Positions 1 to 56,437 of a stretch of DNA of 56,437 bases are shown one piece after another. Position numbers and translations under genes: made by a program. The DNA is from Giesbergeria sp. (GTDB lineage: Bacteria; Pseudomonadota; Gammaproteobacteria; Burkholderiales; Burkholderiaceae_C), in the NCBI RefSeq assembly GCF_028686475.1, contig NZ_JAQUCA010000020.1, positions 1 through 56,437 of the forward strand, in the 5' to 3' direction. Below the pieces are notes generated by a model. The model was not told the DNA's origin. It saw nothing but the letters and a program-made list of their open reading frames with translations, and ran no database searches. Each line of letters starts with the position of its first letter. The stretch's first letter is position 1.

Positions 1-367
1 TTTTGAAGCTGAAGCCGGGAAAACGCCCCAGCGACTTGAAGCGCGGAAAGCCCGGTGTTTGGCCCGCCTTGATGCGCCTGAAGAACGCAGCAAATGCTTT
101 GTCCAAGCGGCGCAGCGTCATCTGCTGACTAGAACAGTTAGCCGCATCAGCCCACTCGGGCAGGTCGTGGCGCAGCAGCGTCAGGCCCTTGCACTGGTCG
201 GCATAAGAAATTGATGTGCCCGCCTTGCTCCAAGCGCTGATGCGTTCTTCCAAGGCCGCGTTGTAAAGCTGTTGGTGTGAGCGTAGCAGGGCATCGAGCG
301 CAACGGCCTGCTTCGGCGTTGGGTACAGCCGATAGGTCGTTTTGCGTAGGTTGCGGGCTTCGCTCAT
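1..367 (-). mobile_element. tnpB: TnpB (IS200/IS605-type OrfB) N-terminal part, cut by window edge
   Basis: Reading leftward from the ATG at 367, 122 residues are visible. They begin MSEARNLRKTTYRLYPTPKQ, followed by a helical segment (ALDALLRSHQQLYNAALEER) and end near PGFPRFKSLGRFPGF. This is the typical N-terminal OrfB/TnpB domain seen before the RuvC-like core. TnpB is the RNA-guided nuclease of IS200/IS605 and IS607 elements, ancestral to Cas12. The RuvC and zinc-ribbon parts lie beyond the window edge, so integrity cannot be judged. No tnpA transposase gene is visible. The right edge of the window carries the C-terminal part of a TnpB in the same orientation. Confidence 0.88.
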
Positions 368-375
368 AATTGGTT

Positions 376-403
376 ACTATAGACAAATTATGCAAATAAG
401 CAA
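376..403 (-). promoter_or_regulatory. Candidate sigma-70 promoter for tnpB
   Basis: On the minus strand TTGCTT (-35, 403-398) and TATAGT (-10, 381-376) are separated by 16 bases, and the -10 ends about 9 bases before the tnpB ATG. The leader would be very short or absent. Seen by motif only. Confidence 0.4.
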
Positions 404-636
404 GCTACACAGTTGCCGCCTACGGCGGCACTGGCTGAGTTCTTCAATGGACTCAAGACTGGCACCAGCAGCAGGACAGGCCGGACGACTGAAGCCAGCC
501 TGGGGCTGGCGGCGCTTACCCCTCCAGCCAATGGGGGCGGCTTTGCCTCTAGGCCGCAAGCGGCCAACCCAAATGGATGGAGCCCCTCGCGCTATTCAGT
601 GGCGTTGCCGATGGCAGCGCCCTGTCTTTTCTAAGC
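404..636. other. Non-coding gap with GC-rich hairpins upstream of tnpB
   Basis: No convincing gene. Short perfect hairpins are visible: GCCGCC/GGCGGC near 416-430, GCCAGCC/GGCTGGC near 493-509, and GGCCGC/GCGGCC near 552-566. These may belong to the end of the IS element that carries tnpB or to a terminator of plsY, but no T-run follows them and the element boundary cannot be placed. Confidence 0.35.
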
Positions 637-1347
637 TCAATGCCGTTTACGGGTTTTCTTGCTGCCTACCGGATGCTGGTGGGTAGCGGCAACTGGCGTT
701 GCTGGCGCTGTTTTGTCTTTGCTTTGGCCCAGCTTAGCCTCTGTACCACGCAATAAGCGCCCAATGTTTTCTTGGTGTCGCCAGACCAGCAAACCGGCCA
801 TTGCGCCAATCGCAGCGGCCACGCGGTGGTCGGCATACCACAGCGCTCCCCCTGCCAGTAAAAAGAAGGTGGGCGCAAACACCGCTGCCGCCATCGACGC
901 CAACGACACATAACGCGAAACAGACACCACCGCCAGCCATGCCAGCAGCGTGGCCAAGCCCAGCCAAGCGCTCACGCCCAGCAAGACCCCCAGCGCTGTC
1001 GCTACGCCCTTGCCACCCTTAAAACCAAAAAATACTGGCCACAGGTGGCCGACAAAAGCGGCCAAGGCCACCAGCGCTTGTGTGCCCTCTTCCATGCCAT
1101 AGGGTGCGCCAAACCAACGCACCAGCGCCACCGGTAGCCAGCCTTTGGCGGCATCGAGAACCAAGGTCAGGATGGCAGCGGCTTTGCTGCCCGAGCGCAG
1201 CACATTGGTGGCCCCCGGATTTTTACTGCCAAAGGTGCGTGGGTCGTTCAGGCCCATCAGGCGGCTGACAATCACGGCAAACGACAACGAGCCTAGCAAA
1301 TAGGCTGCCAGTACCGCCAGTGCGGAATAAACGAGGGGCAAAATCAA
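637..1347 (-). CDS. plsY: Glycerol-3-phosphate acyltransferase PlsY
   Basis: PlsY is the membrane acyltransferase that moves an acyl group from acyl-phosphate to glycerol-3-phosphate, the first step of phospholipid synthesis. The 236-residue protein has the family's hydrophobic segments. Conserved motifs are GSLSFAVIVSRL near the N-terminus, GSKNPGATNVLR (the Gly-rich SxNPGATN motif), and GHLWPVFFGFKGGKGVAT (the GHxxPxFxxFKGGKGVAT motif). The C-terminus has a basic tail (KKTRKRH), so the protein is a little longer than the usual ~200 residues. It follows ybaK on the same strand with about 60 bases between them, so co-transcription is plausible. Confidence 0.95.
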   Translation of the reverse strand: MILPLVYSALAVLAAYLLGSLSFAVIVSRLMGLNDPRTFGSKNPGATNVLRSGSKAAAILTLVLDAAKGWLPVALVRWFGAPYGMEEGTQALVALAAFVGHLWPVFFGFKGGKGVATALGVLLGVSAWLGLATLLAWLAVVSVSRYVSLASMAAAVFAPTFFLLAGGALWYADHRVAAAIGAMAGLLVWRHQENIGRLLRGTEAKLGQSKDKTAPATPVAATHQHPVGSKKTRKRH

Positions 1348-1406
1348 TCTCCAAAAGGGTGGTTTGAACGCTTAGCGGGGCGCCATTGTGCCAGCGGCCT
1401 GTGGCA

Positions 1407-1907
1407 TTATTCGGCCAAAGCGCATTGCACCGGCGTGGCCCCCAGCAGGCGCAAGCACACTTGTGGCTCTAGCTGTACCAAAAAACCACGTCGGCCGCCA
1501 TTGATGGCGATGCGGGGTAAATCCAAAATAGACGCTTCGATATACACCGGCATGGCTTTGCGCGTGCCAAATGGCGAAGTGCCACCCACCAAATAACCGC
1601 TGTGCCGGTTGGCCACCTCGGGCGCACAAGGCTCGACCGATTTGGCCCCAATCTGGCGCGCCAAGGCTTTGGTGGACACTTTGCAATCACCGTGCATCAG
1701 CACGAGGAGCGGTTTGGCATCTTGGTCTTGCATCACCAGCGTTTTGACCACGCTGTGTTCATCCAGCCCCAAACTGGCGGCGCTGTGCGCGGTGCCGCCA
1801 TGCTCAACATAATCGTAGGGCAAGCCAATAAAGGCCACGCCCTGCGCTTTGAGCAGCTGCGTGGCGGGGGTTTCACTGACGTGGGTTTTACTGTCTTTTT
1901 TTGCCAT
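1407..1907 (-). CDS. ybaK: Cys-tRNA(Pro)/Cys-tRNA(Cys) deacylase, YbaK family
   Basis: The 166-residue protein is a trans-editing deacylase that hydrolyses mischarged Cys-tRNA(Pro). Family features: an N-terminal MAKK followed by TPATQLLKAQGVAF; a conserved lysine in HSVVKTLVMQ, which corresponds to the key Lys of YbaK; and the GGTSPFGTRKAMPVYIE block. I start at MAKKDSK (1907) rather than at an upstream ATG in the same frame, because family members begin there. It lies between the aldo/keto reductase and plsY, all on the minus strand. Confidence 0.92.
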   Translation of the reverse strand: MAKKDSKTHVSETPATQLLKAQGVAFIGLPYDYVEHGGTAHSAASLGLDEHSVVKTLVMQDQDAKPLLVLMHGDCKVSTKALARQIGAKSVEPCAPEVANRHSGYLVGGTSPFGTRKAMPVYIEASILDLPRIAINGGRRGFLVQLEPQVCLRLLGATPVQCALAE

Positions 1908-1958
1908 GATGGCAAATTGAACCACAAATACGACGGGCCTCAACAGCCCGTCAGCCGC

Positions 1959-3017
1959 TCAAAGAGCCGGGTCGCCCACCTGCCAGCGGATAGCATCGAT
2001 TTCGGCCAGCAATTCAGGCGATAAGGTGGTGCCCCAAGCATCCACATCCTCTTCCAGCTGCGCCAATGAGGTCACGCCGATGATGGTGCTGGCTACCTGC
2101 CATTTGGTATAGCAAAACGCCAGCGCCAGCCGGGTAGGCGTTAGGCCATGCTGGCGTGCCAAAGCGTTGTAACGCCGCGCCGCTTCCAAGGCTTCGGGGC
2201 GGCCCCAACGTTGCTTGCGAAAGCCCTCAAACAAGGCCATGCGCCCTTGCGGTGCATCTGGCCCGGTCAGGCCGCTTTGGTCGTATTTGCCCGTGAGCAG
2301 GCCAAATCCTACCGGTGAATAAGCCAACAGCGAGACATTGAGGCGGTAGCAAGTTTCATCCAAGGCGTTTTCATAACTGCGGTTGATGAGGCAATAGGGG
2401 TTTTGCACCGTGGCAATGCGCGGCAGGCCATGCTGTTCGGCCAAACGAACAAACTCGTGTACGCCGTAGGGGGTTTCGTTGGACAGACCGATGTGGCGCA
2501 CTTTGCCCGCCTTCACCAATCCGGCCAAGGCTTCTAATTGCTCATGAATCGAGGTTTGCGTGCGCTCTAGTTGCGGGTCGTAATACTGGATGCCAAAGTT
2601 GGGCGCGTAGCGCTCGGGCCAGTGGATTTGGTAGAGGTCAATCACCTCGGTTTGCAAACGGCGCAAACTGCCCTCACACGAGGCGACGATGTCCGCTGCC
2701 GTCAGGCCTTGCCCTTCGCGCAGCCACGGCATACCGCGTGAGGGACCTGCCACTTTGCTGGCCAGCACGATTTTTTGGCGCACACCGGGGTTTTGCGCCA
2801 GCCAGTGGCCAATGATGGTCTCGGTGGCTCCGGCGGTTTCGGCCCGCGCGGGTACGGCATACATCTCGGCGGTGTCGATAAAGTTAATGCCACGCTCTAA
2901 GGCACGATTCAAAATAGCGTGGGCATCGGCCTCTGGCACCTGCTCGCCAAAGGTCATCGTGCCTAAGCAAATGGGGGTAACATGCAGGTCGCTTTGACCC
3001 AATTGAACGGTATCCAT
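1959..3017 (-). CDS. Aldo/keto reductase, Tas-like
   Basis: A 352-residue NADP(H)-dependent aldo/keto reductase most similar in layout to E. coli Tas. It starts MDTVQLGQSDLHVTPICLG. The catalytic tetrad can be placed as Asp and Tyr in FIDTAEMYAVP, Lys in IVLASKVAGPSR, and His in LYQIHWPERY. C-terminal cofactor-binding residues lie in STIIGVTSLAQLEEDV. Members of this branch accept varied carbonyl substrates, so no substrate is assigned. The start at 3017 is chosen over a longer upstream reading because TVQLGQS matches the family N-terminus. It is divergent from the hydrolase at 3087, with about 70 bases between. Confidence 0.9.
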   Translation of the reverse strand: MDTVQLGQSDLHVTPICLGTMTFGEQVPEADAHAILNRALERGINFIDTAEMYAVPARAETAGATETIIGHWLAQNPGVRQKIVLASKVAGPSRGMPWLREGQGLTAADIVASCEGSLRRLQTEVIDLYQIHWPERYAPNFGIQYYDPQLERTQTSIHEQLEALAGLVKAGKVRHIGLSNETPYGVHEFVRLAEQHGLPRIATVQNPYCLINRSYENALDETCYRLNVSLLAYSPVGFGLLTGKYDQSGLTGPDAPQGRMALFEGFRKQRWGRPEALEAARRYNALARQHGLTPTRLALAFCYTKWQVASTIIGVTSLAQLEEDVDAWGTTLSPELLAEIDAIRWQVGDPAL

Positions 3018-3086
3018 GCGCTTGCTCCGCTTAAAACCTCCAGTGTACGCAGGGCGATAAAGCCTTGCTGCGGAATAATCGGACGC

Positions 3087-4016
3087 ATGTACCAAAGCCT
3101 TCGCCCTTTTCAAACCGAGTTTGTCCCGCTGCGCGGCCTGCGCTACCATGTGCGCCATTGGGGCAGCGCCAGCAACAGCACCTCACAGCCGCCCTTGTTT
3201 TTGCTACATGGATGGATGGATGTCGGAGCCTCCTACCAATTTGTGGTGGATGCCCTGAGTGAGGATTTTTTTCAGGGACGGCGCATCATTGCGCCCGATT
3301 GGCGCGGTTTCGGCCTCACGGAACCACCTGCGGGCAATGACCATTACCAATTTGCCGATTACTTGGCTGACCTAGAACGCCTGCTAGACCATTACGCCCC
3401 CGGCCAAACAGTGGATTTGGTCGGCCACAGCATGGGTGGCAATATCGCCATGATGTACGCGGGCATACGGCCTGCACGCATTCGCCGTCTTATCAACCTA
3501 GAGGGTTTTGGTATGCCAGCCAACCCCCCAGACCAAGCCCCCACCCGCTATGCCCAATGGCTAGATGAATTGCAACACTACGAGCGTGGCACGCTCAGCA
3601 TGAAAGCCTACGACAGCGCCCAAGCCGTGGCCCAGCGTTTAATCAAAACCAACCCACGCCTGCCCCAAGACAAGGCCGATTGGCTGGCGCAGCACTGGGC
3701 GCAAGCCAACGCCCAAGGCGAATGGCGCATTTTGGGCGATGCAGCGCACAAAATTATCAACGCGCAACTCTACCGCGTGGAAGAAGTGCTGGCGCTTTGG
3801 CGTGCCATTACTGCCCCCACCTTGGCGGTGGAAGCCACCGACAACCGCATGGCCCACTGGTGGCAAGGCCGCTACACCTTGGCGCAATACCATGAACGCC
3901 TGCAAGCGGTGCCAAACTGCCAACGGGCTGTGGTGCAAGAGGCCGGCCACATGTTGCACCACGACCAGCCCCAAGCCGTGGCGGCATGGATTGAATCGTT
4001 TTTGGCCACGGCCTAA
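3087..4016 (+). CDS. Alpha/beta-fold hydrolase
   Basis: A 309-residue soluble alpha/beta hydrolase. The oxyanion-hole motif HGW follows a hydrophobic strand (LFLLHGWMD). The nucleophile elbow is GHSMGGN (Ser). The acid and base can be placed near EATDNRMAH and in EAGHMLHHDQP (His). It resembles MhpC/haloperoxidase-like hydrolases annotated only as generic alpha/beta hydrolases in Burkholderiales, so no substrate is inferred. The start at ATG 3087 fits the beginning MYQSLRPFQTEFVPLRGL. It precedes prfB by about 70 bases. Confidence 0.88.
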   Translation: MYQSLRPFQTEFVPLRGLRYHVRHWGSASNSTSQPPLFLLHGWMDVGASYQFVVDALSEDFFQGRRIIAPDWRGFGLTEPPAGNDHYQFADYLADLERLLDHYAPGQTVDLVGHSMGGNIAMMYAGIRPARIRRLINLEGFGMPANPPDQAPTRYAQWLDELQHYERGTLSMKAYDSAQAVAQRLIKTNPRLPQDKADWLAQHWAQANAQGEWRILGDAAHKIINAQLYRVEEVLALWRAITAPTLAVEATDNRMAHWWQGRYTLAQYHERLQAVPNCQRAVVQEAGHMLHHDQPQAVAAWIESFLATA

Positions 4017-4084
4017 GTCCGCCCCGCCAATAGGCGTGAGAAAATCGCGCACCCTTTACCGAATATAGACACAGAAAGAACATC

Positions 4085-5189
4085 ATGGAAGCAGAACGTA
4101 TCAACCTCATCGGCAATACCTTGCAAGACCTGTCCACCCGGACAGAAGAGTTACGGAGGTATCTTTGACTACGATGCCAAATTTGAACGCCTGCGTACCG
4201 TCGATGCCTCGCTAGAAGACCCAGCCGTCTGGAATGACCCCAAAAAAGCCCAAGAACTGGGCAAAGAAAAAAAACTGCTCGATGGCGTGGTGCTGACGCT
4301 AGAAAAGCTCACGCGCGAGCTGGCTGACAACGCCGAACTGTTTGAGATGAGCAAAGAAGAAGGCGACGAGGCCGGCCTGCTCACCATCGAAGCCGAATCG
4401 GCCAAGCTGCGCCCACTGATTGAAGAGCTAGAGTTCCGGCGCATGTTCCGCTATGAGGCCGACCCGCTCAATTGCTTTGTTGATATCCAATCGGGTGCCG
4501 GTGGTACCGAAGCCTGTGATTGGGCCAGCATCTTGCTGCGCCAGTACCTGAAATACGCCGAGCGCAAAGGCTTCAAAGCCACGGTAGAAGAAGAAACCCC
4601 CGGCGACGTGGCCGGTATCAAAAGCGCCACCATCCATATCGAAGGCGAATACGCCTATGGCCTGCTACGTACCGAGACCGGCGTGCATCGCTTGGTGCGT
4701 AAATCGCCGTTTGACAGCTCGGGCGGCCGCCATACCAGCTTTGCCAGCTTGTTTGTCTATCCTGAGATTGATGATTCGATTGAAATCAACATCAACCCCG
4801 CCGATGTGCGTACCGATACCTTCCGCGCCAGTGGGGCCGGTGGTCAGCACATCAACAAAACCGATTCGGCGGTGCGCCTGACGCACATCCCGACTGGCAT
4901 CGTGGTGCAGTGCCAAGATGGCCGCAGCCAACACGGCAACCGTGACATCGCTTGGCAACGTTTGCGCTCTAAACTCTACGACTTTGAAATGCGTAAACGC
5001 CAAGAAGAAGCGCAAAAATTGGAAGACACCAAGACCGATGTCGGCTGGGGCCATCAAATCCGCTCTTATGTGCTAGACAACAGCCGCATCAAAGATTTAC
5101 GCACCAATGTCGAAATCTCCGCCACGCAAAAAGTGCTGGACGGCGATTTAGACGCATTTATCGAAGCATCGCTCAAACAGGGCGTTTAA
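4085..5189 (+). CDS. prfB: Peptide chain release factor 2, with programmed +1 frameshift
   Basis: RF2 ends translation at UGA and UAA codons. The gene is read in two frames. ATG at 4085 opens 27 codons that end CTT at 4163-4165 before an in-frame TGA (4166-4168). Skipping T4166 continues as GAC TAC GAT ([10 protein letters not shown]) to the stop at 5189, giving a 367-residue product, normal for RF2. The stop-recognition tripeptide SPF lies in [10 protein letters not shown], and the catalytic GGQ in [14 protein letters not shown]. Six bases separate it from pepN, so the two may be co-transcribed. Confidence 0.97.
4155..4169 (+). promoter_or_regulatory. prfB programmed frameshift signal
   Basis: An internal Shine-Dalgarno-like GGAGG (4155-4159) sits three bases before CTT-TGA-C (4163-4169). 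This is the conserved RF2 autoregulatory arrangement: when RF2 is scarce the ribosome pauses at UGA and slips +1. Spacing matches the well-known E. coli signal. Confidence 0.95.
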
Positions 5190-5197
5190 GGAAAACC

Positions 5198-7906
5198 ATG
5201 TTGCTTATGCCTGACGGACAGGGCCAACCCACGGCCACCCACCGCAGCGACTACCAGCCCCCGGCGTGGTGGATTGACACGGTAGAACTGACTTTCGACC
5301 TCGACCCGGCCAAAACCCGGGTGCTGAATAAGATGCGCCTGCGCCGCAACCCCGAGGTAGCGGCCCAAGCCCTGCGTCTGGAGGGCGAAGAGCTGAATTT
5401 GTCGCGGGTGCTGGTGAATGGGGCTGGAACCTCGTTCAAAATGGACGGCAGCCAGTTGGTGCTAGAAAATCTACCCGAAGGGCCAGAGCCGTTCGATTTA
5501 GAGATTTTTACCACCTGCGCGCCCGACAAAAACACCCAGCTCATGGGGCTGTACGTCAGTCAGGGTACTTTCTTTACACAGTGCGAAGCCGAAGGCTTCC
5601 GGCGCATCACCTATTTCCTAGACCGCCCCGATGTCATGGCCAGCTACACCGTGACACTGCGCGCCGACAAAACGGCCTACCCGGTGTTGCTGTCCAACGG
5701 CAACTTGGTAGAGCAAGGCGACTTGGAAGGGGGCCGCCACTTTGCCAAGTGGCACGACCCACACAAAAAACCCTGCTATCTGTTTGCCTTGGTGGCTGGT
5801 AAGTTGGTGGCACGCCAGCAGCGCATTCTGTCGCGCTCGGGCACCGAGCATCTGTTGGAAGTGTATGTGCGCCCCGGCGACTTGGGTAAAACCGAACACG
5901 CCATGAACTCGCTCATGGCCAGCGTGGCTTGGGATGAGGCCCGCTTTGGCCTGCCCTTGGATTTGGAACGCTTCATGATTGTCGCCACCAGCGACTTCAA
6001 CATGGGCGCGATGGAAAACAAGGGTCTCAATATCTTCAACACCAAGTATGTGCTGGCCAGCGAAGCCACTGCCACCGATACCGACTTTGCCAACATCGAA
6101 GCCGTGGTCGGGCACGAATACTTCCACAACTGGACGGGCAACCGCATCACCTGCCGCGATTGGTTCCAACTCTCGCTCAAAGAGGGGCTGACGGTCTTCC
6201 GGGACCAAGAGTTCAGCATGGACATGGCGGGCAGCCCCTCGGCCCGTGCGGTAAAACGCATTGAAGATGTGCGCGTATTGCGTAGCGCCCAGTTTCCCGA
6301 AGACGCTGGCCCGATGGCGCACGCGGTACGCCCAGACAGCTATATTGAAATCAATAACTTCTACACCGTCACCATCTACGAAAAAGGTGCAGAAGTCGTA
6401 CGCATGATGCACAACTTGGTCGGCCGGGATGGCTTTGCCCAAGGCATGAAGCTGTACTTTGCCCGCCATGACGGCCAAGCCGTGACCTGCGATGATTTTG
6501 CCCAAGCCATTGCCGACGCGAACCCCGGCAGCGCACTGGCCTTGCAATTAGAACAGTTCAAGCGCTGGTACAGCCAAGCAGGCACGCCACGGGTGCAAGC
6601 CAGCGGCCAATACGACCCCGAAGCACAGCGTTACACACTGACGCTGCGCCAAAGCTGCCCAGCCACCCCCGGCCAACCGCACAAAGCGCCGTTTGTCATT
6701 CCGGTGGAATTGGGATTGCTCAATCACGCAGGTCAGGCGCTGGCCTTGCAACTGGAGGGCGAACAAACTGCCAACGGCAATAGTCGCACTTTGGTCTTGG
6801 ACGGAGCTGAACAGCAATGGACGTTTATCAATGTAGTGCAAGCGCCCGTGCCATCGCTGTTGCGCGGCTTTAGCGCCCCCGTGGTGCTGGAAGTGGATTA
6901 CAGCGATGCCGAATTGCTCACGCTGCTGGCCCACGACCAAGATGCGTTTAACCGCTGGGAAGCTGGCCAACGCTTGCTATTGCGCCGTGCCCTGCAAGCC
7001 ATCACGGCCCCAGACGATAGCCAAGATGCCGCCATCTTGGACGAAGCCCTGTTGCAGGCACTGCGCCAAGTGCTACTTGACCCGCAGCTGGATGCAGCGT
7101 TCAAAGAGTTGGTGCTGACGTTGCCCTCGGAGACCTATATCGCTGAGCAACTGGAAGTCGTCAACCCGCAACGTATCCACGCGGTGCGCGAAGCCATGCG
7201 CCTACAACTGGCCTTGGCCTTGCATATCGATTGGCAATCGGCCTACGAAACCCACCAAGCCAGTGGCGCTTACCGCCCCGATGCCGCCTCCGCCGGGCGG
7301 CGCGCTTTGGCGGGTTTGGCCTTGACCATGCTCTGCTTAGGCGCACAACACAGCGGCGATAGCATTTGGCCGGGTAAAACTTTGCAGCGCTTCAAAGATG
7401 CGGGCAATATGACCGACCGCTTCAACGCTTTGGCTGCCTTGGTGGGCTGTGGCCATGCCTTGGCAGCGCCCGCGTTGGAGCGTTTCCATACGCTGTTCAA
7501 AGACGACCCACTGGTGCTGGACAAATGGTTTGCGCTCCAAGCTGGGGCCAGCGACCGTGCCGGCCATGTGCTGCCGTTGGTGAAACAACTGATGGCACAC
7601 CCTGATTTCACCATCAAAAACCCCAACCGCGCCCGCAGTTTGATTTTTAGCTACTGCAACGCCAACCCCGGAGCCTTCCACCGCGCCGATGCTGCCGGTT
7701 ATGTGTTCTGGAGCGAACGGGTGTTAGAGTTGGATGCCATCAACCCGCAAGTAGCCGCGCGCTTGGCCCGCGCCCTAGACCGCTGGAAAAAGCTGGCCGA
7801 ACCTTGGCGCAGCAGCGCGCGCGAGGCCATTGCCCGCGTAGCCGCCCGCGCCGATTTGAGCAACGATGTGCGCGAGGTCGTCACCCGCGCCTTGGCCGAA
7901 GAATAA
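5198..7906 (+). CDS. pepN: Aminopeptidase N (M1 family)
   Basis: A 902-residue zinc metallopeptidase that removes N-terminal residues from peptides in the cytoplasm. The exopeptidase motif GAMEN lies in [15 protein letters not shown] near residue 270. The zinc site HEYFHNW (HExxH) lies near residue 306, with the third ligand Glu in [12 protein letters not shown] about 19 residues later. The C-terminal half is the helical PepN domain, ending in [13 protein letters not shown]. The length is close to E. coli PepN (870). The start ATG at 5198 has AAGGAA upstream. fbp begins 11 bases after its stop. Confidence 0.97.
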
Positions 7907-7917
7907 GGAGAGAACCT

Positions 7918-8925
7918 ATGGCAAAACGAATCAGCCTAACCCGCTATCTGGTCGAACAACAACGCGTAGATGGCCTGATACCCTCGCAACTGCGCTTGCT
8001 GCTCGAAGTGGTGGCGCGCGCTTGCAAGAGCATCAGCCAAGCCGTGAACAAAGGCGCACTCGGGGGCGTACTGGGCAGCGCCGATAGCGAAAACGTGCAA
8101 GGCGAGGTACAGAAAAAGCTCGACATCATCGCCAACGAGGTACTGATTGAGGCCAACGAATGGGGCGGCCACTTGGCTGCGATGGCTTCGGAAGAGATGG
8201 ACGGCATCTACGTCGTGCCCAATCGCTACCCACAAGGTGAATACCTGCTGCTGTTTGACCCCTTGGATGGCTCCAGCAACATCGATGTCAACGTCAGCAT
8301 CGGTACGATTTTCAGCGTGCTGAAAAAGCCCGAAGGTGACCGGGGCGTAGAAGAAAAAGACTTCCTGCAAGCAGGCTACCAACAAGTGGCAGCGGGCTAT
8401 TGCGTCTATGGCCCACAAACCACCTTGGTACTCACCGTGGGCGATGGCGTGGCCATGTTCACCCTCGACCGTGAGCAAGGCTCCTTCGTGCTAACGCAAG
8501 AAAAAGTGCGTATCCCCGAAGACACGAAAGAGTTTGCCATCAACATGAGCAATATGCGCCACTGGGACGAGCCCGTGAAGCGCTACATTGACGAATGCTT
8601 GCAAGGCAAAGAAGGTCCACGCGGCAAAGACTTCAATATGCGCTGGATTGCCAGCATGGTGGCCGATGTGCATCGCATCATGACGCGCGGCGGCGTGTTC
8701 ATGTACCCTTGGGACAAGCGCGAACCGAACAAACCGGGCAAACTGCGCCTGATGTACGAGGCCAACCCGATGGGCTGGCTGGTCGAGCAAGCCGGTGGTG
8801 CCGCCACCAATGGCCGCCAACGCATTTTGGACATCCAACCTACGCATCTGCACGAGCGCGTCAGCGTGATGCTAGGTTCTAAGAACGAAGTCGAGCGCGT
8901 GACCAGCTACCACCAGCCGCTATAA
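7918..8925 (+). CDS. fbp: Fructose-1,6-bisphosphatase, class 1
   Basis: A 335-residue FBPase that hydrolyses fructose-1,6-bisphosphate to fructose-6-phosphate in gluconeogenesis. Metal and substrate motifs: the acidic pair in [10 protein letters not shown], the [18 protein letters not shown] block, and the C-terminal [20 protein letters not shown] block. The start ATG at 7918 is preceded by AAGGAGAGAACCT. The track of upstream in-frame codons overlapping pepN is ignored, because [11 protein letters not shown] is the family start. The stop codon TAA (8923-8925) lies inside the -10 box of the following tRNA promoter. Confidence 0.97.
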
Positions 8926-8926
8926 T
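8899..8926 (+). promoter_or_regulatory. Promoter of tRNA-Thr, embedded in the fbp 3' end
   Basis: GTGACC (8899-8904) and a perfect TATAAT (8921-8926) are 16 bases apart, and the tRNA starts 9 bases after the -10. The -10 overlaps the fbp stop codon, so the tRNA can be expressed independently of fbp. Confidence 0.6.
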
Positions 8927-8935
8927 GGCAGCTTA

Positions 8936-9011
8936 GCCGGTGTAGCTCAGTCGGTAGAGCAGCTCATTCGTAATGAGAAGGTCGGGTGTTCGATTCATCT
9001 CTCCGGCACCA
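8936..9011 (+). tRNA. tRNA-Thr (anticodon CGT)
   Basis: A 76-base tRNA with encoded CCA. The anticodon loop TTCGTAA gives anticodon CGT, reading ACG. The sequence resembles E. coli tRNA-Thr(CGT) through the D and anticodon arms. The acceptor stem GCCGGTG/CTCCGGC has a T-T mismatch at pair 6:67, and the T stem GGGTG/CATCT uses two G-T pairs, so the 3' half is less canonical than the 5' half. Accessory DNA lies just downstream. Confidence 0.93.
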
Positions 9012-9027
9012 ATGAAAACAACAACTT

Positions 9028-9055
9028 AGCCACTCCTAGCCCGAGTGGCTTTTTT
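9028..9055 (+). terminator. Rho-independent terminator after tRNA-Thr
   Basis: The hairpin AGCCACTC/GAGTGGCT (9028-9035 with 9043-9050) is followed by a run of T to 9055. Confidence 0.85.
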
Positions 9056-9109
9056 GTTGCCCGTTAGGATGTAACGGCGGATGTAACGCCATTTTTCAAA
9101 TCGGGCCTT

Positions 9110-9328
9110 TTATCTGCACTTTTGCAGTACCCGCAACCGGCTATGCACCTGCTCTAGCCATGCCATGCTGGCTGCCAGTGTTTGCCTTTCAGCGGCGCGG
9201 TACTTGTTCACCAGTCTAGCAAAGGTGGTTGCCCTCATACCTTTGGGCTTTGGCCCTTCGCCAAAGGCAACACCAGGTAACTGTGCAGCAATGGCACATG
9301 CACGGCTTGGCCAGCAAGACCACAGGCT
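9110..9328 (-). pseudogene. Possible 3' remnant of an unidentified accessory gene
   Basis: Downstream of higA the minus strand keeps an open frame of about 70 codons containing PKPKGMRATTFARLVNKYRA and ending VHSRLRVLQKCR. The segment reads like real protein and recalls the C-termini of short phage or plasmid proteins in Burkholderiales, but I cannot name it. It has no own start codon outside higA. It may be the tail of a truncated gene or chance. Low confidence. Confidence 0.25.
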
Positions 9329-9644
9329 AGGTTTGTGCCATTTGCGGTGCTGGTTGAACATAGAAGGGCGCAGCCTTAAATCGTTGTTCGGCTTGCCACA
9401 TGTCGTAGGCGCTTTGCTGTCCCAGCCATAGCCTTGCAGCGCCCCCACGCTCTACACCCAGCCACGCCTCTAAGCGCAGCGCCATTTCTGGGGAGATGGC
9501 GGCGTGCCCATTCAGCACACGGGACAAAGTGCCACGGGCTACACCTAGCTGCTGTGCAGCTTCGGTAACGGTCAGGCCCAAAGCTGGTAATACATCATCC
9601 CGCAGCGTTAGGCCGGGGTGGGGGGGGTTATACATATAGGCCAT
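9327..9644 (-). CDS. higA: HigA-type antitoxin (XRE helix-turn-helix)
   Basis: A 105-residue antitoxin. It opens with the HigA/VapI signature NPPHPGLTLRDDVLPALGLT, followed by a helix-turn-helix (VTEAAQQLGVARGTLSRVLN) and AISPEMALRLEAWLG. The conserved WLGQQSAYDMWQAEQ is typical of the HigA family. It should bind HigB and repress the shared promoter. It lies downstream of the toxin gene with 11 bases between, the order typical of higBA (toxin first). Confidence 0.93.
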   Translation of the reverse strand: MAYMYNPPHPGLTLRDDVLPALGLTVTEAAQQLGVARGTLSRVLNGHAAISPEMALRLEAWLGVERGGAARLWLGQQSAYDMWQAEQRFKAAPFYVQPAPQMAQT

Positions 9645-9655
9645 TGGGCTATTTC

Positions 9656-9934
9656 CTAGTGGTAATCCTGATAATCAACCAGCACAGCGTCTGCGCCATC
9701 AAAGGTGAACGTCATACGCCAGTTGCCATTTACCCAAATTGAAAAATATCCCTTGAGGTCTCCCTTTAGCGGGTGAAGATTCCAACCGGGTAAATTCATG
9801 TCTTGGGCGGTTTGGGCGTGGTCAAGGCGTGCCAGTTGACGGGCTAGTCTGGGCGCATGTGCTGGCTGGATACCGGCCATGCTGCCATCCTCAAAAAAAG
9901 CCTTTAAGCCCTTATGTCGGAATGTCTTAATCAT
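9656..9934 (-). CDS. higB: HigB-type toxin (RelE/ParE fold, ribosome-dependent mRNase family)
   Basis: A 92-residue toxin beginning MIKTFRHKGLKAFFEDGSMA. It contains the family motifs LPGWNLHPLKGDLKGYFSIW, then GNWRMTFTFDGADAVLVDYQDYH, including the conserved Arg/Trp and C-terminal acidic-His tail. HigB toxins cleave mRNA at the ribosome unless bound by HigA. The operon is intact, with no frameshift seen. It sits in the accessory patch downstream of tRNA-Thr. Confidence 0.93.
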   Translation of the reverse strand: MIKTFRHKGLKAFFEDGSMAGIQPAHAPRLARQLARLDHAQTAQDMNLPGWNLHPLKGDLKGYFSIWVNGNWRMTFTFDGADAVLVDYQDYH

Positions 9935-9966
9935 GGGTCATTGTATGGCGTAGTGTTACACGATAC
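9935..9966 (-). promoter_or_regulatory. Candidate higBA promoter/operator
   Basis: Just upstream of higB the minus strand has TACAAT (a -10-like hexamer) eight bases before the ATG, and a palindrome GTGTTACAC a few bases further up (around 9952-9960). HigBA operons are autorepressed, so an operator here is expected. The exact site is inferred. Confidence 0.3.
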
Positions 9967-10510
9967 AGCACCAGCGGAAACAAGGCTGGCCATAGCACGG
10001 GCACAGGTATGGCTGGAAAGTTATCCACAGCCACGCCTACAGGTAGAGAACCCCCAGCTTTATCCACAGTTTGGGCTAGGCAGCTTGGCATCGCAGCAAT
10101 TGTCGTAACCCGTTGCGGGAATGCCAGCACCACACTAACCAGTGGCTCTACGGCATCGTTAGCCCTTGGTGTAGGTCTGCACAACAGGGGGCAATGACTG
10201 GCCAGCTTGATACCTGAATATCTGGCAAACGTCGGTCGGTCGGAGTCTTTCCCTATGCACCTAGCTGTATTAAACGATATGGACAGGCGCAGAGGGTAGA
10301 GCTGGCCACAGCACCAGCAACAAAAACCCCGGCATTTAGCCGGGCTTGGTGTGGCATGGCTGGTGCTGGGTAGCGCCAGCGGGGTCTAGGTGGCTGAAAA
10401 TGCCTGCTCTACGGCGGCGCTCAATTGCTGGCCTACCGAACACAGCGGGCCACGGGTGCGCCCTGCAATCTTGCACACCGGGCAGCTCCAATAGTGGGCT
10501 TGAAACTCAC
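9967..10510. other. Gene-poor accessory gap with two DnaA boxes
   Basis: About 540 bases without a supportable gene. It contains two perfect TTATCCACA boxes in direct orientation (10021-10029 and 10060-10068) and a leftward terminator hairpin (10321-10345). Between 10386 and 10510 the minus strand stays open and encodes CPVCKIAGRTRGPLCSVGQQ (CxxC...C, like a small zinc-ribbon fragment), but no start codon is visible outside galU. Nothing else was recognised. Confidence 0.5.
10321..10345 (-). terminator. Rho-independent terminator, leftward (galU side)
   Basis: On the minus strand AAGCCCGGC-TAAAT-GCCGGGG is followed by TTTTTG: a compact GC stem and T-run. It would stop transcription coming from galU. 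Confidence 0.75.
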
Positions 10511-11410
10511 TTACAACTCCAAGCCCCGCAAATACGCCCGGAACGAGGCCCCGACCTGCGGGTGCTGCAAGGCCAGCTCGACCGTGGCTTCTAAGAAGCC
10601 TTCTTTGCTGCCACAATCGTAACGCTTACCGGCATACTGGTAGGCATAAACAGCCTCGTGCTGCATCAGGCGGGCGATGGCATCGGTGAGTTGGATTTCG
10701 CCGCCAGCGCCTTGGCCTTGTTGCCGAATATGGCCAAAAATGGATGGCGTAAGAATATAGCGGCCAGCCACCCCCATGCGCGAAGGGGCAGTTTCCGGGC
10801 TGGGTTTTTCGACAATGCGCTCAATGCGTAACAGTGGCGAGGGGCCACCCGCTGGGTGCCCCGCAACGATACCATAGCGGTTGACCTGCTCCAGTGGCAC
10901 TTCTTGCACCGCCAACAAAGAGCGTCCTTGCTCGGCAAAGGTGCGGGCCATTTGGGCCAACACGGGCAGGCCGTCGGGTGGCCCAACCATCAAATCATCG
11001 GCCAACAACACGGCAAAGGGTTCGTGTCCCACCAAAGGCTCGGCACAGAGTACGGCATGGCCTAGCCCCAAGGCACGGGGCTGGCGCACAAAGGCGCAGT
11101 CCATATCCTGCGGTTGGATGGAGCGCACCAGCGCCAGCAGTTCTTGCTTGCCCGCTTGTTCTAGCTCATTTTCTAGCTCGTAAGCGGTATCAAAATGGTC
11201 TTCAATGGCACGCTTGCCGCGGCCAGTGACAAAAATCATATGCCGCACGCCAGCGGCATAGGCTTCTTCGACCGCGTATTGAATCAGCGGCTTATCCACC
11301 ACCGGCAACATCTCTTTGGGCGAGGCTTTGGTGGCGGGCAGAAAGCGTGTTCCCAGCCCGGCGACCGGGAACACGGCTTTGCGGATGGCGCTTGGCAGGT
11401 GCAGGCTCAT
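10511..11410 (-). CDS. galU: UTP-glucose-1-phosphate uridylyltransferase
   Basis: A 299-residue nucleotidyltransferase that makes UDP-glucose from UTP and glucose-1-phosphate for envelope polysaccharides. The N-terminal nucleotide-binding loop is [19 protein letters not shown], followed by [17 protein letters not shown]. The active-site region ADDLMVGPP and the C-terminal [18 protein letters not shown] are conserved. The start is [18 protein letters not shown]. It lies 18 bases downstream of valS on the same strand, so the two are probably co-transcribed. Confidence 0.96.
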
Positions 11411-11428
11411 CTTGATAGACTTTATGGT

Positions 11429-14428
11429 TTAGCCCAAACGGGCCAATTGTTCTTGAATGCGTGCCAGCGTGGCGCTGAAGTCGGCGACACGCTTTTGCTC
11501 TTGCGCCAGCACCGCTGGCGGGGCTTTGGCGACAAAAGCCTCGTTGCCGAGCTTGCCTTGGGCTTTGGCAATTTCGCCTTGCAGGCGGGCGGCCTCTTTA
11601 CCCAAACGGGCTTTTTCAGCGGCCACGTCAATCTCGACAAACAAGGCCAAGCGGGCCTCGCCCACCACCGCCACGGGGGCTGTTTGCGCGGCAGTTTGCC
11701 AAGCGGCCTCGTCGTCAAACACTTTGACTTCACTCAGTTTGGCCAATGCTTGCAGCACGGGGGCCACACTACGCACAAAGCTGGCATCGCCCACCACCAG
11801 CAGGGGCAAACGGGTGGCGGGCGAGACATTCATCTCACCGCGCAGGGTGCGGCAAGTATCCACCAGCGCCTTCAGGCGGCCCATCTCGGTCACAGCGGCA
11901 GCATCCACCAGTTCAGGTTGTGCTTGTGGGTAGTGGGCAATGCTGACCGAAGCGCCAGCCAAGCCAGCCACTGGAGCCACGGTTTGCCATAAGGCTTCGG
12001 TGATGAAGGGAATAATGGGATGAGCCAAACGCAAAATGGCTTCCAGGGTACGAATCAGGGTGTGGCGGGTGGCGCGTTGCTGTGCCTCGTTGCCGTTCTG
12101 GATTTGCACCTTGGCGATTTCCAGATACCAATCGCAGAACTCGTTCCAAACAAAGTCATAAAGGGTGTTGGCAACGTTATCGAGACGGTATTCGGCAAAG
12201 CCTTTGGCGACTTCGGCAGCCACGGTTTGCAATTGGGCTTGAATCCAACGGTCGGCAGTGCTGAACTCTAGCGTGGCATCGGCTGTGACACCGCAGTCGT
12301 AGCCTTCGCAGTTCATCAGCACAAAACGGCTGGCGTTCCAGAGTTTGTTACAGAAGTTGCGATAGCCCTCGCAGCGTTTGCTGTCAAAGTTGATACTGCG
12401 GCCCAAGCTGGCCAAGGCGGCAAAGGTAAAGCGCAGGGCATCAGCGCCGTAGGCGGGAATGCCATCCGGGAACTCTTTTTGTGTATCTTTACGCACCCGG
12501 GGCGCGGTTTCGGGTTTACGCAGGCCGGTGGTGCGCTTGTCCAGCAACGGCTCTAAGGCAATGCCATCAATCAAGTCCACGGGGTCAAGCACGTTGCCCT
12601 CGGATTTGCTCATCTTTTTGCCTTGGGCATCACGCACCAAGCCGTGGATATACACATGCTTGAACGGCACACGCCCGGTGAAGTGCGTGGTCATCATAAT
12701 CATCCGGGCCACCCAGAAGAAAATGATGTCATAGCCCGTCACCAGCACGCTGCTAGGCAGGTAGAGGTTGAAATCGTCGTTGGCAGCGTCGGTCTGCTCC
12801 GGCCAACCCATGGTGCTAAAGGGCACCAAGGCGGAGGAGTACCAAGTATCCAGCACGTCTTCATCGCGGCGCAGGGTTTTGCCCGGCGCTTGGGCTTGGG
12901 CCTCGGCTTCGTTACGGGCCACATAGACGTTACCTTCTTCGTCGTACCAAGCTGGGATTTGATGGCCCCACCACAGTTGGCGCGAAATGCACCAGTCTTG
13001 AATGTTGTTCATCCACTGGTGGTAGGTGTTAATCCAGTTTTCGGGCACAAACTTCACCGCACCCGAATCGACGGCTTCAATGGCTTTTTGGGTAATGCTC
13101 TTGCCGGTAGCATCGCCCTCGCCCACCTTGTTCATGGCGACAAACCATTGGTCGGTGAGCATTTTTTCAATCATCTCGCCGGTGCGGGTGCAAATGGGAG
13201 CCATCAGCTTGTGCTTTTTGGAGTCCACCAACGCGCCGGTTTCTTGTAGCTCGGCCACGATTTTTTTACGCGCCACATAACGGTCTAAGCCTTGGTAGGC
13301 TGGGGGCACCAAACGGGCCACGGCCTCAGCGGTGGGCAATTGGGCCAGTTCATGCAAAAACGCTGCATGGGCAGCAGGGGCGGCGCGCTCTTCTTCCGCT
13401 TCGCTCAGGCCATAGCTCCAAATTTGCGTGTGGATGTCGGCAATGCGCTCTGCCGACAGGGTGCGCGCTTGCAAGTCAAAAATAATCAACGCACTCAGGC
13501 GGTGACGGCGGCCTACGGCGTAGTCGTTCTCATCGTGTGCCGGTGTGACCTTGACCACGCCGGTACCAAAGTCTTTGTCCACATAGTCATCGGCAATCAC
13601 TGGGATTTGGCGGCCCACCAGTGGCAGCGTCACAGTTTTGCCGATAAAGGCTTGGTAGCGTTCATCGTCGGGATGCACCATCACGGCCACGTCGCCCAGC
13701 ATGGTTTCGGGGCGCGTAGTCGCTACCGTCAGGCTGCCGGAGCCATCGGTGAGCGGATAGACGATGTACCAAAGCGAGCCGTCTTTTTCTTCGTTTTCTA
13801 CTTCCAAGTCCGAGACTGCCGATTGCAGCTTGGGGTCCCAATTCACCAAGCGCTTGCCCCGGTAAATTAAACCCTGCTGGTACAGGCGGACAAAAGTCTC
13901 ACTGACCACTTTGGACAGTTTGTCGTCCATCGTGAAATATTCGCGGCTCCAGTCCACGCTGTCGCCCATGCGGCGCATTTGGGTGGTGATGGTGTTGCCG
14001 CTTTTTTCTTTCCACTCCCAGACTTTGGAGACAAAGTTTTTGCGCGCTTCAAACGGCGTAGCCCCCATATCGTGGCGGCTGATGCCTTGCTCTTGCAGTT
14101 GGCGCTCCACCACAATTTGCGTGGCAATACCGGCGTGGTCGGTGCCCGGAATCCAAGCTGTGTTGTCGCCCTTCATGCGGTGGTAGCGCGTCAGGCTGTC
14201 CATGATGGTCTGGTTGAACGCATGGCCCATGTGCAGCGTGCCCGTCACGTTCGGGGGCGGCAACTGGATGGAGAAAGCTGCTTGGCTGGCATCGGCTTGG
14301 CCCGTGCCGCGTACACCGGCAGCGCCGTAGCCGCGTGCTTCCCATTCGGGACCCCATTGGGCTTCTAAAGCGGCGGGTTCAAACGATTTGGACAGACTGG
14401 CAAGGCCGGGTTGGGAGAGGGTGTCGCT
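11429..14428 (-). CDS. valS: Valyl-tRNA synthetase
   Basis: A 999-residue class I synthetase that charges tRNA-Val. The HIGH motif appears as HMGH (residues 67-70, in [14 protein letters not shown]), the KMSKS loop as [13 protein letters not shown] near residue 600, and a C-terminal coiled coil ([20 protein letters not shown] onward) that is typical of ValRS. I chose [20 protein letters not shown] at 14428, since ValRS N-termini begin shortly before the KSFEP-like segment. The upstream ATG (14461) is less likely. Confidence 0.96.
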
Positions 14429-14570
14429 CATCGGGGGTAATCTTGGAAATGACAACGGCATCCAGCGGGGATACCGTCAGGTTAGCAGGTGACGGGAATG
14501 GGAATGGGGACTGATAATGGGGCTTGATTCTACCGGCCTGCTTTTATCCATCTTGCGCTATCCTGTGGCC

Positions 14571-15299
14571 ATGCATACCATTGCCCAGAACCTTGAACAG
14601 CTCCATGCCCGGATTGCGCGCGCTTGCGCGGCAGCCGGGCGGGATGTCGGCAGCGTGGCCCTGCTGGCAGTATCCAAAACCTTTGGCCCCGAAGCGGTGC
14701 GCGAGGCCGCCGCCGCCGGGCAGTGCGCTTTTGGCGAAAACTACTTGCAAGAAGCGGTAGAAAAGATAGCCATTTTGCGCGCCGATACCACCTTACCCCA
14801 AGCGCTGCAATGGCACTGCATTGGCCCAGTGCAAAGCAACAAAACCCGCCTGGTGGCCGAGCATTTTGATTGGCTGCACACGCTAGACCGGCTCAAAATT
14901 GCCCAACGCCTGTCTGAGCAGCGCCCCGCCCATCTGCCACCCTTGCAGGTGTGCATTCAGGTGAATGTGGATGGTGGCCTGAATAAATCTGGCGTAGCCG
15001 CCACTGAAGCGCTGGCGCTGGCGCAAGCAGTGGCCGCCCTACCGCGCTTGCAATTGCGTGGCCTGATGGCGATTCCAGAACCTGCGCCAGATTTCCAAGC
15101 CCAATATGCCGTGCATCAAATCGCGCAAAAGCTGTTTGCACACATCCAGCACAGCGCCAGCCCCGGCTTGGAGGCGTGGGACACCCTGTCTTTGGGCATG
15201 ACGGCTGATTTAGAGGCCGCTATTTTGGCCGGTAGTACGCTGGTGCGGGTGGGGAGCGGCATTTTTGGCAGCCGCCACTACCCCAGCACCCCGCTTTAA
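14571..15299 (+). CDS. yggS: PLP homeostasis protein, YggS/PROSC family
   Basis: A 242-residue PLP-binding protein with an alanine-racemase-like N-terminal fold, involved in vitamin B6 and amino-acid homeostasis. The PLP lysine lies in LLAVSKTFG. Other family motifs: FGENYLQEAVEK, WHCIGPVQSNK, QVNVDGGLNKSG, and C-terminal LSLGMTADLEAAI and VRVGSGIFG. The start at 14571 (MHTIAQNLEQL) fits the family. It is divergent from valS and convergent with ilvD. Confidence 0.95.
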   Translation: MHTIAQNLEQLHARIARACAAAGRDVGSVALLAVSKTFGPEAVREAAAAGQCAFGENYLQEAVEKIAILRADTTLPQALQWHCIGPVQSNKTRLVAEHFDWLHTLDRLKIAQRLSEQRPAHLPPLQVCIQVNVDGGLNKSGVAATEALALAQAVAALPRLQLRGLMAIPEPAPDFQAQYAVHQIAQKLFAHIQHSASPGLEAWDTLSLGMTADLEAAILAGSTLVRVGSGIFGSRHYPSTPL

Positions 15300-15331
15300 T
15301 GCCCTTTTAGCGCTTGGGCGGCACTTTGGGG

Positions 15332-17191
15332 TCAATCGTCCAACAACGAGACATCACGCACTGCGCCCTTGTCGGCTGAAGTGACCAGCTTGGCATAGGC
15401 TTTGAGCGCCGCAGACACCTTGCGCGGGCGGGGTTGCGCGGGCTTCCAGCCCTTGGCATCTTGCTCGGCACGACGCTGGGCCAGTTCTTCATCGCTCAGC
15501 AGCACATCAATGCGGCGCTTGGGGATGTCGATGCGGATACGGTCGCCATTGCGTACCAAACCAATCGCACCACCTGCTGCGGCCTCGGGCGAACAGTGGC
15601 CAATCGACAGGCCCGACGTGCCGCCAGAAAAACGCCCATCGGTGAGCAAAGCACAGGCTTTACCCAAACCCTTGGATTTGATGTAGCTGGTCGGGTAGAG
15701 CATTTCTTGCATACCGGGGCCGCCCTTGGGGCCTTCGTAGCGCACGATGACCACATCACCGGCCTTGACCTTGTCGCTCAAAATGTTGGCCACGGCCTCG
15801 TCTTGGCTTTCGGTGACGTGGGCGGGGCCTTCAAACACTAGCAGTTCATCGTCCACGCCCGCGGTTTTCACTACGCAACCATCCAAAGCGATGTTGCCAT
15901 GCAGCACCGCCAAGCCACCTTCTTGCGAGAAGGCATGGTCCGCAGAGCGGATGCAGCCTTCGGCGCGGTCGGTATCCAAACTGGGCCAGCGCACCGCTTG
16001 GCTAAAGGCCGTTTGCGTGGGCACGCCACCGGGGCCAGCCAGATAAAAGGTTTTCACGGCCTCGTCGGTGGTCTGCACAATGTCCCACTGCTTCAGGGCA
16101 TCGCCCAAAGTGGGGCTGTGGACGGTGGGCACATCGGTGTGCAGCTTACCGGCGCGCGCCAATTCGCCCAAAATCGCCATGATGCCACCGGCGCGGTGGA
16201 CATCTTCGATGTGGTATTTGTTGGTGTTGGGAGCCACCTTGCACAGCTGCGGCACTTGCAGAGATAGGCGGTCAATATCCTTCATGGTGAAGGCAATTTC
16301 GGCTTCTTGGGCGATGGCGAGCAGGTGCAAGATGGTGTTGGTAGAACCACCCATCGCAATGTCGAGCGTGATGGCGTTTTCAAACGCCTTAAAGCCAATC
16401 GCACGCGGCAAGATGGTTTCTTCGTTGCCTTCGTAATAACGCTTGGCCAATTCAACAATCAAATGTCCGGCACGTTTGAACAACTGCTCGCGGTCAGCAT
16501 GGGTCGCTACCACGGTACCATTGCCCGGCAAGGACAGGCCCAGCGCTTCGGTCAGGCAGTTCATGGAGTTGGCAGTGAACATGCCCGAGCAAGAGCCACA
16601 GGTGGGGCAGGCCGAGCGCTCTACCTCGGCCACATCGGCATCGGACACCTTGTCATCGGCGGCCATGACCATCGCGTCGATCAAGTCGAGCTTTTTGATT
16701 TCGATGGTTTTGCTGCCGGGCTGGCTCAATTGCACCTTACCGGCCTCCATCGGGCCACCCGAGACAAACACCACCGGGATGTTCAGGCGCATGGCGGCCA
16801 TCAACATGCCGGGGGTGATTTTGTCGCAGTTGGAGATACACACCATCGCATCGGCGCAATGGGCGTTGACCATGTACTCGACCGAGTCGGCAATGATGTC
16901 GCGGCTGGGCAGCGAGTACAACATGCCATCGTGGCCCATCGCGATGCCGTCATCGACGGCAATGGTGTTGAACTCTTTGGCGACACCACCGGCGGCTTCA
17001 ATCTCACGCGCTACCAGTTGGCCCAGGTCTTTCAGGTGGACGTGGCCGGGCACAAACTGGGTGAAGGAGTTGACCACCGCAATGATGGGCTTTTGAAAGT
17101 CGGCATCTTTCATGCCGGTAGCCCGCCACAGCGAGCGGGCACCAGCCATGTTGCGGCCAGCGGTGGAAGTTTTGGAGCGGTAAACGGGCAT
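15332..17191 (-). CDS. ilvD: Dihydroxy-acid dehydratase
   Basis: A 619-residue iron-sulfur enzyme of branched-chain amino-acid synthesis that dehydrates 2,3-dihydroxy-isovalerate and its isoleucine homologue. Cluster cysteines are visible in [15 protein letters not shown] and [17 protein letters not shown] conserved C-terminal block is [20 protein letters not shown]. The length matches the long E. coli-type IlvD. I start at [17 protein letters not shown] (17191); the ATG at 17269 adds an atypical leader. The gene stands alone. Confidence 0.97.
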
Positions 17192-17281
17192 GGGATTTTT
17201 TTCCGAAAAATGGGGCTGCATCCTAGTGCAAGATGCCAGCCAATTATGTCCCAGCCCCAGTAGCCACAACGGCCTTGTCGC

Positions 17282-17524
17282 TTAACGCGGGTTTTTAGGG
17301 CGCATTCCCAAATTTTCTTTTTGGCGGTTGAGGCGGTCTTTTTTGCGCTGGTCCACTTTTTCCATCGCCTTACGCTTGGTGTAGCCGGTCGAGTCGGCCC
17401 AGCCCCACCAGAGCAAGGTCAGGCCAAACGGCGACAACACCCACCACCAAGACCATTGCGCTACCGGCCCCACCTCTAGGTACTTGAGCAAAGCCAGCAC
17501 AATGCCTAACATTAACAGATACAT
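17282..17524 (-). CDS. Small Trp-rich membrane protein (TIGR04438-like)
   Basis: An 80-residue protein with a hydrophobic N-terminal half (MYLLMLGIVLALLKYLEVG), then a tryptophan cluster (AQWSWWWVLSPFG, LLWWGWADSTGYTKR) and a highly basic tail (KKDRLNRQKENLG). This matches the Burkholderiales family of small Trp-rich proteins of unknown function. One or two membrane segments are predicted by eye, with the basic tail likely cytoplasmic. It is divergent from the cytochrome c gene, a common neighbourhood for this family. Confidence 0.8.
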   Translation of the reverse strand: MYLLMLGIVLALLKYLEVGPVAQWSWWWVLSPFGLTLLWWGWADSTGYTKRKAMEKVDQRKKDRLNRQKENLGMRPKNPR

Positions 17525-17536
17525 GATAAAAAATCC

Positions 17537-17553
17537 TTGTCAGCGCATGACAA
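17537..17553. promoter_or_regulatory. Palindrome in divergent promoter region
   Basis: TTGTCA-GCGCA-TGACAA is a perfect 6+6 inverted repeat between the small Trp-rich gene and the cytochrome c gene. It could be a regulator-binding site shared by both. It is not an FNR box (TTGAT-N4-ATCAA) by sequence. No regulator is assigned. Confidence 0.3.
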
Positions 17554-17602
17554 TACAATCGCGTTAAAACACTGTAATCTAACCTGAAGAAAGCCCCTCG
17601 CC

Positions 17603-17908
17603 ATGAAACGTTCTCTCGCTGTTCTCGCTTTGACCCTCTCTGCTGCTGTGCCTGCGATGGCCGACCAAGCCTTGGCCACGGCCAAAAATTGCATGGCCTG
17701 CCATGCCGTAGATAAGAAGCTGGTTGGCCCCGCCTACAAGGACGTAGCCGCCAAGTACAAGGCCGATAAGGGTGCCGTCGATATGCTGGCGGCCAAAATT
17801 ATCAAGGGTGGTGCAGGTGTCTGGGGTCCCGTGCCCATGCCACCGAATGCACAGGTGAACGAAGCCGAAGCCAAAAAGCTGGCCGCTTGGGTGATGGCGC
17901 AAAAATAA
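17603..17908 (+). CDS. Cytochrome c class I (c551/c552-like), periplasmic
   Basis: A 101-residue precursor with a Sec signal peptide (MKRSLAVLALTLSAAVPAMA, cleavage after AMA) and a mature domain of about 81 residues. The heme-binding motif is CMACH. The axial methionine lies in the loop VPMPPNAQV, and the C-terminal helix is EAEAKKLAAWVMAQK. It is a soluble periplasmic electron carrier, probably feeding a terminal oxidase or reductase. Its partner is not in this window. Confidence 0.94.
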   Translation: MKRSLAVLALTLSAAVPAMADQALATAKNCMACHAVDKKLVGPAYKDVAAKYKADKGAVDMLAAKIIKGGAGVWGPVPMPPNAQVNEAEAKKLAAWVMAQK

Positions 17909-17929
17909 GCTGCTGTGGTTTTAGCACCA

Positions 17930-17959
17930 CCGCCTGGCCCTTTGGGCAGGCGGTTTTTT
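17930..17959 (+). terminator. Rho-independent terminator after cytochrome c
   Basis: The hairpin CCGCCTG (17930-17936) with CAGGCGG (17947-17953) is followed by TTTTTT. It lies between the convergent cytochrome c and LOG genes. Confidence 0.85.
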
Positions 17960-17964
17960 GTTTT

Positions 17965-18834
17965 TTAGCGTTCCAATTTGTAAAAATTGCGAATCGTGAC
18001 CCAAGCGTCTTCGGCATCGTCGGTGATGTGAAACAGCTTGAGGTCATGGGCCGAGATGGTGCCTTCTTCGACCATCAAATCCCAGTTAATCAGGCGCTTC
18101 CAGTAGTTGCTGCCAAACAACACAATCGGCAAGGGTTTGGCCTTCTTGGTTTGTACCAGCGTTAGCACTTCAAACAGCTCATCCAAGGTGCCAAAGCCGC
18201 CCGGAAAAGCCACCAACGCCTTGGCGCGAATCATAAAGTGCATCTTTCGCAGCGCAAAATAATGAAACTTGAAGCTCAACGAGGGCGAGATAAAGCGGTT
18301 GCCTGCCTGCTCGTGCGGTAGGGCAATACTTAAACCGACGTTGGGTGCATCGGCATCGTGCGCCCCTCGGTTGGCCGCCTCCATGATGCCGGGGCCACCA
18401 CCAGTGCAGATATACAAGCGATTTTCGGGTTGTTGGCGTTTGCTGTGTTCGGCCACCAAACGGGCAAATTTGCGCGCTTGGGCATAGTGTTCGGCGTTGC
18501 GGACTGCCCGCTCGGCCAGCATAATTTGGTGTGCATTGCCCTTCTCTTTGGCTTGGGCCAGTTGCTTGGCGGCTTGCTTGGGCGAGATAAAACGCGCACT
18601 GCCATACACCACCACGGTGTTGTCAATGCCCTGCTCGGCTTGGCCCAAATCGGGCTTGAGCATTTCGAGCTGAAAGCGGATGCCCCGGGTTTCGCGCCGG
18701 AACATAAACTCGGGGTCGGCAAAGGCCATGCGGTGGGCATCGGCATGTAAGGGATTGCCTTGGTGGGCATCGGTGTGCAGCTCGGCCCACGCATCGGCCA
18801 GGCGGCGTTGGTTCAGTCGGGTATTGGCGTCCAT
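17965..18834 (-). CDS. LOG-family protein (TIGR00730, cytokinin riboside phosphoribohydrolase-like)
   Basis: A 289-residue Rossmann-fold protein. The LOG signatures are GGGPGIMEAANRGAHD and PGGFGTLDELFE. LOG enzymes hydrolyse nucleoside-5'-monophosphates, and older annotations as lysine decarboxylase are wrong. This protein has a long N-terminal extension (DAWAELHTDAHQGNPLH onward) before VVVYGSARF, which is common in the large bacterial subgroup. The start MDANTRLNQRRLADAW at 18834 is chosen over an upstream ATG with a Cys-rich, atypical leader. It may be the last gene of the leftward pha-crcB run. Confidence 0.9.
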   Translation of the reverse strand: MDANTRLNQRRLADAWAELHTDAHQGNPLHADAHRMAFADPEFMFRRETRGIRFQLEMLKPDLGQAEQGIDNTVVVYGSARFISPKQAAKQLAQAKEKGNAHQIMLAERAVRNAEHYAQARKFARLVAEHSKRQQPENRLYICTGGGPGIMEAANRGAHDADAPNVGLSIALPHEQAGNRFISPSLSFKFHYFALRKMHFMIRAKALVAFPGGFGTLDELFEVLTLVQTKKAKPLPIVLFGSNYWKRLINWDLMVEEGTISAHDLKLFHITDDAEDAWVTIRNFYKLER

Positions 18835-18880
18835 AGTGTTCAAAAAAAAGGGCAAAAATGTTTGCCGAGACAGCATCACA

Positions 18881-19270
18881 TCAACGCAGTCGCAACAATA
18901 AAACAACGGTCTGCAATCCGGCACCAGTCATCAATAAAGAGCCGAGCAGGTGCAGCGCACTCCAGCCTAACGCCATTAAATAACGTTGTTGTTGCAACAA
19001 GCCTACTACTTCGATAGAAAAGCTAGAAAAAGTGGTCAGTGCGCCCAAAAAGCCGGTGATTAAAGCCAAGCGCCACATGGGGTCCAGTGGTGGCAGGGTT
19101 TGGAAGAATCCGACCAACAGGCCAATCAGGTAGCCGCCCAGCAAATTGGCCGCCAAAGTGCCCCAAGGCAGCAAGGCCCCAGGGCTTAACCACAGGCCCA
19201 AACGCCAACGGGCCAAAGCGCCCACACTGGCCCCAAAGCAGATACTCAACATCTGTAATGCTATGGGCAT
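18881..19270 (-). CDS. crcB: Fluoride channel CrcB/Fluc
   Basis: A 129-residue membrane protein with four hydrophobic segments. It forms the dimeric channel that exports fluoride. Family motifs: [14 protein letters not shown] near the start, the conserved Asn in [13 protein letters not shown], and the Phe-rich [16 protein letters not shown]. It begins 31 bases after phaG on the same strand, too short a gap for a fluoride riboswitch, so it is probably read through from the antiporter operon. Confidence 0.95.
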
Positions 19271-19301
19271 GGGGTGCGCGAACGGGTTTTAGGTTTTTTG
19301 C

Positions 19302-19676
19302 TTAGGGTTTATCCACGCGGGTGGGCTGGATACGGCTCAGTGTTGGCGGAACCTCTTTGCGCCGCGCTTGGCGCGCCCGAAACAAACCTGCACGCATCAA
19401 AAAAATCGTGGTAATGGGCACGGTGATGGCCAGAAAAATAGCAATCAATAGCATGTGCCATGCCACGCCGCCTGACACCACAGAAAAATACAGCATCGCA
19501 GCGGCCAAAATACACCAGCAGCCCAAGGTCGCAATCATAGCTGGGGCATGAACCCGCTCAAAAAAACTGGGCAGCCGCAGCAGGCCGCTAGAGCCGAGCA
19601 AGGCAATGGCTGCACCCAAGAGCAGCAGCGCCGCCACTACCACTTCAGCCCACAAGGGCAAAACTGGTGCGTCCAT
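19302..19676 (-). CDS. phaG: Monovalent cation/H+ antiporter subunit G
   Basis: A 124-residue integral membrane subunit of the Mrp/Pha-type multisubunit K+ or Na+/H+ antiporter. Three hydrophobic segments are visible, with the family motif LLRLPSFFERVHAPAM. The basic C-terminal tail (FRARQARRKEVPPTL) is probably cytoplasmic. The start codon overlaps the phaF stop by one base. It is the last subunit gene of the operon. Confidence 0.93.
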   Translation of the reverse strand: MDAPVLPLWAEVVVAALLLLGAAIALLGSSGLLRLPSFFERVHAPAMIATLGCWCILAAAMLYFSVVSGGVAWHMLLIAIFLAITVPITTIFLMRAGLFRARQARRKEVPPTLSRIQPTRVDKP

Positions 19677-19969
19677 TATTCAATCACCTCGCCACGTAAC
19701 AGAAATTTAGCCATCGCGGTCGAACTGACAAAGCCGAGCAAGGCCACCAACAAAGCGGCTTCAAAATAATGCGGGCTGTTGTAGTGCAAGCCCAACACCA
19801 GCATGGCCAACATGCCATTGAGGTACATGCAGTCTAGCGCCAGCACCCGGTCTTGTGCTGCTGGCCCCAACAACACCCGCACCAAGGTACAGGCCATCGC
19901 CAGCACCAACATCAGCACCGCCAAAGGCACCGCCCACGACAAAATAGGCAAGGTGGCGGCGGTCGTCAT
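19676..19969 (-). CDS. phaF: Monovalent cation/H+ antiporter subunit F
   Basis: A 97-residue subunit with three predicted membrane helices. The motif VLLGPAAQDRVLALDCMYLN matches the MrpF/PhaF signature (GPxxxDRVLALD). It overlaps phaE by four bases and phaG by one base, implying translational coupling. It forms part of the membrane complex with A-E and G. Confidence 0.95.
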   Translation of the reverse strand: MTTAATLPILSWAVPLAVLMLVLAMACTLVRVLLGPAAQDRVLALDCMYLNGMLAMLVLGLHYNSPHYFEAALLVALLGFVSSTAMAKFLLRGEVIE

Positions 19970-20457
19970 AGTTCAAAAATCTCCATCAAAGGGCGCTCGT
20001 AGTGTTGTTTGATGTAGTTGGCAATGGCTTGGGCATCATCTACCTCTAGCACATGTAGCAACAGCATACTGCGGTCTAAGGCCAACTCGGCCCACGCCGT
20101 GCCGGGGGTGATGCAGACAATCATGGCCAACACGGCCAAGGCGTTGGGGTCGCGCAAATCCAGTGGTACATGCACAAAACCAGGCGGATGACTGCGGCTA
20201 CCGGGCAGCAGCAACAAGCGCATCACGGCGATATTGGAATGGACAGAATCCAGCAGCACCCGGCACAACAAGCGCACGATGGTCAGGGGCCGACGCACGC
20301 GCACCGGCAAAGGGCGTAGCTCTTGGGTCAGCAATGGGATGCACAAGGCCAGCAACGTCCCCAACAACAGGTGCCCGGCACTCAAACTACGGTTGAGCAA
20401 CAGCCACAACAACAACAAAGCCAGCGACAGCAAAGGCATGGGCAATAAGCGCTTCAT
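19966..20457 (-). CDS. phaE: Monovalent cation/H+ antiporter subunit E
   Basis: A 163-residue MrpE/PhaE subunit. The N-terminus is hydrophobic (LLSLALLLLWLLLNRSLSAG). The C-terminal domain holds the conserved CITPGTAWAELALDRSMLLL and the tail HYERPLMEIF. It overlaps phaD and phaF by four bases each. Confidence 0.95.
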   Translation of the reverse strand: MKRLLPMPLLSLALLLLWLLLNRSLSAGHLLLGTLLALCIPLLTQELRPLPVRVRRPLTIVRLLCRVLLDSVHSNIAVMRLLLLPGSRSHPPGFVHVPLDLRDPNALAVLAMIVCITPGTAWAELALDRSMLLLHVLEVDDAQAIANYIKQHYERPLMEIFEL

Positions 20458-22184
20458 GGTTGCTCCTGCCCGGTGATGGGTTGCCCGCTGGGTAAATACA
20501 CGGGCGATGCAATCGGCATGGCCGACATCACGGCCCGCACATAGGTGCTGGGTGAATGCAGGGCATCGGCAGTGGCTTGGGTATAGCGCAACACCGGTTC
20601 AGCCGCTACCGTAAGCCAGACACACAGCAACAACAAACCGGCAATCGGCAAACCCTCTACCAGCCGCAACTGGGGTGCAGGCCGGTTGTGCGCCGCCCAA
20701 AAATGCCGAATGCCGGCACGGGTGAGGGCCAGCAGCGCCAGCAAGCCCGAACAAATCAGCAGCGCCAGAAAACTCCAGCCCGGCCAGCCCGGTTGGTGCC
20801 CCGCCGAGCCACCCAAACCCAAAGGATTAAGCACGGCGGTGAGCATGGCCACCTTGCCGACAAAACTGGCCAAGGGCGGCAAGCCAGCCACCATCAGGGT
20901 ACAGCCCAAAAAAGCGCCCCCCATCAAGGCCGCTGCCGCTGGAATCACCCGCCCGACCAGCACCTCTTCTTGCTCATCGAGGTTCATGCCCACGGTGGGC
21001 ACCAGTTCGGCATCTAAGAAAGGGGCTTCGTCGGCCAAAGGTTCGTAGGGCAAACTCTCGCTGCCTTCGGAGCGCCAACGGTCTATTAAATCGCTCAGCA
21101 AAAACAAGGCACTCACTGCCAAAGTGGAGCCGGGTAGGTAATACAGCAAGCTGCCCGTGAGCAAATTGTGCCCAAAGCCCATTGCCGCCAGCAAGGTGCC
21201 CGACGACAACACCGCTGCATAACCGGCCAAATGGCCTAAGCGTTGCGAGCCTAACATGCCAATCGCGCCAAAGGCCATCGTCAACAGGCCACCACTGAGC
21301 AACCACAAACTCCCAAACCAGGCCGAAGCGCCCGATTCGGTGCCAAACAGCAGCGTCCACAGGCGCAAAATGGCATAAATGCCCACTTTGGTCATTAAAG
21401 CAAACAAGGCCCCGACCGGAGCCGTTGCCGCGCTGTACGCTGGTACCAGCCAAAAATTGAGCGGCCAAGCAGCTGCCTTAATCAGGAAGGCCGTGGCCAA
21501 AATAGCCGCTGCCGCGTGCAGCAAACCCCGGTCGTGCGCGGCAATGCCGGGCATACTGCGCGCCAAATCGGCCATGTTCAGGGTGCCAGTCAGGCCATAC
21601 AGCATCGACACGCCCACCAAAAACAACGCCGAAGCGGCCAAATTGATAGCGATGTAATGCAGCCCGGCTTGTACCCGCGCCCGCCCTGAGCCATGCAGCA
21701 GCAGGCCATAGGATGCCGCCAGCATGATTTCAAAGAAAACAAACAGGTTGAACAAGTCGGCGGTTAAAAAAGCCCCGCTCAAACCCATCAACTGAAACTG
21801 AAACAGTGGATGAAAATGTACCCCGGCGCGGTGCCAGCGGGCGCTGGCAAACAGCACCGAAGCCAGTGCCACGGTGCTGGTCAGAACCAACATCAGGGCG
21901 GTTAAGCGGTCCAGGGCCAACACAATGCCAAACGGCGCGGGCCAATTGCCCGGCAGATAGACCCCCAAACTGGTAGGCAAGCCTTGTTGGTTGCTCCAGA
22001 CCAGCAACACCACAGAAATTACCAGCCCCAAGGCGGTAGAAAATAAATTGAGGGCAATTTTGAGGCGCTGCTGCTCTTCGCGCAGTATCAGCATCAAAGC
22101 CGCCGTAACCAAAGGCAGCGCTATCGGGGCCAGCATCAAATGGGGCATGGCCGACTGCGCCAGCGAGAGCAACAGCGCCTTCAT
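20454..22184 (-). CDS. phaD: Monovalent cation/H+ antiporter subunit D
   Basis: A 576-residue NuoM/NuoN-like proton-channel subunit. About 14 hydrophobic segments are visible. The conserved core FFEIMLAASYGLLLHG carries the glutamate expected in TM5, and KAAAWPLNFWLVPAYSAATA the TM7 lysine region. It has homology to complex I antiporter-like subunits. It overlaps phaC and phaE by four bases. Confidence 0.96.
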   Translation of the reverse strand: MKALLLSLAQSAMPHLMLAPIALPLVTAALMLILREEQQRLKIALNLFSTALGLVISVVLLVWSNQQGLPTSLGVYLPGNWPAPFGIVLALDRLTALMLVLTSTVALASVLFASARWHRAGVHFHPLFQFQLMGLSGAFLTADLFNLFVFFEIMLAASYGLLLHGSGRARVQAGLHYIAINLAASALFLVGVSMLYGLTGTLNMADLARSMPGIAAHDRGLLHAAAAILATAFLIKAAAWPLNFWLVPAYSAATAPVGALFALMTKVGIYAILRLWTLLFGTESGASAWFGSLWLLSGGLLTMAFGAIGMLGSQRLGHLAGYAAVLSSGTLLAAMGFGHNLLTGSLLYYLPGSTLAVSALFLLSDLIDRWRSEGSESLPYEPLADEAPFLDAELVPTVGMNLDEQEEVLVGRVIPAAAALMGGAFLGCTLMVAGLPPLASFVGKVAMLTAVLNPLGLGGSAGHQPGWPGWSFLALLICSGLLALLALTRAGIRHFWAAHNRPAPQLRLVEGLPIAGLLLLCVWLTVAAEPVLRYTQATADALHSPSTYVRAVMSAMPIASPVYLPSGQPITGQEQP

Positions 22185-22549
22185 GCGTTTTCCTCGGGGT
22201 GCTGAGTGGGGTCGGTGCCATCCACATGGTCGTTGCCAGCCAAGCCGCGCGAGGCCAACAGCACCACCAAAAACAGGGCCGTCATGGCAAAGCCAATCAC
22301 AATCGCTGTGAGTACCAAGGCTTGCGGCAGTGGGTCGGCGTAGTGGGCCAAATCTTGCGCTACACCGGGGCGCAGCACCGGTTCCATGCCCGTGGCCAAA
22401 CCCAAACGGCCCATGCTAAAGATAAACAGGTTGACGGCATACGACAGCAGCGACAGCCCCATGATGACCTGAAAGGTGCGTGGGCGCAGCAGCAGCCAAA
22501 CCCCCGCACCCGTGAGAACACCAATTGCCAAGGCTAAGGTTATTTCCAT
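22181..22549 (-). CDS. phaC: Monovalent cation/H+ antiporter subunit C
   Basis: A 122-residue NuoK-like subunit with three membrane helices. Motifs include GVWLLLRPRTFQVIMGLSLL and YADPLPQALVLTAIVIGFA (the conserved D-P-L-P-Q-A-L-V-L-T-A-I-V-I block of MrpC). It overlaps phaA by one base and phaD by four. The symbol here means the antiporter subunit, not the polyhydroxyalkanoate synthase of the same name. Confidence 0.96.
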   Translation of the reverse strand: MEITLALAIGVLTGAGVWLLLRPRTFQVIMGLSLLSYAVNLFIFSMGRLGLATGMEPVLRPGVAQDLAHYADPLPQALVLTAIVIGFAMTALFLVVLLASRGLAGNDHVDGTDPTQHPEENA

Positions 22550-25473
22550 CAGTGGTCTTCTTTCGTGCTTTCGGCGGCCTCTTCGGCCATGCGGGCATGA
22601 AAACGATGGCCACGCACCGACTGATGGGCGATAGAAGTCAAAATCACCAGTGTGGTGCCCACCACCAAGGTAAACACGCCCAAATCAAAGAACAGGGCGC
22701 TGGCAATGTGCAAATCACCCACCACCGGCCAATGCACATGCGCGGTGTGTGTGGTCAGGAACGGATAGCCCCAATACAAGGCCCCCAAACCAGTGGCCAA
22801 AGCGAACAACAGGCCCGTGGCCATCCAGCGCCGGGGAGTCAGGGGCATGTGGGCTTCTACCCATTGCGTACCCGAGACAATATATTGCAATAACAAGCCC
22901 ACTGAAAATATCAATCCAGCAACAAAGCCGCCACCGGGTTCATTGTGACCACGCATAAAAAAGTGTAGCGCTACCAACACGGTAAAGGGCAGCAGCAAAC
23001 GCACCAACACCGCTGGCACCATCAGGTAGCCCAGGGCAGTATCGGCAGCTTGGCGTGGGTTGATTAAATCAGTGTGCAAATCGGCGGGCAAACTGCGTTG
23101 CTGTACCGGTAAATCCATGGTCTCGGGGGCGGGGCGAAAGCGCCGCAGCAGCGCATACACCGTCAGGGCGACGATGCACAGCACCACAATCTCGCCAAAG
23201 GTATCAAAACCCCGAAAATCAACCAGCATTACATTCACCACATTGGTGCCACCGCCGCCAATCAGGGCGTTTTCTAAGAAGAACGTCGAGGTGCTGTCTG
23301 GAAAGGGCCGACTGAGCATCGCCAACACCAGCGTTGCCATACCCCCGCCAGCGGCCAAAGCAATCCACAAATCACGCAAACGCCGAACCTTAGTACGCAC
23401 CCGCTGGCTTGTGCGTGGCGGAATATCTTGCTCCCGCCGGGGTAACCAGCGCAGCCCGAGCAAAATCAGCACCGTGGTCACAATCTCGACCATCAATTGC
23501 GTCAGCGCCAAATCTGGGGCCGAAAACCATAAAAAGGTCATGCTGGTACACAGCCCCGCCCCGCCCATCAGCGTGAGCGCGGCCATACGGTGGTATTTGG
23601 CTTGCCACGCGGCCCCCAAAGCGCAAACCATGCCCCCTATCCACAAGGCGACAAAAGCGGGCGATACCGGCATGGCAGAGCGATTGCCAATGTGCAAGCC
23701 ACGGCTCCACAGCGGCACGGTAGCGACCAACAAGGTAACGCAACACAGCCAAAACATTTGCCATTGCAAGCGGTGCGTGCCCAGCAGACGCCGCCCTTGG
23801 CGCCCCAGCCAAGACAAGCGCGCCAAAAGATGCTCAAACCAGCGCTGGCCATTCAGGCACGCTGGCCAACCACGCAAGCTGCCAGCGCGTTGGCGTTGCC
23901 AGCGCAACAAGCCGTACAACAAGCTGCCTCCCAGCAAGGCGATTAAACTCATCACGAAGGGCGTGTTAAACCCATGCCAAACCGCCAAACTGAACACCGG
24001 CAAAATGCCGCCCACCACCGGCAAAGCAGCGGCATTAAGGTAAGGGCCAATCGCCCACGCGGGCAAAGTGCCTACGACCAAACAGGCGCACACCAGCAAC
24101 TCTACCGGCACGCGCATCCAATGGGGCGGCTCGTGCGGGGTATGCGGTAAATCGGTTGCTGGTGGCCCCCAGAACACATCTAGCGTAAAACGCAAGGAAT
24201 AAGCCACGCTGAACATGCCTGCCACGGTGGCGGCGATGGGTAAAAAATAGTTGATGAGCGTGCTGCCATCCAAAAACACCGTCTCGGCAAAAAACATCTC
24301 TTTGGACAAAAATCCGTTCAGCAACGGCACCCCGGCCATCGCCGCCGCCGCCACCGTGGCCAGCGTGGCCGTGACCGGCATCATGCTACGCAGCCCAGAC
24401 AAGCGCCGAATATCGCGCGTGCCGCTTTCGTGGTCCACAATCCCCACCGCCATAAACAGCGAGGCTTTGAAGGTCGCATGGTTCAAAATATGGAACACTG
24501 CCGCCACTGCTGCCAGTGGGCTATTGAGGCCCAGCAGCAAGGTAATCAGCCCCAAATGCGAGATGGTGGAATAGGCCAGCAAGCCCTTCAAATCGTTCTG
24601 GAACATGGCCAGATAACCACCCAGCAGCAGGGTACAGACCCCCGCCCCACCCACCAGCCAGAACCATTCTTGCGTACCGCTAAGTACCGGCCACAGCCGC
24701 GCCAGCAAAAACACCCCTGCCTTGACCATCGTGGCCGAATGCAAATAGGCCGACACCGGCGTGGGCGCGGCCATCGCATGGGGCAACCAAAAGTGGAACG
24801 GAAACTGCGCGCTTTTGCTCAAGGCACCAAGCAAAATCAGCACCAGTGCCGTCAGGTAAAGCGGATGGTCGCGCACCAATTGGCCCGCTACCAACACATG
24901 GTCTAAATCATAGCTGCCGACGATATGGCCCAGCACCAGCATACCGGCCAGCATACACAGGCCGCCCGTGCCAGTGACCGTCAGGGCCATGCGCGCACCT
25001 CGGCGGGCATCTTTGCGGTGGTGCCAATAGCCAATCAGCAAAAAGGAGAACAGACTGGTCAACTCCCAAAACAGCGCCAGCTGAATCAAATTGCCCGACA
25101 GCACCACGCCCATCATCGCGCCCATAAACGCCAAGAAGAAGGCAAAAAAGCGTGGCACCGGGTCTGCCGGTGACATGTAATAGCGCGCATACAGCACCAC
25201 CAGCGCCCCAATGCCCAGCACCAACATGCAGAACATCCAGGCAAAGCCATCCATGCGTAGCACCAAGTTCAGCCCCAAAGAGGGCAACCAAGTGATTTCT
25301 TCGCGCACCACGCCGCCTTGGGCCACCTGCGGAAAATAAAGCGCCGTTTGCACGCAGCAAAACAGCGCTACGGCTCCGGCCAGCGTAGATTCGGTGTTGC
25401 GTGCGTTAGAGGGCAGCACCGCCGCCAGCGCACTGGCCAAAAAGGGTAGAAAGATCAGAATAATCAAAGACAT
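22549..25473 (-). CDS. phaAB: Monovalent cation/H+ antiporter subunit A (fused A-B)
   Basis: A 974-residue protein that fuses two subunits. The N-terminal ~780 residues are MrpA/NuoL-like: the proton-channel core FWELTSLFSFLLIGYWHHR, the KSAQFPFHFWLPHAMAAPTP motif, and a MbhD-like segment with FSAPDLALTQLMVEIVTTVL. The C-terminal ~150 residues are an MrpB domain with FMRGHNEPGGGFVAGLIFSV. This is the group 2 (Pha-type) arrangement, where A and B are one polypeptide. It is the first gene of phaABCDEFG, a secondary transporter for pH and cation homeostasis in the inner membrane. Confidence 0.96.
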   Translation of the reverse strand: MSLIILIFLPFLASALAAVLPSNARNTESTLAGAVALFCCVQTALYFPQVAQGGVVREEITWLPSLGLNLVLRMDGFAWMFCMLVLGIGALVVLYARYYMSPADPVPRFFAFFLAFMGAMMGVVLSGNLIQLALFWELTSLFSFLLIGYWHHRKDARRGARMALTVTGTGGLCMLAGMLVLGHIVGSYDLDHVLVAGQLVRDHPLYLTALVLILLGALSKSAQFPFHFWLPHAMAAPTPVSAYLHSATMVKAGVFLLARLWPVLSGTQEWFWLVGGAGVCTLLLGGYLAMFQNDLKGLLAYSTISHLGLITLLLGLNSPLAAVAAVFHILNHATFKASLFMAVGIVDHESGTRDIRRLSGLRSMMPVTATLATVAAAAMAGVPLLNGFLSKEMFFAETVFLDGSTLINYFLPIAATVAGMFSVAYSLRFTLDVFWGPPATDLPHTPHEPPHWMRVPVELLVCACLVVGTLPAWAIGPYLNAAALPVVGGILPVFSLAVWHGFNTPFVMSLIALLGGSLLYGLLRWQRQRAGSLRGWPACLNGQRWFEHLLARLSWLGRQGRRLLGTHRLQWQMFWLCCVTLLVATVPLWSRGLHIGNRSAMPVSPAFVALWIGGMVCALGAAWQAKYHRMAALTLMGGAGLCTSMTFLWFSAPDLALTQLMVEIVTTVLILLGLRWLPRREQDIPPRTSQRVRTKVRRLRDLWIALAAGGGMATLVLAMLSRPFPDSTSTFFLENALIGGGGTNVVNVMLVDFRGFDTFGEIVVLCIVALTVYALLRRFRPAPETMDLPVQQRSLPADLHTDLINPRQAADTALGYLMVPAVLVRLLLPFTVLVALHFFMRGHNEPGGGFVAGLIFSVGLLLQYIVSGTQWVEAHMPLTPRRWMATGLLFALATGLGALYWGYPFLTTHTAHVHWPVVGDLHIASALFFDLGVFTLVVGTTLVILTSIAHQSVRGHRFHARMAEEAAESTKEDH

Positions 25474-25620
25474 GCCCTTGCCATTTTACGGGCTAGAAAA
25501 AGGTAGCCAAAACGATAGCCATACCAGTGACTGAGGATGAGGAGAGTAGTATCGCTAAGCAACCCTGCTGGCCAGCGTACTGGATGCCAGCGCCTTCTTT
25601 TTTTGCGGAAGCAACACCGA

Positions 25621-26664
25621 ATGCAGATACAAACTCTTTTGGGAATGGAATTGCCCATCATCCAAGCACCGATGGCAGGCGTACAGAACAGCGCCTTGGC
25701 GATTGCCGTGTCCAATGCGGGCGGTTTGGGTTCTTTGCCGTGCGCCATGCTCAATGCCGAAGCACTGCGCGCCGAGCTAGACACCATCAAGGCCAAGCTA
25801 ACACCGGGCCGCCCCTTCAATCTCAATTTTTTTTGCCACCCCACGCCTGCGGGCGATACAAACAAAGCGGCGGCATGGCAAGCCCTGTTTGCGCCGTACT
25901 ATGCCGAATGGGGCATTAACCCAGCGCAAGTGCCTTGGGCCACCAGCCGAATGCCGTTCAATCGCGACATGGCGGCTTTGGTCTGTGCTTACCGACCCGC
26001 CGTAGTGAGTTTTCATTTTGGCCTGCCCGCCCCCGAATTGTTACAAATGGTACGCAGTACAGGGGCCAAAATTATTTCGTCCGCCACCACGGTGACAGAA
26101 GCCCTGTGGCTAGAAGAGCGCGGCGTGGATGCCATCATCGCCCAAGGACTAGAAGCGGGCGGCCACCGAGGCATGTTTTTGAGCGAAGACCTGAGCAGCC
26201 AAATGGGCAGCTTGGCCCTGTGGCCACAAGTGGTCAAGGCCGTAAAAGTGCCGGTGATTGCTGCCGGAGGCATTGCCGATGCAGCTGGCGTGCGCGCCGC
26301 TTTGGCCTTGGGTGCCGCCGGGGTGCAAGTGGGCACAGCCTACCTGCTGTGCCCAGAGGCGACGACCAGCAGCATCCACCGCGCCGCCCTGAAAAGCCCT
26401 CTGGCACACACAACCACGTTGACCAATGTTTTTTCTGGTCGGCCAGCACGGGGCATGGTGAACCGTTTGGTACGCGAGTTAGGCCCGATACATCCTTTGG
26501 CCCCCACCTTTCCACTGGCCACGGCGGCCTCTGCGGCCTTGCGCCTGAAGGCCGAATGCAGGGGCAATGGTGATTTTTCGCCTCTGTGGGCTGGGCAAAA
26601 CGTCTCTGGCTGCCAAGAAATACCTGCGGCTGCATTGACCCGCGCTTTGGCCAGTGGCGCTTAG
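25621..26664 (+). CDS. Nitronate monooxygenase (NMO/2-nitropropane dioxygenase family)
   Basis: A 347-residue FMN-dependent TIM-barrel enzyme that oxidises nitronates such as propionate 3-nitronate. Motifs: PIIQAPMAGVQNSALA at the N-terminus, the catalytic His in GLEAGGHRGMF, and the FMN phosphate-binding AAGGIADAAGVRAALALGA. It starts at ATG 25621 (MQIQTLLGMELP), with an atypical upstream extension ignored. It is divergent from phaA and convergent with the phosphatase gene. Confidence 0.93.
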   Translation: MQIQTLLGMELPIIQAPMAGVQNSALAIAVSNAGGLGSLPCAMLNAEALRAELDTIKAKLTPGRPFNLNFFCHPTPAGDTNKAAAWQALFAPYYAEWGINPAQVPWATSRMPFNRDMAALVCAYRPAVVSFHFGLPAPELLQMVRSTGAKIISSATTVTEALWLEERGVDAIIAQGLEAGGHRGMFLSEDLSSQMGSLALWPQVVKAVKVPVIAAGGIADAAGVRAALALGAAGVQVGTAYLLCPEATTSSIHRAALKSPLAHTTTLTNVFSGRPARGMVNRLVRELGPIHPLAPTFPLATAASAALRLKAECRGNGDFSPLWAGQNVSGCQEIPAAALTRALASGA

Positions 26665-26722
26665 GCCAATGGCGTTTAGACCATCAAAACCAAAAAACTC
26701 CACAGCGCTTGCACAGACTGAA

Positions 26723-27520
26723 TTAACGCCCCATGCCAAAGCGCAGTGGTGGTTTTTTTTCCACCTCTAGCGCTTCAATTTTGACAATCACCAAAGACAG
26801 ATTGTCACCGCCACCACGCCCGCGCATCCGGGCTTTTTCAATCAAAAACTCCGTCGCCTCGCGCGGCGTGAGCGATTGCACCACGGTGGCCATTTCTTCG
26901 GCAGAAAAATAGTGCCAAACGCCATCACTGCAAGCCATAAGGACATCACCGGGGCGCAGTTGGTGAATACTGTGCGTGCCCATAGGCGGGTCCACCTCGG
27001 CCCCCAAGCAACCCAACAAAATGTTGGACTGGGGATGCACTTGGGCCTCGTCTTCGGTCAAATCACCCCGATCCACCAAGGCTTGCACATAAGAATGGTC
27101 TTTGGTGCGATGCACCATTTTGCCGTCTTGAAAATGGTAAATGCGCGAATCCCCCGCATGAACCCAATAGCAATCGCCGCGCGGATTGATTAAAAAAGCC
27201 GCCAAAGTGCTGTGTGGCTCCTCTTCGGAGGAAATGGCCGTCAGGCGAATCACGATATGCGCCTCTTCCACCAGGTTTTTTAACATGGAGGGGCCATCGT
27301 CATAGTCGGGCGAATAGCGCTCAAACAACTGGCGCGCGGTCATCATCACCTGGTCGGAGGCTTTGCGGCCACCACTGCGCCCGCCCATGCCATCGGCCAG
27401 CACGCCCAGCAAACAGCCGTTGTAACGCGAATGGGTGAGCAAGGCCACTTGGTCTTGCTGGTAGCTGCGGTCGCCCTTGTGGATACCCGTGGAGGCGCTG
27501 ATACGAAATGCTTTAGACAT
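26723..27520 (-). CDS. PP2C-type serine/threonine protein phosphatase
   Basis: A 265-residue soluble PPM/PP2C phosphatase. Metal-binding and catalytic motifs are in order: DRSYQQDQVALL, LADGMGGRSGG, VHAGDSRIYHF, LMACSDGVWHYF and RGGGDNLSLVIV. The first Asp, the DGMGG motif and the last GxxDN motif are all intact, so it is probably active. A partner Ser/Thr kinase is not in this window. The start MSKAFRISASTG at 27520 is chosen, with GTG/ATG six bases upstream as an alternative. It lies 33 bases upstream of bamD's stop-side end and reads the same way; its relation to bamD expression is unknown. Confidence 0.93.
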   Translation of the reverse strand: MSKAFRISASTGIHKGDRSYQQDQVALLTHSRYNGCLLGVLADGMGGRSGGRKASDQVMMTARQLFERYSPDYDDGPSMLKNLVEEAHIVIRLTAISSEEEPHSTLAAFLINPRGDCYWVHAGDSRIYHFQDGKMVHRTKDHSYVQALVDRGDLTEDEAQVHPQSNILLGCLGAEVDPPMGTHSIHQLRPGDVLMACSDGVWHYFSAEEMATVVQSLTPREATEFLIEKARMRGRGGGDNLSLVIVKIEALEVEKKPPLRFGMGR

Positions 27521-27553
27521 GCCCAAGCCAAAAAAGGGATTGGCCCCGTGTTT

Positions 27554-28354
27554 TTACCAAGGCTTCCACCAAGAGGATGGACGCTGCTCGATGCCCTGCG
27601 CGAGGTACTTGCTGTGCGGATAACTGGCATCGAACACCCGACGGGCATCGTCGCGCAGTTGCACCATGCCCAAGGCATCGTAGGAGCGCACCAAGATAAA
27701 CAGGGCTTCTTCTTGTGCTGGCACGCCTTGGTAGTCTGACAGGGCAATTTGCGCCCGGTTGATGGCCGCTACATAGGCACCACGCTGAAAATAGTAGCGC
27801 GCCACATGCACTTCATACTGCGCCAGCGCGTTGACGATGTAGGTCATGCGCTGGCGGGCATCGGGGGTGTATTTGGACTCGGGAAAGCGCGTACTCAGCT
27901 CACGGAAAGACTCAAAAGAATCTTTGGCCGCTTTTTGGTCACGCTCGGACAAATCTTGGTTCGCTACCCAAGAAAATAAACCCAGCTCGTCATTAAAGTT
28001 GACCAAGCCTTTCAGGTAGAGCGCGTAATCTGCCGCTGGGCTGGCAGGGTGCAGTTTCAGAAAACGGTCCAGTGTGGCCAGCGCTTGCGCTTTGTCGCCA
28101 CCTTTGTATTGGGCGTGGGCTTTGTCCAGTTGGGCCTGTTGGGCCAATGGAGTGCCAGCGGCACGCCCTTCTAATTTTTCTAGCAACACCACGGCTTTGT
28201 CAAAGGCACCGCCGCTGACTTCCTCGCGGGCCTCCGCATAGATGCGCTCGGGGCTCCAACCGGCGGTTTTGTCTTCGGTGACAGTGGAGCAGCCTGCCAG
28301 CAAAGCACTGGCAACCAGCAGGGCGGGAACAATCGCGACAGACACACGCGGCAT
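27554..28354 (-). CDS. bamD: Outer membrane assembly lipoprotein BamD
   Basis: A 266-residue lipoprotein of the BAM complex, which inserts beta-barrel proteins into the outer membrane. It has a lipoprotein signal peptide ending in the lipobox LLAGC (MPRVSVAIVPALLVASALLA before GC), then tetratricopeptide-like repeats: IYAEAREEVSGGAFDKAVVL, then AQLDKAHAQYKGGDKAQALA, with YPHSKYLAQ at the end. The start at 28354 is the one that gives a proper signal peptide. It is divergent from dnaE. Confidence 0.95.
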   Translation of the reverse strand: MPRVSVAIVPALLVASALLAGCSTVTEDKTAGWSPERIYAEAREEVSGGAFDKAVVLLEKLEGRAAGTPLAQQAQLDKAHAQYKGGDKAQALATLDRFLKLHPASPAADYALYLKGLVNFNDELGLFSWVANQDLSERDQKAAKDSFESFRELSTRFPESKYTPDARQRMTYIVNALAQYEVHVARYYFQRGAYVAAINRAQIALSDYQGVPAQEEALFILVRSYDALGMVQLRDDARRVFDASYPHSKYLAQGIEQRPSSWWKPW

Positions 28355-28455
28355 GGTAAAACAGCTTTCTGGGAAGAACGAGCAAACGGGCTGCCGATTG
28401 TACCGGTGGGCCAAGCCTCGCATTGCGTGGCTCCAGCCTTTCTACAATGGCGGCT

Positions 28456-31400
28456 ATGTTTGTTCATTTGCGCCTACACACCGAGTTTTCCGTCGTTGAC
28501 GGCACCAACCGTATTGACGAGGTGGTTCAAGCCGCCGCCGCCGATGGCCAGCCCGCGCTGGCGATTACGGATTTCAACAACCTGTTTGGGGCTGTCAAGT
28601 TTTACAAACAAGCGCGTGGCAAGGGGGTCAAGCCCGTATTGGGGGCCGAAATTTTGCTCGAAGGTGCCAGCGCCAGCGACCCAAGCAGCCGCATCGTGCT
28701 GTTGGTGCAAGACAACCAAGGCTACCTGAATCTGTCTGAGTTGCTGGCCCGGGCTTGGACACGCAAACAAATTAAAGGCCAAGGGGTCTGCACTTGGGCC
28801 TGGCTAGAAGAGCTGCACGCCGGGCTGTTGGTGCTGGCCGGTGCCCAAGCTGGCCCCGTGGGCCAAGCCTTGGTGCGTGGCGATACCGCTGGTGCCACGG
28901 CCATAGCGCAGCGCTTGGCGGCCTTGTTTGCCCAACGGTTTTATTTAGAAATCCAACGCGCTGGCCGCCCGGACGATGAAAGCCATGTTGCCGCCACGGT
29001 GCAATTGGCCGCCCAGTTGCAATTGCCCGTAGTCGCCACGCACCCGGTGCAATTTGCCACCGCAGACGACTACGAAGCCCACGAAGCGCGCGTGTGTATT
29101 GCCGAAGGCGAAATCTTGGGCAACCAGCGCCGCGTGCGCCGTTTTACGCGCGAGCAGTATTTCAAACCAGCGGCGCAAATGCAGGCGTTGTTTGCCGATG
29201 TACCCTCGGCGCTGGCCAATACGCTAGAAATTGCCAAACGCTGCAACCTGACGCTGGTCTTGGGCAAACCACAATTGCCCAATTTTCCGATTCCGCCAGT
29301 CAATGGGCAGGTGTTGTCGGTAGAAGATTACTTTCGCCACGTCTCACACGAAGGGCTAGAGCAACGCCTGTTGCACCTCTACCCTGATGCCACAGTCTGC
29401 GCGGCACAGCGCCCACGCTACGTTGAGCGACTAGAGTTTGAACTCAACACCATCCTCAAAATGGGCTTTCCGGGCTATTTTTTGATTGTGGGCGACTTCA
29501 TCCAGTGGGCCAAAGCCCACGGCTGCCCGGTGGGGCCGGGCCGGGGTTCTGGGGCAGGTTCTTTGGTGGCCTATGCGCTCAAAATTACCGACTTAGACCC
29601 GCTGGAATACAAACTGCTGTTTGAGCGCTTCCTCAACCCCGAGCGCGTCTCGATGCCCGACTTTGATATTGACTTTTGCCAGTCCAACCGCGACCGCGTG
29701 ATTGATTATGTCAAAGACAAATACGGCAAAGAAGCCGTGAGCCAAATTGCCACCTTCGGCACGATGGCCGCGCGCGCCGCCATCCGCGATGTGGGCCGGG
29801 TGCTGGACATGAGCTACACCTTTTGCGACGGCATCAGCAAACTCATCCCCAACAAGCCGGGCCAGCACATCACCATTGCGGGCGCGATTGAAGCCGAACC
29901 GGTGTTGGCCGAACGCTTGGCCAAAGAAGATGAAGTCAAGACCCTGCTGGCCTTGGCGCAAAAATTGGAAGGCTTAACGCGCAACATCGGGATGCACGCC
30001 GGGGGCGTATTGATTGCACCGGGCAAACTGACCGATTTTTGCCCACTCTACCAACAGCCGGGTAGCGAATCGGCGGTCAGCCAATACGACAAAGACGATG
30101 TCGAGGCCATCGGTTTGGTGAAGTTTGACTTCTTGGGCTTGGCCACACTCACGATTTTGGAGCTGGCGCGCGAATTTATCGTGCAACGTCACCCCAAACA
30201 AGCCGATTTTTCCTTTGAAAACATCCCACTCAACGACAAAGCCACCTACGAGCTGTTCTCCGATGGCCTGACCGAAGCGGTGTTCCAGTTTGAAAGCCGA
30301 GGGATGCAGGGCATGTTGAAAGAAGCCCGCCCCACGCGCTTAGAGGACCTCATCGCCCTGAACGCCTTGTATCGCCCTGGGCCTATGGACCTCATCCCCA
30401 GCTTTGTCAATCGCAAGCATGGCAAAGAGCCGGTCGAATACCCGCATCCGCTGGTGGCCGAGATGCTGTCCGAAACCTACGGCATCATGGTCTATCAAGA
30501 GCAGGTGATGCAAACGGCGCAGATTTTGGGCGGCTACTCGCTCGGTGGTGCAGATTTATTGCGCCGCGCAATGGGCAAAAAAAAGGCCGAAGAAATGGCC
30601 GAGCATCGGGCTGTTTTCCGCACTGGGGCAGCCAAAAATGGCATCAGCGAAGAAAAAGCCGATGAGATTTTTGACTTGATGGAAAAATTTGCCGGTTACG
30701 GTTTTAACAAATCGCACGCGGCAGCCTATTCTTTACTGGCCTACCATACCGGCTGGCTGAAAGTGCATTTCAAGGCGGAGTTTTTTTGCGCCAACATGAC
30801 CATCGAAATGGACGACACCGACAAGCTCAAGGTGTTGCTCGATGACGCACAGAAAAACTTTGGCCTTTCATTTGAGCCGCCCGACATCAACCAAGGCGCT
30901 TACCGTTTTGAACCCATTTCAGACAGCAGCATCCGTTACGGCTTAGGGGCCGTCAAAGGTACCGGCCAAGCCGCCATTGAGGCCATTATTGCCGCGCGCG
31001 AAGGCAAGGGCGAAGGCCCGCATGGCGGCCAGAGTGGGCCGTTTAGCAGCCTGTTTGATTTCTGCCTGCGCGTCGAGCGCAGCAAACTCAACAAACGCAC
31101 GGTGGATGCCTTGATTAAAGCGGGGGCCTTTGACAGCATCGAGCCAAACCGCGCTGCTTTATCGGCCTCCATAGACCGAGCCTTTGACTTTGTCACTGCC
31201 ACGCTGGCCAATGCCAACCAAAGCGGTTTGTTTGATATGGATGCCGATGCCCACGGCTCTAGCACCCAAGAGCCGGAGCTGGTCGAGGTAGCCCCTTGGG
31301 GCGTGAAAGAGCGCCTGGGCTACGAAAAACCCGCCTTGGGCTTTTACCTGTCGGGCCATTTGTTTGATGAAGTCGCCCCCGAAGTGCGCCGTTTTGTCCG

Positions 31401-31968
31401 CACCCGCTTGGCCGAGTTGCGCGATACGCGCGACACGCAAACCGTGGCCGGGATTGTGGACGGTTTTCGGGTAGTCAATGGGATGCGTGGCAAACAAGGC
31501 ATTTTTGTGCTGGACGATACCTCAGCCCAAATTGAAGCCTCGGCCAGCGAAGCGGTGCTTAACCAGTACCGCGAGCTGCTGCAAGACGACGAGCTGGTCA
31601 TCGTTTCAGGTCGCCTGCAACCGGGACGCAACGGCTTTGAAGCCCGCTTTATCGTGCAGCAAGTGCAAAACTTGCCTACGGCGCGCAGTCGTTTTGGCAA
31701 ATACCTGCAAGTGACCGTGGGCGATACCACGCCCGACTTGGCGCGTTTGTTGCGCGATTACCCCTGCCACGTTGAAACCCCAGCCCAAGGCGAGGCGCAA
31801 AAATACGGCTTGCCGGTGCGCCTGTCCATCGCCTGCGCTGGCCCTGAAGGCACGGCCCATGCCGAAGTGCAATTGGGCGAAGCCCACCGCACCTACCCCA
31901 GCGACGAGGCTTTGGCCGCTTGGGCGCAACAGGCCGAACCAGGGCGCGTTACCATCGTTTACGAATAA
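28456..31968 (+). CDS. dnaE: DNA polymerase III alpha subunit
   Basis: The replicative polymerase catalytic subunit, 1170 residues. It contains an N-terminal PHP domain (FVHLRLHTEFSVVDG). The polymerase catalytic aspartates lie in PDFDIDFCQSNRDRVI (near residue 405), with GRGSGAGSLVAYAL just before. The helix-hairpin-helix region follows, then a C-terminal OB domain (TVAGIVDGFRVVNG). The start at ATG 28456 fits the conserved MFVHLRLH; ATG at 28447 is an alternative. It is E. coli-type DnaE1 rather than the shorter error-prone DnaE2. Confidence 0.97.
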   Translation: MFVHLRLHTEFSVVDGTNRIDEVVQAAAADGQPALAITDFNNLFGAVKFYKQARGKGVKPVLGAEILLEGASASDPSSRIVLLVQDNQGYLNLSELLARAWTRKQIKGQGVCTWAWLEELHAGLLVLAGAQAGPVGQALVRGDTAGATAIAQRLAALFAQRFYLEIQRAGRPDDESHVAATVQLAAQLQLPVVATHPVQFATADDYEAHEARVCIAEGEILGNQRRVRRFTREQYFKPAAQMQALFADVPSALANTLEIAKRCNLTLVLGKPQLPNFPIPPVNGQVLSVEDYFRHVSHEGLEQRLLHLYPDATVCAAQRPRYVERLEFELNTILKMGFPGYFLIVGDFIQWAKAHGCPVGPGRGSGAGSLVAYALKITDLDPLEYKLLFERFLNPERVSMPDFDIDFCQSNRDRVIDYVKDKYGKEAVSQIATFGTMAARAAIRDVGRVLDMSYTFCDGISKLIPNKPGQHITIAGAIEAEPVLAERLAKEDEVKTLLALAQKLEGLTRNIGMHAGGVLIAPGKLTDFCPLYQQPGSESAVSQYDKDDVEAIGLVKFDFLGLATLTILELAREFIVQRHPKQADFSFENIPLNDKATYELFSDGLTEAVFQFESRGMQGMLKEARPTRLEDLIALNALYRPGPMDLIPSFVNRKHGKEPVEYPHPLVAEMLSETYGIMVYQEQVMQTAQILGGYSLGGADLLRRAMGKKKAEEMAEHRAVFRTGAAKNGISEEKADEIFDLMEKFAGYGFNKSHAAAYSLLAYHTGWLKVHFKAEFFCANMTIEMDDTDKLKVLLDDAQKNFGLSFEPPDINQGAYRFEPISDSSIRYGLGAVKGTGQAAIEAIIAAREGKGEGPHGGQSGPFSSLFDFCLRVERSKLNKRTVDALIKAGAFDSIEPNRAALSASIDRAFDFVTATLANANQSGLFDMDADAHGSSTQEPELVEVAPWGVKERLGYEKPALGFYLSGHLFDEVAPEVRRFVRTRLAELRDTRDTQTVAGIVDGFRVVNGMRGKQGIFVLDDTSAQIEASASEAVLNQYRELLQDDELVIVSGRLQPGRNGFEARFIVQQVQNLPTARSRFGKYLQVTVGDTTPDLARLLRDYPCHVETPAQGEAQKYGLPVRLSIACAGPEGTAHAEVQLGEAHRTYPSDEALAAWAQQAEPGRVTIVYE

Positions 31969-32065
31969 TTTTCAAGAATGTGATTACAACACTTGAAAAA
32001 ATCTGCCCACGGGCGCAGATTCCCCCATTCAGCGCCCATGCGCGCGCATCGTTAGAATGATTTTT

Positions 32066-32425
32066 ATGGCAACCAAAATCCCCACCCCTGCTCGCACGCC
32101 TGCGGTGCATCGGCCTGCACCAGATGATGGCGATGCCGTTGTGCTGGAGCGCGTGCCGCAAAAAACCAAGCCGCCACAGATGTACCGCGTGGTGATGCTC
32201 AATGACGATTACACCCCAATGGAGTTTGTGATTGTGGTGTTGCAAGAATTTTTTGGCAAAAACCGCGAAATGGCCACGCAAATCATGCTCAAAATCCATC
32301 TCGATGGCAAAGGCGTGTGCGGGGTTTACTCGCGCGATGTGGCCACCACCAAAGTCAATCAGGTGATGGAAGCCGCCCATCAGGCGGGCCATCCCTTGCA
32401 ATGCCTGAGCGAGCCGGTTGAATAA
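32066..32425 (+). CDS. clpS: ATP-dependent Clp protease adaptor ClpS
   Basis: A 119-residue adaptor that hands N-degron substrates to ClpAP. The conserved core is [20 protein letters not shown]; the N-degron pocket includes the [10 protein letters not shown] segment. Later motifs are [15 protein letters not shown] and [18 protein letters not shown] at 32057 is an alternative start adding three residues. It is normally followed directly by clpA, but here an IscB-type element separates the two. Confidence 0.96.
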
Positions 32426-32480
32426 ACGGTTGAATAAACACCTAGCATCCTCAAATACAGTTCCACTTTTTCGCAAGCAC

Positions 32481-32487
32481 AAAGGAG
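32481..32487 (+). promoter_or_regulatory. Displaced Shine-Dalgarno site of clpA
   Basis: AAAGGAG lies 10 bases before the left end of the IscB-type element. If the element is removed, the site would stand 14 bases before the clpA ATG (11 before a TTG). With the insertion it is almost 900 bases away and serves nothing visible. Confidence 0.5.
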
Positions 32488-32497
32488 TTCACGTCAA

Positions 32498-32805
32498 TTA
32501 CCCCATCCTGAAGGATGGGGCTTGAAGCCGAAAGGATTTAAGCCGGGTTGACCAGGGAAAGCGGTAGCCAATCCGCTACGTTAACAACAGGTCGTTCAGA
32601 CGCACCAGCAAATGCTTCCTCAGTTTGCTGCTCTGCAAGGTTTTGATCATGCTGGGCCAAGGTAAAAGCCCGAAGGTTGAAACCGCAGCTTGTAAAAGCT
32701 GGAGCCGGTTGCCAACATTCCCGAGGGGAGCGACATCGCAAGATGTCCGTCACTAGGCCCGTAAGGGCTGACCGCTGGAAAGACAGCTTATTTTTGGAGA
32801 GATAG
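32498..32805 (+). ncRNA. Omega-RNA-like scaffold upstream of mini-iscB
   Basis: The non-coding DNA upstream of the mini-iscB has the expected place and look of an omega RNA. It contains the left-end hairpin, a GACATC-GCAA-GATGTC stem with a GNRA loop (32732-32747), the invariant CGTCACTAGGCCC (from 32748), and a GCCC-GTAA-GGGC stem. The second element shares this architecture with compensatory changes. Known IscB omega RNAs carry the guide at the 5' end, read from flanking DNA just outside the left end. Here that would be the clpS-clpA spacer. An additional ~100-base segment near 32550-32660 is absent from the second copy. Confidence 0.7.
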
Positions 32806-33379
32806 GTGGCAGTTTTTGTGTTGAATTCCCAAGGCAAGGCATTGATGCCCTGCACCGAAAAGCGCGCCCGGCTGCTGCTGGCACGTGGTCGGGCGCGGGT
32901 GCATCGCCTTGTGCCGATGGTGATTCGACTCACAGACCGTGCAGCGGATTCGTGCGCTTTGCAGCCACTGCGCTTGAAACTGGACCCCGGCAGCAAAACG
33001 TTAATCCATCGCGGTAAGCAAATTTCTGAAGCCTTAACCGCTCGCCGCCAAATGCGCCGTAAGCGTGTGCATGGTTTTGGCACTGGCGATATGGTGCGCC
33101 CCGAGGTGCCCTCGGGGGTGAAGGCTGGCATCCACATTGGACGGGTGGCCGTGCGGGCCAGCGGCTCTTTCAACATCCAAAGCTACCAAGATGGTCAATC
33201 TATCGTGGTGCAAGGCATTAGCCACAAACATTGCCGCGTGATTCAGCGTGCTGATGGTTATGGCTATTTCTTCAACCGGGCCAACAACACAGGACGTGAG
33301 CAGGCAAGGCCCAAAGCAAGGAACGCTGCGCGTTCCGCGCTCTACCTCCCCGGCATGAATGCCGAGGTTTCACGCGCAA
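32498..33379 (+). mobile_element. IscB-type IS200/IS605-related element (non-autonomous)
   Basis: The 882-base element begins with a hairpin CCCCATCC-TGAA-GGATGGGG at its left end. Its right end carries GGAACGC/GCGTTCC and CGGCAT/ATGCCG hairpins and finishes GGTTTCACGCGCAA. The same ends occur around a second element at 46445-46772. It has no tnpA gene. It is preceded by GTCAA and followed by ATTGATGA (the clpA start). Inside are an omega-RNA-like scaffold and a shortened iscB ORF. Boundaries are set by comparing the two copies. Confidence 0.85.
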
Positions 33380-33384
33380 ATTGA
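32806..33384 (+). pseudogene. iscB: Mini-IscB: PLMP domain, bridge helix and C-terminal domain only
   Basis: The 192-codon ORF starts at GTG 32806 (GGAGAG upstream). Residues 1-45 are the IscB PLMP domain (MAVFVLNSQGKALMPC). Residues 55-65 are the start of RuvC-I (LRLKLDPGSKT, catalytic Asp60 kept). Then comes a bridge-helix-like HRGKQISEALTARRQMRRKR. Residue 88 on is the IscB C-terminal region (VHGFGTGDMVRPEVPSG, GISHKHCRVIQRADGYGYFF). The rest of RuvC-I, RuvC-II, HNH and RuvC-III are missing, compared with 400-500 residues for full IscB. Both deletions kept the frame. The last ~35 codons read through the element's right end, and the stop overlaps clpA's ATG (TGATG). It cannot be a nuclease. 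Confidence 0.85.
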
Positions 33385-35738
33385 TGATTGCCCAAGAACT
33401 GGAAGTCAGCTTGCACATGGCCTTTGTCGAGGCCCGCCAGCAACGCCACGAATTTATTACCGTGGAGCATCTGTTGCTCGCACTGCTCGATAACCCCAGC
33501 GCCGCCGAGGTATTGCGTGCCTGTTCGGCCAATATGGACGATCTGCGCGCCGCGCTGATCCACTTTATCAAAGACAACACGCCCCAAGTGGCCGGTAACG
33601 ACGAGGTCGATACCCAACCCACGCTGGGCTTTCAGCGCGTGATTCAGCGCGCCATCATGCACGTCCAATCCACTGGCAACGGCAAAAAAGAAGTCAACGG
33701 TGCCAATGTGCTGGTGGCTATTTTTGGCGAGAAAGACTCGCACGCCGTGTATTACCTGCACCAACAGGGGGTCACGCGGCTGGATGTGGTCAACTTTATT
33801 GCCCACGGCATCAAAAAGAGCGAGCCGCCCGAGCCAGCAAAAAACCCCGAAGGCAATGCCCCCGAAGGTGAAGAAGCCGCCGCCGCCGAGCGCAACGAAA
33901 AAGCCTCGCCGCTAGAGCTGTACACGCAAAACCTCAACCAGTTGGCCAAAGACGGCAAAATTGACCCCCTCATTGGCCGCCATTTTGAAGTCGAGCGCAC
34001 GATCCAAATTCTGTGCCGTCGGCGCAAAAACAACCCGCTGTTGGTGGGCGAGGCCGGTGTGGGCAAAACCGCGATTGCCGAAGGCTTGGCTTGGCGCATC
34101 ACACAAAAAGACGTGCCCGAAATTTTGGCCGAAGCCACCGTTTATTCTTTGGACATGGGCGCATTGCTGGCCGGTACCAAATACCGGGGTGATTTTGAAC
34201 AGCGCCTGAAAGCGGTGCTCAAATCGCTCAAAGACAAGCCACACGCCATCTTGTTCATTGATGAAATCCACACCCTGATTGGTGCCGGTGCGGCTTCGGG
34301 TGGCACTATGGATGCTTCCAATTTGCTTAAACCAGCGCTCAGTTCGGGCGTGCTGAAATGTATTGGGGCTACCACCTTTACCGAATACCGGGGCATTTTT
34401 GAAAAAGATGCTGCCCTGTCGCGGCGCTTCCAAAAGGTGGATGTGGTCGAGCCTAGCGTGGCCGAGACGGTGGACATCCTCAAGGGCCTCAAATCGCGCT
34501 TTGAAGAACACCACAGCGTCAAATACGCGGCAGCCGCCCTGCAAGCCGCGGCAGAACTCAGCGCCAAATACATCAACGACCGCCATTTGCCCGACAAGGC
34601 AATTGACGTGATTGACGAGGCCGGTGCCGCCCAGCGTATTTTGGTGGCCAGCAAGCGCAAGAAAACCATTGGCAAAACCGAGATTGAAGAAATCGTCGCC
34701 AAAATTGCGCGCATTCCGCCTGCCAATGTCTCCAACGACGACCGGGGCAAGCTGCAAGTGCTAGAGCGCGACCTGAAAAGCGTGGTGTTCGGCCAAGACA
34801 AAGCCTTGGAAGTGCTGGCCTCGAGCGTCAAAATGGCGCGCTCGGGTTTGGGCAAGCCCGACAAACCGATTGGTGCCTTCTTGTTCAGCGGCCCCACTGG
34901 TGTCGGCAAAACCGAAGCCGCGCGACAATTGGCCTACATTTTGGGCATTGAGCTAATCCGCTTTGATATGTCCGAATACATGGAGCGCCACGCCGTTAGC
35001 CGCCTGATTGGCGCGCCGCCCGGCTATGTCGGCTTTGACCAAGGTGGCTTGCTGACCGAAGCCATCACCAAAAAGCCGCATTCGGTGCTGCTGCTCGATG
35101 AAATCGAAAAGGCGCACCCCGACATCTTCAACGTGTTGTTGCAGGTGATGGACCACGGCACCCTGACCGACAACAACGGGCGCAAGGCCGATTTCCGCAA
35201 TGTCATCATCGTCATGACCACCAATGCGGGTGCCGAAACCATGAACAAGGCCACGATTGGCTTTACCACCCAACGCGAAGCCGGTGATGAAATGGCCGAC
35301 ATCAAGCGCCTGTTTACACCCGAGTTCCGCAACCGCTTAGATGCCATCGTCGGCTTTAAGGCACTCGATGCGCAAATCATCTTGCGCGTGGTGGACAAAT
35401 TCTTGCTGCAACTCGAAACCCAACTGGCCGAGAAGAAGGTAGAAGTGACCTTCACCGACGCGCTGCGCCAGCACTTGGCCAAGAAAGGTTTTGATCCGCT
35501 GATGGGCGCGCGTCCGATGCAGCGCCTGATCCAAGACACCATTCGCCGCGCCTTGGCCGACGAATTGTTGTTTGGTCGCTTAACCGATGGTGGCCGCCTG
35601 ACCGTGGATGTGGAACACAAAAAAGACGACAAGGGCGCAGAAACTTCCGAAGTGAAGCTCGATATCCAACCCCTGTCGAAAAAAGAGCGCGCCGCTAAGG
35701 CCGAACCGGCAGAGCCGGAAGAGGCCACCGCACGCTAA
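33384..35738 (+). CDS. clpA: ATP-dependent Clp protease ATPase subunit ClpA
   Basis: A 784-residue AAA+ unfoldase that feeds substrates to ClpP. The N domain starts MIAQELEVSLHMAFVEARQQ. The first Walker A is GEAGVGKTAIAEG (near residue 222), with Walker B LFIDEIHTLIGAG. The second Walker A is GPTGVGKTEAARQ (near 505), with LLLDEIEKAHPD. The ClpP-binding IGF loop is in NKATIGFTTQRE. A charged C-terminal tail follows (KKERAAKAEPAEPEEATAR). The ATG at 33384 lies 4 bases after the element's right end, so its native ribosome-binding site is displaced; translation may depend on coupling to the mini-iscB ORF. Confidence 0.96.
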   Translation: MIAQELEVSLHMAFVEARQQRHEFITVEHLLLALLDNPSAAEVLRACSANMDDLRAALIHFIKDNTPQVAGNDEVDTQPTLGFQRVIQRAIMHVQSTGNGKKEVNGANVLVAIFGEKDSHAVYYLHQQGVTRLDVVNFIAHGIKKSEPPEPAKNPEGNAPEGEEAAAAERNEKASPLELYTQNLNQLAKDGKIDPLIGRHFEVERTIQILCRRRKNNPLLVGEAGVGKTAIAEGLAWRITQKDVPEILAEATVYSLDMGALLAGTKYRGDFEQRLKAVLKSLKDKPHAILFIDEIHTLIGAGAASGGTMDASNLLKPALSSGVLKCIGATTFTEYRGIFEKDAALSRRFQKVDVVEPSVAETVDILKGLKSRFEEHHSVKYAAAALQAAAELSAKYINDRHLPDKAIDVIDEAGAAQRILVASKRKKTIGKTEIEEIVAKIARIPPANVSNDDRGKLQVLERDLKSVVFGQDKALEVLASSVKMARSGLGKPDKPIGAFLFSGPTGVGKTEAARQLAYILGIELIRFDMSEYMERHAVSRLIGAPPGYVGFDQGGLLTEAITKKPHSVLLLDEIEKAHPDIFNVLLQVMDHGTLTDNNGRKADFRNVIIVMTTNAGAETMNKATIGFTTQREAGDEMADIKRLFTPEFRNRLDAIVGFKALDAQIILRVVDKFLLQLETQLAEKKVEVTFTDALRQHLAKKGFDPLMGARPMQRLIQDTIRRALADELLFGRLTDGGRLTVDVEHKKDDKGAETSEVKLDIQPLSKKERAAKAEPAEPEEATAR

Positions 35739-35779
35739 CCACCCCAGCAGGCAGGGGGCTAGCCTCTCCCTGCCCTCAG

Positions 35780-35824
35780 ACCAGGCCAGCCAGCCCGCGC
35801 AGGGCGGTGCTGGCCCTGGTTTTG
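35780..35824 (+). terminator. Likely terminator after clpA
   Basis: ACCAGGCCAGC (35780-35790) pairs with GCTGGCCCTGGT (35809-35820), followed by TTTTG. The loop is long and the T-run short, so strength is uncertain. It lies between convergent genes. Confidence 0.5.
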
Positions 35825-35830
35825 TGCGGG

Positions 35831-36736
35831 CTAGACAATCGCCGTCATGTCCCCTGCCCCCAAGGCGGGGCCTTGTAAGGCGCGCTCCATCGTGATGTGG
35901 CTGATACCGGCTTCTTCGTAGGGTGCGCCACGCGGAATAAAGCCAGCACGAGCATAAAACGACATGGCACTGCATTGGGCATGCAACTCTAGGCAGGTAT
36001 CGCCCCGACTGCGCGCTTGCTCTATCAAGGTGTAGAGCAGTTCACGCCCCCAATCGGCCCCGCGCAAGGAGCGATGCACCGCCAAACGGCCAATGCGCCC
36101 CATGCCATCTTGGGCGGGTAACAAGCGGCCCGTGGCAATGGCTTGGCCGAGGCGGTTGTAGAGCACCGCGTGCAAGGATTGCGGGTCGTATTCGTCCAAC
36201 TCTAACGCTGGGTCAATGCCCTGTTCTTCCACAAAAACGGCGCTACGCAATGCCAAGGCATCTGGGCCGAGCACAGCCCAATCGCCGGTACGCACTTCGG
36301 CCATGCGGTGCTGTGCTTCAAAGCTTTCCATAATGGCACGCAGAGGGGCTGGCACTGGGCAGGCGCTGTGGCTAGCCAGATTGACAAACACGGCTACCAA
36401 TTCACCCGAGGCCAACAGCCGCTCGCCGCGAAAGATTCCTGCCTCTAATTGCACCGAGGTATTGCCCACACGCACACAGCGGATACCGACTTCTAACACA
36501 TCATCTAAACGGGCTGAGTCGTGGTACTCCAGCGTGACCTTTCTGAGTACCAGTTCACCACCCAACAGGGCCATACTGGCTTCATAAGGCAGTGCCAGCG
36601 CACGCCAATAGCCCATCATGGCGGTTTGGATATAGGCCAAATAATGGGGGCTGGAAAGGATTTTTTGGCTGTCCACTTCAATCCAGCGCACACGCTGGCG
36701 GTGCAGGCAACGAAAATCAGCACGTTGGGGCAGCAT
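35831..36736 (-). CDS. Fusion of acyl-CoA thioesterase (hotdog) and GNAT acetyltransferase
   Basis: A 301-residue two-domain protein. Residues 1-~125 are a 4HBT/YbgC-like hotdog thioesterase (FRCLHRQRVRWIEVDSQKIL, then HYLAYIQTAMMGYWRAL, with VRVGNTSVQLEAGIF). Residues ~150-295 are an ElaA-like GNAT domain (LRSAVFVEEQGIDPALELDE, then the acetyl-CoA loop RSLRGADWGRELLYTLIEQA and FYARAGFIPRG). E. coli YiiD joins the same two folds in the opposite order. The substrate is unknown. It begins 6 bases after the stop of the upstream esterase, so the two are almost certainly one operon. Confidence 0.85.
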   Translation of the reverse strand: MLPQRADFRCLHRQRVRWIEVDSQKILSSPHYLAYIQTAMMGYWRALALPYEASMALLGGELVLRKVTLEYHDSARLDDVLEVGIRCVRVGNTSVQLEAGIFRGERLLASGELVAVFVNLASHSACPVPAPLRAIMESFEAQHRMAEVRTGDWAVLGPDALALRSAVFVEEQGIDPALELDEYDPQSLHAVLYNRLGQAIATGRLLPAQDGMGRIGRLAVHRSLRGADWGRELLYTLIEQARSRGDTCLELHAQCSAMSFYARAGFIPRGAPYEEAGISHITMERALQGPALGAGDMTAIV

Positions 36737-36742
36737 GAATGT

Positions 36743-37726
36743 TTACTCCAAAGAATTGAAAGAAAAGGCTTGGCGCAGCGCGCGGGCAGCATCGGCATGG
36801 GCGGTGCGCGCTTCAGGGATGGCACGGCCCATTTTGATAAATTCGTGTGTCACGCCACGGTAAATTTCTAAATCTACTGGCACGCCAGCCAGACGCAGTT
36901 TGTCGGCGTAATCAATGCCCTCATCCACCAACGGATCGCATTCGGCCAGCCCTATCCAGGCTGGGGCTACGCCTTCGACATCCGGGGCCAACAAGGGCGC
37001 AAAACGCCAGTCTTCGCGCTCTTGCCGGGTTTGCACATAATGGGCAAAAAACCAACTGATGGCGGGTTCTTCTAATACCAGCCCACGGGCATAGGTGGCG
37101 TGCGAAGGGGTATCTTGGTGCGCAGCACAACCGGGGTAGAACAATAGTTGCAGCGCCAAGGGCAAACCGGCATCGCGCGCCAAAATAGCATTCACGGCGG
37201 ACAGCGTGCCGCCAGCGCTATCGCCGCCCACGGCCAAACGGCTGGCATCGGCTCCTAGGGTGCTGGCGTGCAGCGCCAGCCATTGCAAGGCATCCCAAGC
37301 ATCGTTGCTGGCGGTGGGAAAGCGGTGTTCTGGGGCCAAACGGTAGTCTAACGACACCACCATGCAAGCAGCCAAGCGGGCCAACTCGCGGCACAGGGTA
37401 TCGTGGGTGGCAATGCTGCCAATGGTAAAACCGCCGCCATGTAGATACAGCAACAGGCCGGACGCTGGGCCGGTGGTGTCGGAAGCATACAGACGGGCGG
37501 GCAAGGGGTAGCCATCGCGCGCCGGGATGGTGAAGTCCTCTATCCGTGCCAAGGGGGCCTTAGGCACTTCCAACACCCCTGCGCCCACCTCGTAGGCAGC
37601 ACGGGCTTGGACGGGTGTCAGGGTATGCAAGGGGGTACCACCAGCACGGTGCATGCGTTCTAGTACGCTGTACATGGCCTTGGTCAGGCGGGTGCGGTGG
37701 AGGTGCAGTTCAGGGTGGGCAGTCAC
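36743..37726 (-). CDS. Alpha/beta hydrolase, hormone-sensitive-lipase family esterase
   Basis: A 327-residue esterase or lipase of family IV. The oxyanion HGGG lies in LLYLHGGGFTIGS, the nucleophile in GGDSAGGTLSA. The catalytic Asp is likely in ECDPLVDEGIDYADKL, and His in GVTHEFIKMG. There is no signal peptide, so it is cytoplasmic. It begins 30 bases after the Hsp70 gene's stop and continues into the thioesterase-GNAT gene. Confidence 0.9.
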   Translation of the reverse strand: MTAHPELHLHRTRLTKAMYSVLERMHRAGGTPLHTLTPVQARAAYEVGAGVLEVPKAPLARIEDFTIPARDGYPLPARLYASDTTGPASGLLLYLHGGGFTIGSIATHDTLCRELARLAACMVVSLDYRLAPEHRFPTASNDAWDALQWLALHASTLGADASRLAVGGDSAGGTLSAVNAILARDAGLPLALQLLFYPGCAAHQDTPSHATYARGLVLEEPAISWFFAHYVQTRQEREDWRFAPLLAPDVEGVAPAWIGLAECDPLVDEGIDYADKLRLAGVPVDLEIYRGVTHEFIKMGRAIPEARTAHADAARALRQAFSFNSLE

Positions 37727-37756
37727 AACAGCAGGGCAAAGCAGGCGAAGCCGCCA

Positions 37757-39028
37757 TTATGCGGATGCCTTTGCCAACGGCCCGTAGGCCAGCCCAGAAG
37801 CCACACCACCAAATAAGTCGCCCTCGACCAAAGGCACACCCGGAAAGCCTTGTGCCAGCACCTGTTGGAAGGCACGCAAGGCCGATGAGCCACCAGTGAG
37901 GTAAATAGCCCCCAATTGAACAGGAGCAATGCCCGCTTGGCGCACACACTCTTGCGCGCACTGCAGCACACGCGCCAGCAGCTTAGAAAGCTGGCTGGCT
38001 ACCTGCTCTGGGGCCAATGTGGCGATGAGCTGGGCTTGAACCTCGGACAAATCTAGCGTTTGCGGCTGCCCGCTGATGGAGCAGGCAATTTTGGCCTGCT
38101 CCATCGCATTCATTAGGCGGTGCCCGAGTTGCTCGCGCAGCACCACCATCAGGCGCTGGTGCAGGCGTTCATCGCGGTAGTCTTGGCGCAGGGCTTGGGC
38201 TTCGCGCAGTGCCTTGGGTGACGACAGCCAATGAATCAGGTGCCAAGTGGCCAAATCGAAGAACACCCGGCTGGGCACCTCGCGGCCTTTGGGGCCAGTA
38301 TGGCGATAGCCTAACAACGGCATCACCTGCTCTAGATGCAATTTATGGTCGTAATCGGTGCCACCAATATGCACGCCGGTAGTGGCCAGAATATCGGCAC
38401 TGCGATCCGTTTTGGCGATGCGTTCTGGCCCCAAGCGCACCACGGTAAAGTCGGAAGTACCGCCACCAATATCCACCACCAGCACGGTGCTTTCTTGCGT
38501 CAGGCGGCGTTCGTAGTCCAGCGCGGCGGCAATCGGTTCTAACTGGAAGCCTACTTCGGCAAAACCACAGCGGGCAGCCGCTTGCAACAGCGAGGCTTGC
38601 GCCAGCTGGTCGCGCTCGGGGTTGTCATCGACAAAATGCACCGGACGCCCCAATACCAGCCGTGCGGGCAAGCCACCCAATTGCAATTGAGCGCGCTGCA
38701 CCAGCTCTAGCAAAAAGCGCTCAATGATGTCCTGAAAACTCACCATCTCATGGTGGATGGCGGTTTTTTCCTGCAACAACGGGCTACCGAGCAGGCTTTT
38801 GAGCGAGCGCATCAAGCGCCCCTCGGTGTGCGCCAGATAGTGCGTCATGGCATCGCGGCCAAAATGCGTACTGTGGGTTTCGTGGTTAAAAAACAAGGCG
38901 GTGGGCAGGGTGGTGGCTTGGCCCTCTAAGGGCAGCAGGCGAGCCTTGCCTTGGCCATCAGCCCAAGCCACCGCAGAGTTGGAAGTGCCAAAGTCAATGC
39001 CTAGCGTACCGGGAAGAAAAGAAGTCAT
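37757..39028 (-). CDS. yegD: Hsp70-family protein, YegD-like
   Basis: A 423-residue protein with only the actin-like ATPase of Hsp70. The phosphate-1 motif is LGIDFGTSNSAVAWADG, phosphate-2 VVDIGGGTSDFTVVRLG, and the adenosine motif YLTGGSSALRAFQ. The DnaK substrate-binding domain is absent, as in E. coli YegD. Its function is unknown. The start MTSFLPGTLGIDFG at 39028 is chosen; longer upstream reading is Cys-rich and atypical. It heads a leftward three-gene set. A stand-alone J-domain gene lies further right in this window. Confidence 0.9.
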   Translation of the reverse strand: MTSFLPGTLGIDFGTSNSAVAWADGQGKARLLPLEGQATTLPTALFFNHETHSTHFGRDAMTHYLAHTEGRLMRSLKSLLGSPLLQEKTAIHHEMVSFQDIIERFLLELVQRAQLQLGGLPARLVLGRPVHFVDDNPERDQLAQASLLQAAARCGFAEVGFQLEPIAAALDYERRLTQESTVLVVDIGGGTSDFTVVRLGPERIAKTDRSADILATTGVHIGGTDYDHKLHLEQVMPLLGYRHTGPKGREVPSRVFFDLATWHLIHWLSSPKALREAQALRQDYRDERLHQRLMVVLREQLGHRLMNAMEQAKIACSISGQPQTLDLSEVQAQLIATLAPEQVASQLSKLLARVLQCAQECVRQAGIAPVQLGAIYLTGGSSALRAFQQVLAQGFPGVPLVEGDLFGGVASGLAYGPLAKASA

Positions 39029-39174
39029 GCAGCGCAAAGCAAAAAAGCGGCCGATTGTGGCACAAGGCCCAAAGCGCCTTTTTTCTGGATAAGGGATAGA
39101 ATGATTGGACGCAAATTGGCAACTGCTTTCGCTGCAATCCCACTCGAACAAAAGCGGATTGAAAGGAATTTTTT

Positions 39175-39855
39175 ATGCAAAAAATGCTACTGCTGGTGGG
39201 CCTGTGCAGCGTGGCCACACTGGCCAGCGCGCAAGAGCAGGCGCGCGTTATCTCCTCTACCCCCATCTTGCAGCAGGTGGCGGTGCCGCAGCAGGTGTGC
39301 CACGATGAAACGATAGCCACTGCACCACGCACTACGGGCGGCGGGGCCATGTTGGGGGCGATTGCAGGTGGCGCAGCAGGCAATGCGATTGGCGGTGGCA
39401 GTGGCCGCGCGGCAGCAACCGCCTTGGGCGTAATTGGCGGCGCTTTGTTAGGAAACCAAGTAGAAGGCCAAGGCCGCCAGCCCTACTACCAAGATGTGCG
39501 ACGCTGCACCACCGAAACTTTTTATGAAAACCGCACCGTAGGCTACAACGTAATCTATGAGTATGCTGGCCGCCAATACAGCACCCGCACCGAGCGCGAC
39601 CCCGGCGGCTGGCTGCCTATCAGTGTGCAACCCGTGGCCGATAAGCGGCATGGCCGGGTGTACTCCACCGCACAACCCGAATACATTGAGCAAGGCCGCG
39701 TCGTCTCGGGCCAGCGTCGCGAGGTTTTGCCCCCGCCGCCTGCGGTGTATGTCAATCCACCCGTAACCGTGATTGAATACAACCGCCAGCGCGATTACTA
39801 CCCGCCTCCTCCACCTCCACGCCCGTACCACCACCATCGGGACGAATGGCGCTAA
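39175..39855 (+). CDS. Glycine-zipper 2TM (17 kDa surface antigen-like) protein
   Basis: A 226-residue exported protein with a signal peptide (MQKMLLLVGLCSVATLASA). The glycine-zipper region GAMLGAIAGGAAGNAIGGGS and LGVIGGALLGNQVEG matches the Rick_17kDa_Anti fold. The middle part is CTTETFYENRTVGYNVIYEY. The C-terminus is proline- and histidine-rich (YYPPPPPPRPYHHHRDEWR). There is no lipobox Cys after the signal. It is probably an envelope protein of unknown role, and sits alone between divergent yegD and ppnP. Confidence 0.85.
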   Translation: MQKMLLLVGLCSVATLASAQEQARVISSTPILQQVAVPQQVCHDETIATAPRTTGGGAMLGAIAGGAAGNAIGGGSGRAAATALGVIGGALLGNQVEGQGRQPYYQDVRRCTTETFYENRTVGYNVIYEYAGRQYSTRTERDPGGWLPISVQPVADKRHGRVYSTAQPEYIEQGRVVSGQRREVLPPPPAVYVNPPVTVIEYNRQRDYYPPPPPPRPYHHHRDEWR

Positions 39856-39929
39856 TTTTGTACTGCGCTGGTGTGGTGGCCCATGCAGCCGCCTAAAATT
39901 GCTGCTTTACCTTTGACGCTTTTTTGTCC

Positions 39930-41617
<1,688 letters not shown>

Positions 41618-41642
41618 ATGCTTATAGCGCGTTGAGCATGTC

Positions 41643-41674
41643 AGAAGCCACCGCCAGCGGTGGCTTCTTTTTTT
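41643..41674 (+). terminator. Rho-independent terminator after argG
   Basis: AGAAGCCACCGC pairs perfectly with GCGGTGGCTTCT around a two-base loop and ends in seven T. Confidence 0.92.
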
Positions 41675-41696
41675 CACCTTCGCTTTGGGGTTCTGC

Positions 41697-43034
41697 ATGA
41701 AAAACATCCAACGCAGTCTGGTTGGCATTTTGTTGGGCTTGAGCCTGCTCTGGTGCTTAGCTGATGGGACCGAGTGGGCCAGCGTACCGCATTTTTTTGC
41801 TTGGCGAACTTTGCTCATGCAGTGGACAGGGGTGTTGGCGATAGGTGTCATGAGTGTGGCCATCTTGTTGGCCTTGCGCCCGGTGTGGCTAGAGCCTTGG
41901 CTGGGGGGCTTAGACAAGATGTATCGGCTGCATAAATGGCTAGGCATTGCCGGGCTGGTGTTGGCCATCGGGCACTGGCTGCTGTCGGAAGCGCCGAAAT
42001 GGCTGGTTGAGCTAGGCTGGTTGACCAAGCCAGCACGCGGTGCGCGCCCGGCCTTGCCCGAGGATGCGCTGGTGCAGCGTTTTTTGGCCGGACAACGCCA
42101 TCTGGCCGAAAACATCGGTGAATGGGCTTTTTATGCCACCGTGTTGCTGCTCACGCTGGCTTTGCTCAAGCGTTTTCCGTACCGCTATTTTTTTAAAACG
42201 CACCGTTGGATCAGTCTGGCCTATTTGGCGCTGGTGTGGCATTCGGTGGTGTTGCTGCAATGGAGCTACTGGGCCAGCCCGTTGGGGCTGGTGCTGGCGC
42301 TGTTGCTGCTGGGCGGCAGTGTGGCTACGGTGTTGGTGCTGTTGCGCCGAGTGGGCCACCAACGCAAAGCAGTGGGCGAGGTCGCGGCTGTGCGCCATTT
42401 TGCGGCCCTAAAGGTGGTGGAGCTGGACATTGCCTTGCACCATCGTTGGTCTGGGCACCAAGCAGGGCAATTTGCTTTTGTCACTCTGCACCCCGAAGAA
42501 GGGCCACATCCGTTCACGATTTCTTCTGCTTGGACAGGTGATGGCCATATCACTTTCATCATCAAAGCCTTGGGCGATTACACCAATACCCTGGCGCAGC
42601 GGGTGCAAGTGGGGCAGGATGTCGAGTTAGAGGGGCCGTATGGTCAGTTTCAGTTCCAAGGGGCTGCCACGCGGCAAATATGGATTGGTGCGGGTATCGG
42701 CATTACTCCATTTATCGCCCGGATGCAAACCTTGGCCGAGCAGCCCGACGGCAAAACGATAGATTTGTTCCATACCACCGCTGTCTATGAGGACGAGGCC
42801 ATCGCCCTGCTAGAGCAAGCGGCCCGCGCCGCTGGTGTGGCGCTGCATGTGTACTGGGATCAGCGCGATGGCCGCCTAGACGCGGCGCGTATCGTGGCCG
42901 CCGTGCCGCAGTGGCAGGAGGCCGATGTGTGGTTTTGTGGCCCTGCGGCTTTTGGTCAGGCCCTGCAACGCGATTGCTTGGCTTTGGGCTTGCCAGCGCA
43001 GCGCTTTCACCAAGAGCTGTTTGCCATGCGCTAG
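41697..43034 (+). CDS. Ferric reductase-like transmembrane oxidoreductase with FNR module
   Basis: A 445-residue protein. The N-terminal half has about six membrane helices with heme-ligand-type histidines (MYRLHKWLGIAGLVLAIGHW, then THRWISLAYLALVWHS). The C-terminal half is a ferredoxin-NADP reductase module: FAD-binding HPFTISSAW, then GPYGQF, and NAD(P)-binding IWIGAGIGITPFIARM and DVWFCGPAAFGQAL. It resembles the NOX/FRE-type ferric reductases. It probably moves electrons from NAD(P)H across the inner membrane. The start MKNIQRSLVG at 41697 has no alternative of note apart from ATG at 41685. Confidence 0.88.
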   Translation: MKNIQRSLVGILLGLSLLWCLADGTEWASVPHFFAWRTLLMQWTGVLAIGVMSVAILLALRPVWLEPWLGGLDKMYRLHKWLGIAGLVLAIGHWLLSEAPKWLVELGWLTKPARGARPALPEDALVQRFLAGQRHLAENIGEWAFYATVLLLTLALLKRFPYRYFFKTHRWISLAYLALVWHSVVLLQWSYWASPLGLVLALLLLGGSVATVLVLLRRVGHQRKAVGEVAAVRHFAALKVVELDIALHHRWSGHQAGQFAFVTLHPEEGPHPFTISSAWTGDGHITFIIKALGDYTNTLAQRVQVGQDVELEGPYGQFQFQGAATRQIWIGAGIGITPFIARMQTLAEQPDGKTIDLFHTTAVYEDEAIALLEQAARAAGVALHVYWDQRDGRLDAARIVAAVPQWQEADVWFCGPAAFGQALQRDCLALGLPAQRFHQELFAMR

Positions 43035-43124
43035 GGCTGAGGCTTGTCTTTACCCGCAACTCATATAAGCTATTGATTTTATTGACTTGTGACTCTGGTT
43101 TGTCACTGAAAAAGTCTATATAAA

Positions 43125-43139
43125 TAGGACTTACGCAAA
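43125..43139 (+). repeat. Partial copy of the MITE end
   Basis: TAGGACTTACGCAAA repeats the left terminal sequence of the MITE that starts 28 bases later, in direct orientation. Probably the relic of an earlier or nested insertion. Confidence 0.6.
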
Positions 43140-43152
43140 CCAATAAAATTTA

Positions 43153-43275
43153 TAGGACTTACGCAAAATGAATATTAAATTATTGTCAACTCCTATACAA
43201 ATCAATAATTTACACATTTGAGTACCCGAAAATTTTCACAATGCGGAACAAAAACGCCGTTTTGCGTAAGTCCTA
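43153..43275. mobile_element. 123-base MITE-like element with perfect 16-base terminal inverted repeats
   Basis: TAGGACTTACGCAAAA (43153-43168) is exactly inverted as TTTTGCGTAAGTCCTA (43260-43275). The interior is AT-rich, unlike the surrounding DNA, and holds no ORF. If the repeat is taken to start at GGAC, the element is flanked by TA on both sides, which would fit a TA target duplication. It must be moved by a transposase elsewhere, as none is in this window. Confidence 0.82.
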
Positions 43276-43312
43276 ATTACATTAGCAGCATCGTAACCAC
43301 AGAAAGGCGGAT

Positions 43313-43493
43313 GTGAAAATCAGCGAATTCAAGCGGTGGCTTGAGTCGCAGGGGGTGCTGATAGAAAACGGCACCAACCATTCATTGGAAGCTGTACCGC
43401 AACGGCTACCAAAGTACCCTGCCAAGACACCCCAGCAAAGAGCTGAAGGAAGGCACCAGACGCGCCATTCTCAAGCAACTGGACATGAAATAA
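43313..43493 (+). pseudogene. hicA: HicA toxin, frameshifted by a 4-base duplication
   Basis: The reading frame starts MKISEFKRWLESQGVLIENG TNH, then breaks. CATTCATTGG at 43379-43388 contains an extra TCAT (43382-43385) relative to the expected CATTGG. Removing it restores WKLYRNGYQSTLPRHPSKEL through ILKQLDMK to TAA at 43491-43493, giving a 58-residue HicA of normal size. HicA is a small double-stranded-RNA-binding-fold mRNase toxin. As written the toxin is truncated and replaced by an out-of-frame tail, so probably inactive. The RBS of hicB (AAGGAGG) lies right after. Confidence 0.85.
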
Positions 43494-43566
43494 GGAGGAA
43501 GCGGGGCCGCAAGGCTCTGTTTAACTGCCCTGCCCGTTGCCATCCGCCCGACCCACCAAGGCCACC

Positions 43567-43992
43567 ATGCTCTACTACCCCGCTCAATTTGAACCCGAAG
43601 CCGATGGTGGCTACAGCGTCACCTTCCGCGACATCCCCGAAGCCATCACCCAAGGAGACTCCTTGGAAGAGGCACGCCGCGCAGCGGTAGATGCCCTGAT
43701 CACCGCAATGGATTTTTACTTTGAAGATGGCCGCGCCGTGTCAGCCCCCAGCGCCGCGCAAGCGGGCGAAGAGTTGGTGACCATGCCGGTGTCGGTGGCG
43801 ACCAAGGTGCTATTGCTGAACCTGATGATTGAGCAGCGCAAACGCCCAATGGAGCTGGCGCGCGCCATGCACATTAAGCCACAGGAAGTAACCCGCATCA
43901 TGGACATTCACCACGCCACCAAGATAGACACCTTGGCCGCCGCCTTTGCGGCCTTGGGTAAACGCCTAGAGGTACGAGTGCTTGCCCCCTAA
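43567..43992 (+). CDS. hicB: HicB antitoxin
   Basis: A 141-residue antitoxin. It has the N-terminal HicB fold (MLYYPAQFEPEADGGYSVTF and ITQGDSLEEARRAAVDALIT) and a C-terminal DNA-binding helix-turn-helix (MELARAMHIKPQEVTRIMDI). It starts at ATG 43567; the frame is open further upstream. HicB binds HicA and represses the operon. It is intact although its toxin partner is frameshifted. Confidence 0.92.
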   Translation: MLYYPAQFEPEADGGYSVTFRDIPEAITQGDSLEEARRAAVDALITAMDFYFEDGRAVSAPSAAQAGEELVTMPVSVATKVLLLNLMIEQRKRPMELARAMHIKPQEVTRIMDIHHATKIDTLAAAFAALGKRLEVRVLAP

Positions 43993-44017
43993 AGGCGGCA
44001 GCTTCGGTAGGGGGGCG

Positions 44018-44046
44018 TTATCGGGCTATGCTTCGTTGCCCGATAA
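44018..44046. repeat. Hairpin TTATCGGGC/GCCCGATAA
   Basis: A perfect 9-base inverted repeat with an 11-base loop downstream of hicB. No T-run follows, so it is not a standard terminator. It may be an end of the accessory patch. Confidence 0.4.
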
Positions 44047-44061
44047 TCAGGGATGGCTCTA

Positions 44062-44089
44062 GTTCACTGCCGTACAGGCAGTCAAAAAA
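44062..44089 (+). repeat. Single orphan repeat matching the type I-F CRISPR consensus
   Basis: GTTCACTGCCGTACAGGCAG (44062-44081) is identical to the first 20 bases of the E. coli/Yersinia-type I-F CRISPR repeat, including the CTGCC-GTACA-GGCAG hairpin cut by Cas6f. The last eight bases (TCAAAAAA) diverge from the usual CTTAGAAA. No second repeat or cas gene is visible in this window, so it is a relic or stand-alone copy. Confidence 0.6.
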
Positions 44090-44090
44090 C

Positions 44091-44125
44091 AAAAAACCCT
44101 GCCATCATTTTGCTGGCAGGGTTTT
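44091..44125 (-). terminator. Terminator of tRNA-Lys (bidirectional hairpin)
   Basis: AAAACCCTGCCA pairs with TGGCAGGGTTTT around a short loop. On the minus strand the stem is followed by T, fitting a terminator of the leftward tRNA. Confidence 0.8.
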
Positions 44126-44148
44126 ATTGCGCCGTTGGGCTAAATACT

Positions 44149-44224
44149 TGGTGGGACGTGCGGGGGTCGAACCCACGACAAACGGATTAAAAGTCCGCTG
44201 CTCTACCAACTGAGCTAACGTCCC
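44149..44224 (-). tRNA. tRNA-Lys (anticodon TTT)
   Basis: A 76-base tRNA with encoded CCA. The acceptor GGGACGT pairs with ACGTCCC, the anticodon loop is CTTTTAA (anticodon TTT), and the T arm is CGTGGGTTCGACCCCCG-like. It closely resembles E. coli tRNA-Lys. Confidence 0.96.
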
Positions 44225-44242
44225 ACATTTGCTGAGAACGCA

Positions 44243-44272
44243 ATTGTAGCACGAATAAATCAGCTGGTTCAA
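44243..44272 (-). promoter_or_regulatory. Promoter of tRNA-Lys
   Basis: On the minus strand TTGAAC (-35, 44272-44267) and TACAAT (-10, 44248-44243) are separated by 18 bases, about 18 bases before the mature 5' end. Confidence 0.65.
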
Positions 44273-44393
44273 AATTTTTTTGAATGGTGCCTGCAACATC
44301 TCCCAAAGCGGCCCCACCACACGCCAGCATCCTCCCCTATGATGCCGCCTGTCAGACCACTGTCATAAAAATACTATCGAGACCCGCGATGTC

Positions 44394-46439
44394 ATGAGTG
44401 ATTCCAGTTCTTACCCCACCGCTACCCCGTCTATGCAGCGCCCCGATGCCTCGGGATTTTTTGAACACCACGGCATTTGGGCGCCCGGTGTGCGCGCCTT
44501 TCGCAACCTGCGCTTTGCCACCAAGGCGCTGATTATTTCCTTGGCTTTTATGTTGCCCATGCTAGTGTTGGTCGGCTGGATGCTCAAAAATGAGTTTGAT
44601 ACCGCCATGCAGACACGCATGGATGCCACGCGCCAGCATGTCGAAATCGCCTCTGGTTTTTTGGAGTGGGCGCACAGCCAAGAAACCTCTGGGCAGCTTA
44701 CCCCAGTCCAAGCGCAAGCCCTGGCCCAAGCAGTGATTGGCAAACTGCGCTACGACCAGCAAGAATACTTCTGGATTAACGATGTGCAGCAGCGCATGGT
44801 CATGCACCCGATGTCACCGCAACTCAACGGCAAAGACATGAGCGCACACCAAGACCCCAATGGCTTTGCCCTGTTCCAAGCCTTTGCCAACACCGGGCGC
44901 AATGGGGGCAAGGGTTTTGTTTCCTACCAATGGCCACGTCCCGGTAGCCAAAAGGCCGTGGACAAACTGGCCTATGTGCAAGGTTTTCAGCCTTGGGGCT
45001 GGGTACTGGGGTCGGGCATCTATGTGGATGATTTGTACCAAGTTTTTTTGCATGAACTAACCATCGCAGGCATTGGGGTTTTTATCAGCGTGGCCGTGGC
45101 CAGTTATTTATTTTTAAGTTTTTACCGCGTGATGGATGGTGGCCTCAAAGAGACCCGTCGCCACCTGCGCGCCATGACCAGCGGCGACTTAACCACCTCG
45201 CCCTCGCCTTGGGGCAAAGACGAAGCAGCGCAACTGATGACCGAACTGCACGCCATGCAAGACGCTTTGCGGACGATGGTGCTGCGCGTGCGCCGTTCTA
45301 GCGATGACATCGTGCATTCAGCCAGTGAGATTGCCAGCGGTGCTTTGGATTTATCGCGGCGCACCGAACAAACTGCCAGCAACTTAGAAGAATCAGCGGC
45401 TTCGATGGAGCAAATTGCCGCCACCGTTAGCAACACCACCCAGCACACGCAAGAAGCCTCGCAGGTAGCGCAACACAATGCCCAAGTCGCCAGTGATGGG
45501 GGCCAAGTGATGCGTGAAGTGGTGCATACGATGGAAGGCATCCGGCAATCGTCGGCGCAAATCTCGGACATCATCAGCACCATCGACGGCATTGCTTTCC
45601 AAACCAATATTTTGGCGCTCAATGCCGCCGTAGAAGCCGCCCGCGCCGGTGAGCAAGGCCGAGGCTTTGCCGTGGTGGCCTCTGAAGTACGCAATTTGGC
45701 TGGACGCAGTGCCGCCGCCGCCAAAGAAATCAAAGCCCTGATTGACAGCAGCGTCCGCCAAGTCAGTACCGGCACCGACATTGTGCGTAAAGCGGGCAGC
45801 ACGATTGAAGATATTGTGCATTCGTCCCAGCACGTCAACAGCTTGCTCAGTGAAGTGGCCACTGGCGCGCGTGAACAAAACCAAGGCATTGGTCAAATTG
45901 GCCAAGCGGTGCAAGAATTAGACCGCATGACGCAGCAAAATGCTGCGTTGGTGGAAGAGACCGCTGCTGCCGCTGCCGCCATGCAAAACCAAGCGCAAAC
46001 GCTGGCCAGCGAGGTGGCACGCTTTGTTTTGCCTGCGATGGCACAATTGTCAGAAGAAGACAGCGCCAGCTACAACACCACGGTGGCAGATTTTGATTTT
46101 GACAGCGCCATCGAGGCGCACCGCCAGTGGAAAGTCAAACTGCGCTCCGCGATTGCCAAGCAGGAAAAGCTCGATGCCGACACCATCTGCCGCGATGACC
46201 AATGCCCCTTAGGGCGCTGGATTCATGGCCCCGGTGGCACGCAATGGGGCAGCCGCCCGCTGTTCTCGCAATTGCTGACCAAACATGCCGATTTCCACCA
46301 GAGCGCCGGTGCGGTAGCGCGCAAAATCAATGCCGGACAATACCAAGATGCGGAAAAACTCATCGGGGCTGGTTCACACTTTTCGGATGTTTCCTTGGAA
46401 GTCACCACCTTGTTGAGCAGTGCCAAACGCGGCTTGTAA
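44394..46439 (+). CDS. Methyl-accepting chemotaxis protein with Cache and CZB domains
   Basis: A 681-residue chemoreceptor. A first membrane helix ([19 protein letters not shown]) is followed by a periplasmic single-Cache sensor with [20 protein letters not shown] and [15 protein letters not shown] second helix ([20 protein letters not shown]) and HAMP-like linker follow. The signalling domain has the conserved hairpin tip [19 protein letters not shown]. The C-terminus is a CZB zinc-binding domain (HRQWKVKL, then [18 protein letters not shown]). The ligand is unknown, though such Cache domains often bind small organic acids. Immediately after the stop codon comes the second IscB-type element. 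Confidence 0.94.
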
Positions 46440-46444
46440 GTCAA

Positions 46445-46640
46445 CTACCCCGACCTGAAGGTCGGAACTTGGAAGGCGAAAGCTTTGCAAGTTCTGGTTG
46501 CAGACAAGCGACAGGGTAAGCACGAAACGGTTCGGAACCGCCCGCAAGGGCAAGCCGGCACGCAACATGGTCGAGGGGATCCGCACCGCAAGGTGCGCGT
46601 CACTAGGCCCTTACGGGCAGAGCCGCAAGGCCCAGCAGAG
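46445..46640 (+). ncRNA. Omega-RNA-like scaffold without a protein gene
   Basis: This carries the same order of elements as 32498-32805: the left-end hairpin, a conserved CGAGGGGA, a CGCACC-GCAA-GGTGCG stem (46582-46597), CGTCACTAGGCCC (from 46598), and a GCCC-TTAC-GGGC stem. The GNRA-capped stem differs from the other copy at three base pairs, all compensated. The 3' end is approximate. If transcribed, the guide would come from the 3' end of the chemoreceptor gene. Any protein partner would have to act in trans. Confidence 0.6.
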
Positions 46641-46772
46641 GTGAAAAGCCTCGCACTAATTTCTGTCAACCGGGCTATTGAATGGACGTGAGCAGGTACC
46701 GGCCCAAAGCAAGGAACGCGATGCGTTCCGCGCTCTACCTCCCCGGCATGAATGCCGAGGTTTCACGCGCAA
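46445..46772 (+). mobile_element. ORF-less IscB-derived element carrying only the RNA scaffold
   Basis: 328 bases bounded like the element at 32498-33379. The left end has the hairpin CCGACC-TGAA-GGTCGG; the right end has GGAACGC/GCGTTCC and CGGCAT/ATGCCG hairpins and ends GGTTTCACGCGCAA. It is preceded by GTCAA and followed by CCTGATGA (the rraA start). The stretch TCAACCGGGC...GGACGTGAGCAGG is shared with the 3' part of the mini-iscB, so it was derived by deletion of the ORF. It is non-autonomous. Confidence 0.82.
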
Positions 46773-46776
46773 CCTG

Positions 46777-47283
46777 ATGAATAGTAGTGATAGCCCCCGC
46801 TTTAGCACCTGCGATTTTTGCGACAGCCATAAAAACGATGACAGCGGCGACTTCAGGGTCTTGCCGCCGGTGTTTCGTGATTTTGGTGGCCGGGTGCAGT
46901 TTTGTGGCCCGGTCAGTACCATACAGTGCCACGAAGACAACACCCTCGTCAAAGCGGCCCTAGACAGCCCCGGCGAGGGCCGGGTGCTGGTGGTCGATGG
47001 CGGTGGCTCGTTGCGCCGCGCGCTGGTGGGGGGCAATCTGGCTGCCGCTGCCGCGCGCAATGGTTGGGCCGGGGTGTTGGTCGATGGCTGTGTGCGTGAT
47101 GTGGCCGAGTTGGCCGCCAGCGCGGTGGGTATTCGAGCGCTGGCCAATATGCCGCTGCCGACAGAAAAACGCGGCCAAGGCTTGCGTGATGTGGCCGTGC
47201 GTATCCAGGGGGTGTGGGTGCGCCCCGGCGATTGGCTCTATGCCGATGCCGACGGCACCATTATCAGCGCCAAGGCTTTGTAA
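46777..47283 (+). CDS. rraA: RraA family protein (RNase E inhibitor / oxaloacetate decarboxylase-aldolase fold)
   Basis: A 168-residue RraA-like protein. Signatures: FGGRVQFCGPVSTIQCHEDN, then GRVLVVDGGGSLRRALVGGN, and GVLVDGCVRDVAELAAS. The G-x20-R-D-type site of the HMG/CHA aldolase group can be read as DGCVRD, so the protein may be an aldolase or a regulator of RNase E. ATG at 46777 lies 4 bases after the element's right end, so its original upstream context was replaced. The longer in-frame ORF from 46678 reads through element DNA and is not a likely native start. Confidence 0.92.
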   Translation: MNSSDSPRFSTCDFCDSHKNDDSGDFRVLPPVFRDFGGRVQFCGPVSTIQCHEDNTLVKAALDSPGEGRVLVVDGGGSLRRALVGGNLAAAAARNGWAGVLVDGCVRDVAELAASAVGIRALANMPLPTEKRGQGLRDVAVRIQGVWVRPGDWLYADADGTIISAKAL

Positions 47284-47323
47284 TACCCCAACGAAACGGC
47301 CCCAGATAGGGGCCGTTGCTGCT

Positions 47324-48523
47324 TTATAAGCCTTGGGCTTCAGGGGCCAGCGTATTCAGCATAAATTCTAGGAAGGTAGGCACACATTGCAAGTGGCCTG
47401 CTGGGCTGGCGGGACAATCGGTCAGGCTGACCAAATCACCGGCACCACGAGCCTGCATGGCTTGCACCGTAGTGGCGGAGCTGTTGTAGGGCACGGTGCG
47501 GTCTTCGCGCCCGTGGTAAAAATGCACCGGCAGATTGGGCTTCCATTGGTGTACGTTGCTCAGGCGCTCTAAGCCCGGCTCATCGTCGGCCAAAAAGACG
47601 TCGATAAACTTGGTGTCCATCACCACATCGGTGTCGTCGGGCAGCAATTGCTTGAGCAGGGCGCGGCGCACTTCACGTTGTGCGCTGTTGCCCAAATAAT
47701 GCAAGAAGCCTGGGTTAATCAACGCGCCCAACAAATTGTTCTCGTTACGCACCAAATTTACCAAACCATCCATCGTCGCTTGCACGTTGTAAGGGCCACC
47801 GCCGACCACCACTTGGCGCAGGTTTTGCAAATGGGGCGAGTTGGCCTCTTGCAAAGCCCGGTGGGTAGCCAGCGTGACATAGCCGCCTTCAGAGTAACCC
47901 GTCAGGAACAACTGACCGTTGTCTGGCACGCCCTGTTGTTGTCGCCATGTTTTAGCTGCCGTTAAAAAGTCAACCGTGGCGGCTGCCGATGGGGTTGCTT
48001 GCAAATAAGGATGTGGCGCACCTTTGGAGACTCCGTAGCCGACATAATCTGGGGCCAAGACGATATAGCCCAAAGAGGCCATCAGCACTGCCACTTCAGA
48101 GGGCGCAGCATTGTTGCTGGGCGCTTCGATGTCGCGGAAAATGGTGCCATGCTGGTAACTTAGCACCGGGCTGGCAGCGCCCAAGGTTTTCACCGGCACA
48201 CTGACCAAGCCGGATGCCCGAATAGGCTGTCCGCTGGCATCGGTGGTCATGTACTCTAGGCGATAGGCCATGACATCGTAGCGCGGCTGCAAATTTTGCA
48301 CCTTGCTGTCTTCGGCTTGCAGGGCTTGCACCATGTCCGCCGTGCGAATCGTGGTCAAGGCCGAGGCCGCTTTGAGTTCGCCCGCTCCTTCTGGTGCCGG
48401 TTGCACGGGCACTTCGGGTTCGGCATGGGCTTCATTGTCATCACTGCCACCGCAAGCGGTCAAGGCGGCCACCAGCACCCACGTCATGGCCCCACGCGAC
48501 CAACGATAAAGAGAATTTTGCAT
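47324..48523 (-). CDS. Lipase-like alpha/beta hydrolase lipoprotein
   Basis: A 399-residue exported lipoprotein. The signal peptide MQNSLYRWSRGAMTWVLVAA ends in the lipobox ALTAC. A long alpha/beta hydrolase domain follows: ASPVLSYQHGTIFRD, then the nucleophile elbow GYSEGGYVT, an Asp-containing YHGREDRTVPYNSS, and the catalytic His in PAGHLQCVPTF. It resembles the secretory lipase (LIP) family. Its cargo is unknown. It is envelope-bound, probably in the outer membrane. It is leftward, near the MipA porin. Confidence 0.85.
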   Translation of the reverse strand: MQNSLYRWSRGAMTWVLVAALTACGGSDDNEAHAEPEVPVQPAPEGAGELKAASALTTIRTADMVQALQAEDSKVQNLQPRYDVMAYRLEYMTTDASGQPIRASGLVSVPVKTLGAASPVLSYQHGTIFRDIEAPSNNAAPSEVAVLMASLGYIVLAPDYVGYGVSKGAPHPYLQATPSAAATVDFLTAAKTWRQQQGVPDNGQLFLTGYSEGGYVTLATHRALQEANSPHLQNLRQVVVGGGPYNVQATMDGLVNLVRNENNLLGALINPGFLHYLGNSAQREVRRALLKQLLPDDTDVVMDTKFIDVFLADDEPGLERLSNVHQWKPNLPVHFYHGREDRTVPYNSSATTVQAMQARGAGDLVSLTDCPASPAGHLQCVPTFLEFMLNTLAPEAQGL

Positions 48524-48577
48524 CAGCAGACCTTCGGTTACGGTTACGAAAAAATAAGACTCAAGCAGCAGCGCCTA

Positions 48578-49441
48578 TCAGTAGCGGTAAGCCAGCCCGA
48601 TAGAGACACCGTAATTATTGGGCTTGAGCGTGAGCGGACTGCGCCGGGCATCACCGCGCAGCTGGGTATAGCGCCAACCGCCCAATAACACCCAATGGTG
48701 GTGCAGATTGTGTCGCCAGTCCATACCGATTTCGGTGCTGTGCATACCGGCACGGGCATGAAAAGCGGGCAATGGCGTAGTGACTCCCGACAAAGCAACG
48801 GGCACACCAAAAAAGCTGTTCATGTGGGTACTGTTGGCCAGATGCACTCCGGCCACCAAACTCAGCTCGGTGCCGGGGGCCAAGTTGAGTTCGTAGCGAG
48901 CGGTGTTGTTCAGCACCGCGCCGCTGCCACGCCCTAGCAAATCTTGGCTCAGGGAGCTACGCAAGGACCAGCGCTCATCCACATCGTAAATAAGCGCTGC
49001 ACGCAGGCGCAAGGTACGGCGCACATCGGGCAGCCCTTGCAAGCGCGGCTCATCGCCCACGCTGCGCCCACCACCCCAGCGCAAAGAGGTACTCAGGCGC
49101 AGTTTGCCTTGGTCCACCAGCCGCGCGCTGATGCCAGAATCGGCCCGGTCTAAATCGCGGTCTAGCAGGGCACCGCCACCGCCAGTACTCAGGGTATAGC
49201 GCCCCAGTGCCAAGCCAATCACCGGGCTGATGCCAGTGCCACGGCGCTCACTGCCGGGATAGGTGGCCCCATTGCCGACGCTGGCTCCCAGCGCCCAGAC
49301 AAATCCGGCATGTCCGGGCGTACCCTGAAAAGGCGTGTGGTTGGCAGCAGGGGTCTCGGGCGCAGCGCTAGGGGCCGCGCAGGCCATACCCACAGCGCAC
49401 AAACCCATAAACCAAACGGCAGTGGTAAAGGAGGTATTCAT
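48578..49441 (-). CDS. MipA/OmpV-family outer membrane protein
   Basis: A 287-residue beta-barrel protein with a signal peptide (MNTSFTTAVWFMGLCAVGMA). Family features: NGATYPGSERRGTGISPVIG near the N-terminus and repeated amphipathic strands, ending in the aromatic-terminated YGVSIGLAYRY. MipA proteins scaffold murein synthesis or serve as channels. Here it is only 8 bases from uppP, suggesting an operon with envelope genes. Confidence 0.88.
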   Translation of the reverse strand: MNTSFTTAVWFMGLCAVGMACAAPSAAPETPAANHTPFQGTPGHAGFVWALGASVGNGATYPGSERRGTGISPVIGLALGRYTLSTGGGGALLDRDLDRADSGISARLVDQGKLRLSTSLRWGGGRSVGDEPRLQGLPDVRRTLRLRAALIYDVDERWSLRSSLSQDLLGRGSGAVLNNTARYELNLAPGTELSLVAGVHLANSTHMNSFFGVPVALSGVTTPLPAFHARAGMHSTEIGMDWRHNLHHHWVLLGGWRYTQLRGDARRSPLTLKPNNYGVSIGLAYRY

Positions 49442-49449
49442 CGGGGCAA

Positions 49450-50277
49450 TTATGAATCAGCCCACTGCACCCAGCCTGTCCAGGCGGTCAGTAGCACCAA
49501 CGCGCCAAAGGCAATGCGGTAGTAGGCAAAAATAACAAAATTATGCGTGCTGATATAGCGTAACAGCCAGCGCACGCACAGCCAAGCGCTAAAAAATGAG
49601 AATACCAGCCCAACCGCAAACATGGGTGCATCGGCCCAAGCCAGCAAAGCGCGTTCTTTGTACAAACTATAAACGCCAGCACCCATCAACGTAGGAATGG
49701 CCAAAAAGAAAGAAAAATCCGTGGCTGCTTTGCGCGATAGCCCCAGCAACATGCCACCGATGATGGTGGCCCCACTGCGGCTGGTGCCCGGAATCATGGC
49801 CAAGCATTGCACCAGCCCTACTTTCAGGGCATCGAGGGCGCTCATATCATCGACCGACTGCACATGGACGGTGGATGCTGGGCGGCGCTCGACCCACAAA
49901 ATAATCAATCCACCCACAATAAAGGCACTGGCCACCACCACCGGCGTAAACAGGTGCGCTTTAATCGCTTTGCCTAACAGCAGCCCCATGACTACGGCAG
50001 GCAAAAAACCAATCAGCACATTCAGGGCAAAGCGCCGCGCCTGTACCTGCGTGGGCAAGGCCACCACCGTAGAATGGATTTTTTGCCAATAGACCAAAAT
50101 CACGGCAAAGATGGCGCCGGTTTGGATGGCGATGTCAAACACTTTGGCCTTGGCATCATCCATGCCCAGCAAGGCACCAGCCAAAATCAAATGCCCGGTA
50201 GAAGAAATGGGCAAAAACTCGGTCAGACCTTCTACCACCCCCATGATGGCGGCCTTGACCAATAAAACGATATCCAC
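49450..50277 (-). CDS. uppP: Undecaprenyl-diphosphatase
   Basis: A 275-residue membrane phosphatase that recycles undecaprenyl-diphosphate for peptidoglycan synthesis. Motifs: [20 protein letters not shown] (the E-rich motif) and [20 protein letters not shown] (the PGxSRSG motif). About eight hydrophobic segments are seen. It is leftward, upstream of the MipA gene. Confidence 0.96.
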
Positions 50278-50376
50278 GGTTGTCCTTCAGGCCCAAAACA
50301 GCAGGGCCAAAAAAGCGCGAATTATCCGCTGCCGTAGCAGTCAAAGGTCATCAAAGGGCGGGGGTAGGATGGCGTT

Positions 50377-51006
50377 TTAGTCGGGAAGCGCTATCACTTG
50401 CGCCCAAGGCACGCCATCCAGCGCCTCGTAGTGGGCCACCACCACGGCCCGACCGGGTTGTGCTGCTGCATCGGTTAACCCCTGTTGCAGGTATTGCACC
50501 GAGGCACGGTCTAATCCCGCCACAGGCTCATCCACCAAAGTAAGCGCAGCCCCCGAAGCCAGCGCCGCTGCCATCAGCACCTTGCGCCGGGTGCCTGCCG
50601 ACAGCTGGTACAACGCTTTGTCCAAGTGGGGTTGCAGCGCAAAGCCTGCAATATGGGCCGCCAATGCGGGGGCATCCCAGCGCGGGTAGCACGCTGCGAG
50701 ACTGTCCCACCACTGCTGCACGCCCCAAGCATCCAAAGCGGTTGAGCGCGGGTCTTGCCAAAATACCTGCTGGCGGTACGCCGCTGTATCTTCGTGCAAC
50801 GCCACACCGGCCAGCGTGAGCGTGCCAGCACCAGGCAGCAAATCACCAGCCAGCAATTGCAGCAGAGTGGTTTTGCCGCTGCCATCGCCCCCCAACACCA
50901 GCGTAGCCCCCGGCCCTATGGTGGCCGACCAATGCGCCCACAATGGGCGCTCTGGGTAGCCAAAACACAACGCATGCACTTGCAGCACTGCGACCTTATC
51001 GTCCAT
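50377..51006 (-). CDS. Orphan ABC-transporter ATP-binding protein
   Basis: A 209-residue ABC ATPase. The Walker A is GGDGSGKTTLLQ, the signature is LSAGTRRK (LSxG-type), and Walker B is LTLVDEPVAGLD. The H-loop is VVAHYEAL. No permease gene is adjacent on the same strand, so its partner is elsewhere or absent. The domain is shorter than a full transporter subunit (~230-250). It is divergent from the J-domain operon and begins its own leftward run toward uppP. Confidence 0.88.
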   Translation of the reverse strand: MDDKVAVLQVHALCFGYPERPLWAHWSATIGPGATLVLGGDGSGKTTLLQLLAGDLLPGAGTLTLAGVALHEDTAAYRQQVFWQDPRSTALDAWGVQQWWDSLAACYPRWDAPALAAHIAGFALQPHLDKALYQLSAGTRRKVLMAAALASGAALTLVDEPVAGLDRASVQYLQQGLTDAAAQPGRAVVVAHYEALDGVPWAQVIALPD

Positions 51007-51108
51007 CTACACTCCTTGTTTGCCACGGCTTGAAAACCTGCCGCACGCCAGCTATTTTGCATTTGTCGCACAATGCTGGCCCTGCCACCTGCTATCCCCT
51101 CCTGCACC

Positions 51109-51486
51109 ATGCGCCTGTCTTACCTCGATTTTGATTACAGCGAAGACGACCAAGGCATCAGCACCTGGGATGCAATGGCCTCGGTCACAGCGCAGCGCCT
51201 ACCCGCCCTGCTGGCCGAAATCACCTTGGTGCTGAATTGGGCGCAGCAACAATTTGGCCCACAGCGTGGCCCACTGGAGGAAGATAGCCTGTGGGATTAC
51301 GACCTGCAAAGCCTTGCAGAAGGTTCAGCCCCCGCTTTGCCCCTGCACTACGCTCAAGACAGCAGCCAAATCATCCTGAGCGCCCCACCCGACCCCCAAG
51401 CCCGCTACACCCTGACGCTCACCCTCAGTGGCCATGCGGCCTTTGCCCAAGCCTTCCAAGCCCATTTTGGGCTGGATACTGAATAA
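51109..51486 (+). CDS. Hypothetical protein, first gene of the J-domain operon
   Basis: A 125-residue acidic protein beginning MRLSYLDFDYSEDDQGISTW. It contains a hydrophobic helix (LPALLAEITLVLNWAQQQFG) and a likely beta-rich C-terminal half (ARYTLTLTLSGHAAFAQAFQ). I do not recognise the family, though it looks like a conserved small Comamonadaceae protein. The start is at ATG 51109. The stop is 32 bases before the J-domain gene, on the same strand. Confidence 0.75.
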   Translation: MRLSYLDFDYSEDDQGISTWDAMASVTAQRLPALLAEITLVLNWAQQQFGPQRGPLEEDSLWDYDLQSLAEGSAPALPLHYAQDSSQIILSAPPDPQARYTLTLTLSGHAAFAQAFQAHFGLDTE

Positions 51487-51518
51487 TTTTTCTTTTCTGT
51501 GAACCAAGCCATTTCTGC

Positions 51519-51806
51519 ATGACGATAGACCACTACGCCGCCCTAGGGTTGGGCAGCCATGCCTCGCTGGCCGATATTAAAAAAGCCTTTCGGCAAAAAG
51601 CATCGTTTTATCACCCGGACAAAAACCCCGCACCCGATGCGGCAGCCCGCTTTCGGGCCGTGCAGCAGGCCTACGAAGTGCTGTCTGACCCCGAGCAGCG
51701 CCAAGCCTACGACGACAACCGCCGCCGCAACCTGTTAGATGACCCGCTAGAAACCGCCCAAGCCATCTGGCAAGGCTATTTCGAGCGGGTGCTGGCCGAT
51801 AGATAG
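51519..51806 (+). CDS. Small stand-alone J-domain protein
   Basis: A 95-residue protein that is essentially one J-domain: DHYAALGLGSHASLADIKKA, then the invariant HPD in SFYHPDKNPAP and the helix VQQAYEVLSDPEQRQAYDD. It lacks the G/F and zinc-finger regions of DnaJ. J-domains activate Hsp70 partners, so it could serve DnaK or the YegD-like protein at 37757. A short C-terminal tail (AQAIWQGYFERVLADR) may give target specificity. It is second in the operon. Confidence 0.92.
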   Translation: MTIDHYAALGLGSHASLADIKKAFRQKASFYHPDKNPAPDAAARFRAVQQAYEVLSDPEQRQAYDDNRRRNLLDDPLETAQAIWQGYFERVLADR

Positions 51807-51865
51807 TCAGCCGCCGCGTTAAAGCCACCAGCCCACACCACCACCCTATTGACCTATAAAAATCC

Positions 51866-52444
51866 ATGCGACTGACCTCTTTTTTCCATCCCCTGCGTTC
51901 CGCTTACCAAGCCGAATTGGACGATTTAACCAGCGACTCCGAAGGCAAAGACGTACTGCGTAAACGCTTGGCCGAAAAACGCAAAGAATTCGATTTTTTG
52001 GTACAAATGATGGAACTCAGCCCCGAAATGGTGGCCGTGGTGTTTCACCGTGCCTTCCATTTTGGCAGCGCTGCAAGCACCCTAGAGCATTTTTTGACTG
52101 CCGAAGGCACGCAGCCCGACTGGACGGAGTTGGCCCCCGCCATCACCTTAGAAACTTGGGCGCAGCCACTGGCCCAGCGTGTGCTACAAGAACCACAAGG
52201 CGCTTGGTTTTTGGCCGTGGCCGCCTGCCTAGAGTACCTGCAACAACATCCCCGTTTGGGCATGGCGACTGCACCGGTGCAGGACGATGAAGATAACGAT
52301 AACGCCGAAGAAGATGAATACAACGATAACGACCACGCCCAGCCTCTAAGCGCCGACGATGCCGCCGACCTGCAAGATGCAGACAGCCGCGAACAAGCGC
52401 GCGAAGACTGGTTGTCCGACCAAGGCTTTGACCGCAAAGATTGA
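51866..52444 (+). CDS. Hypothetical protein, J-domain operon
   Basis: A 192-residue acidic protein. Helical N-terminus: RLTSFFHPLRSAYQAELDDL, then VLRKRLAEKRKEFDFLVQMM. The C-terminal half is rich in Asp/Glu (DEDNDNAEEDEYNDND). Family not recognised. No signal or membrane segment. Its start lies 59 bases after the J-domain gene and its stop is 15 bases from the next gene. Confidence 0.75.
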   Translation: MRLTSFFHPLRSAYQAELDDLTSDSEGKDVLRKRLAEKRKEFDFLVQMMELSPEMVAVVFHRAFHFGSAASTLEHFLTAEGTQPDWTELAPAITLETWAQPLAQRVLQEPQGAWFLAVAACLEYLQQHPRLGMATAPVQDDEDNDNAEEDEYNDNDHAQPLSADDAADLQDADSREQAREDWLSDQGFDRKD

Positions 52445-52459
52445 GAAGGAACCCCACCC

Positions 52460-53209
52460 ATGAGCAACCACCTCGCCCTAATCCAACAAACCCAAAGCCT
52501 GATTGCTGCCGGTGACATCGTTGGCGCAGAATACGCACTGGCCGAACTGGCCGACACCGAAGGTGACCACGCCCTGATGGAAGTGATTGCCCAATTGCCG
52601 TCCAAAGACGTGCTGGCCGTGATTCGTGAATACGATTCTTCGCGCGATTCGGTGGTCAATCTGCTGGTCACGCCAGCGCAATTTGCCCGCGCCTTGGTAT
52701 TAGAAAAGCAATACAAAGACCTGACGCACACCCACCTGCGCGGCATGGTCAATGGCATCATCTTTCGCGATGGGGCCGACCCACTAGAGTTTTTAGAAGC
52801 GATTGGCAACCTAGAAGGTGGCAGTGAAGCCTTGGCCAACTACTTTGCCGAAAAGTGGAGCCGCATCGAAGCCTTTGCCCGCACCGGCCACTTTGACACC
52901 ATCGAAGACGACGGCGACTTGCTCAGTGACGACGAGTTGCGCGCCTCGGCCTACGTGCGCCCGCACATCACACAAGAAGAAGTGGCCGATAGCGATTGGA
53001 TGGAGCTGGCTTGGCTGCTGCGCTACGAATGCCGCGACCTGTTCATCGAGATGCTGTTGGTACTGCGTGCCAAGGCCCGCGCCCACGATTTGGGCTTGGG
53101 TGACGACGAAGAAGCCGAAGAAGACGACGGCAAGTTTGAAACCCGCGACACCGACCGAGGCAAGGCCACCCCGGTGGCCCGCGACCCAGACGAAGAATTG
53201 GCGATTTGA
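52460..53209 (+). CDS. Hypothetical protein, J-domain operon
   Basis: A 249-residue protein with helical repeats. The N-terminal part (LIAAGDIVGAEYALAELADT, then LPSKDVLAVIREYDSSRDSV) recalls MgtE-N-like superhelices in shape only, not proof of homology. The C-terminal part has an acidic tail (DDEEAEEDDGKFETRD). Family not recognised. Preceded by GAGAAGGAACCC before ATG 52460. Its stop overlaps the possible TTG start of the next gene. Confidence 0.75.
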   Translation: MSNHLALIQQTQSLIAAGDIVGAEYALAELADTEGDHALMEVIAQLPSKDVLAVIREYDSSRDSVVNLLVTPAQFARALVLEKQYKDLTHTHLRGMVNGIIFRDGADPLEFLEAIGNLEGGSEALANYFAEKWSRIEAFARTGHFDTIEDDGDLLSDDELRASAYVRPHITQEEVADSDWMELAWLLRYECRDLFIEMLLVLRAKARAHDLGLGDDEEAEEDDGKFETRDTDRGKATPVARDPDEELAI

Positions 53210-53223
53210 AAGCAGCATTGCCT

Positions 53224-54516
53224 ATGTCCGTTTCAGCCCCTACAACCCCCACCACCTCGGCATTGTCGCTGCACGATGCCCGCCCCTTCTTTGAAAAAGC
53301 ACTGGTTTATGGGGTGCAGCACGGCCTACTCAGTGCCGAAAAATTAAAGGCTATTTGTACCGAAGCCCCCAAAGGCATGGTGCAAATTGCCCGTTACTTT
53401 GGCAACGAAAACCTGCGCCCCGATTTAGAACAGGCCCGGGCGCGCATCGTCAATTTGGTGAGCTTGTATTTGCAAGAAAGCTGTGGCGGCGATGTGCATT
53501 TGGCGGCCCAGTCTTTGCGTGACCACAGCCTGCTTTCGCGCTCTAAAGGCGGCTCGGAGATGCTCAAAAACCTCATCGCCATGCCGCAAAACACCCACTT
53601 TGCCATGCACGACCGCGAGGGCTTTACTGAGGCGCAGATACCGCAATTGGCCAAATGGAGCTTGCAAAGCCATGCCCAATACCAAGCCGAGTTGGCGGTG
53701 CGCCAACCCATCAGCCAACTGATTGAGGCAGCTTTGTGGCTGGCAGCGCGTTTTGATTTGCAGGCTGATGATTTGGAAGAGGCGGGCACGGATGCTGAAG
53801 CCGTGATTCGCACTGCGCTGTTGTTGCACAGCTTGGCCCCCAAGGCAGAGCAATGGCCCGACCGCATCGCCTTTGAAGCCCTCATCACCACGCTACGCAA
53901 AAAAACAGGCCCTATCCCTTTGCCATTGCCCGCCAGCTTGCCCGCAGAACTGCACAGCGCGGTAGAGCAGGTACGCGCCAGCGTGTTGGCCGATGTGCCA
54001 CGTCTGCGCGATGCCAGCCAAAACCTGCGTGCCTTGCTGCGCAGCCCAGCGTTTAGCGGCCATTATTTCTGGCTAGAAGACCCATTGGCCGAAATCGAGC
54101 ATTACCACCACAGCCTAGACGAGCTGCACCACGACCACTCCCCAGCAAGCGCTCCCCACAGCGGCAGCAAAACTTGGCAGCGCGTCACGCAAGGCCAGCA
54201 AGACGAACATGCCTTGCTCACGCTGTTTTTGTACCTGTCGGTGGGTGCGCCCAAGCGCTATGTACCGGCAGATAAAACTGCCTTGACCGAAAAAGCGGCA
54301 CTCAGCCTGTTGCGCTCGATTCAGCAACGCGGCTTGCAAGCCGAGCAGGCCAGCGACTTTATCCGCCAACACGCCCCAGCAACGCACCAAGCAACCTATT
54401 GCGCTTTGTGGCAAAGTTTTGTGCAAGAGTCGCGCCGTACCCTGTGCGGCGACCACCACGGCCAGCGCCAAGAAGCACTGGCGCTGCTACGCCGCGAGTG
54501 CCATATCCTTGGCTAA
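53224..54516 (+). CDS. Hypothetical protein, J-domain operon
   Basis: A 430-residue helical protein, last of the operon. N-terminus: ALSLHDARPFFEKALVYGVQ, then LKAICTEAPKGMVQIARYFG. The central part holds LIAMPQNTHFAMHDREGFTE. The C-terminal third includes LLTLFLYLSVGAPKRYVPAD and the Cys-containing LCGDHHGQRQEALALLRREC. No family recognised. I take ATG 53224; TTG 53206 would overlap the previous stop by four bases and imply coupling. Its 3' end overlaps the hemerythrin gene by 30 bases on the opposite strand. Confidence 0.72.
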   Translation: MSVSAPTTPTTSALSLHDARPFFEKALVYGVQHGLLSAEKLKAICTEAPKGMVQIARYFGNENLRPDLEQARARIVNLVSLYLQESCGGDVHLAAQSLRDHSLLSRSKGGSEMLKNLIAMPQNTHFAMHDREGFTEAQIPQLAKWSLQSHAQYQAELAVRQPISQLIEAALWLAARFDLQADDLEEAGTDAEAVIRTALLLHSLAPKAEQWPDRIAFEALITTLRKKTGPIPLPLPASLPAELHSAVEQVRASVLADVPRLRDASQNLRALLRSPAFSGHYFWLEDPLAEIEHYHHSLDELHHDHSPASAPHSGSKTWQRVTQGQQDEHALLTLFLYLSVGAPKRYVPADKTALTEKAALSLLRSIQQRGLQAEQASDFIRQHAPATHQATYCALWQSFVQESRRTLCGDHHGQRQEALALLRRECHILG

Positions 54517-54963
54517 TGCCGCGTCTGATGGGTTGGAAGCATGTGGATGGTGGCGCAAAAATGGCTTCACCTTCAAATCCATCTCACTGAGGTGGTGCTT
54601 CATCCAATCCGTCAGGGCGTGGCGCAAATGCTCCTGCTGGAGGCAATGCTCTTGTGCCTCTAACAAGGCCGTTTGGATATGCTCTTGGGCGCGGGCATGG
54701 GCGGCGCGGTGTTCTGACAAGCTAGGGCAGTGGTTGTCGGCCAAAATGCTTTCTTCTAGGGCATCGTGGTAGCGCGAGATGACCAAAAAATCACTCAACA
54801 AAGACCACAAATGCTGCTGCGAGGCCCGGCCATCATGCAATAGCTCTAGCAAATCGCGGCCAATTTCTAGCAAGATGATGTGTTGGGCATCTAAATCGGC
54901 ATTGCCCACACTCAGGGCCGGACTCCAGTGCAACAGCTGCTCTGGGTAGATTTCATCGCACAT
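54487..54963 (-). CDS. Bacteriohemerythrin
   Basis: A 158-residue hemerythrin-domain protein with a non-heme diiron site that binds oxygen. Ligands in order: His in NADLDAQHIILLEIG, His in SRYHDALEESILADN (with Glu), His in EHRAAHARAQEHI, and HHLSEMDLKVKPFL near the end (HxxxxD). It starts MCDEIYPEQLLHWSPALSVG, preceded by AGGAGGAAGCAGCT. The ATG overlaps the stop region of a 45-residue membrane peptide gene upstream (ATGTGCGATGA). Confidence 0.9.
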   Translation of the reverse strand: MCDEIYPEQLLHWSPALSVGNADLDAQHIILLEIGRDLLELLHDGRASQQHLWSLLSDFLVISRYHDALEESILADNHCPSLSEHRAAHARAQEHIQTALLEAQEHCLQQEHLRHALTDWMKHHLSEMDLKVKPFLRHHPHASNPSDAALAKDMALAA

Positions 54964-55090
54964 AGCTGCTTCCTCCTAATTCCCCCTGGTACACCAGCAG
55001 GGCCACCAGCAAAAATCCCAAGCAGATGATGATTTTGGGCTTAGCGCTGTAAGCAAACCGCAAAATCTTTTCCAAGATGGAACGCTGCAT
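54953..55090 (-). CDS. Tiny single-span membrane protein upstream of hemerythrin
   Basis: A 45-residue protein. A basic N-terminus (MQRSILEKILRFAYSAKPK) precedes a membrane helix (IIICLGFLLVALLVYQGELG). It is too short to be tracked automatically but has a good site (AAAGGA, 6-7 bases before the ATG at 55090). The last codons contain the hemerythrin Shine-Dalgarno and overlap its ATG (TATGTGCGATGA), implying translational coupling. Function unknown; it could anchor or modulate the hemerythrin at the membrane. Confidence 0.65.
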   Translation of the reverse strand: MQRSILEKILRFAYSAKPKIIICLGFLLVALLVYQGELGGSSYVR

Positions 55091-55151
55091 GATGAATCCT
55101 TTGTGAAACACAATAAGCACTCATCATCGAAACCTTTTTTTACACTGCGAT

Positions 55152-55187
55152 GAAAAAAGCTGCCTCGGGACGAACCCGCAGGCAGCT
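55152..55187 (-). terminator. Terminator after the methylmalonyl-CoA decarboxylase-like gene
   Basis: On the minus strand AGCTGCCTGCGGG/CCCGAGGCAGCT forms a stem followed by TTTTTT. It stops leftward transcription from 55215. Confidence 0.85.
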
Positions 55188-55214
55188 ACTGGAGGCGCAC
55201 GGCACCGTGCAGGC

Positions 55215-56033
55215 TTAATCGCCGTGGTAGTTTGGCAGGCGCTTTTCCTTAAAGGCTTGGATGCCTTCGGCATAGTCGCGGCTGTTATAGACCACGCGGC
55301 GCAGGCTTTGGATGCGCTCAAAATCGGCCGGGGACACCGCGTTGGCGCTGGCCAAAATACGCAATTGCTCTTTCATCACACCGACAGCCAAGGGGGCATT
55401 GTGGGCAATGGTGCGTGCCATTTCAAACACATGGGCGGTGATATGTTCAGTGGGCACTACCGCATTAATCACCCCTTGGCGCTCTAGGCGCGCTGCCGTC
55501 ATTGGGCGACCGGTAAACAGCATTTCTTTGGCGATGTGCGGCGGCGCTACGTTCAGAAAAGTCAGCAAGCCAGTCACGTTGTAAGGCACGCCCAACTTGG
55601 CCGGTGTCGCGGCAAAACTGGCCTCTGGCGTAGCCACCACCATATCGCAGGCGAACACCAATTCGCAAGCGCCACCCCAGACACCACCGTCAATCAGCGC
55701 AATCACGGGGCCGGGAAACAGCTCCACCTCACGAATCAGGGTGCGTAGCGAGTCTTGCCAACTCAGGGGGTCGTGGCCGCCTTCGGGCAATTCGGTGACA
55801 TCATGGCCTGCCGACCAAACTTTGACACCGGGTGCAGCGCGCAAAATAGCCACGCGCACGCCTGCCTGTTTGAACTGTTCAAATGCCTGAATCATCTCCT
55901 GCACCATCAGCTCGGACAAGGCGTTGCGTTTGGCCTCGTGGTGCAGGGTGATGGTGCCAATGTCGGCATTGACTTCGGTCAAAATCAGCGACGGCGCTGA
56001 AGCCGTAGCAGCAGCATGAAGAAAATTGTGCAT
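55215..56033 (-). CDS. scpB: Methylmalonyl-CoA decarboxylase-like (ScpB/YgfG), enoyl-CoA hydratase family
   Basis: A 272-residue crotonase-fold protein. Signatures closest to E. coli ScpB: KVWSAGHDVTELPEGGHDPL, then IDGGVWGGACELVFACDMVV and PAKLGVPYNVTGLLTFL. The C-terminal block is ERIQSLRRVVYNSRDYAEG. ScpB decarboxylates methylmalonyl-CoA to propionyl-CoA, and other crotonases hydrate enoyl-CoA; the close motif match favours the former. The start MHNFLHAAATASAPSL at 56033 has CAGGA upstream; the longer ORF to 56072 is less likely. It lies next to the right-edge TnpB. Confidence 0.85.
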   Translation of the reverse strand: MHNFLHAAATASAPSLILTEVNADIGTITLHHEAKRNALSELMVQEMIQAFEQFKQAGVRVAILRAAPGVKVWSAGHDVTELPEGGHDPLSWQDSLRTLIREVELFPGPVIALIDGGVWGGACELVFACDMVVATPEASFAATPAKLGVPYNVTGLLTFLNVAPPHIAKEMLFTGRPMTAARLERQGVINAVVPTEHITAHVFEMARTIAHNAPLAVGVMKEQLRILASANAVSPADFERIQSLRRVVYNSRDYAEGIQAFKEKRLPNYHGD

Positions 56034-56106
56034 AAAAATCCTGGACAGTGGGGGTAGGTGGACTGGTGCCATTATGGATTACCGTTCTGCAATACCTACA
56101 CAAATC

Positions 56107-56122
56107 TAATCATTTCTGATTA
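56107..56122 (-). repeat. Hairpin at the TnpB 3' end (likely element right-end palindrome)
   Basis: TAATCA-TTTC-TGATTA (56107-56122) covers the tnpB stop codon. IS200/IS605 elements carry such subterminal palindromes at their ends, and the TnpB guide RNA is usually read from here into flanking DNA. Confidence 0.5.
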
Positions 56123-56437
56123 AATCTACCGATTGCTTCCTGCTTCACAGAGGCCGGTTTCACTCGGGTCTTACGACCCAAGCCAGTGCCTTCCTCTCCA
56201 CAGGCTGTCACCGAACATCCAGCCATTGGCTGTATGCGCTGGCAGTCGCCAGCCGAACTCTCGGCCACTTGTTTCAAATTGATGGCCGCGTTCACATCCC
56301 GCTCATGGTTGGCACCACATTCGGGGCACGTCCATTGTCTTGCCGACAGCAGTAAAACATCCAGCTTGTGCCCACAAGCCGAGCAGGTCTTGCTGCTGGC
56401 AAACCAGCGATCTGCCACCACCACTTGCCCACCACGC
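56110..56437 (-). mobile_element. tnpB: TnpB (IS200/IS605-type OrfB) C-terminal part, cut by window edge
   Basis: The last ~108 residues of a TnpB. RGGQVVVADRWFASSKTCSACG leads into a four-Cys zinc ribbon (CSACG then CPECG, CxxC pairs spaced about 20 residues) and then the RuvC-III motif ERDVNAAINLKQ with its catalytic Asp. A 50-residue tail ends VKQEAIGRFNQK. The visible catalytic residue is intact. Orientation is the same as the N-terminal fragment at the left edge, and a middle section of about 150 residues is not in the window. Confidence 0.88.

What the first reader, a model, noticed from the sequence alone, without database searches (positions are those of the whole stretch)
32806..33384. 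In-frame mini-IscB lacking HNH and most of RuvC, between clpS and clpA
The ORF joins the IscB PLMP domain, the first RuvC-I strand (Asp60 kept), the bridge helix and the IscB C-terminal region. About 250-300 residues with HNH, RuvC-II and RuvC-III are gone. Both deletions kept the frame, and no stop interrupts the 192 codons. Known relatives are IsrB (no HNH) and IshB (HNH, no RuvC); I know of no described form like this. It keeps several of the parts that contact omega RNA, so a nuclease-dead RNA-binding product is possible, in analogy to nuclease-dead TnpB repressors (TldR). Plain decay is the simpler explanation.
Basis: partly seen in the sequence, partly recalled or inferred. Interest (0 to 1): 0.85.

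Follow-up and report, generated by a model that had tools for sequence, protein, structure and literature searches.

The report
Gutted IscB element at clpA's start
A jumping element that once carried an RNA-guided DNA cutter landed exactly at the start codon of the clpA gene and later lost the cutting parts; what remains is most likely a passive, still-translated lead-in to clpA rather than a new kind of mini-enzyme.

Summary
Window 32806-33384(+) is an IscB gene with two in-frame internal deletions (90 and 768 nt) that removed the rest of RuvC, all of HNH and half of the bridge helix. Its HEARO omega-RNA is intact. It is one copy of a multi-copy element; the same genome holds full-length copies, other deleted copies and short non-autonomous ones. 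No relative with both deletions appeared in the searches that could show it. Only five substitutions are strictly private to this copy, so selection cannot be judged. A TldR-like repressor is not supported.

A stronger pattern lies outside the given coordinates. The element sits exactly between clpA's ribosome-binding site and start codon. In this genome 20 of 21 recognised right ends are followed by ATGA; at 10 of 11 sites checkable in relatives that ATG is the native start. The iscB frame stops on it (TGATG). A distant IscB lineage shares the target. Internal deletions are mostly in frame (7 of 9). I favour a translated leader for clpA; the coupling itself is inferred.

The parts
32493..33383 (+). 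whole HEARO/IscB element, internally deleted copy (891 nt), left end GTCAATTACCCC, right end ...CGCGCAAATTG
   Evidence: Aligned ends of 12 copies; length 891; empty site in relatives
32493..32736 (+). HEARO (omega-RNA) RF02033, full model 1-211
   Evidence: 110.3 bits against a gathering score of 83
32467..32492 (+). left flank ending AAAGGAGTTCAC: native clpA ribosome-binding site and spacer, now 891 nt from its start codon; by position also the presumed omega-RNA guide (inferred)
   Evidence: Empty sites in relatives; guide role from IscB/IsrB biology, not tested
32806..33384 (+). mini-IscB ORF, 192 aa: PLMP domain, first RuvC-I strand with Asp60, half bridge helix, C-terminal (TAM-side) region
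32999..33000 (+). junction of deletion 1 (90 nt, in frame, no evident direct repeat)
33052..33060 (+). junction of deletion 2 (768 nt, in frame) inside the direct repeat ATGCGCCGT that flanks the lost stretch in copy L033
33382..33386 (+). TGATG: stop codon of mini-IscB (33382-33384) overlapping the start codon of clpA (33384-33386)
   Evidence: Sequence; same overlap at other copies
33384..33387 (+). target/TAM ATGA = native start codon of clpA plus one base
   Evidence: Empty sites
33384..35738 (+). clpA, 784 aa, intact
   Evidence: Pfam Clp_N, AAA, AAA_2, ClpB_D2-small
46440..46776 (+). second element of the same end family in the window: 337-nt non-autonomous copy (left end tentative) with a 31-codon ORF, at the start codon of an rraA-like gene (46777)
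   Evidence: PF03737 RraA-like; no HEARO match at gathering score here

Best explanation
This is a damaged copy of a HEARO/IscB transposable element that inserted precisely between the ribosome-binding site and the start codon of clpA. Two internal deletions, one between short direct repeats, removed the nuclease domains. The remaining protein is most likely inert. What still matters is the reading frame: ribosomes that translate the 192-codon remnant stop at TGA and can restart on the overlapping ATG of clpA, so the remnant works as a translated leader for clpA. The omega-RNA is complete and could still be used in trans by the full-length IscB copies of the same cell against element-free clpS-clpA sites. 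Shown: identity, deletions, exact insertion site, stop-start overlap, intact omega-RNA, recurrence at other copies. Inferred: translational coupling, selection on the frame, use of the omega-RNA in trans.
For: Empty clpA sites in relatives read ...caaaggagttcac|ATGATTGCC and the filled site is that with the element inside. In this genome 20 of 21 recognised right ends are followed by ATGA (union; one search's pattern required TRATGA, one search's did not and gave 19 of 20), and in all 20 the upstream frame is open for at least 25 codons and its stop overlaps the ATG. Of 18 sites queried against three relatives 11 found an ortholog, and 10 of the 11 have the native start codon there. A distant lineage (G438) shows ATGA after 18 of 18 right ends, found with a pattern that did not ask for it. 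The window has 293 ATGA sites, of which at most about 17 could be gene starts; the binomial for 10 of 11 is 4.5e-12, or 4e-7 with 54 of 293. Internal deletions of iscB copies are in frame in 7 of 9 cases, chance 1/3, P = 0.008. clpA is intact although its own ribosome-binding site is now 891 nt away.
Against: No expression data. The right end carries GAGG 16 nt before the ATG; my Shine-Dalgarno score rates it -6.3 kcal/mol at all 15 sites scored, better than the native mean of -3.5 (clpA native -7.5), so direct initiation without coupling is possible. In two other copies of this genome at such sites (L036 before ddl, and divergent L037) the iscB frame is broken upstream, so an unbroken leader is not strictly needed. 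In lineage G438 the iscB stop lies 27 nt before the host ATG, so overlap is not general, yet deletions there are also often in frame. Single copies in G512 and G496 end on no start codon. Two short copies in Giesbergeria anulus run in frame into the host gene and one stops early. Two in-frame deletions in one copy have a chance probability of 1/9.
Confidence: 0.45

Rival explanations
1. Plain decay: the copy is a dead IscB gene caught early, and the open frame is luck plus recency. clpA is started independently, for example from the GAGG in the right end.
For: No second genome with both deletions; only 5 strictly private substitutions, 3 N and 2 S; direct repeat at junction 2; other copies in the same genome carry other deletions, one out of frame; GAGG in the right end.
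Against: Excess of in-frame rearrangements over two lineages (7 of 9 deletions, P = 0.008); displaced native ribosome-binding site with clpA intact.
Confidence: 0.4
2. A functional nuclease-dead mini-IscB that binds omega-RNA and acts as an RNA-guided binder or repressor (TldR-like).
For: PLMP part, Asp60 and the C-terminal TAM-side region are kept and the omega-RNA beside it is complete.
Against: Rest of RuvC, half of the bridge helix and all of HNH are gone; in DtIsrB truncation of the PLMP domain or the beta-7 motif abolished nicking, read by its authors as a need for the RuvC-TI-PLMP scaffold (PMC9581776, passages read). No relative with the same architecture. AlphaFold2 mean pLDDT 38.8, pTM 0.26, residues 45-192 below 50 (7-row alignment).
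Confidence: 0.04
3. Non-autonomous element kept by full-length IscB in trans: its intact omega-RNA guides sister IscB proteins to cut element-free clpS-clpA alleles, so the copy is retained without its own protein. Compatible with the leader view.
For: Intact HEARO RNA, four sister copies with open frames of 483-495 codons in the genome, and ATGA beside the presumed guide; DtIsrB has an NTGA TAM (PMC9581776, passages read).
Against: No activity data; the TAM of this IscB was not tested; of three Y1 transposase matches in the genome none lies beside an iscB copy.
Confidence: 0.3

Closest known systems
IscB / HEARO elements (OMEGA; NCBIfam guided_IscB, Rfam RF02033)
   Same: PLMP domain, RuvC-I Asp, C-terminal region, HEARO RNA directly upstream, defined ends, ATGA on the 3' side
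   Different: HNH, RuvC-II, RuvC-III and half of the bridge helix are deleted; nuclease function cannot remain
IsrB (nickase without HNH, about 350 aa; PMC9581776, passages)
   Same: No HNH; PLMP and TAM-side domain present; NTGA-type motif
   Different: IsrB keeps a complete RuvC; this does not. It is nested among full-length IscB copies, hence a deletion product, not an IsrB
IshB (HNH without RuvC; recalled)
   Same: Reduced IscB relative
   Different: HNH is absent here
TldR-type nuclease-dead TnpB repressors (recalled)
   Same: Idea of a nuclease-dead guide-RNA protein
   Different: TldRs keep their fold and are conserved beside regulated genes (recalled); this copy has lost domains and no second one was found
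Non-autonomous IS200/605-like derivatives (MITE/PATE type; recalled)
   Same: Keeps both ends and the omega-RNA, lacks a working gene
   Different: Still carries a 192-codon open frame ending on the host start codon

Membership tests
IscB | PLMP / RRXRR N-terminal domain | tested here: met
   PF14239 79.7 bits; PDB IscB residues 2-65
IscB | Complete RuvC (I, II, III) | tested here: not met
   Only the first strand with Asp60 remains
IscB | HNH domain | tested here: not met
   Inside the 768-nt deletion
IscB | Arginine-rich bridge helix | tested here: not met
   Cut after QMRR, half kept
IscB | Over NCBIfam guided_IscB cut-off | tested here: not met
   77.7 bits against 175
HEARO element | HEARO RNA upstream of the ORF | tested here: met
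   RF02033 110.3 bits, model 1-211
HEARO element | Defined ends and empty sites | tested here: met
IsrB | Complete RuvC without HNH | tested here: not met
   RuvC-II and -III deleted
IshB | HNH without RuvC | tested here: not met
   No HNH
TldR-like repressor | Conserved across genomes with kept fold | tested here: not met
   No second copy with both deletions; poor predicted fold
TldR-like repressor | Guide RNA directs binding to a promoter | not testable with these tools
   Needs RNA and binding data

The most novel reading that the evidence does not exclude
HEARO/IscB elements of this kind are start-codon specialists. They insert between ribosome-binding site and ATGA start codon and keep the host gene alive by handing ribosomes over from their own ORF (TGATG overlap) or from a short leader in the small copies. 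Deleted IscBs such as this one are then selected, through the host gene, to stay in frame and become permanent leaders; the kept PLMP part might even tune that leader's translation by binding its own omega-RNA end.
Probability: 0.35. Interest if true: 0.68.

Novelty: new member of a known kind. Interest (0 to 1): 0.42.

Why it matters
As a protein the mini-IscB is probably nothing new. The site is the interesting part: a family of IscB elements found mostly at start codons, with the element's stop codon laid over the host's start, offers a simple reason why insertions in front of genes such as clpA, ruvA, ddl and a tRNA synthetase gene are tolerated, and why damaged IscB copies keep their frame without any IscB function. 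It warns against reading every in-frame mini-IscB as a new effector. I saw no description of this in the listings of the searches named under Tried and rejected, but I recall that the original HEARO report (2009, not held) mentions ATGA/GTGA integration sites, so the target motif itself may be known.

Tried and rejected
Functional mini-IscB: sought the same deletions by protein search in 26 genus genomes, own included (5 of 26 match, none but the own copy over both junctions), and in the species collection (24 loci, none showing both deletions; the tool says records of the own or a very near genome may be left out). One search covered only a strict right-end pattern in 399 family genomes (hits in the own genome alone; it drew 4 of the 25 other genus genomes), so it says little about the deletion. 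(100 order, 185 class genomes) used the IscB profile; their matches were not all examined for this deletion.

dN/dS: abandoned, 5 strictly private substitutions are too few (eleven copies compared, divergent L037 left out). Elsewhere this copy is a mosaic of variants shared with other copies, so its age is not fixed.

An idea that this copy had gained a better start codon came from misreading the alignment: the codon before the GTG changed, not the GTG. Dropped.

Shine-Dalgarno comparison: native sites are often weak and the element end scores uniformly because of one GAGG; this does not favour coupling and is listed as evidence against.

Structure prediction uninformative outside the PLMP part; no fold search was made.

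Start-codon count by ORF length is a weak criterion: 95 of 293 ATGA sites of the window open 90 codons or more by themselves. The ortholog test is the stronger one.

In-frame test: only gaps between BLAST pieces were classified. In G438 I aligned 11 of 19 loci, chosen for irregular lengths or stops; small gaps inside pieces (L207, L209, L211, L036, L037 and others) were not classified. The idea arose before the count was made.

Literature: searches were seen as listings with abstract starts; none shows start-codon targeting or translational coupling by IscB elements. PMC9755519, PMC13180657 and PMC9581776 were seen as passages. The 2009 HEARO paper is not held.

Rows dropped or against: the C63 right end (no ATGA, near a contig end); contig-end copies C41 and C47:75513 not queried for orthologs; one weak row (L156) left out; one of 11 orthologs (L103/L145) did not agree; at the rraA-like site the native leader is missing beside the element, and for two sites (L117, L138) no left end was located, so only the gene start was compared. 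Seven of the loci outside the own genome scanned gave no right-end motif (L012, L020, L079, L088, L089, L091, L092).

On rechecking, I lowered the best explanation from 0.5 to 0.45 because, and corrected the G438 stop-to-ATG distance to 27 nt.

Full report
What is there. The ORF at 32806-33384(+) is real and open over 192 codons. Its first 65 residues are the IscB PLMP region and the RuvC-I strand with Asp60; residues 66-85 are the approach to and first half of the bridge helix; residues 86-192 are the IscB C-terminal part. This follows from alignment with six full-length relatives, Pfam RRXRR, the guided_IscB model, matched below its cut-off, and solved IscB chains. Compared with the full-length copy L031 it lacks 90 nt and 768 nt. 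The larger deletion lies between two copies of ATGCGCCGT as seen in L033, the pattern expected of slippage; the smaller has no evident repeat.

It is one copy of a mobile element. The same genome (G000, 3.39 Mb, 65 contigs) has four relatives with open frames of 483-495 codons, a 386-codon copy with a different in-frame deletion (318 nt), a copy with an out-of-frame deletion (388 nt, L036) and a more divergent copy whose frame is broken near the end (L037). There are also short copies with the same right end and an open frame of 25 to 43 codons there. Aligned ends of 12 copies and empty sites in relatives place this element at 32493-33383. HEARO RNA RF02033 matches over its whole length at 32493-32736 with 110.3 bits. 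Of three Y1 transposase matches in the genome none lies beside an iscB copy; what mobilises these elements is unknown. Named relatives include Giesbergeria anulus, an uncultured Simplicispira, Variovorax, Comamonas, Macromonas, a record labelled Pantoea sp. 18069 and a Neisseriales MAG.

The insertion site. In genus relatives the clpS-clpA junction reads ...aaaggagttcac|ATGATTGCC. Here the element lies exactly at the bar: the native ribosome-binding site is now 891 nt upstream, and the iscB stop codon TGA shares its A with the ATG of clpA (TGATG, 33382-33386). clpA itself is intact.

This is close to a rule for the family. Right ends were searched in the own genome in two ways: 18 hits, pattern including TRATGA; 20 hits, no ATGA asked for, 19 of them followed by it. 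The union is 21 ends, 20 followed by ATGA. In all 20 the upstream frame is open for 25 to 495 codons and its stop overlaps that ATG. Fifteen of the 20 open ORFs of 90 codons or more; this alone is weak, since 95 of 293 ATGA sites of the window do so too. For 18 of the 20 I queried three relatives; 11 found an ortholog, and at 10 of these 11 the ATG is the native start codon. By Pfam (ten proteins, nine with a family) the downstream genes include clpA, an rraA-like gene, a D-Ala-D-Ala ligase gene (ddl), a type II secretion protein G gene, a SPOR protein gene, a 3-oxoacyl-ACP synthase III gene (fabH), ruvA, a glutathione S-transferase gene and a class I W/Y tRNA synthetase gene. Outside this genome 21 further right ends were found, all followed by ATGA; 18 had the stop-start overlap, two ran in frame into the gene, one stopped earlier, and five of the 21 open only 9-30 codons; seven loci had no such motif. 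In G475 three of three copies end on the start of an ORF, while single copies in G512 and G496 do not.

An independent lineage agrees on the target, not on the overlap. G438, another family of the order, carries about 20 IscB matches with a different right end (GCGGAATTTCT). All 18 distinct ends seen in 19 loci were followed by ATGA, and 15 of 18 open ORFs of 90 codons or more; by recall of their sequences some look like lepB, lolC, ntrC and serC. There the iscB stop lies 27 nt before the ATG. The window has 293 ATGA sites on both strands and 54 greedily called ORFs, of which 17 have an in-frame ATGA within the first 40 codons. Ten of 11 at starts has a binomial probability of 4.5e-12 with 17/293 and 4e-7 if every gene start were ATGA; the base rate comes from this window only. 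Whether the bias is target choice or selection after insertion cannot be told. An ATGA target agrees with the NTGA motif reported for DtIsrB (PMC9581776, passages read).

Does the frame matter? Recency predicts an open frame, and so does dependence of the host gene on translation through the element. Only 5 substitutions in 576 nt are strictly private to this copy, none a stop, which fits recency but fixes no age. Over both lineages 7 of 9 internal deletions, or 8 of 11 with two duplications, keep the frame; by chance one third would (P about 0.008). That sample is small, partly selected, was counted after the idea arose, and includes one deletion between repeats that lie in the same frame. 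Frame-broken copies L036 (before ddl) and L037 show that an unbroken frame is not indispensable, and a GAGG in the right end might start clpA directly. I hold the leader explanation at a little under one half.

Does the protein do anything? Nothing found speaks for it. No second copy with this architecture was seen, the fold prediction is poor outside about residues 1-44 (shallow alignment), and in DtIsrB truncating the PLMP domain or the beta-7 motif abolished nicking (PMC9581776, passages read). The one hint in favour is that in DtIsrB the PLMP domain contacts the terminal omega-RNA hairpin that holds the ORF's own Shine-Dalgarno sequence; a PLMP-bearing remnant could in principle tune its own and clpA's translation. 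I give that little weight.

Verdict. The exact start-codon placement with stop-start overlap is the part worth following.

Noticed in passing
46440-46776(+): A second, 337-nt non-autonomous element (left end tentative) with the same right end and a 31-codon ORF, at the start codon of an rraA-like gene (46777).
   Followed up: partly
L038-L046 (own genome): In 7 of the 9 short copies printed there, AAGGA is followed 5 nt later by an in-frame ATG or GTG inside the right-end hairpin, where iscB-bearing copies have no such start codon: possibly a gained start for a short leader peptide.
   Followed up: partly
L099, L018 (Giesbergeria anulus): Right ends without the stop codon, so the element's tail frame runs in frame into the host gene (possible N-terminal extension).
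   Followed up: no
44062-44089(+): Single CRISPR-DR4-like match (37.3 bits, cut-off 35), about 60 nt from a tRNA at 44152-44224(-).
   Followed up: no
L197 (G438:C22:467500-471800): An IscB copy with an in-frame tandem duplication of 894 nt and a 757-codon open frame.
   Followed up: no
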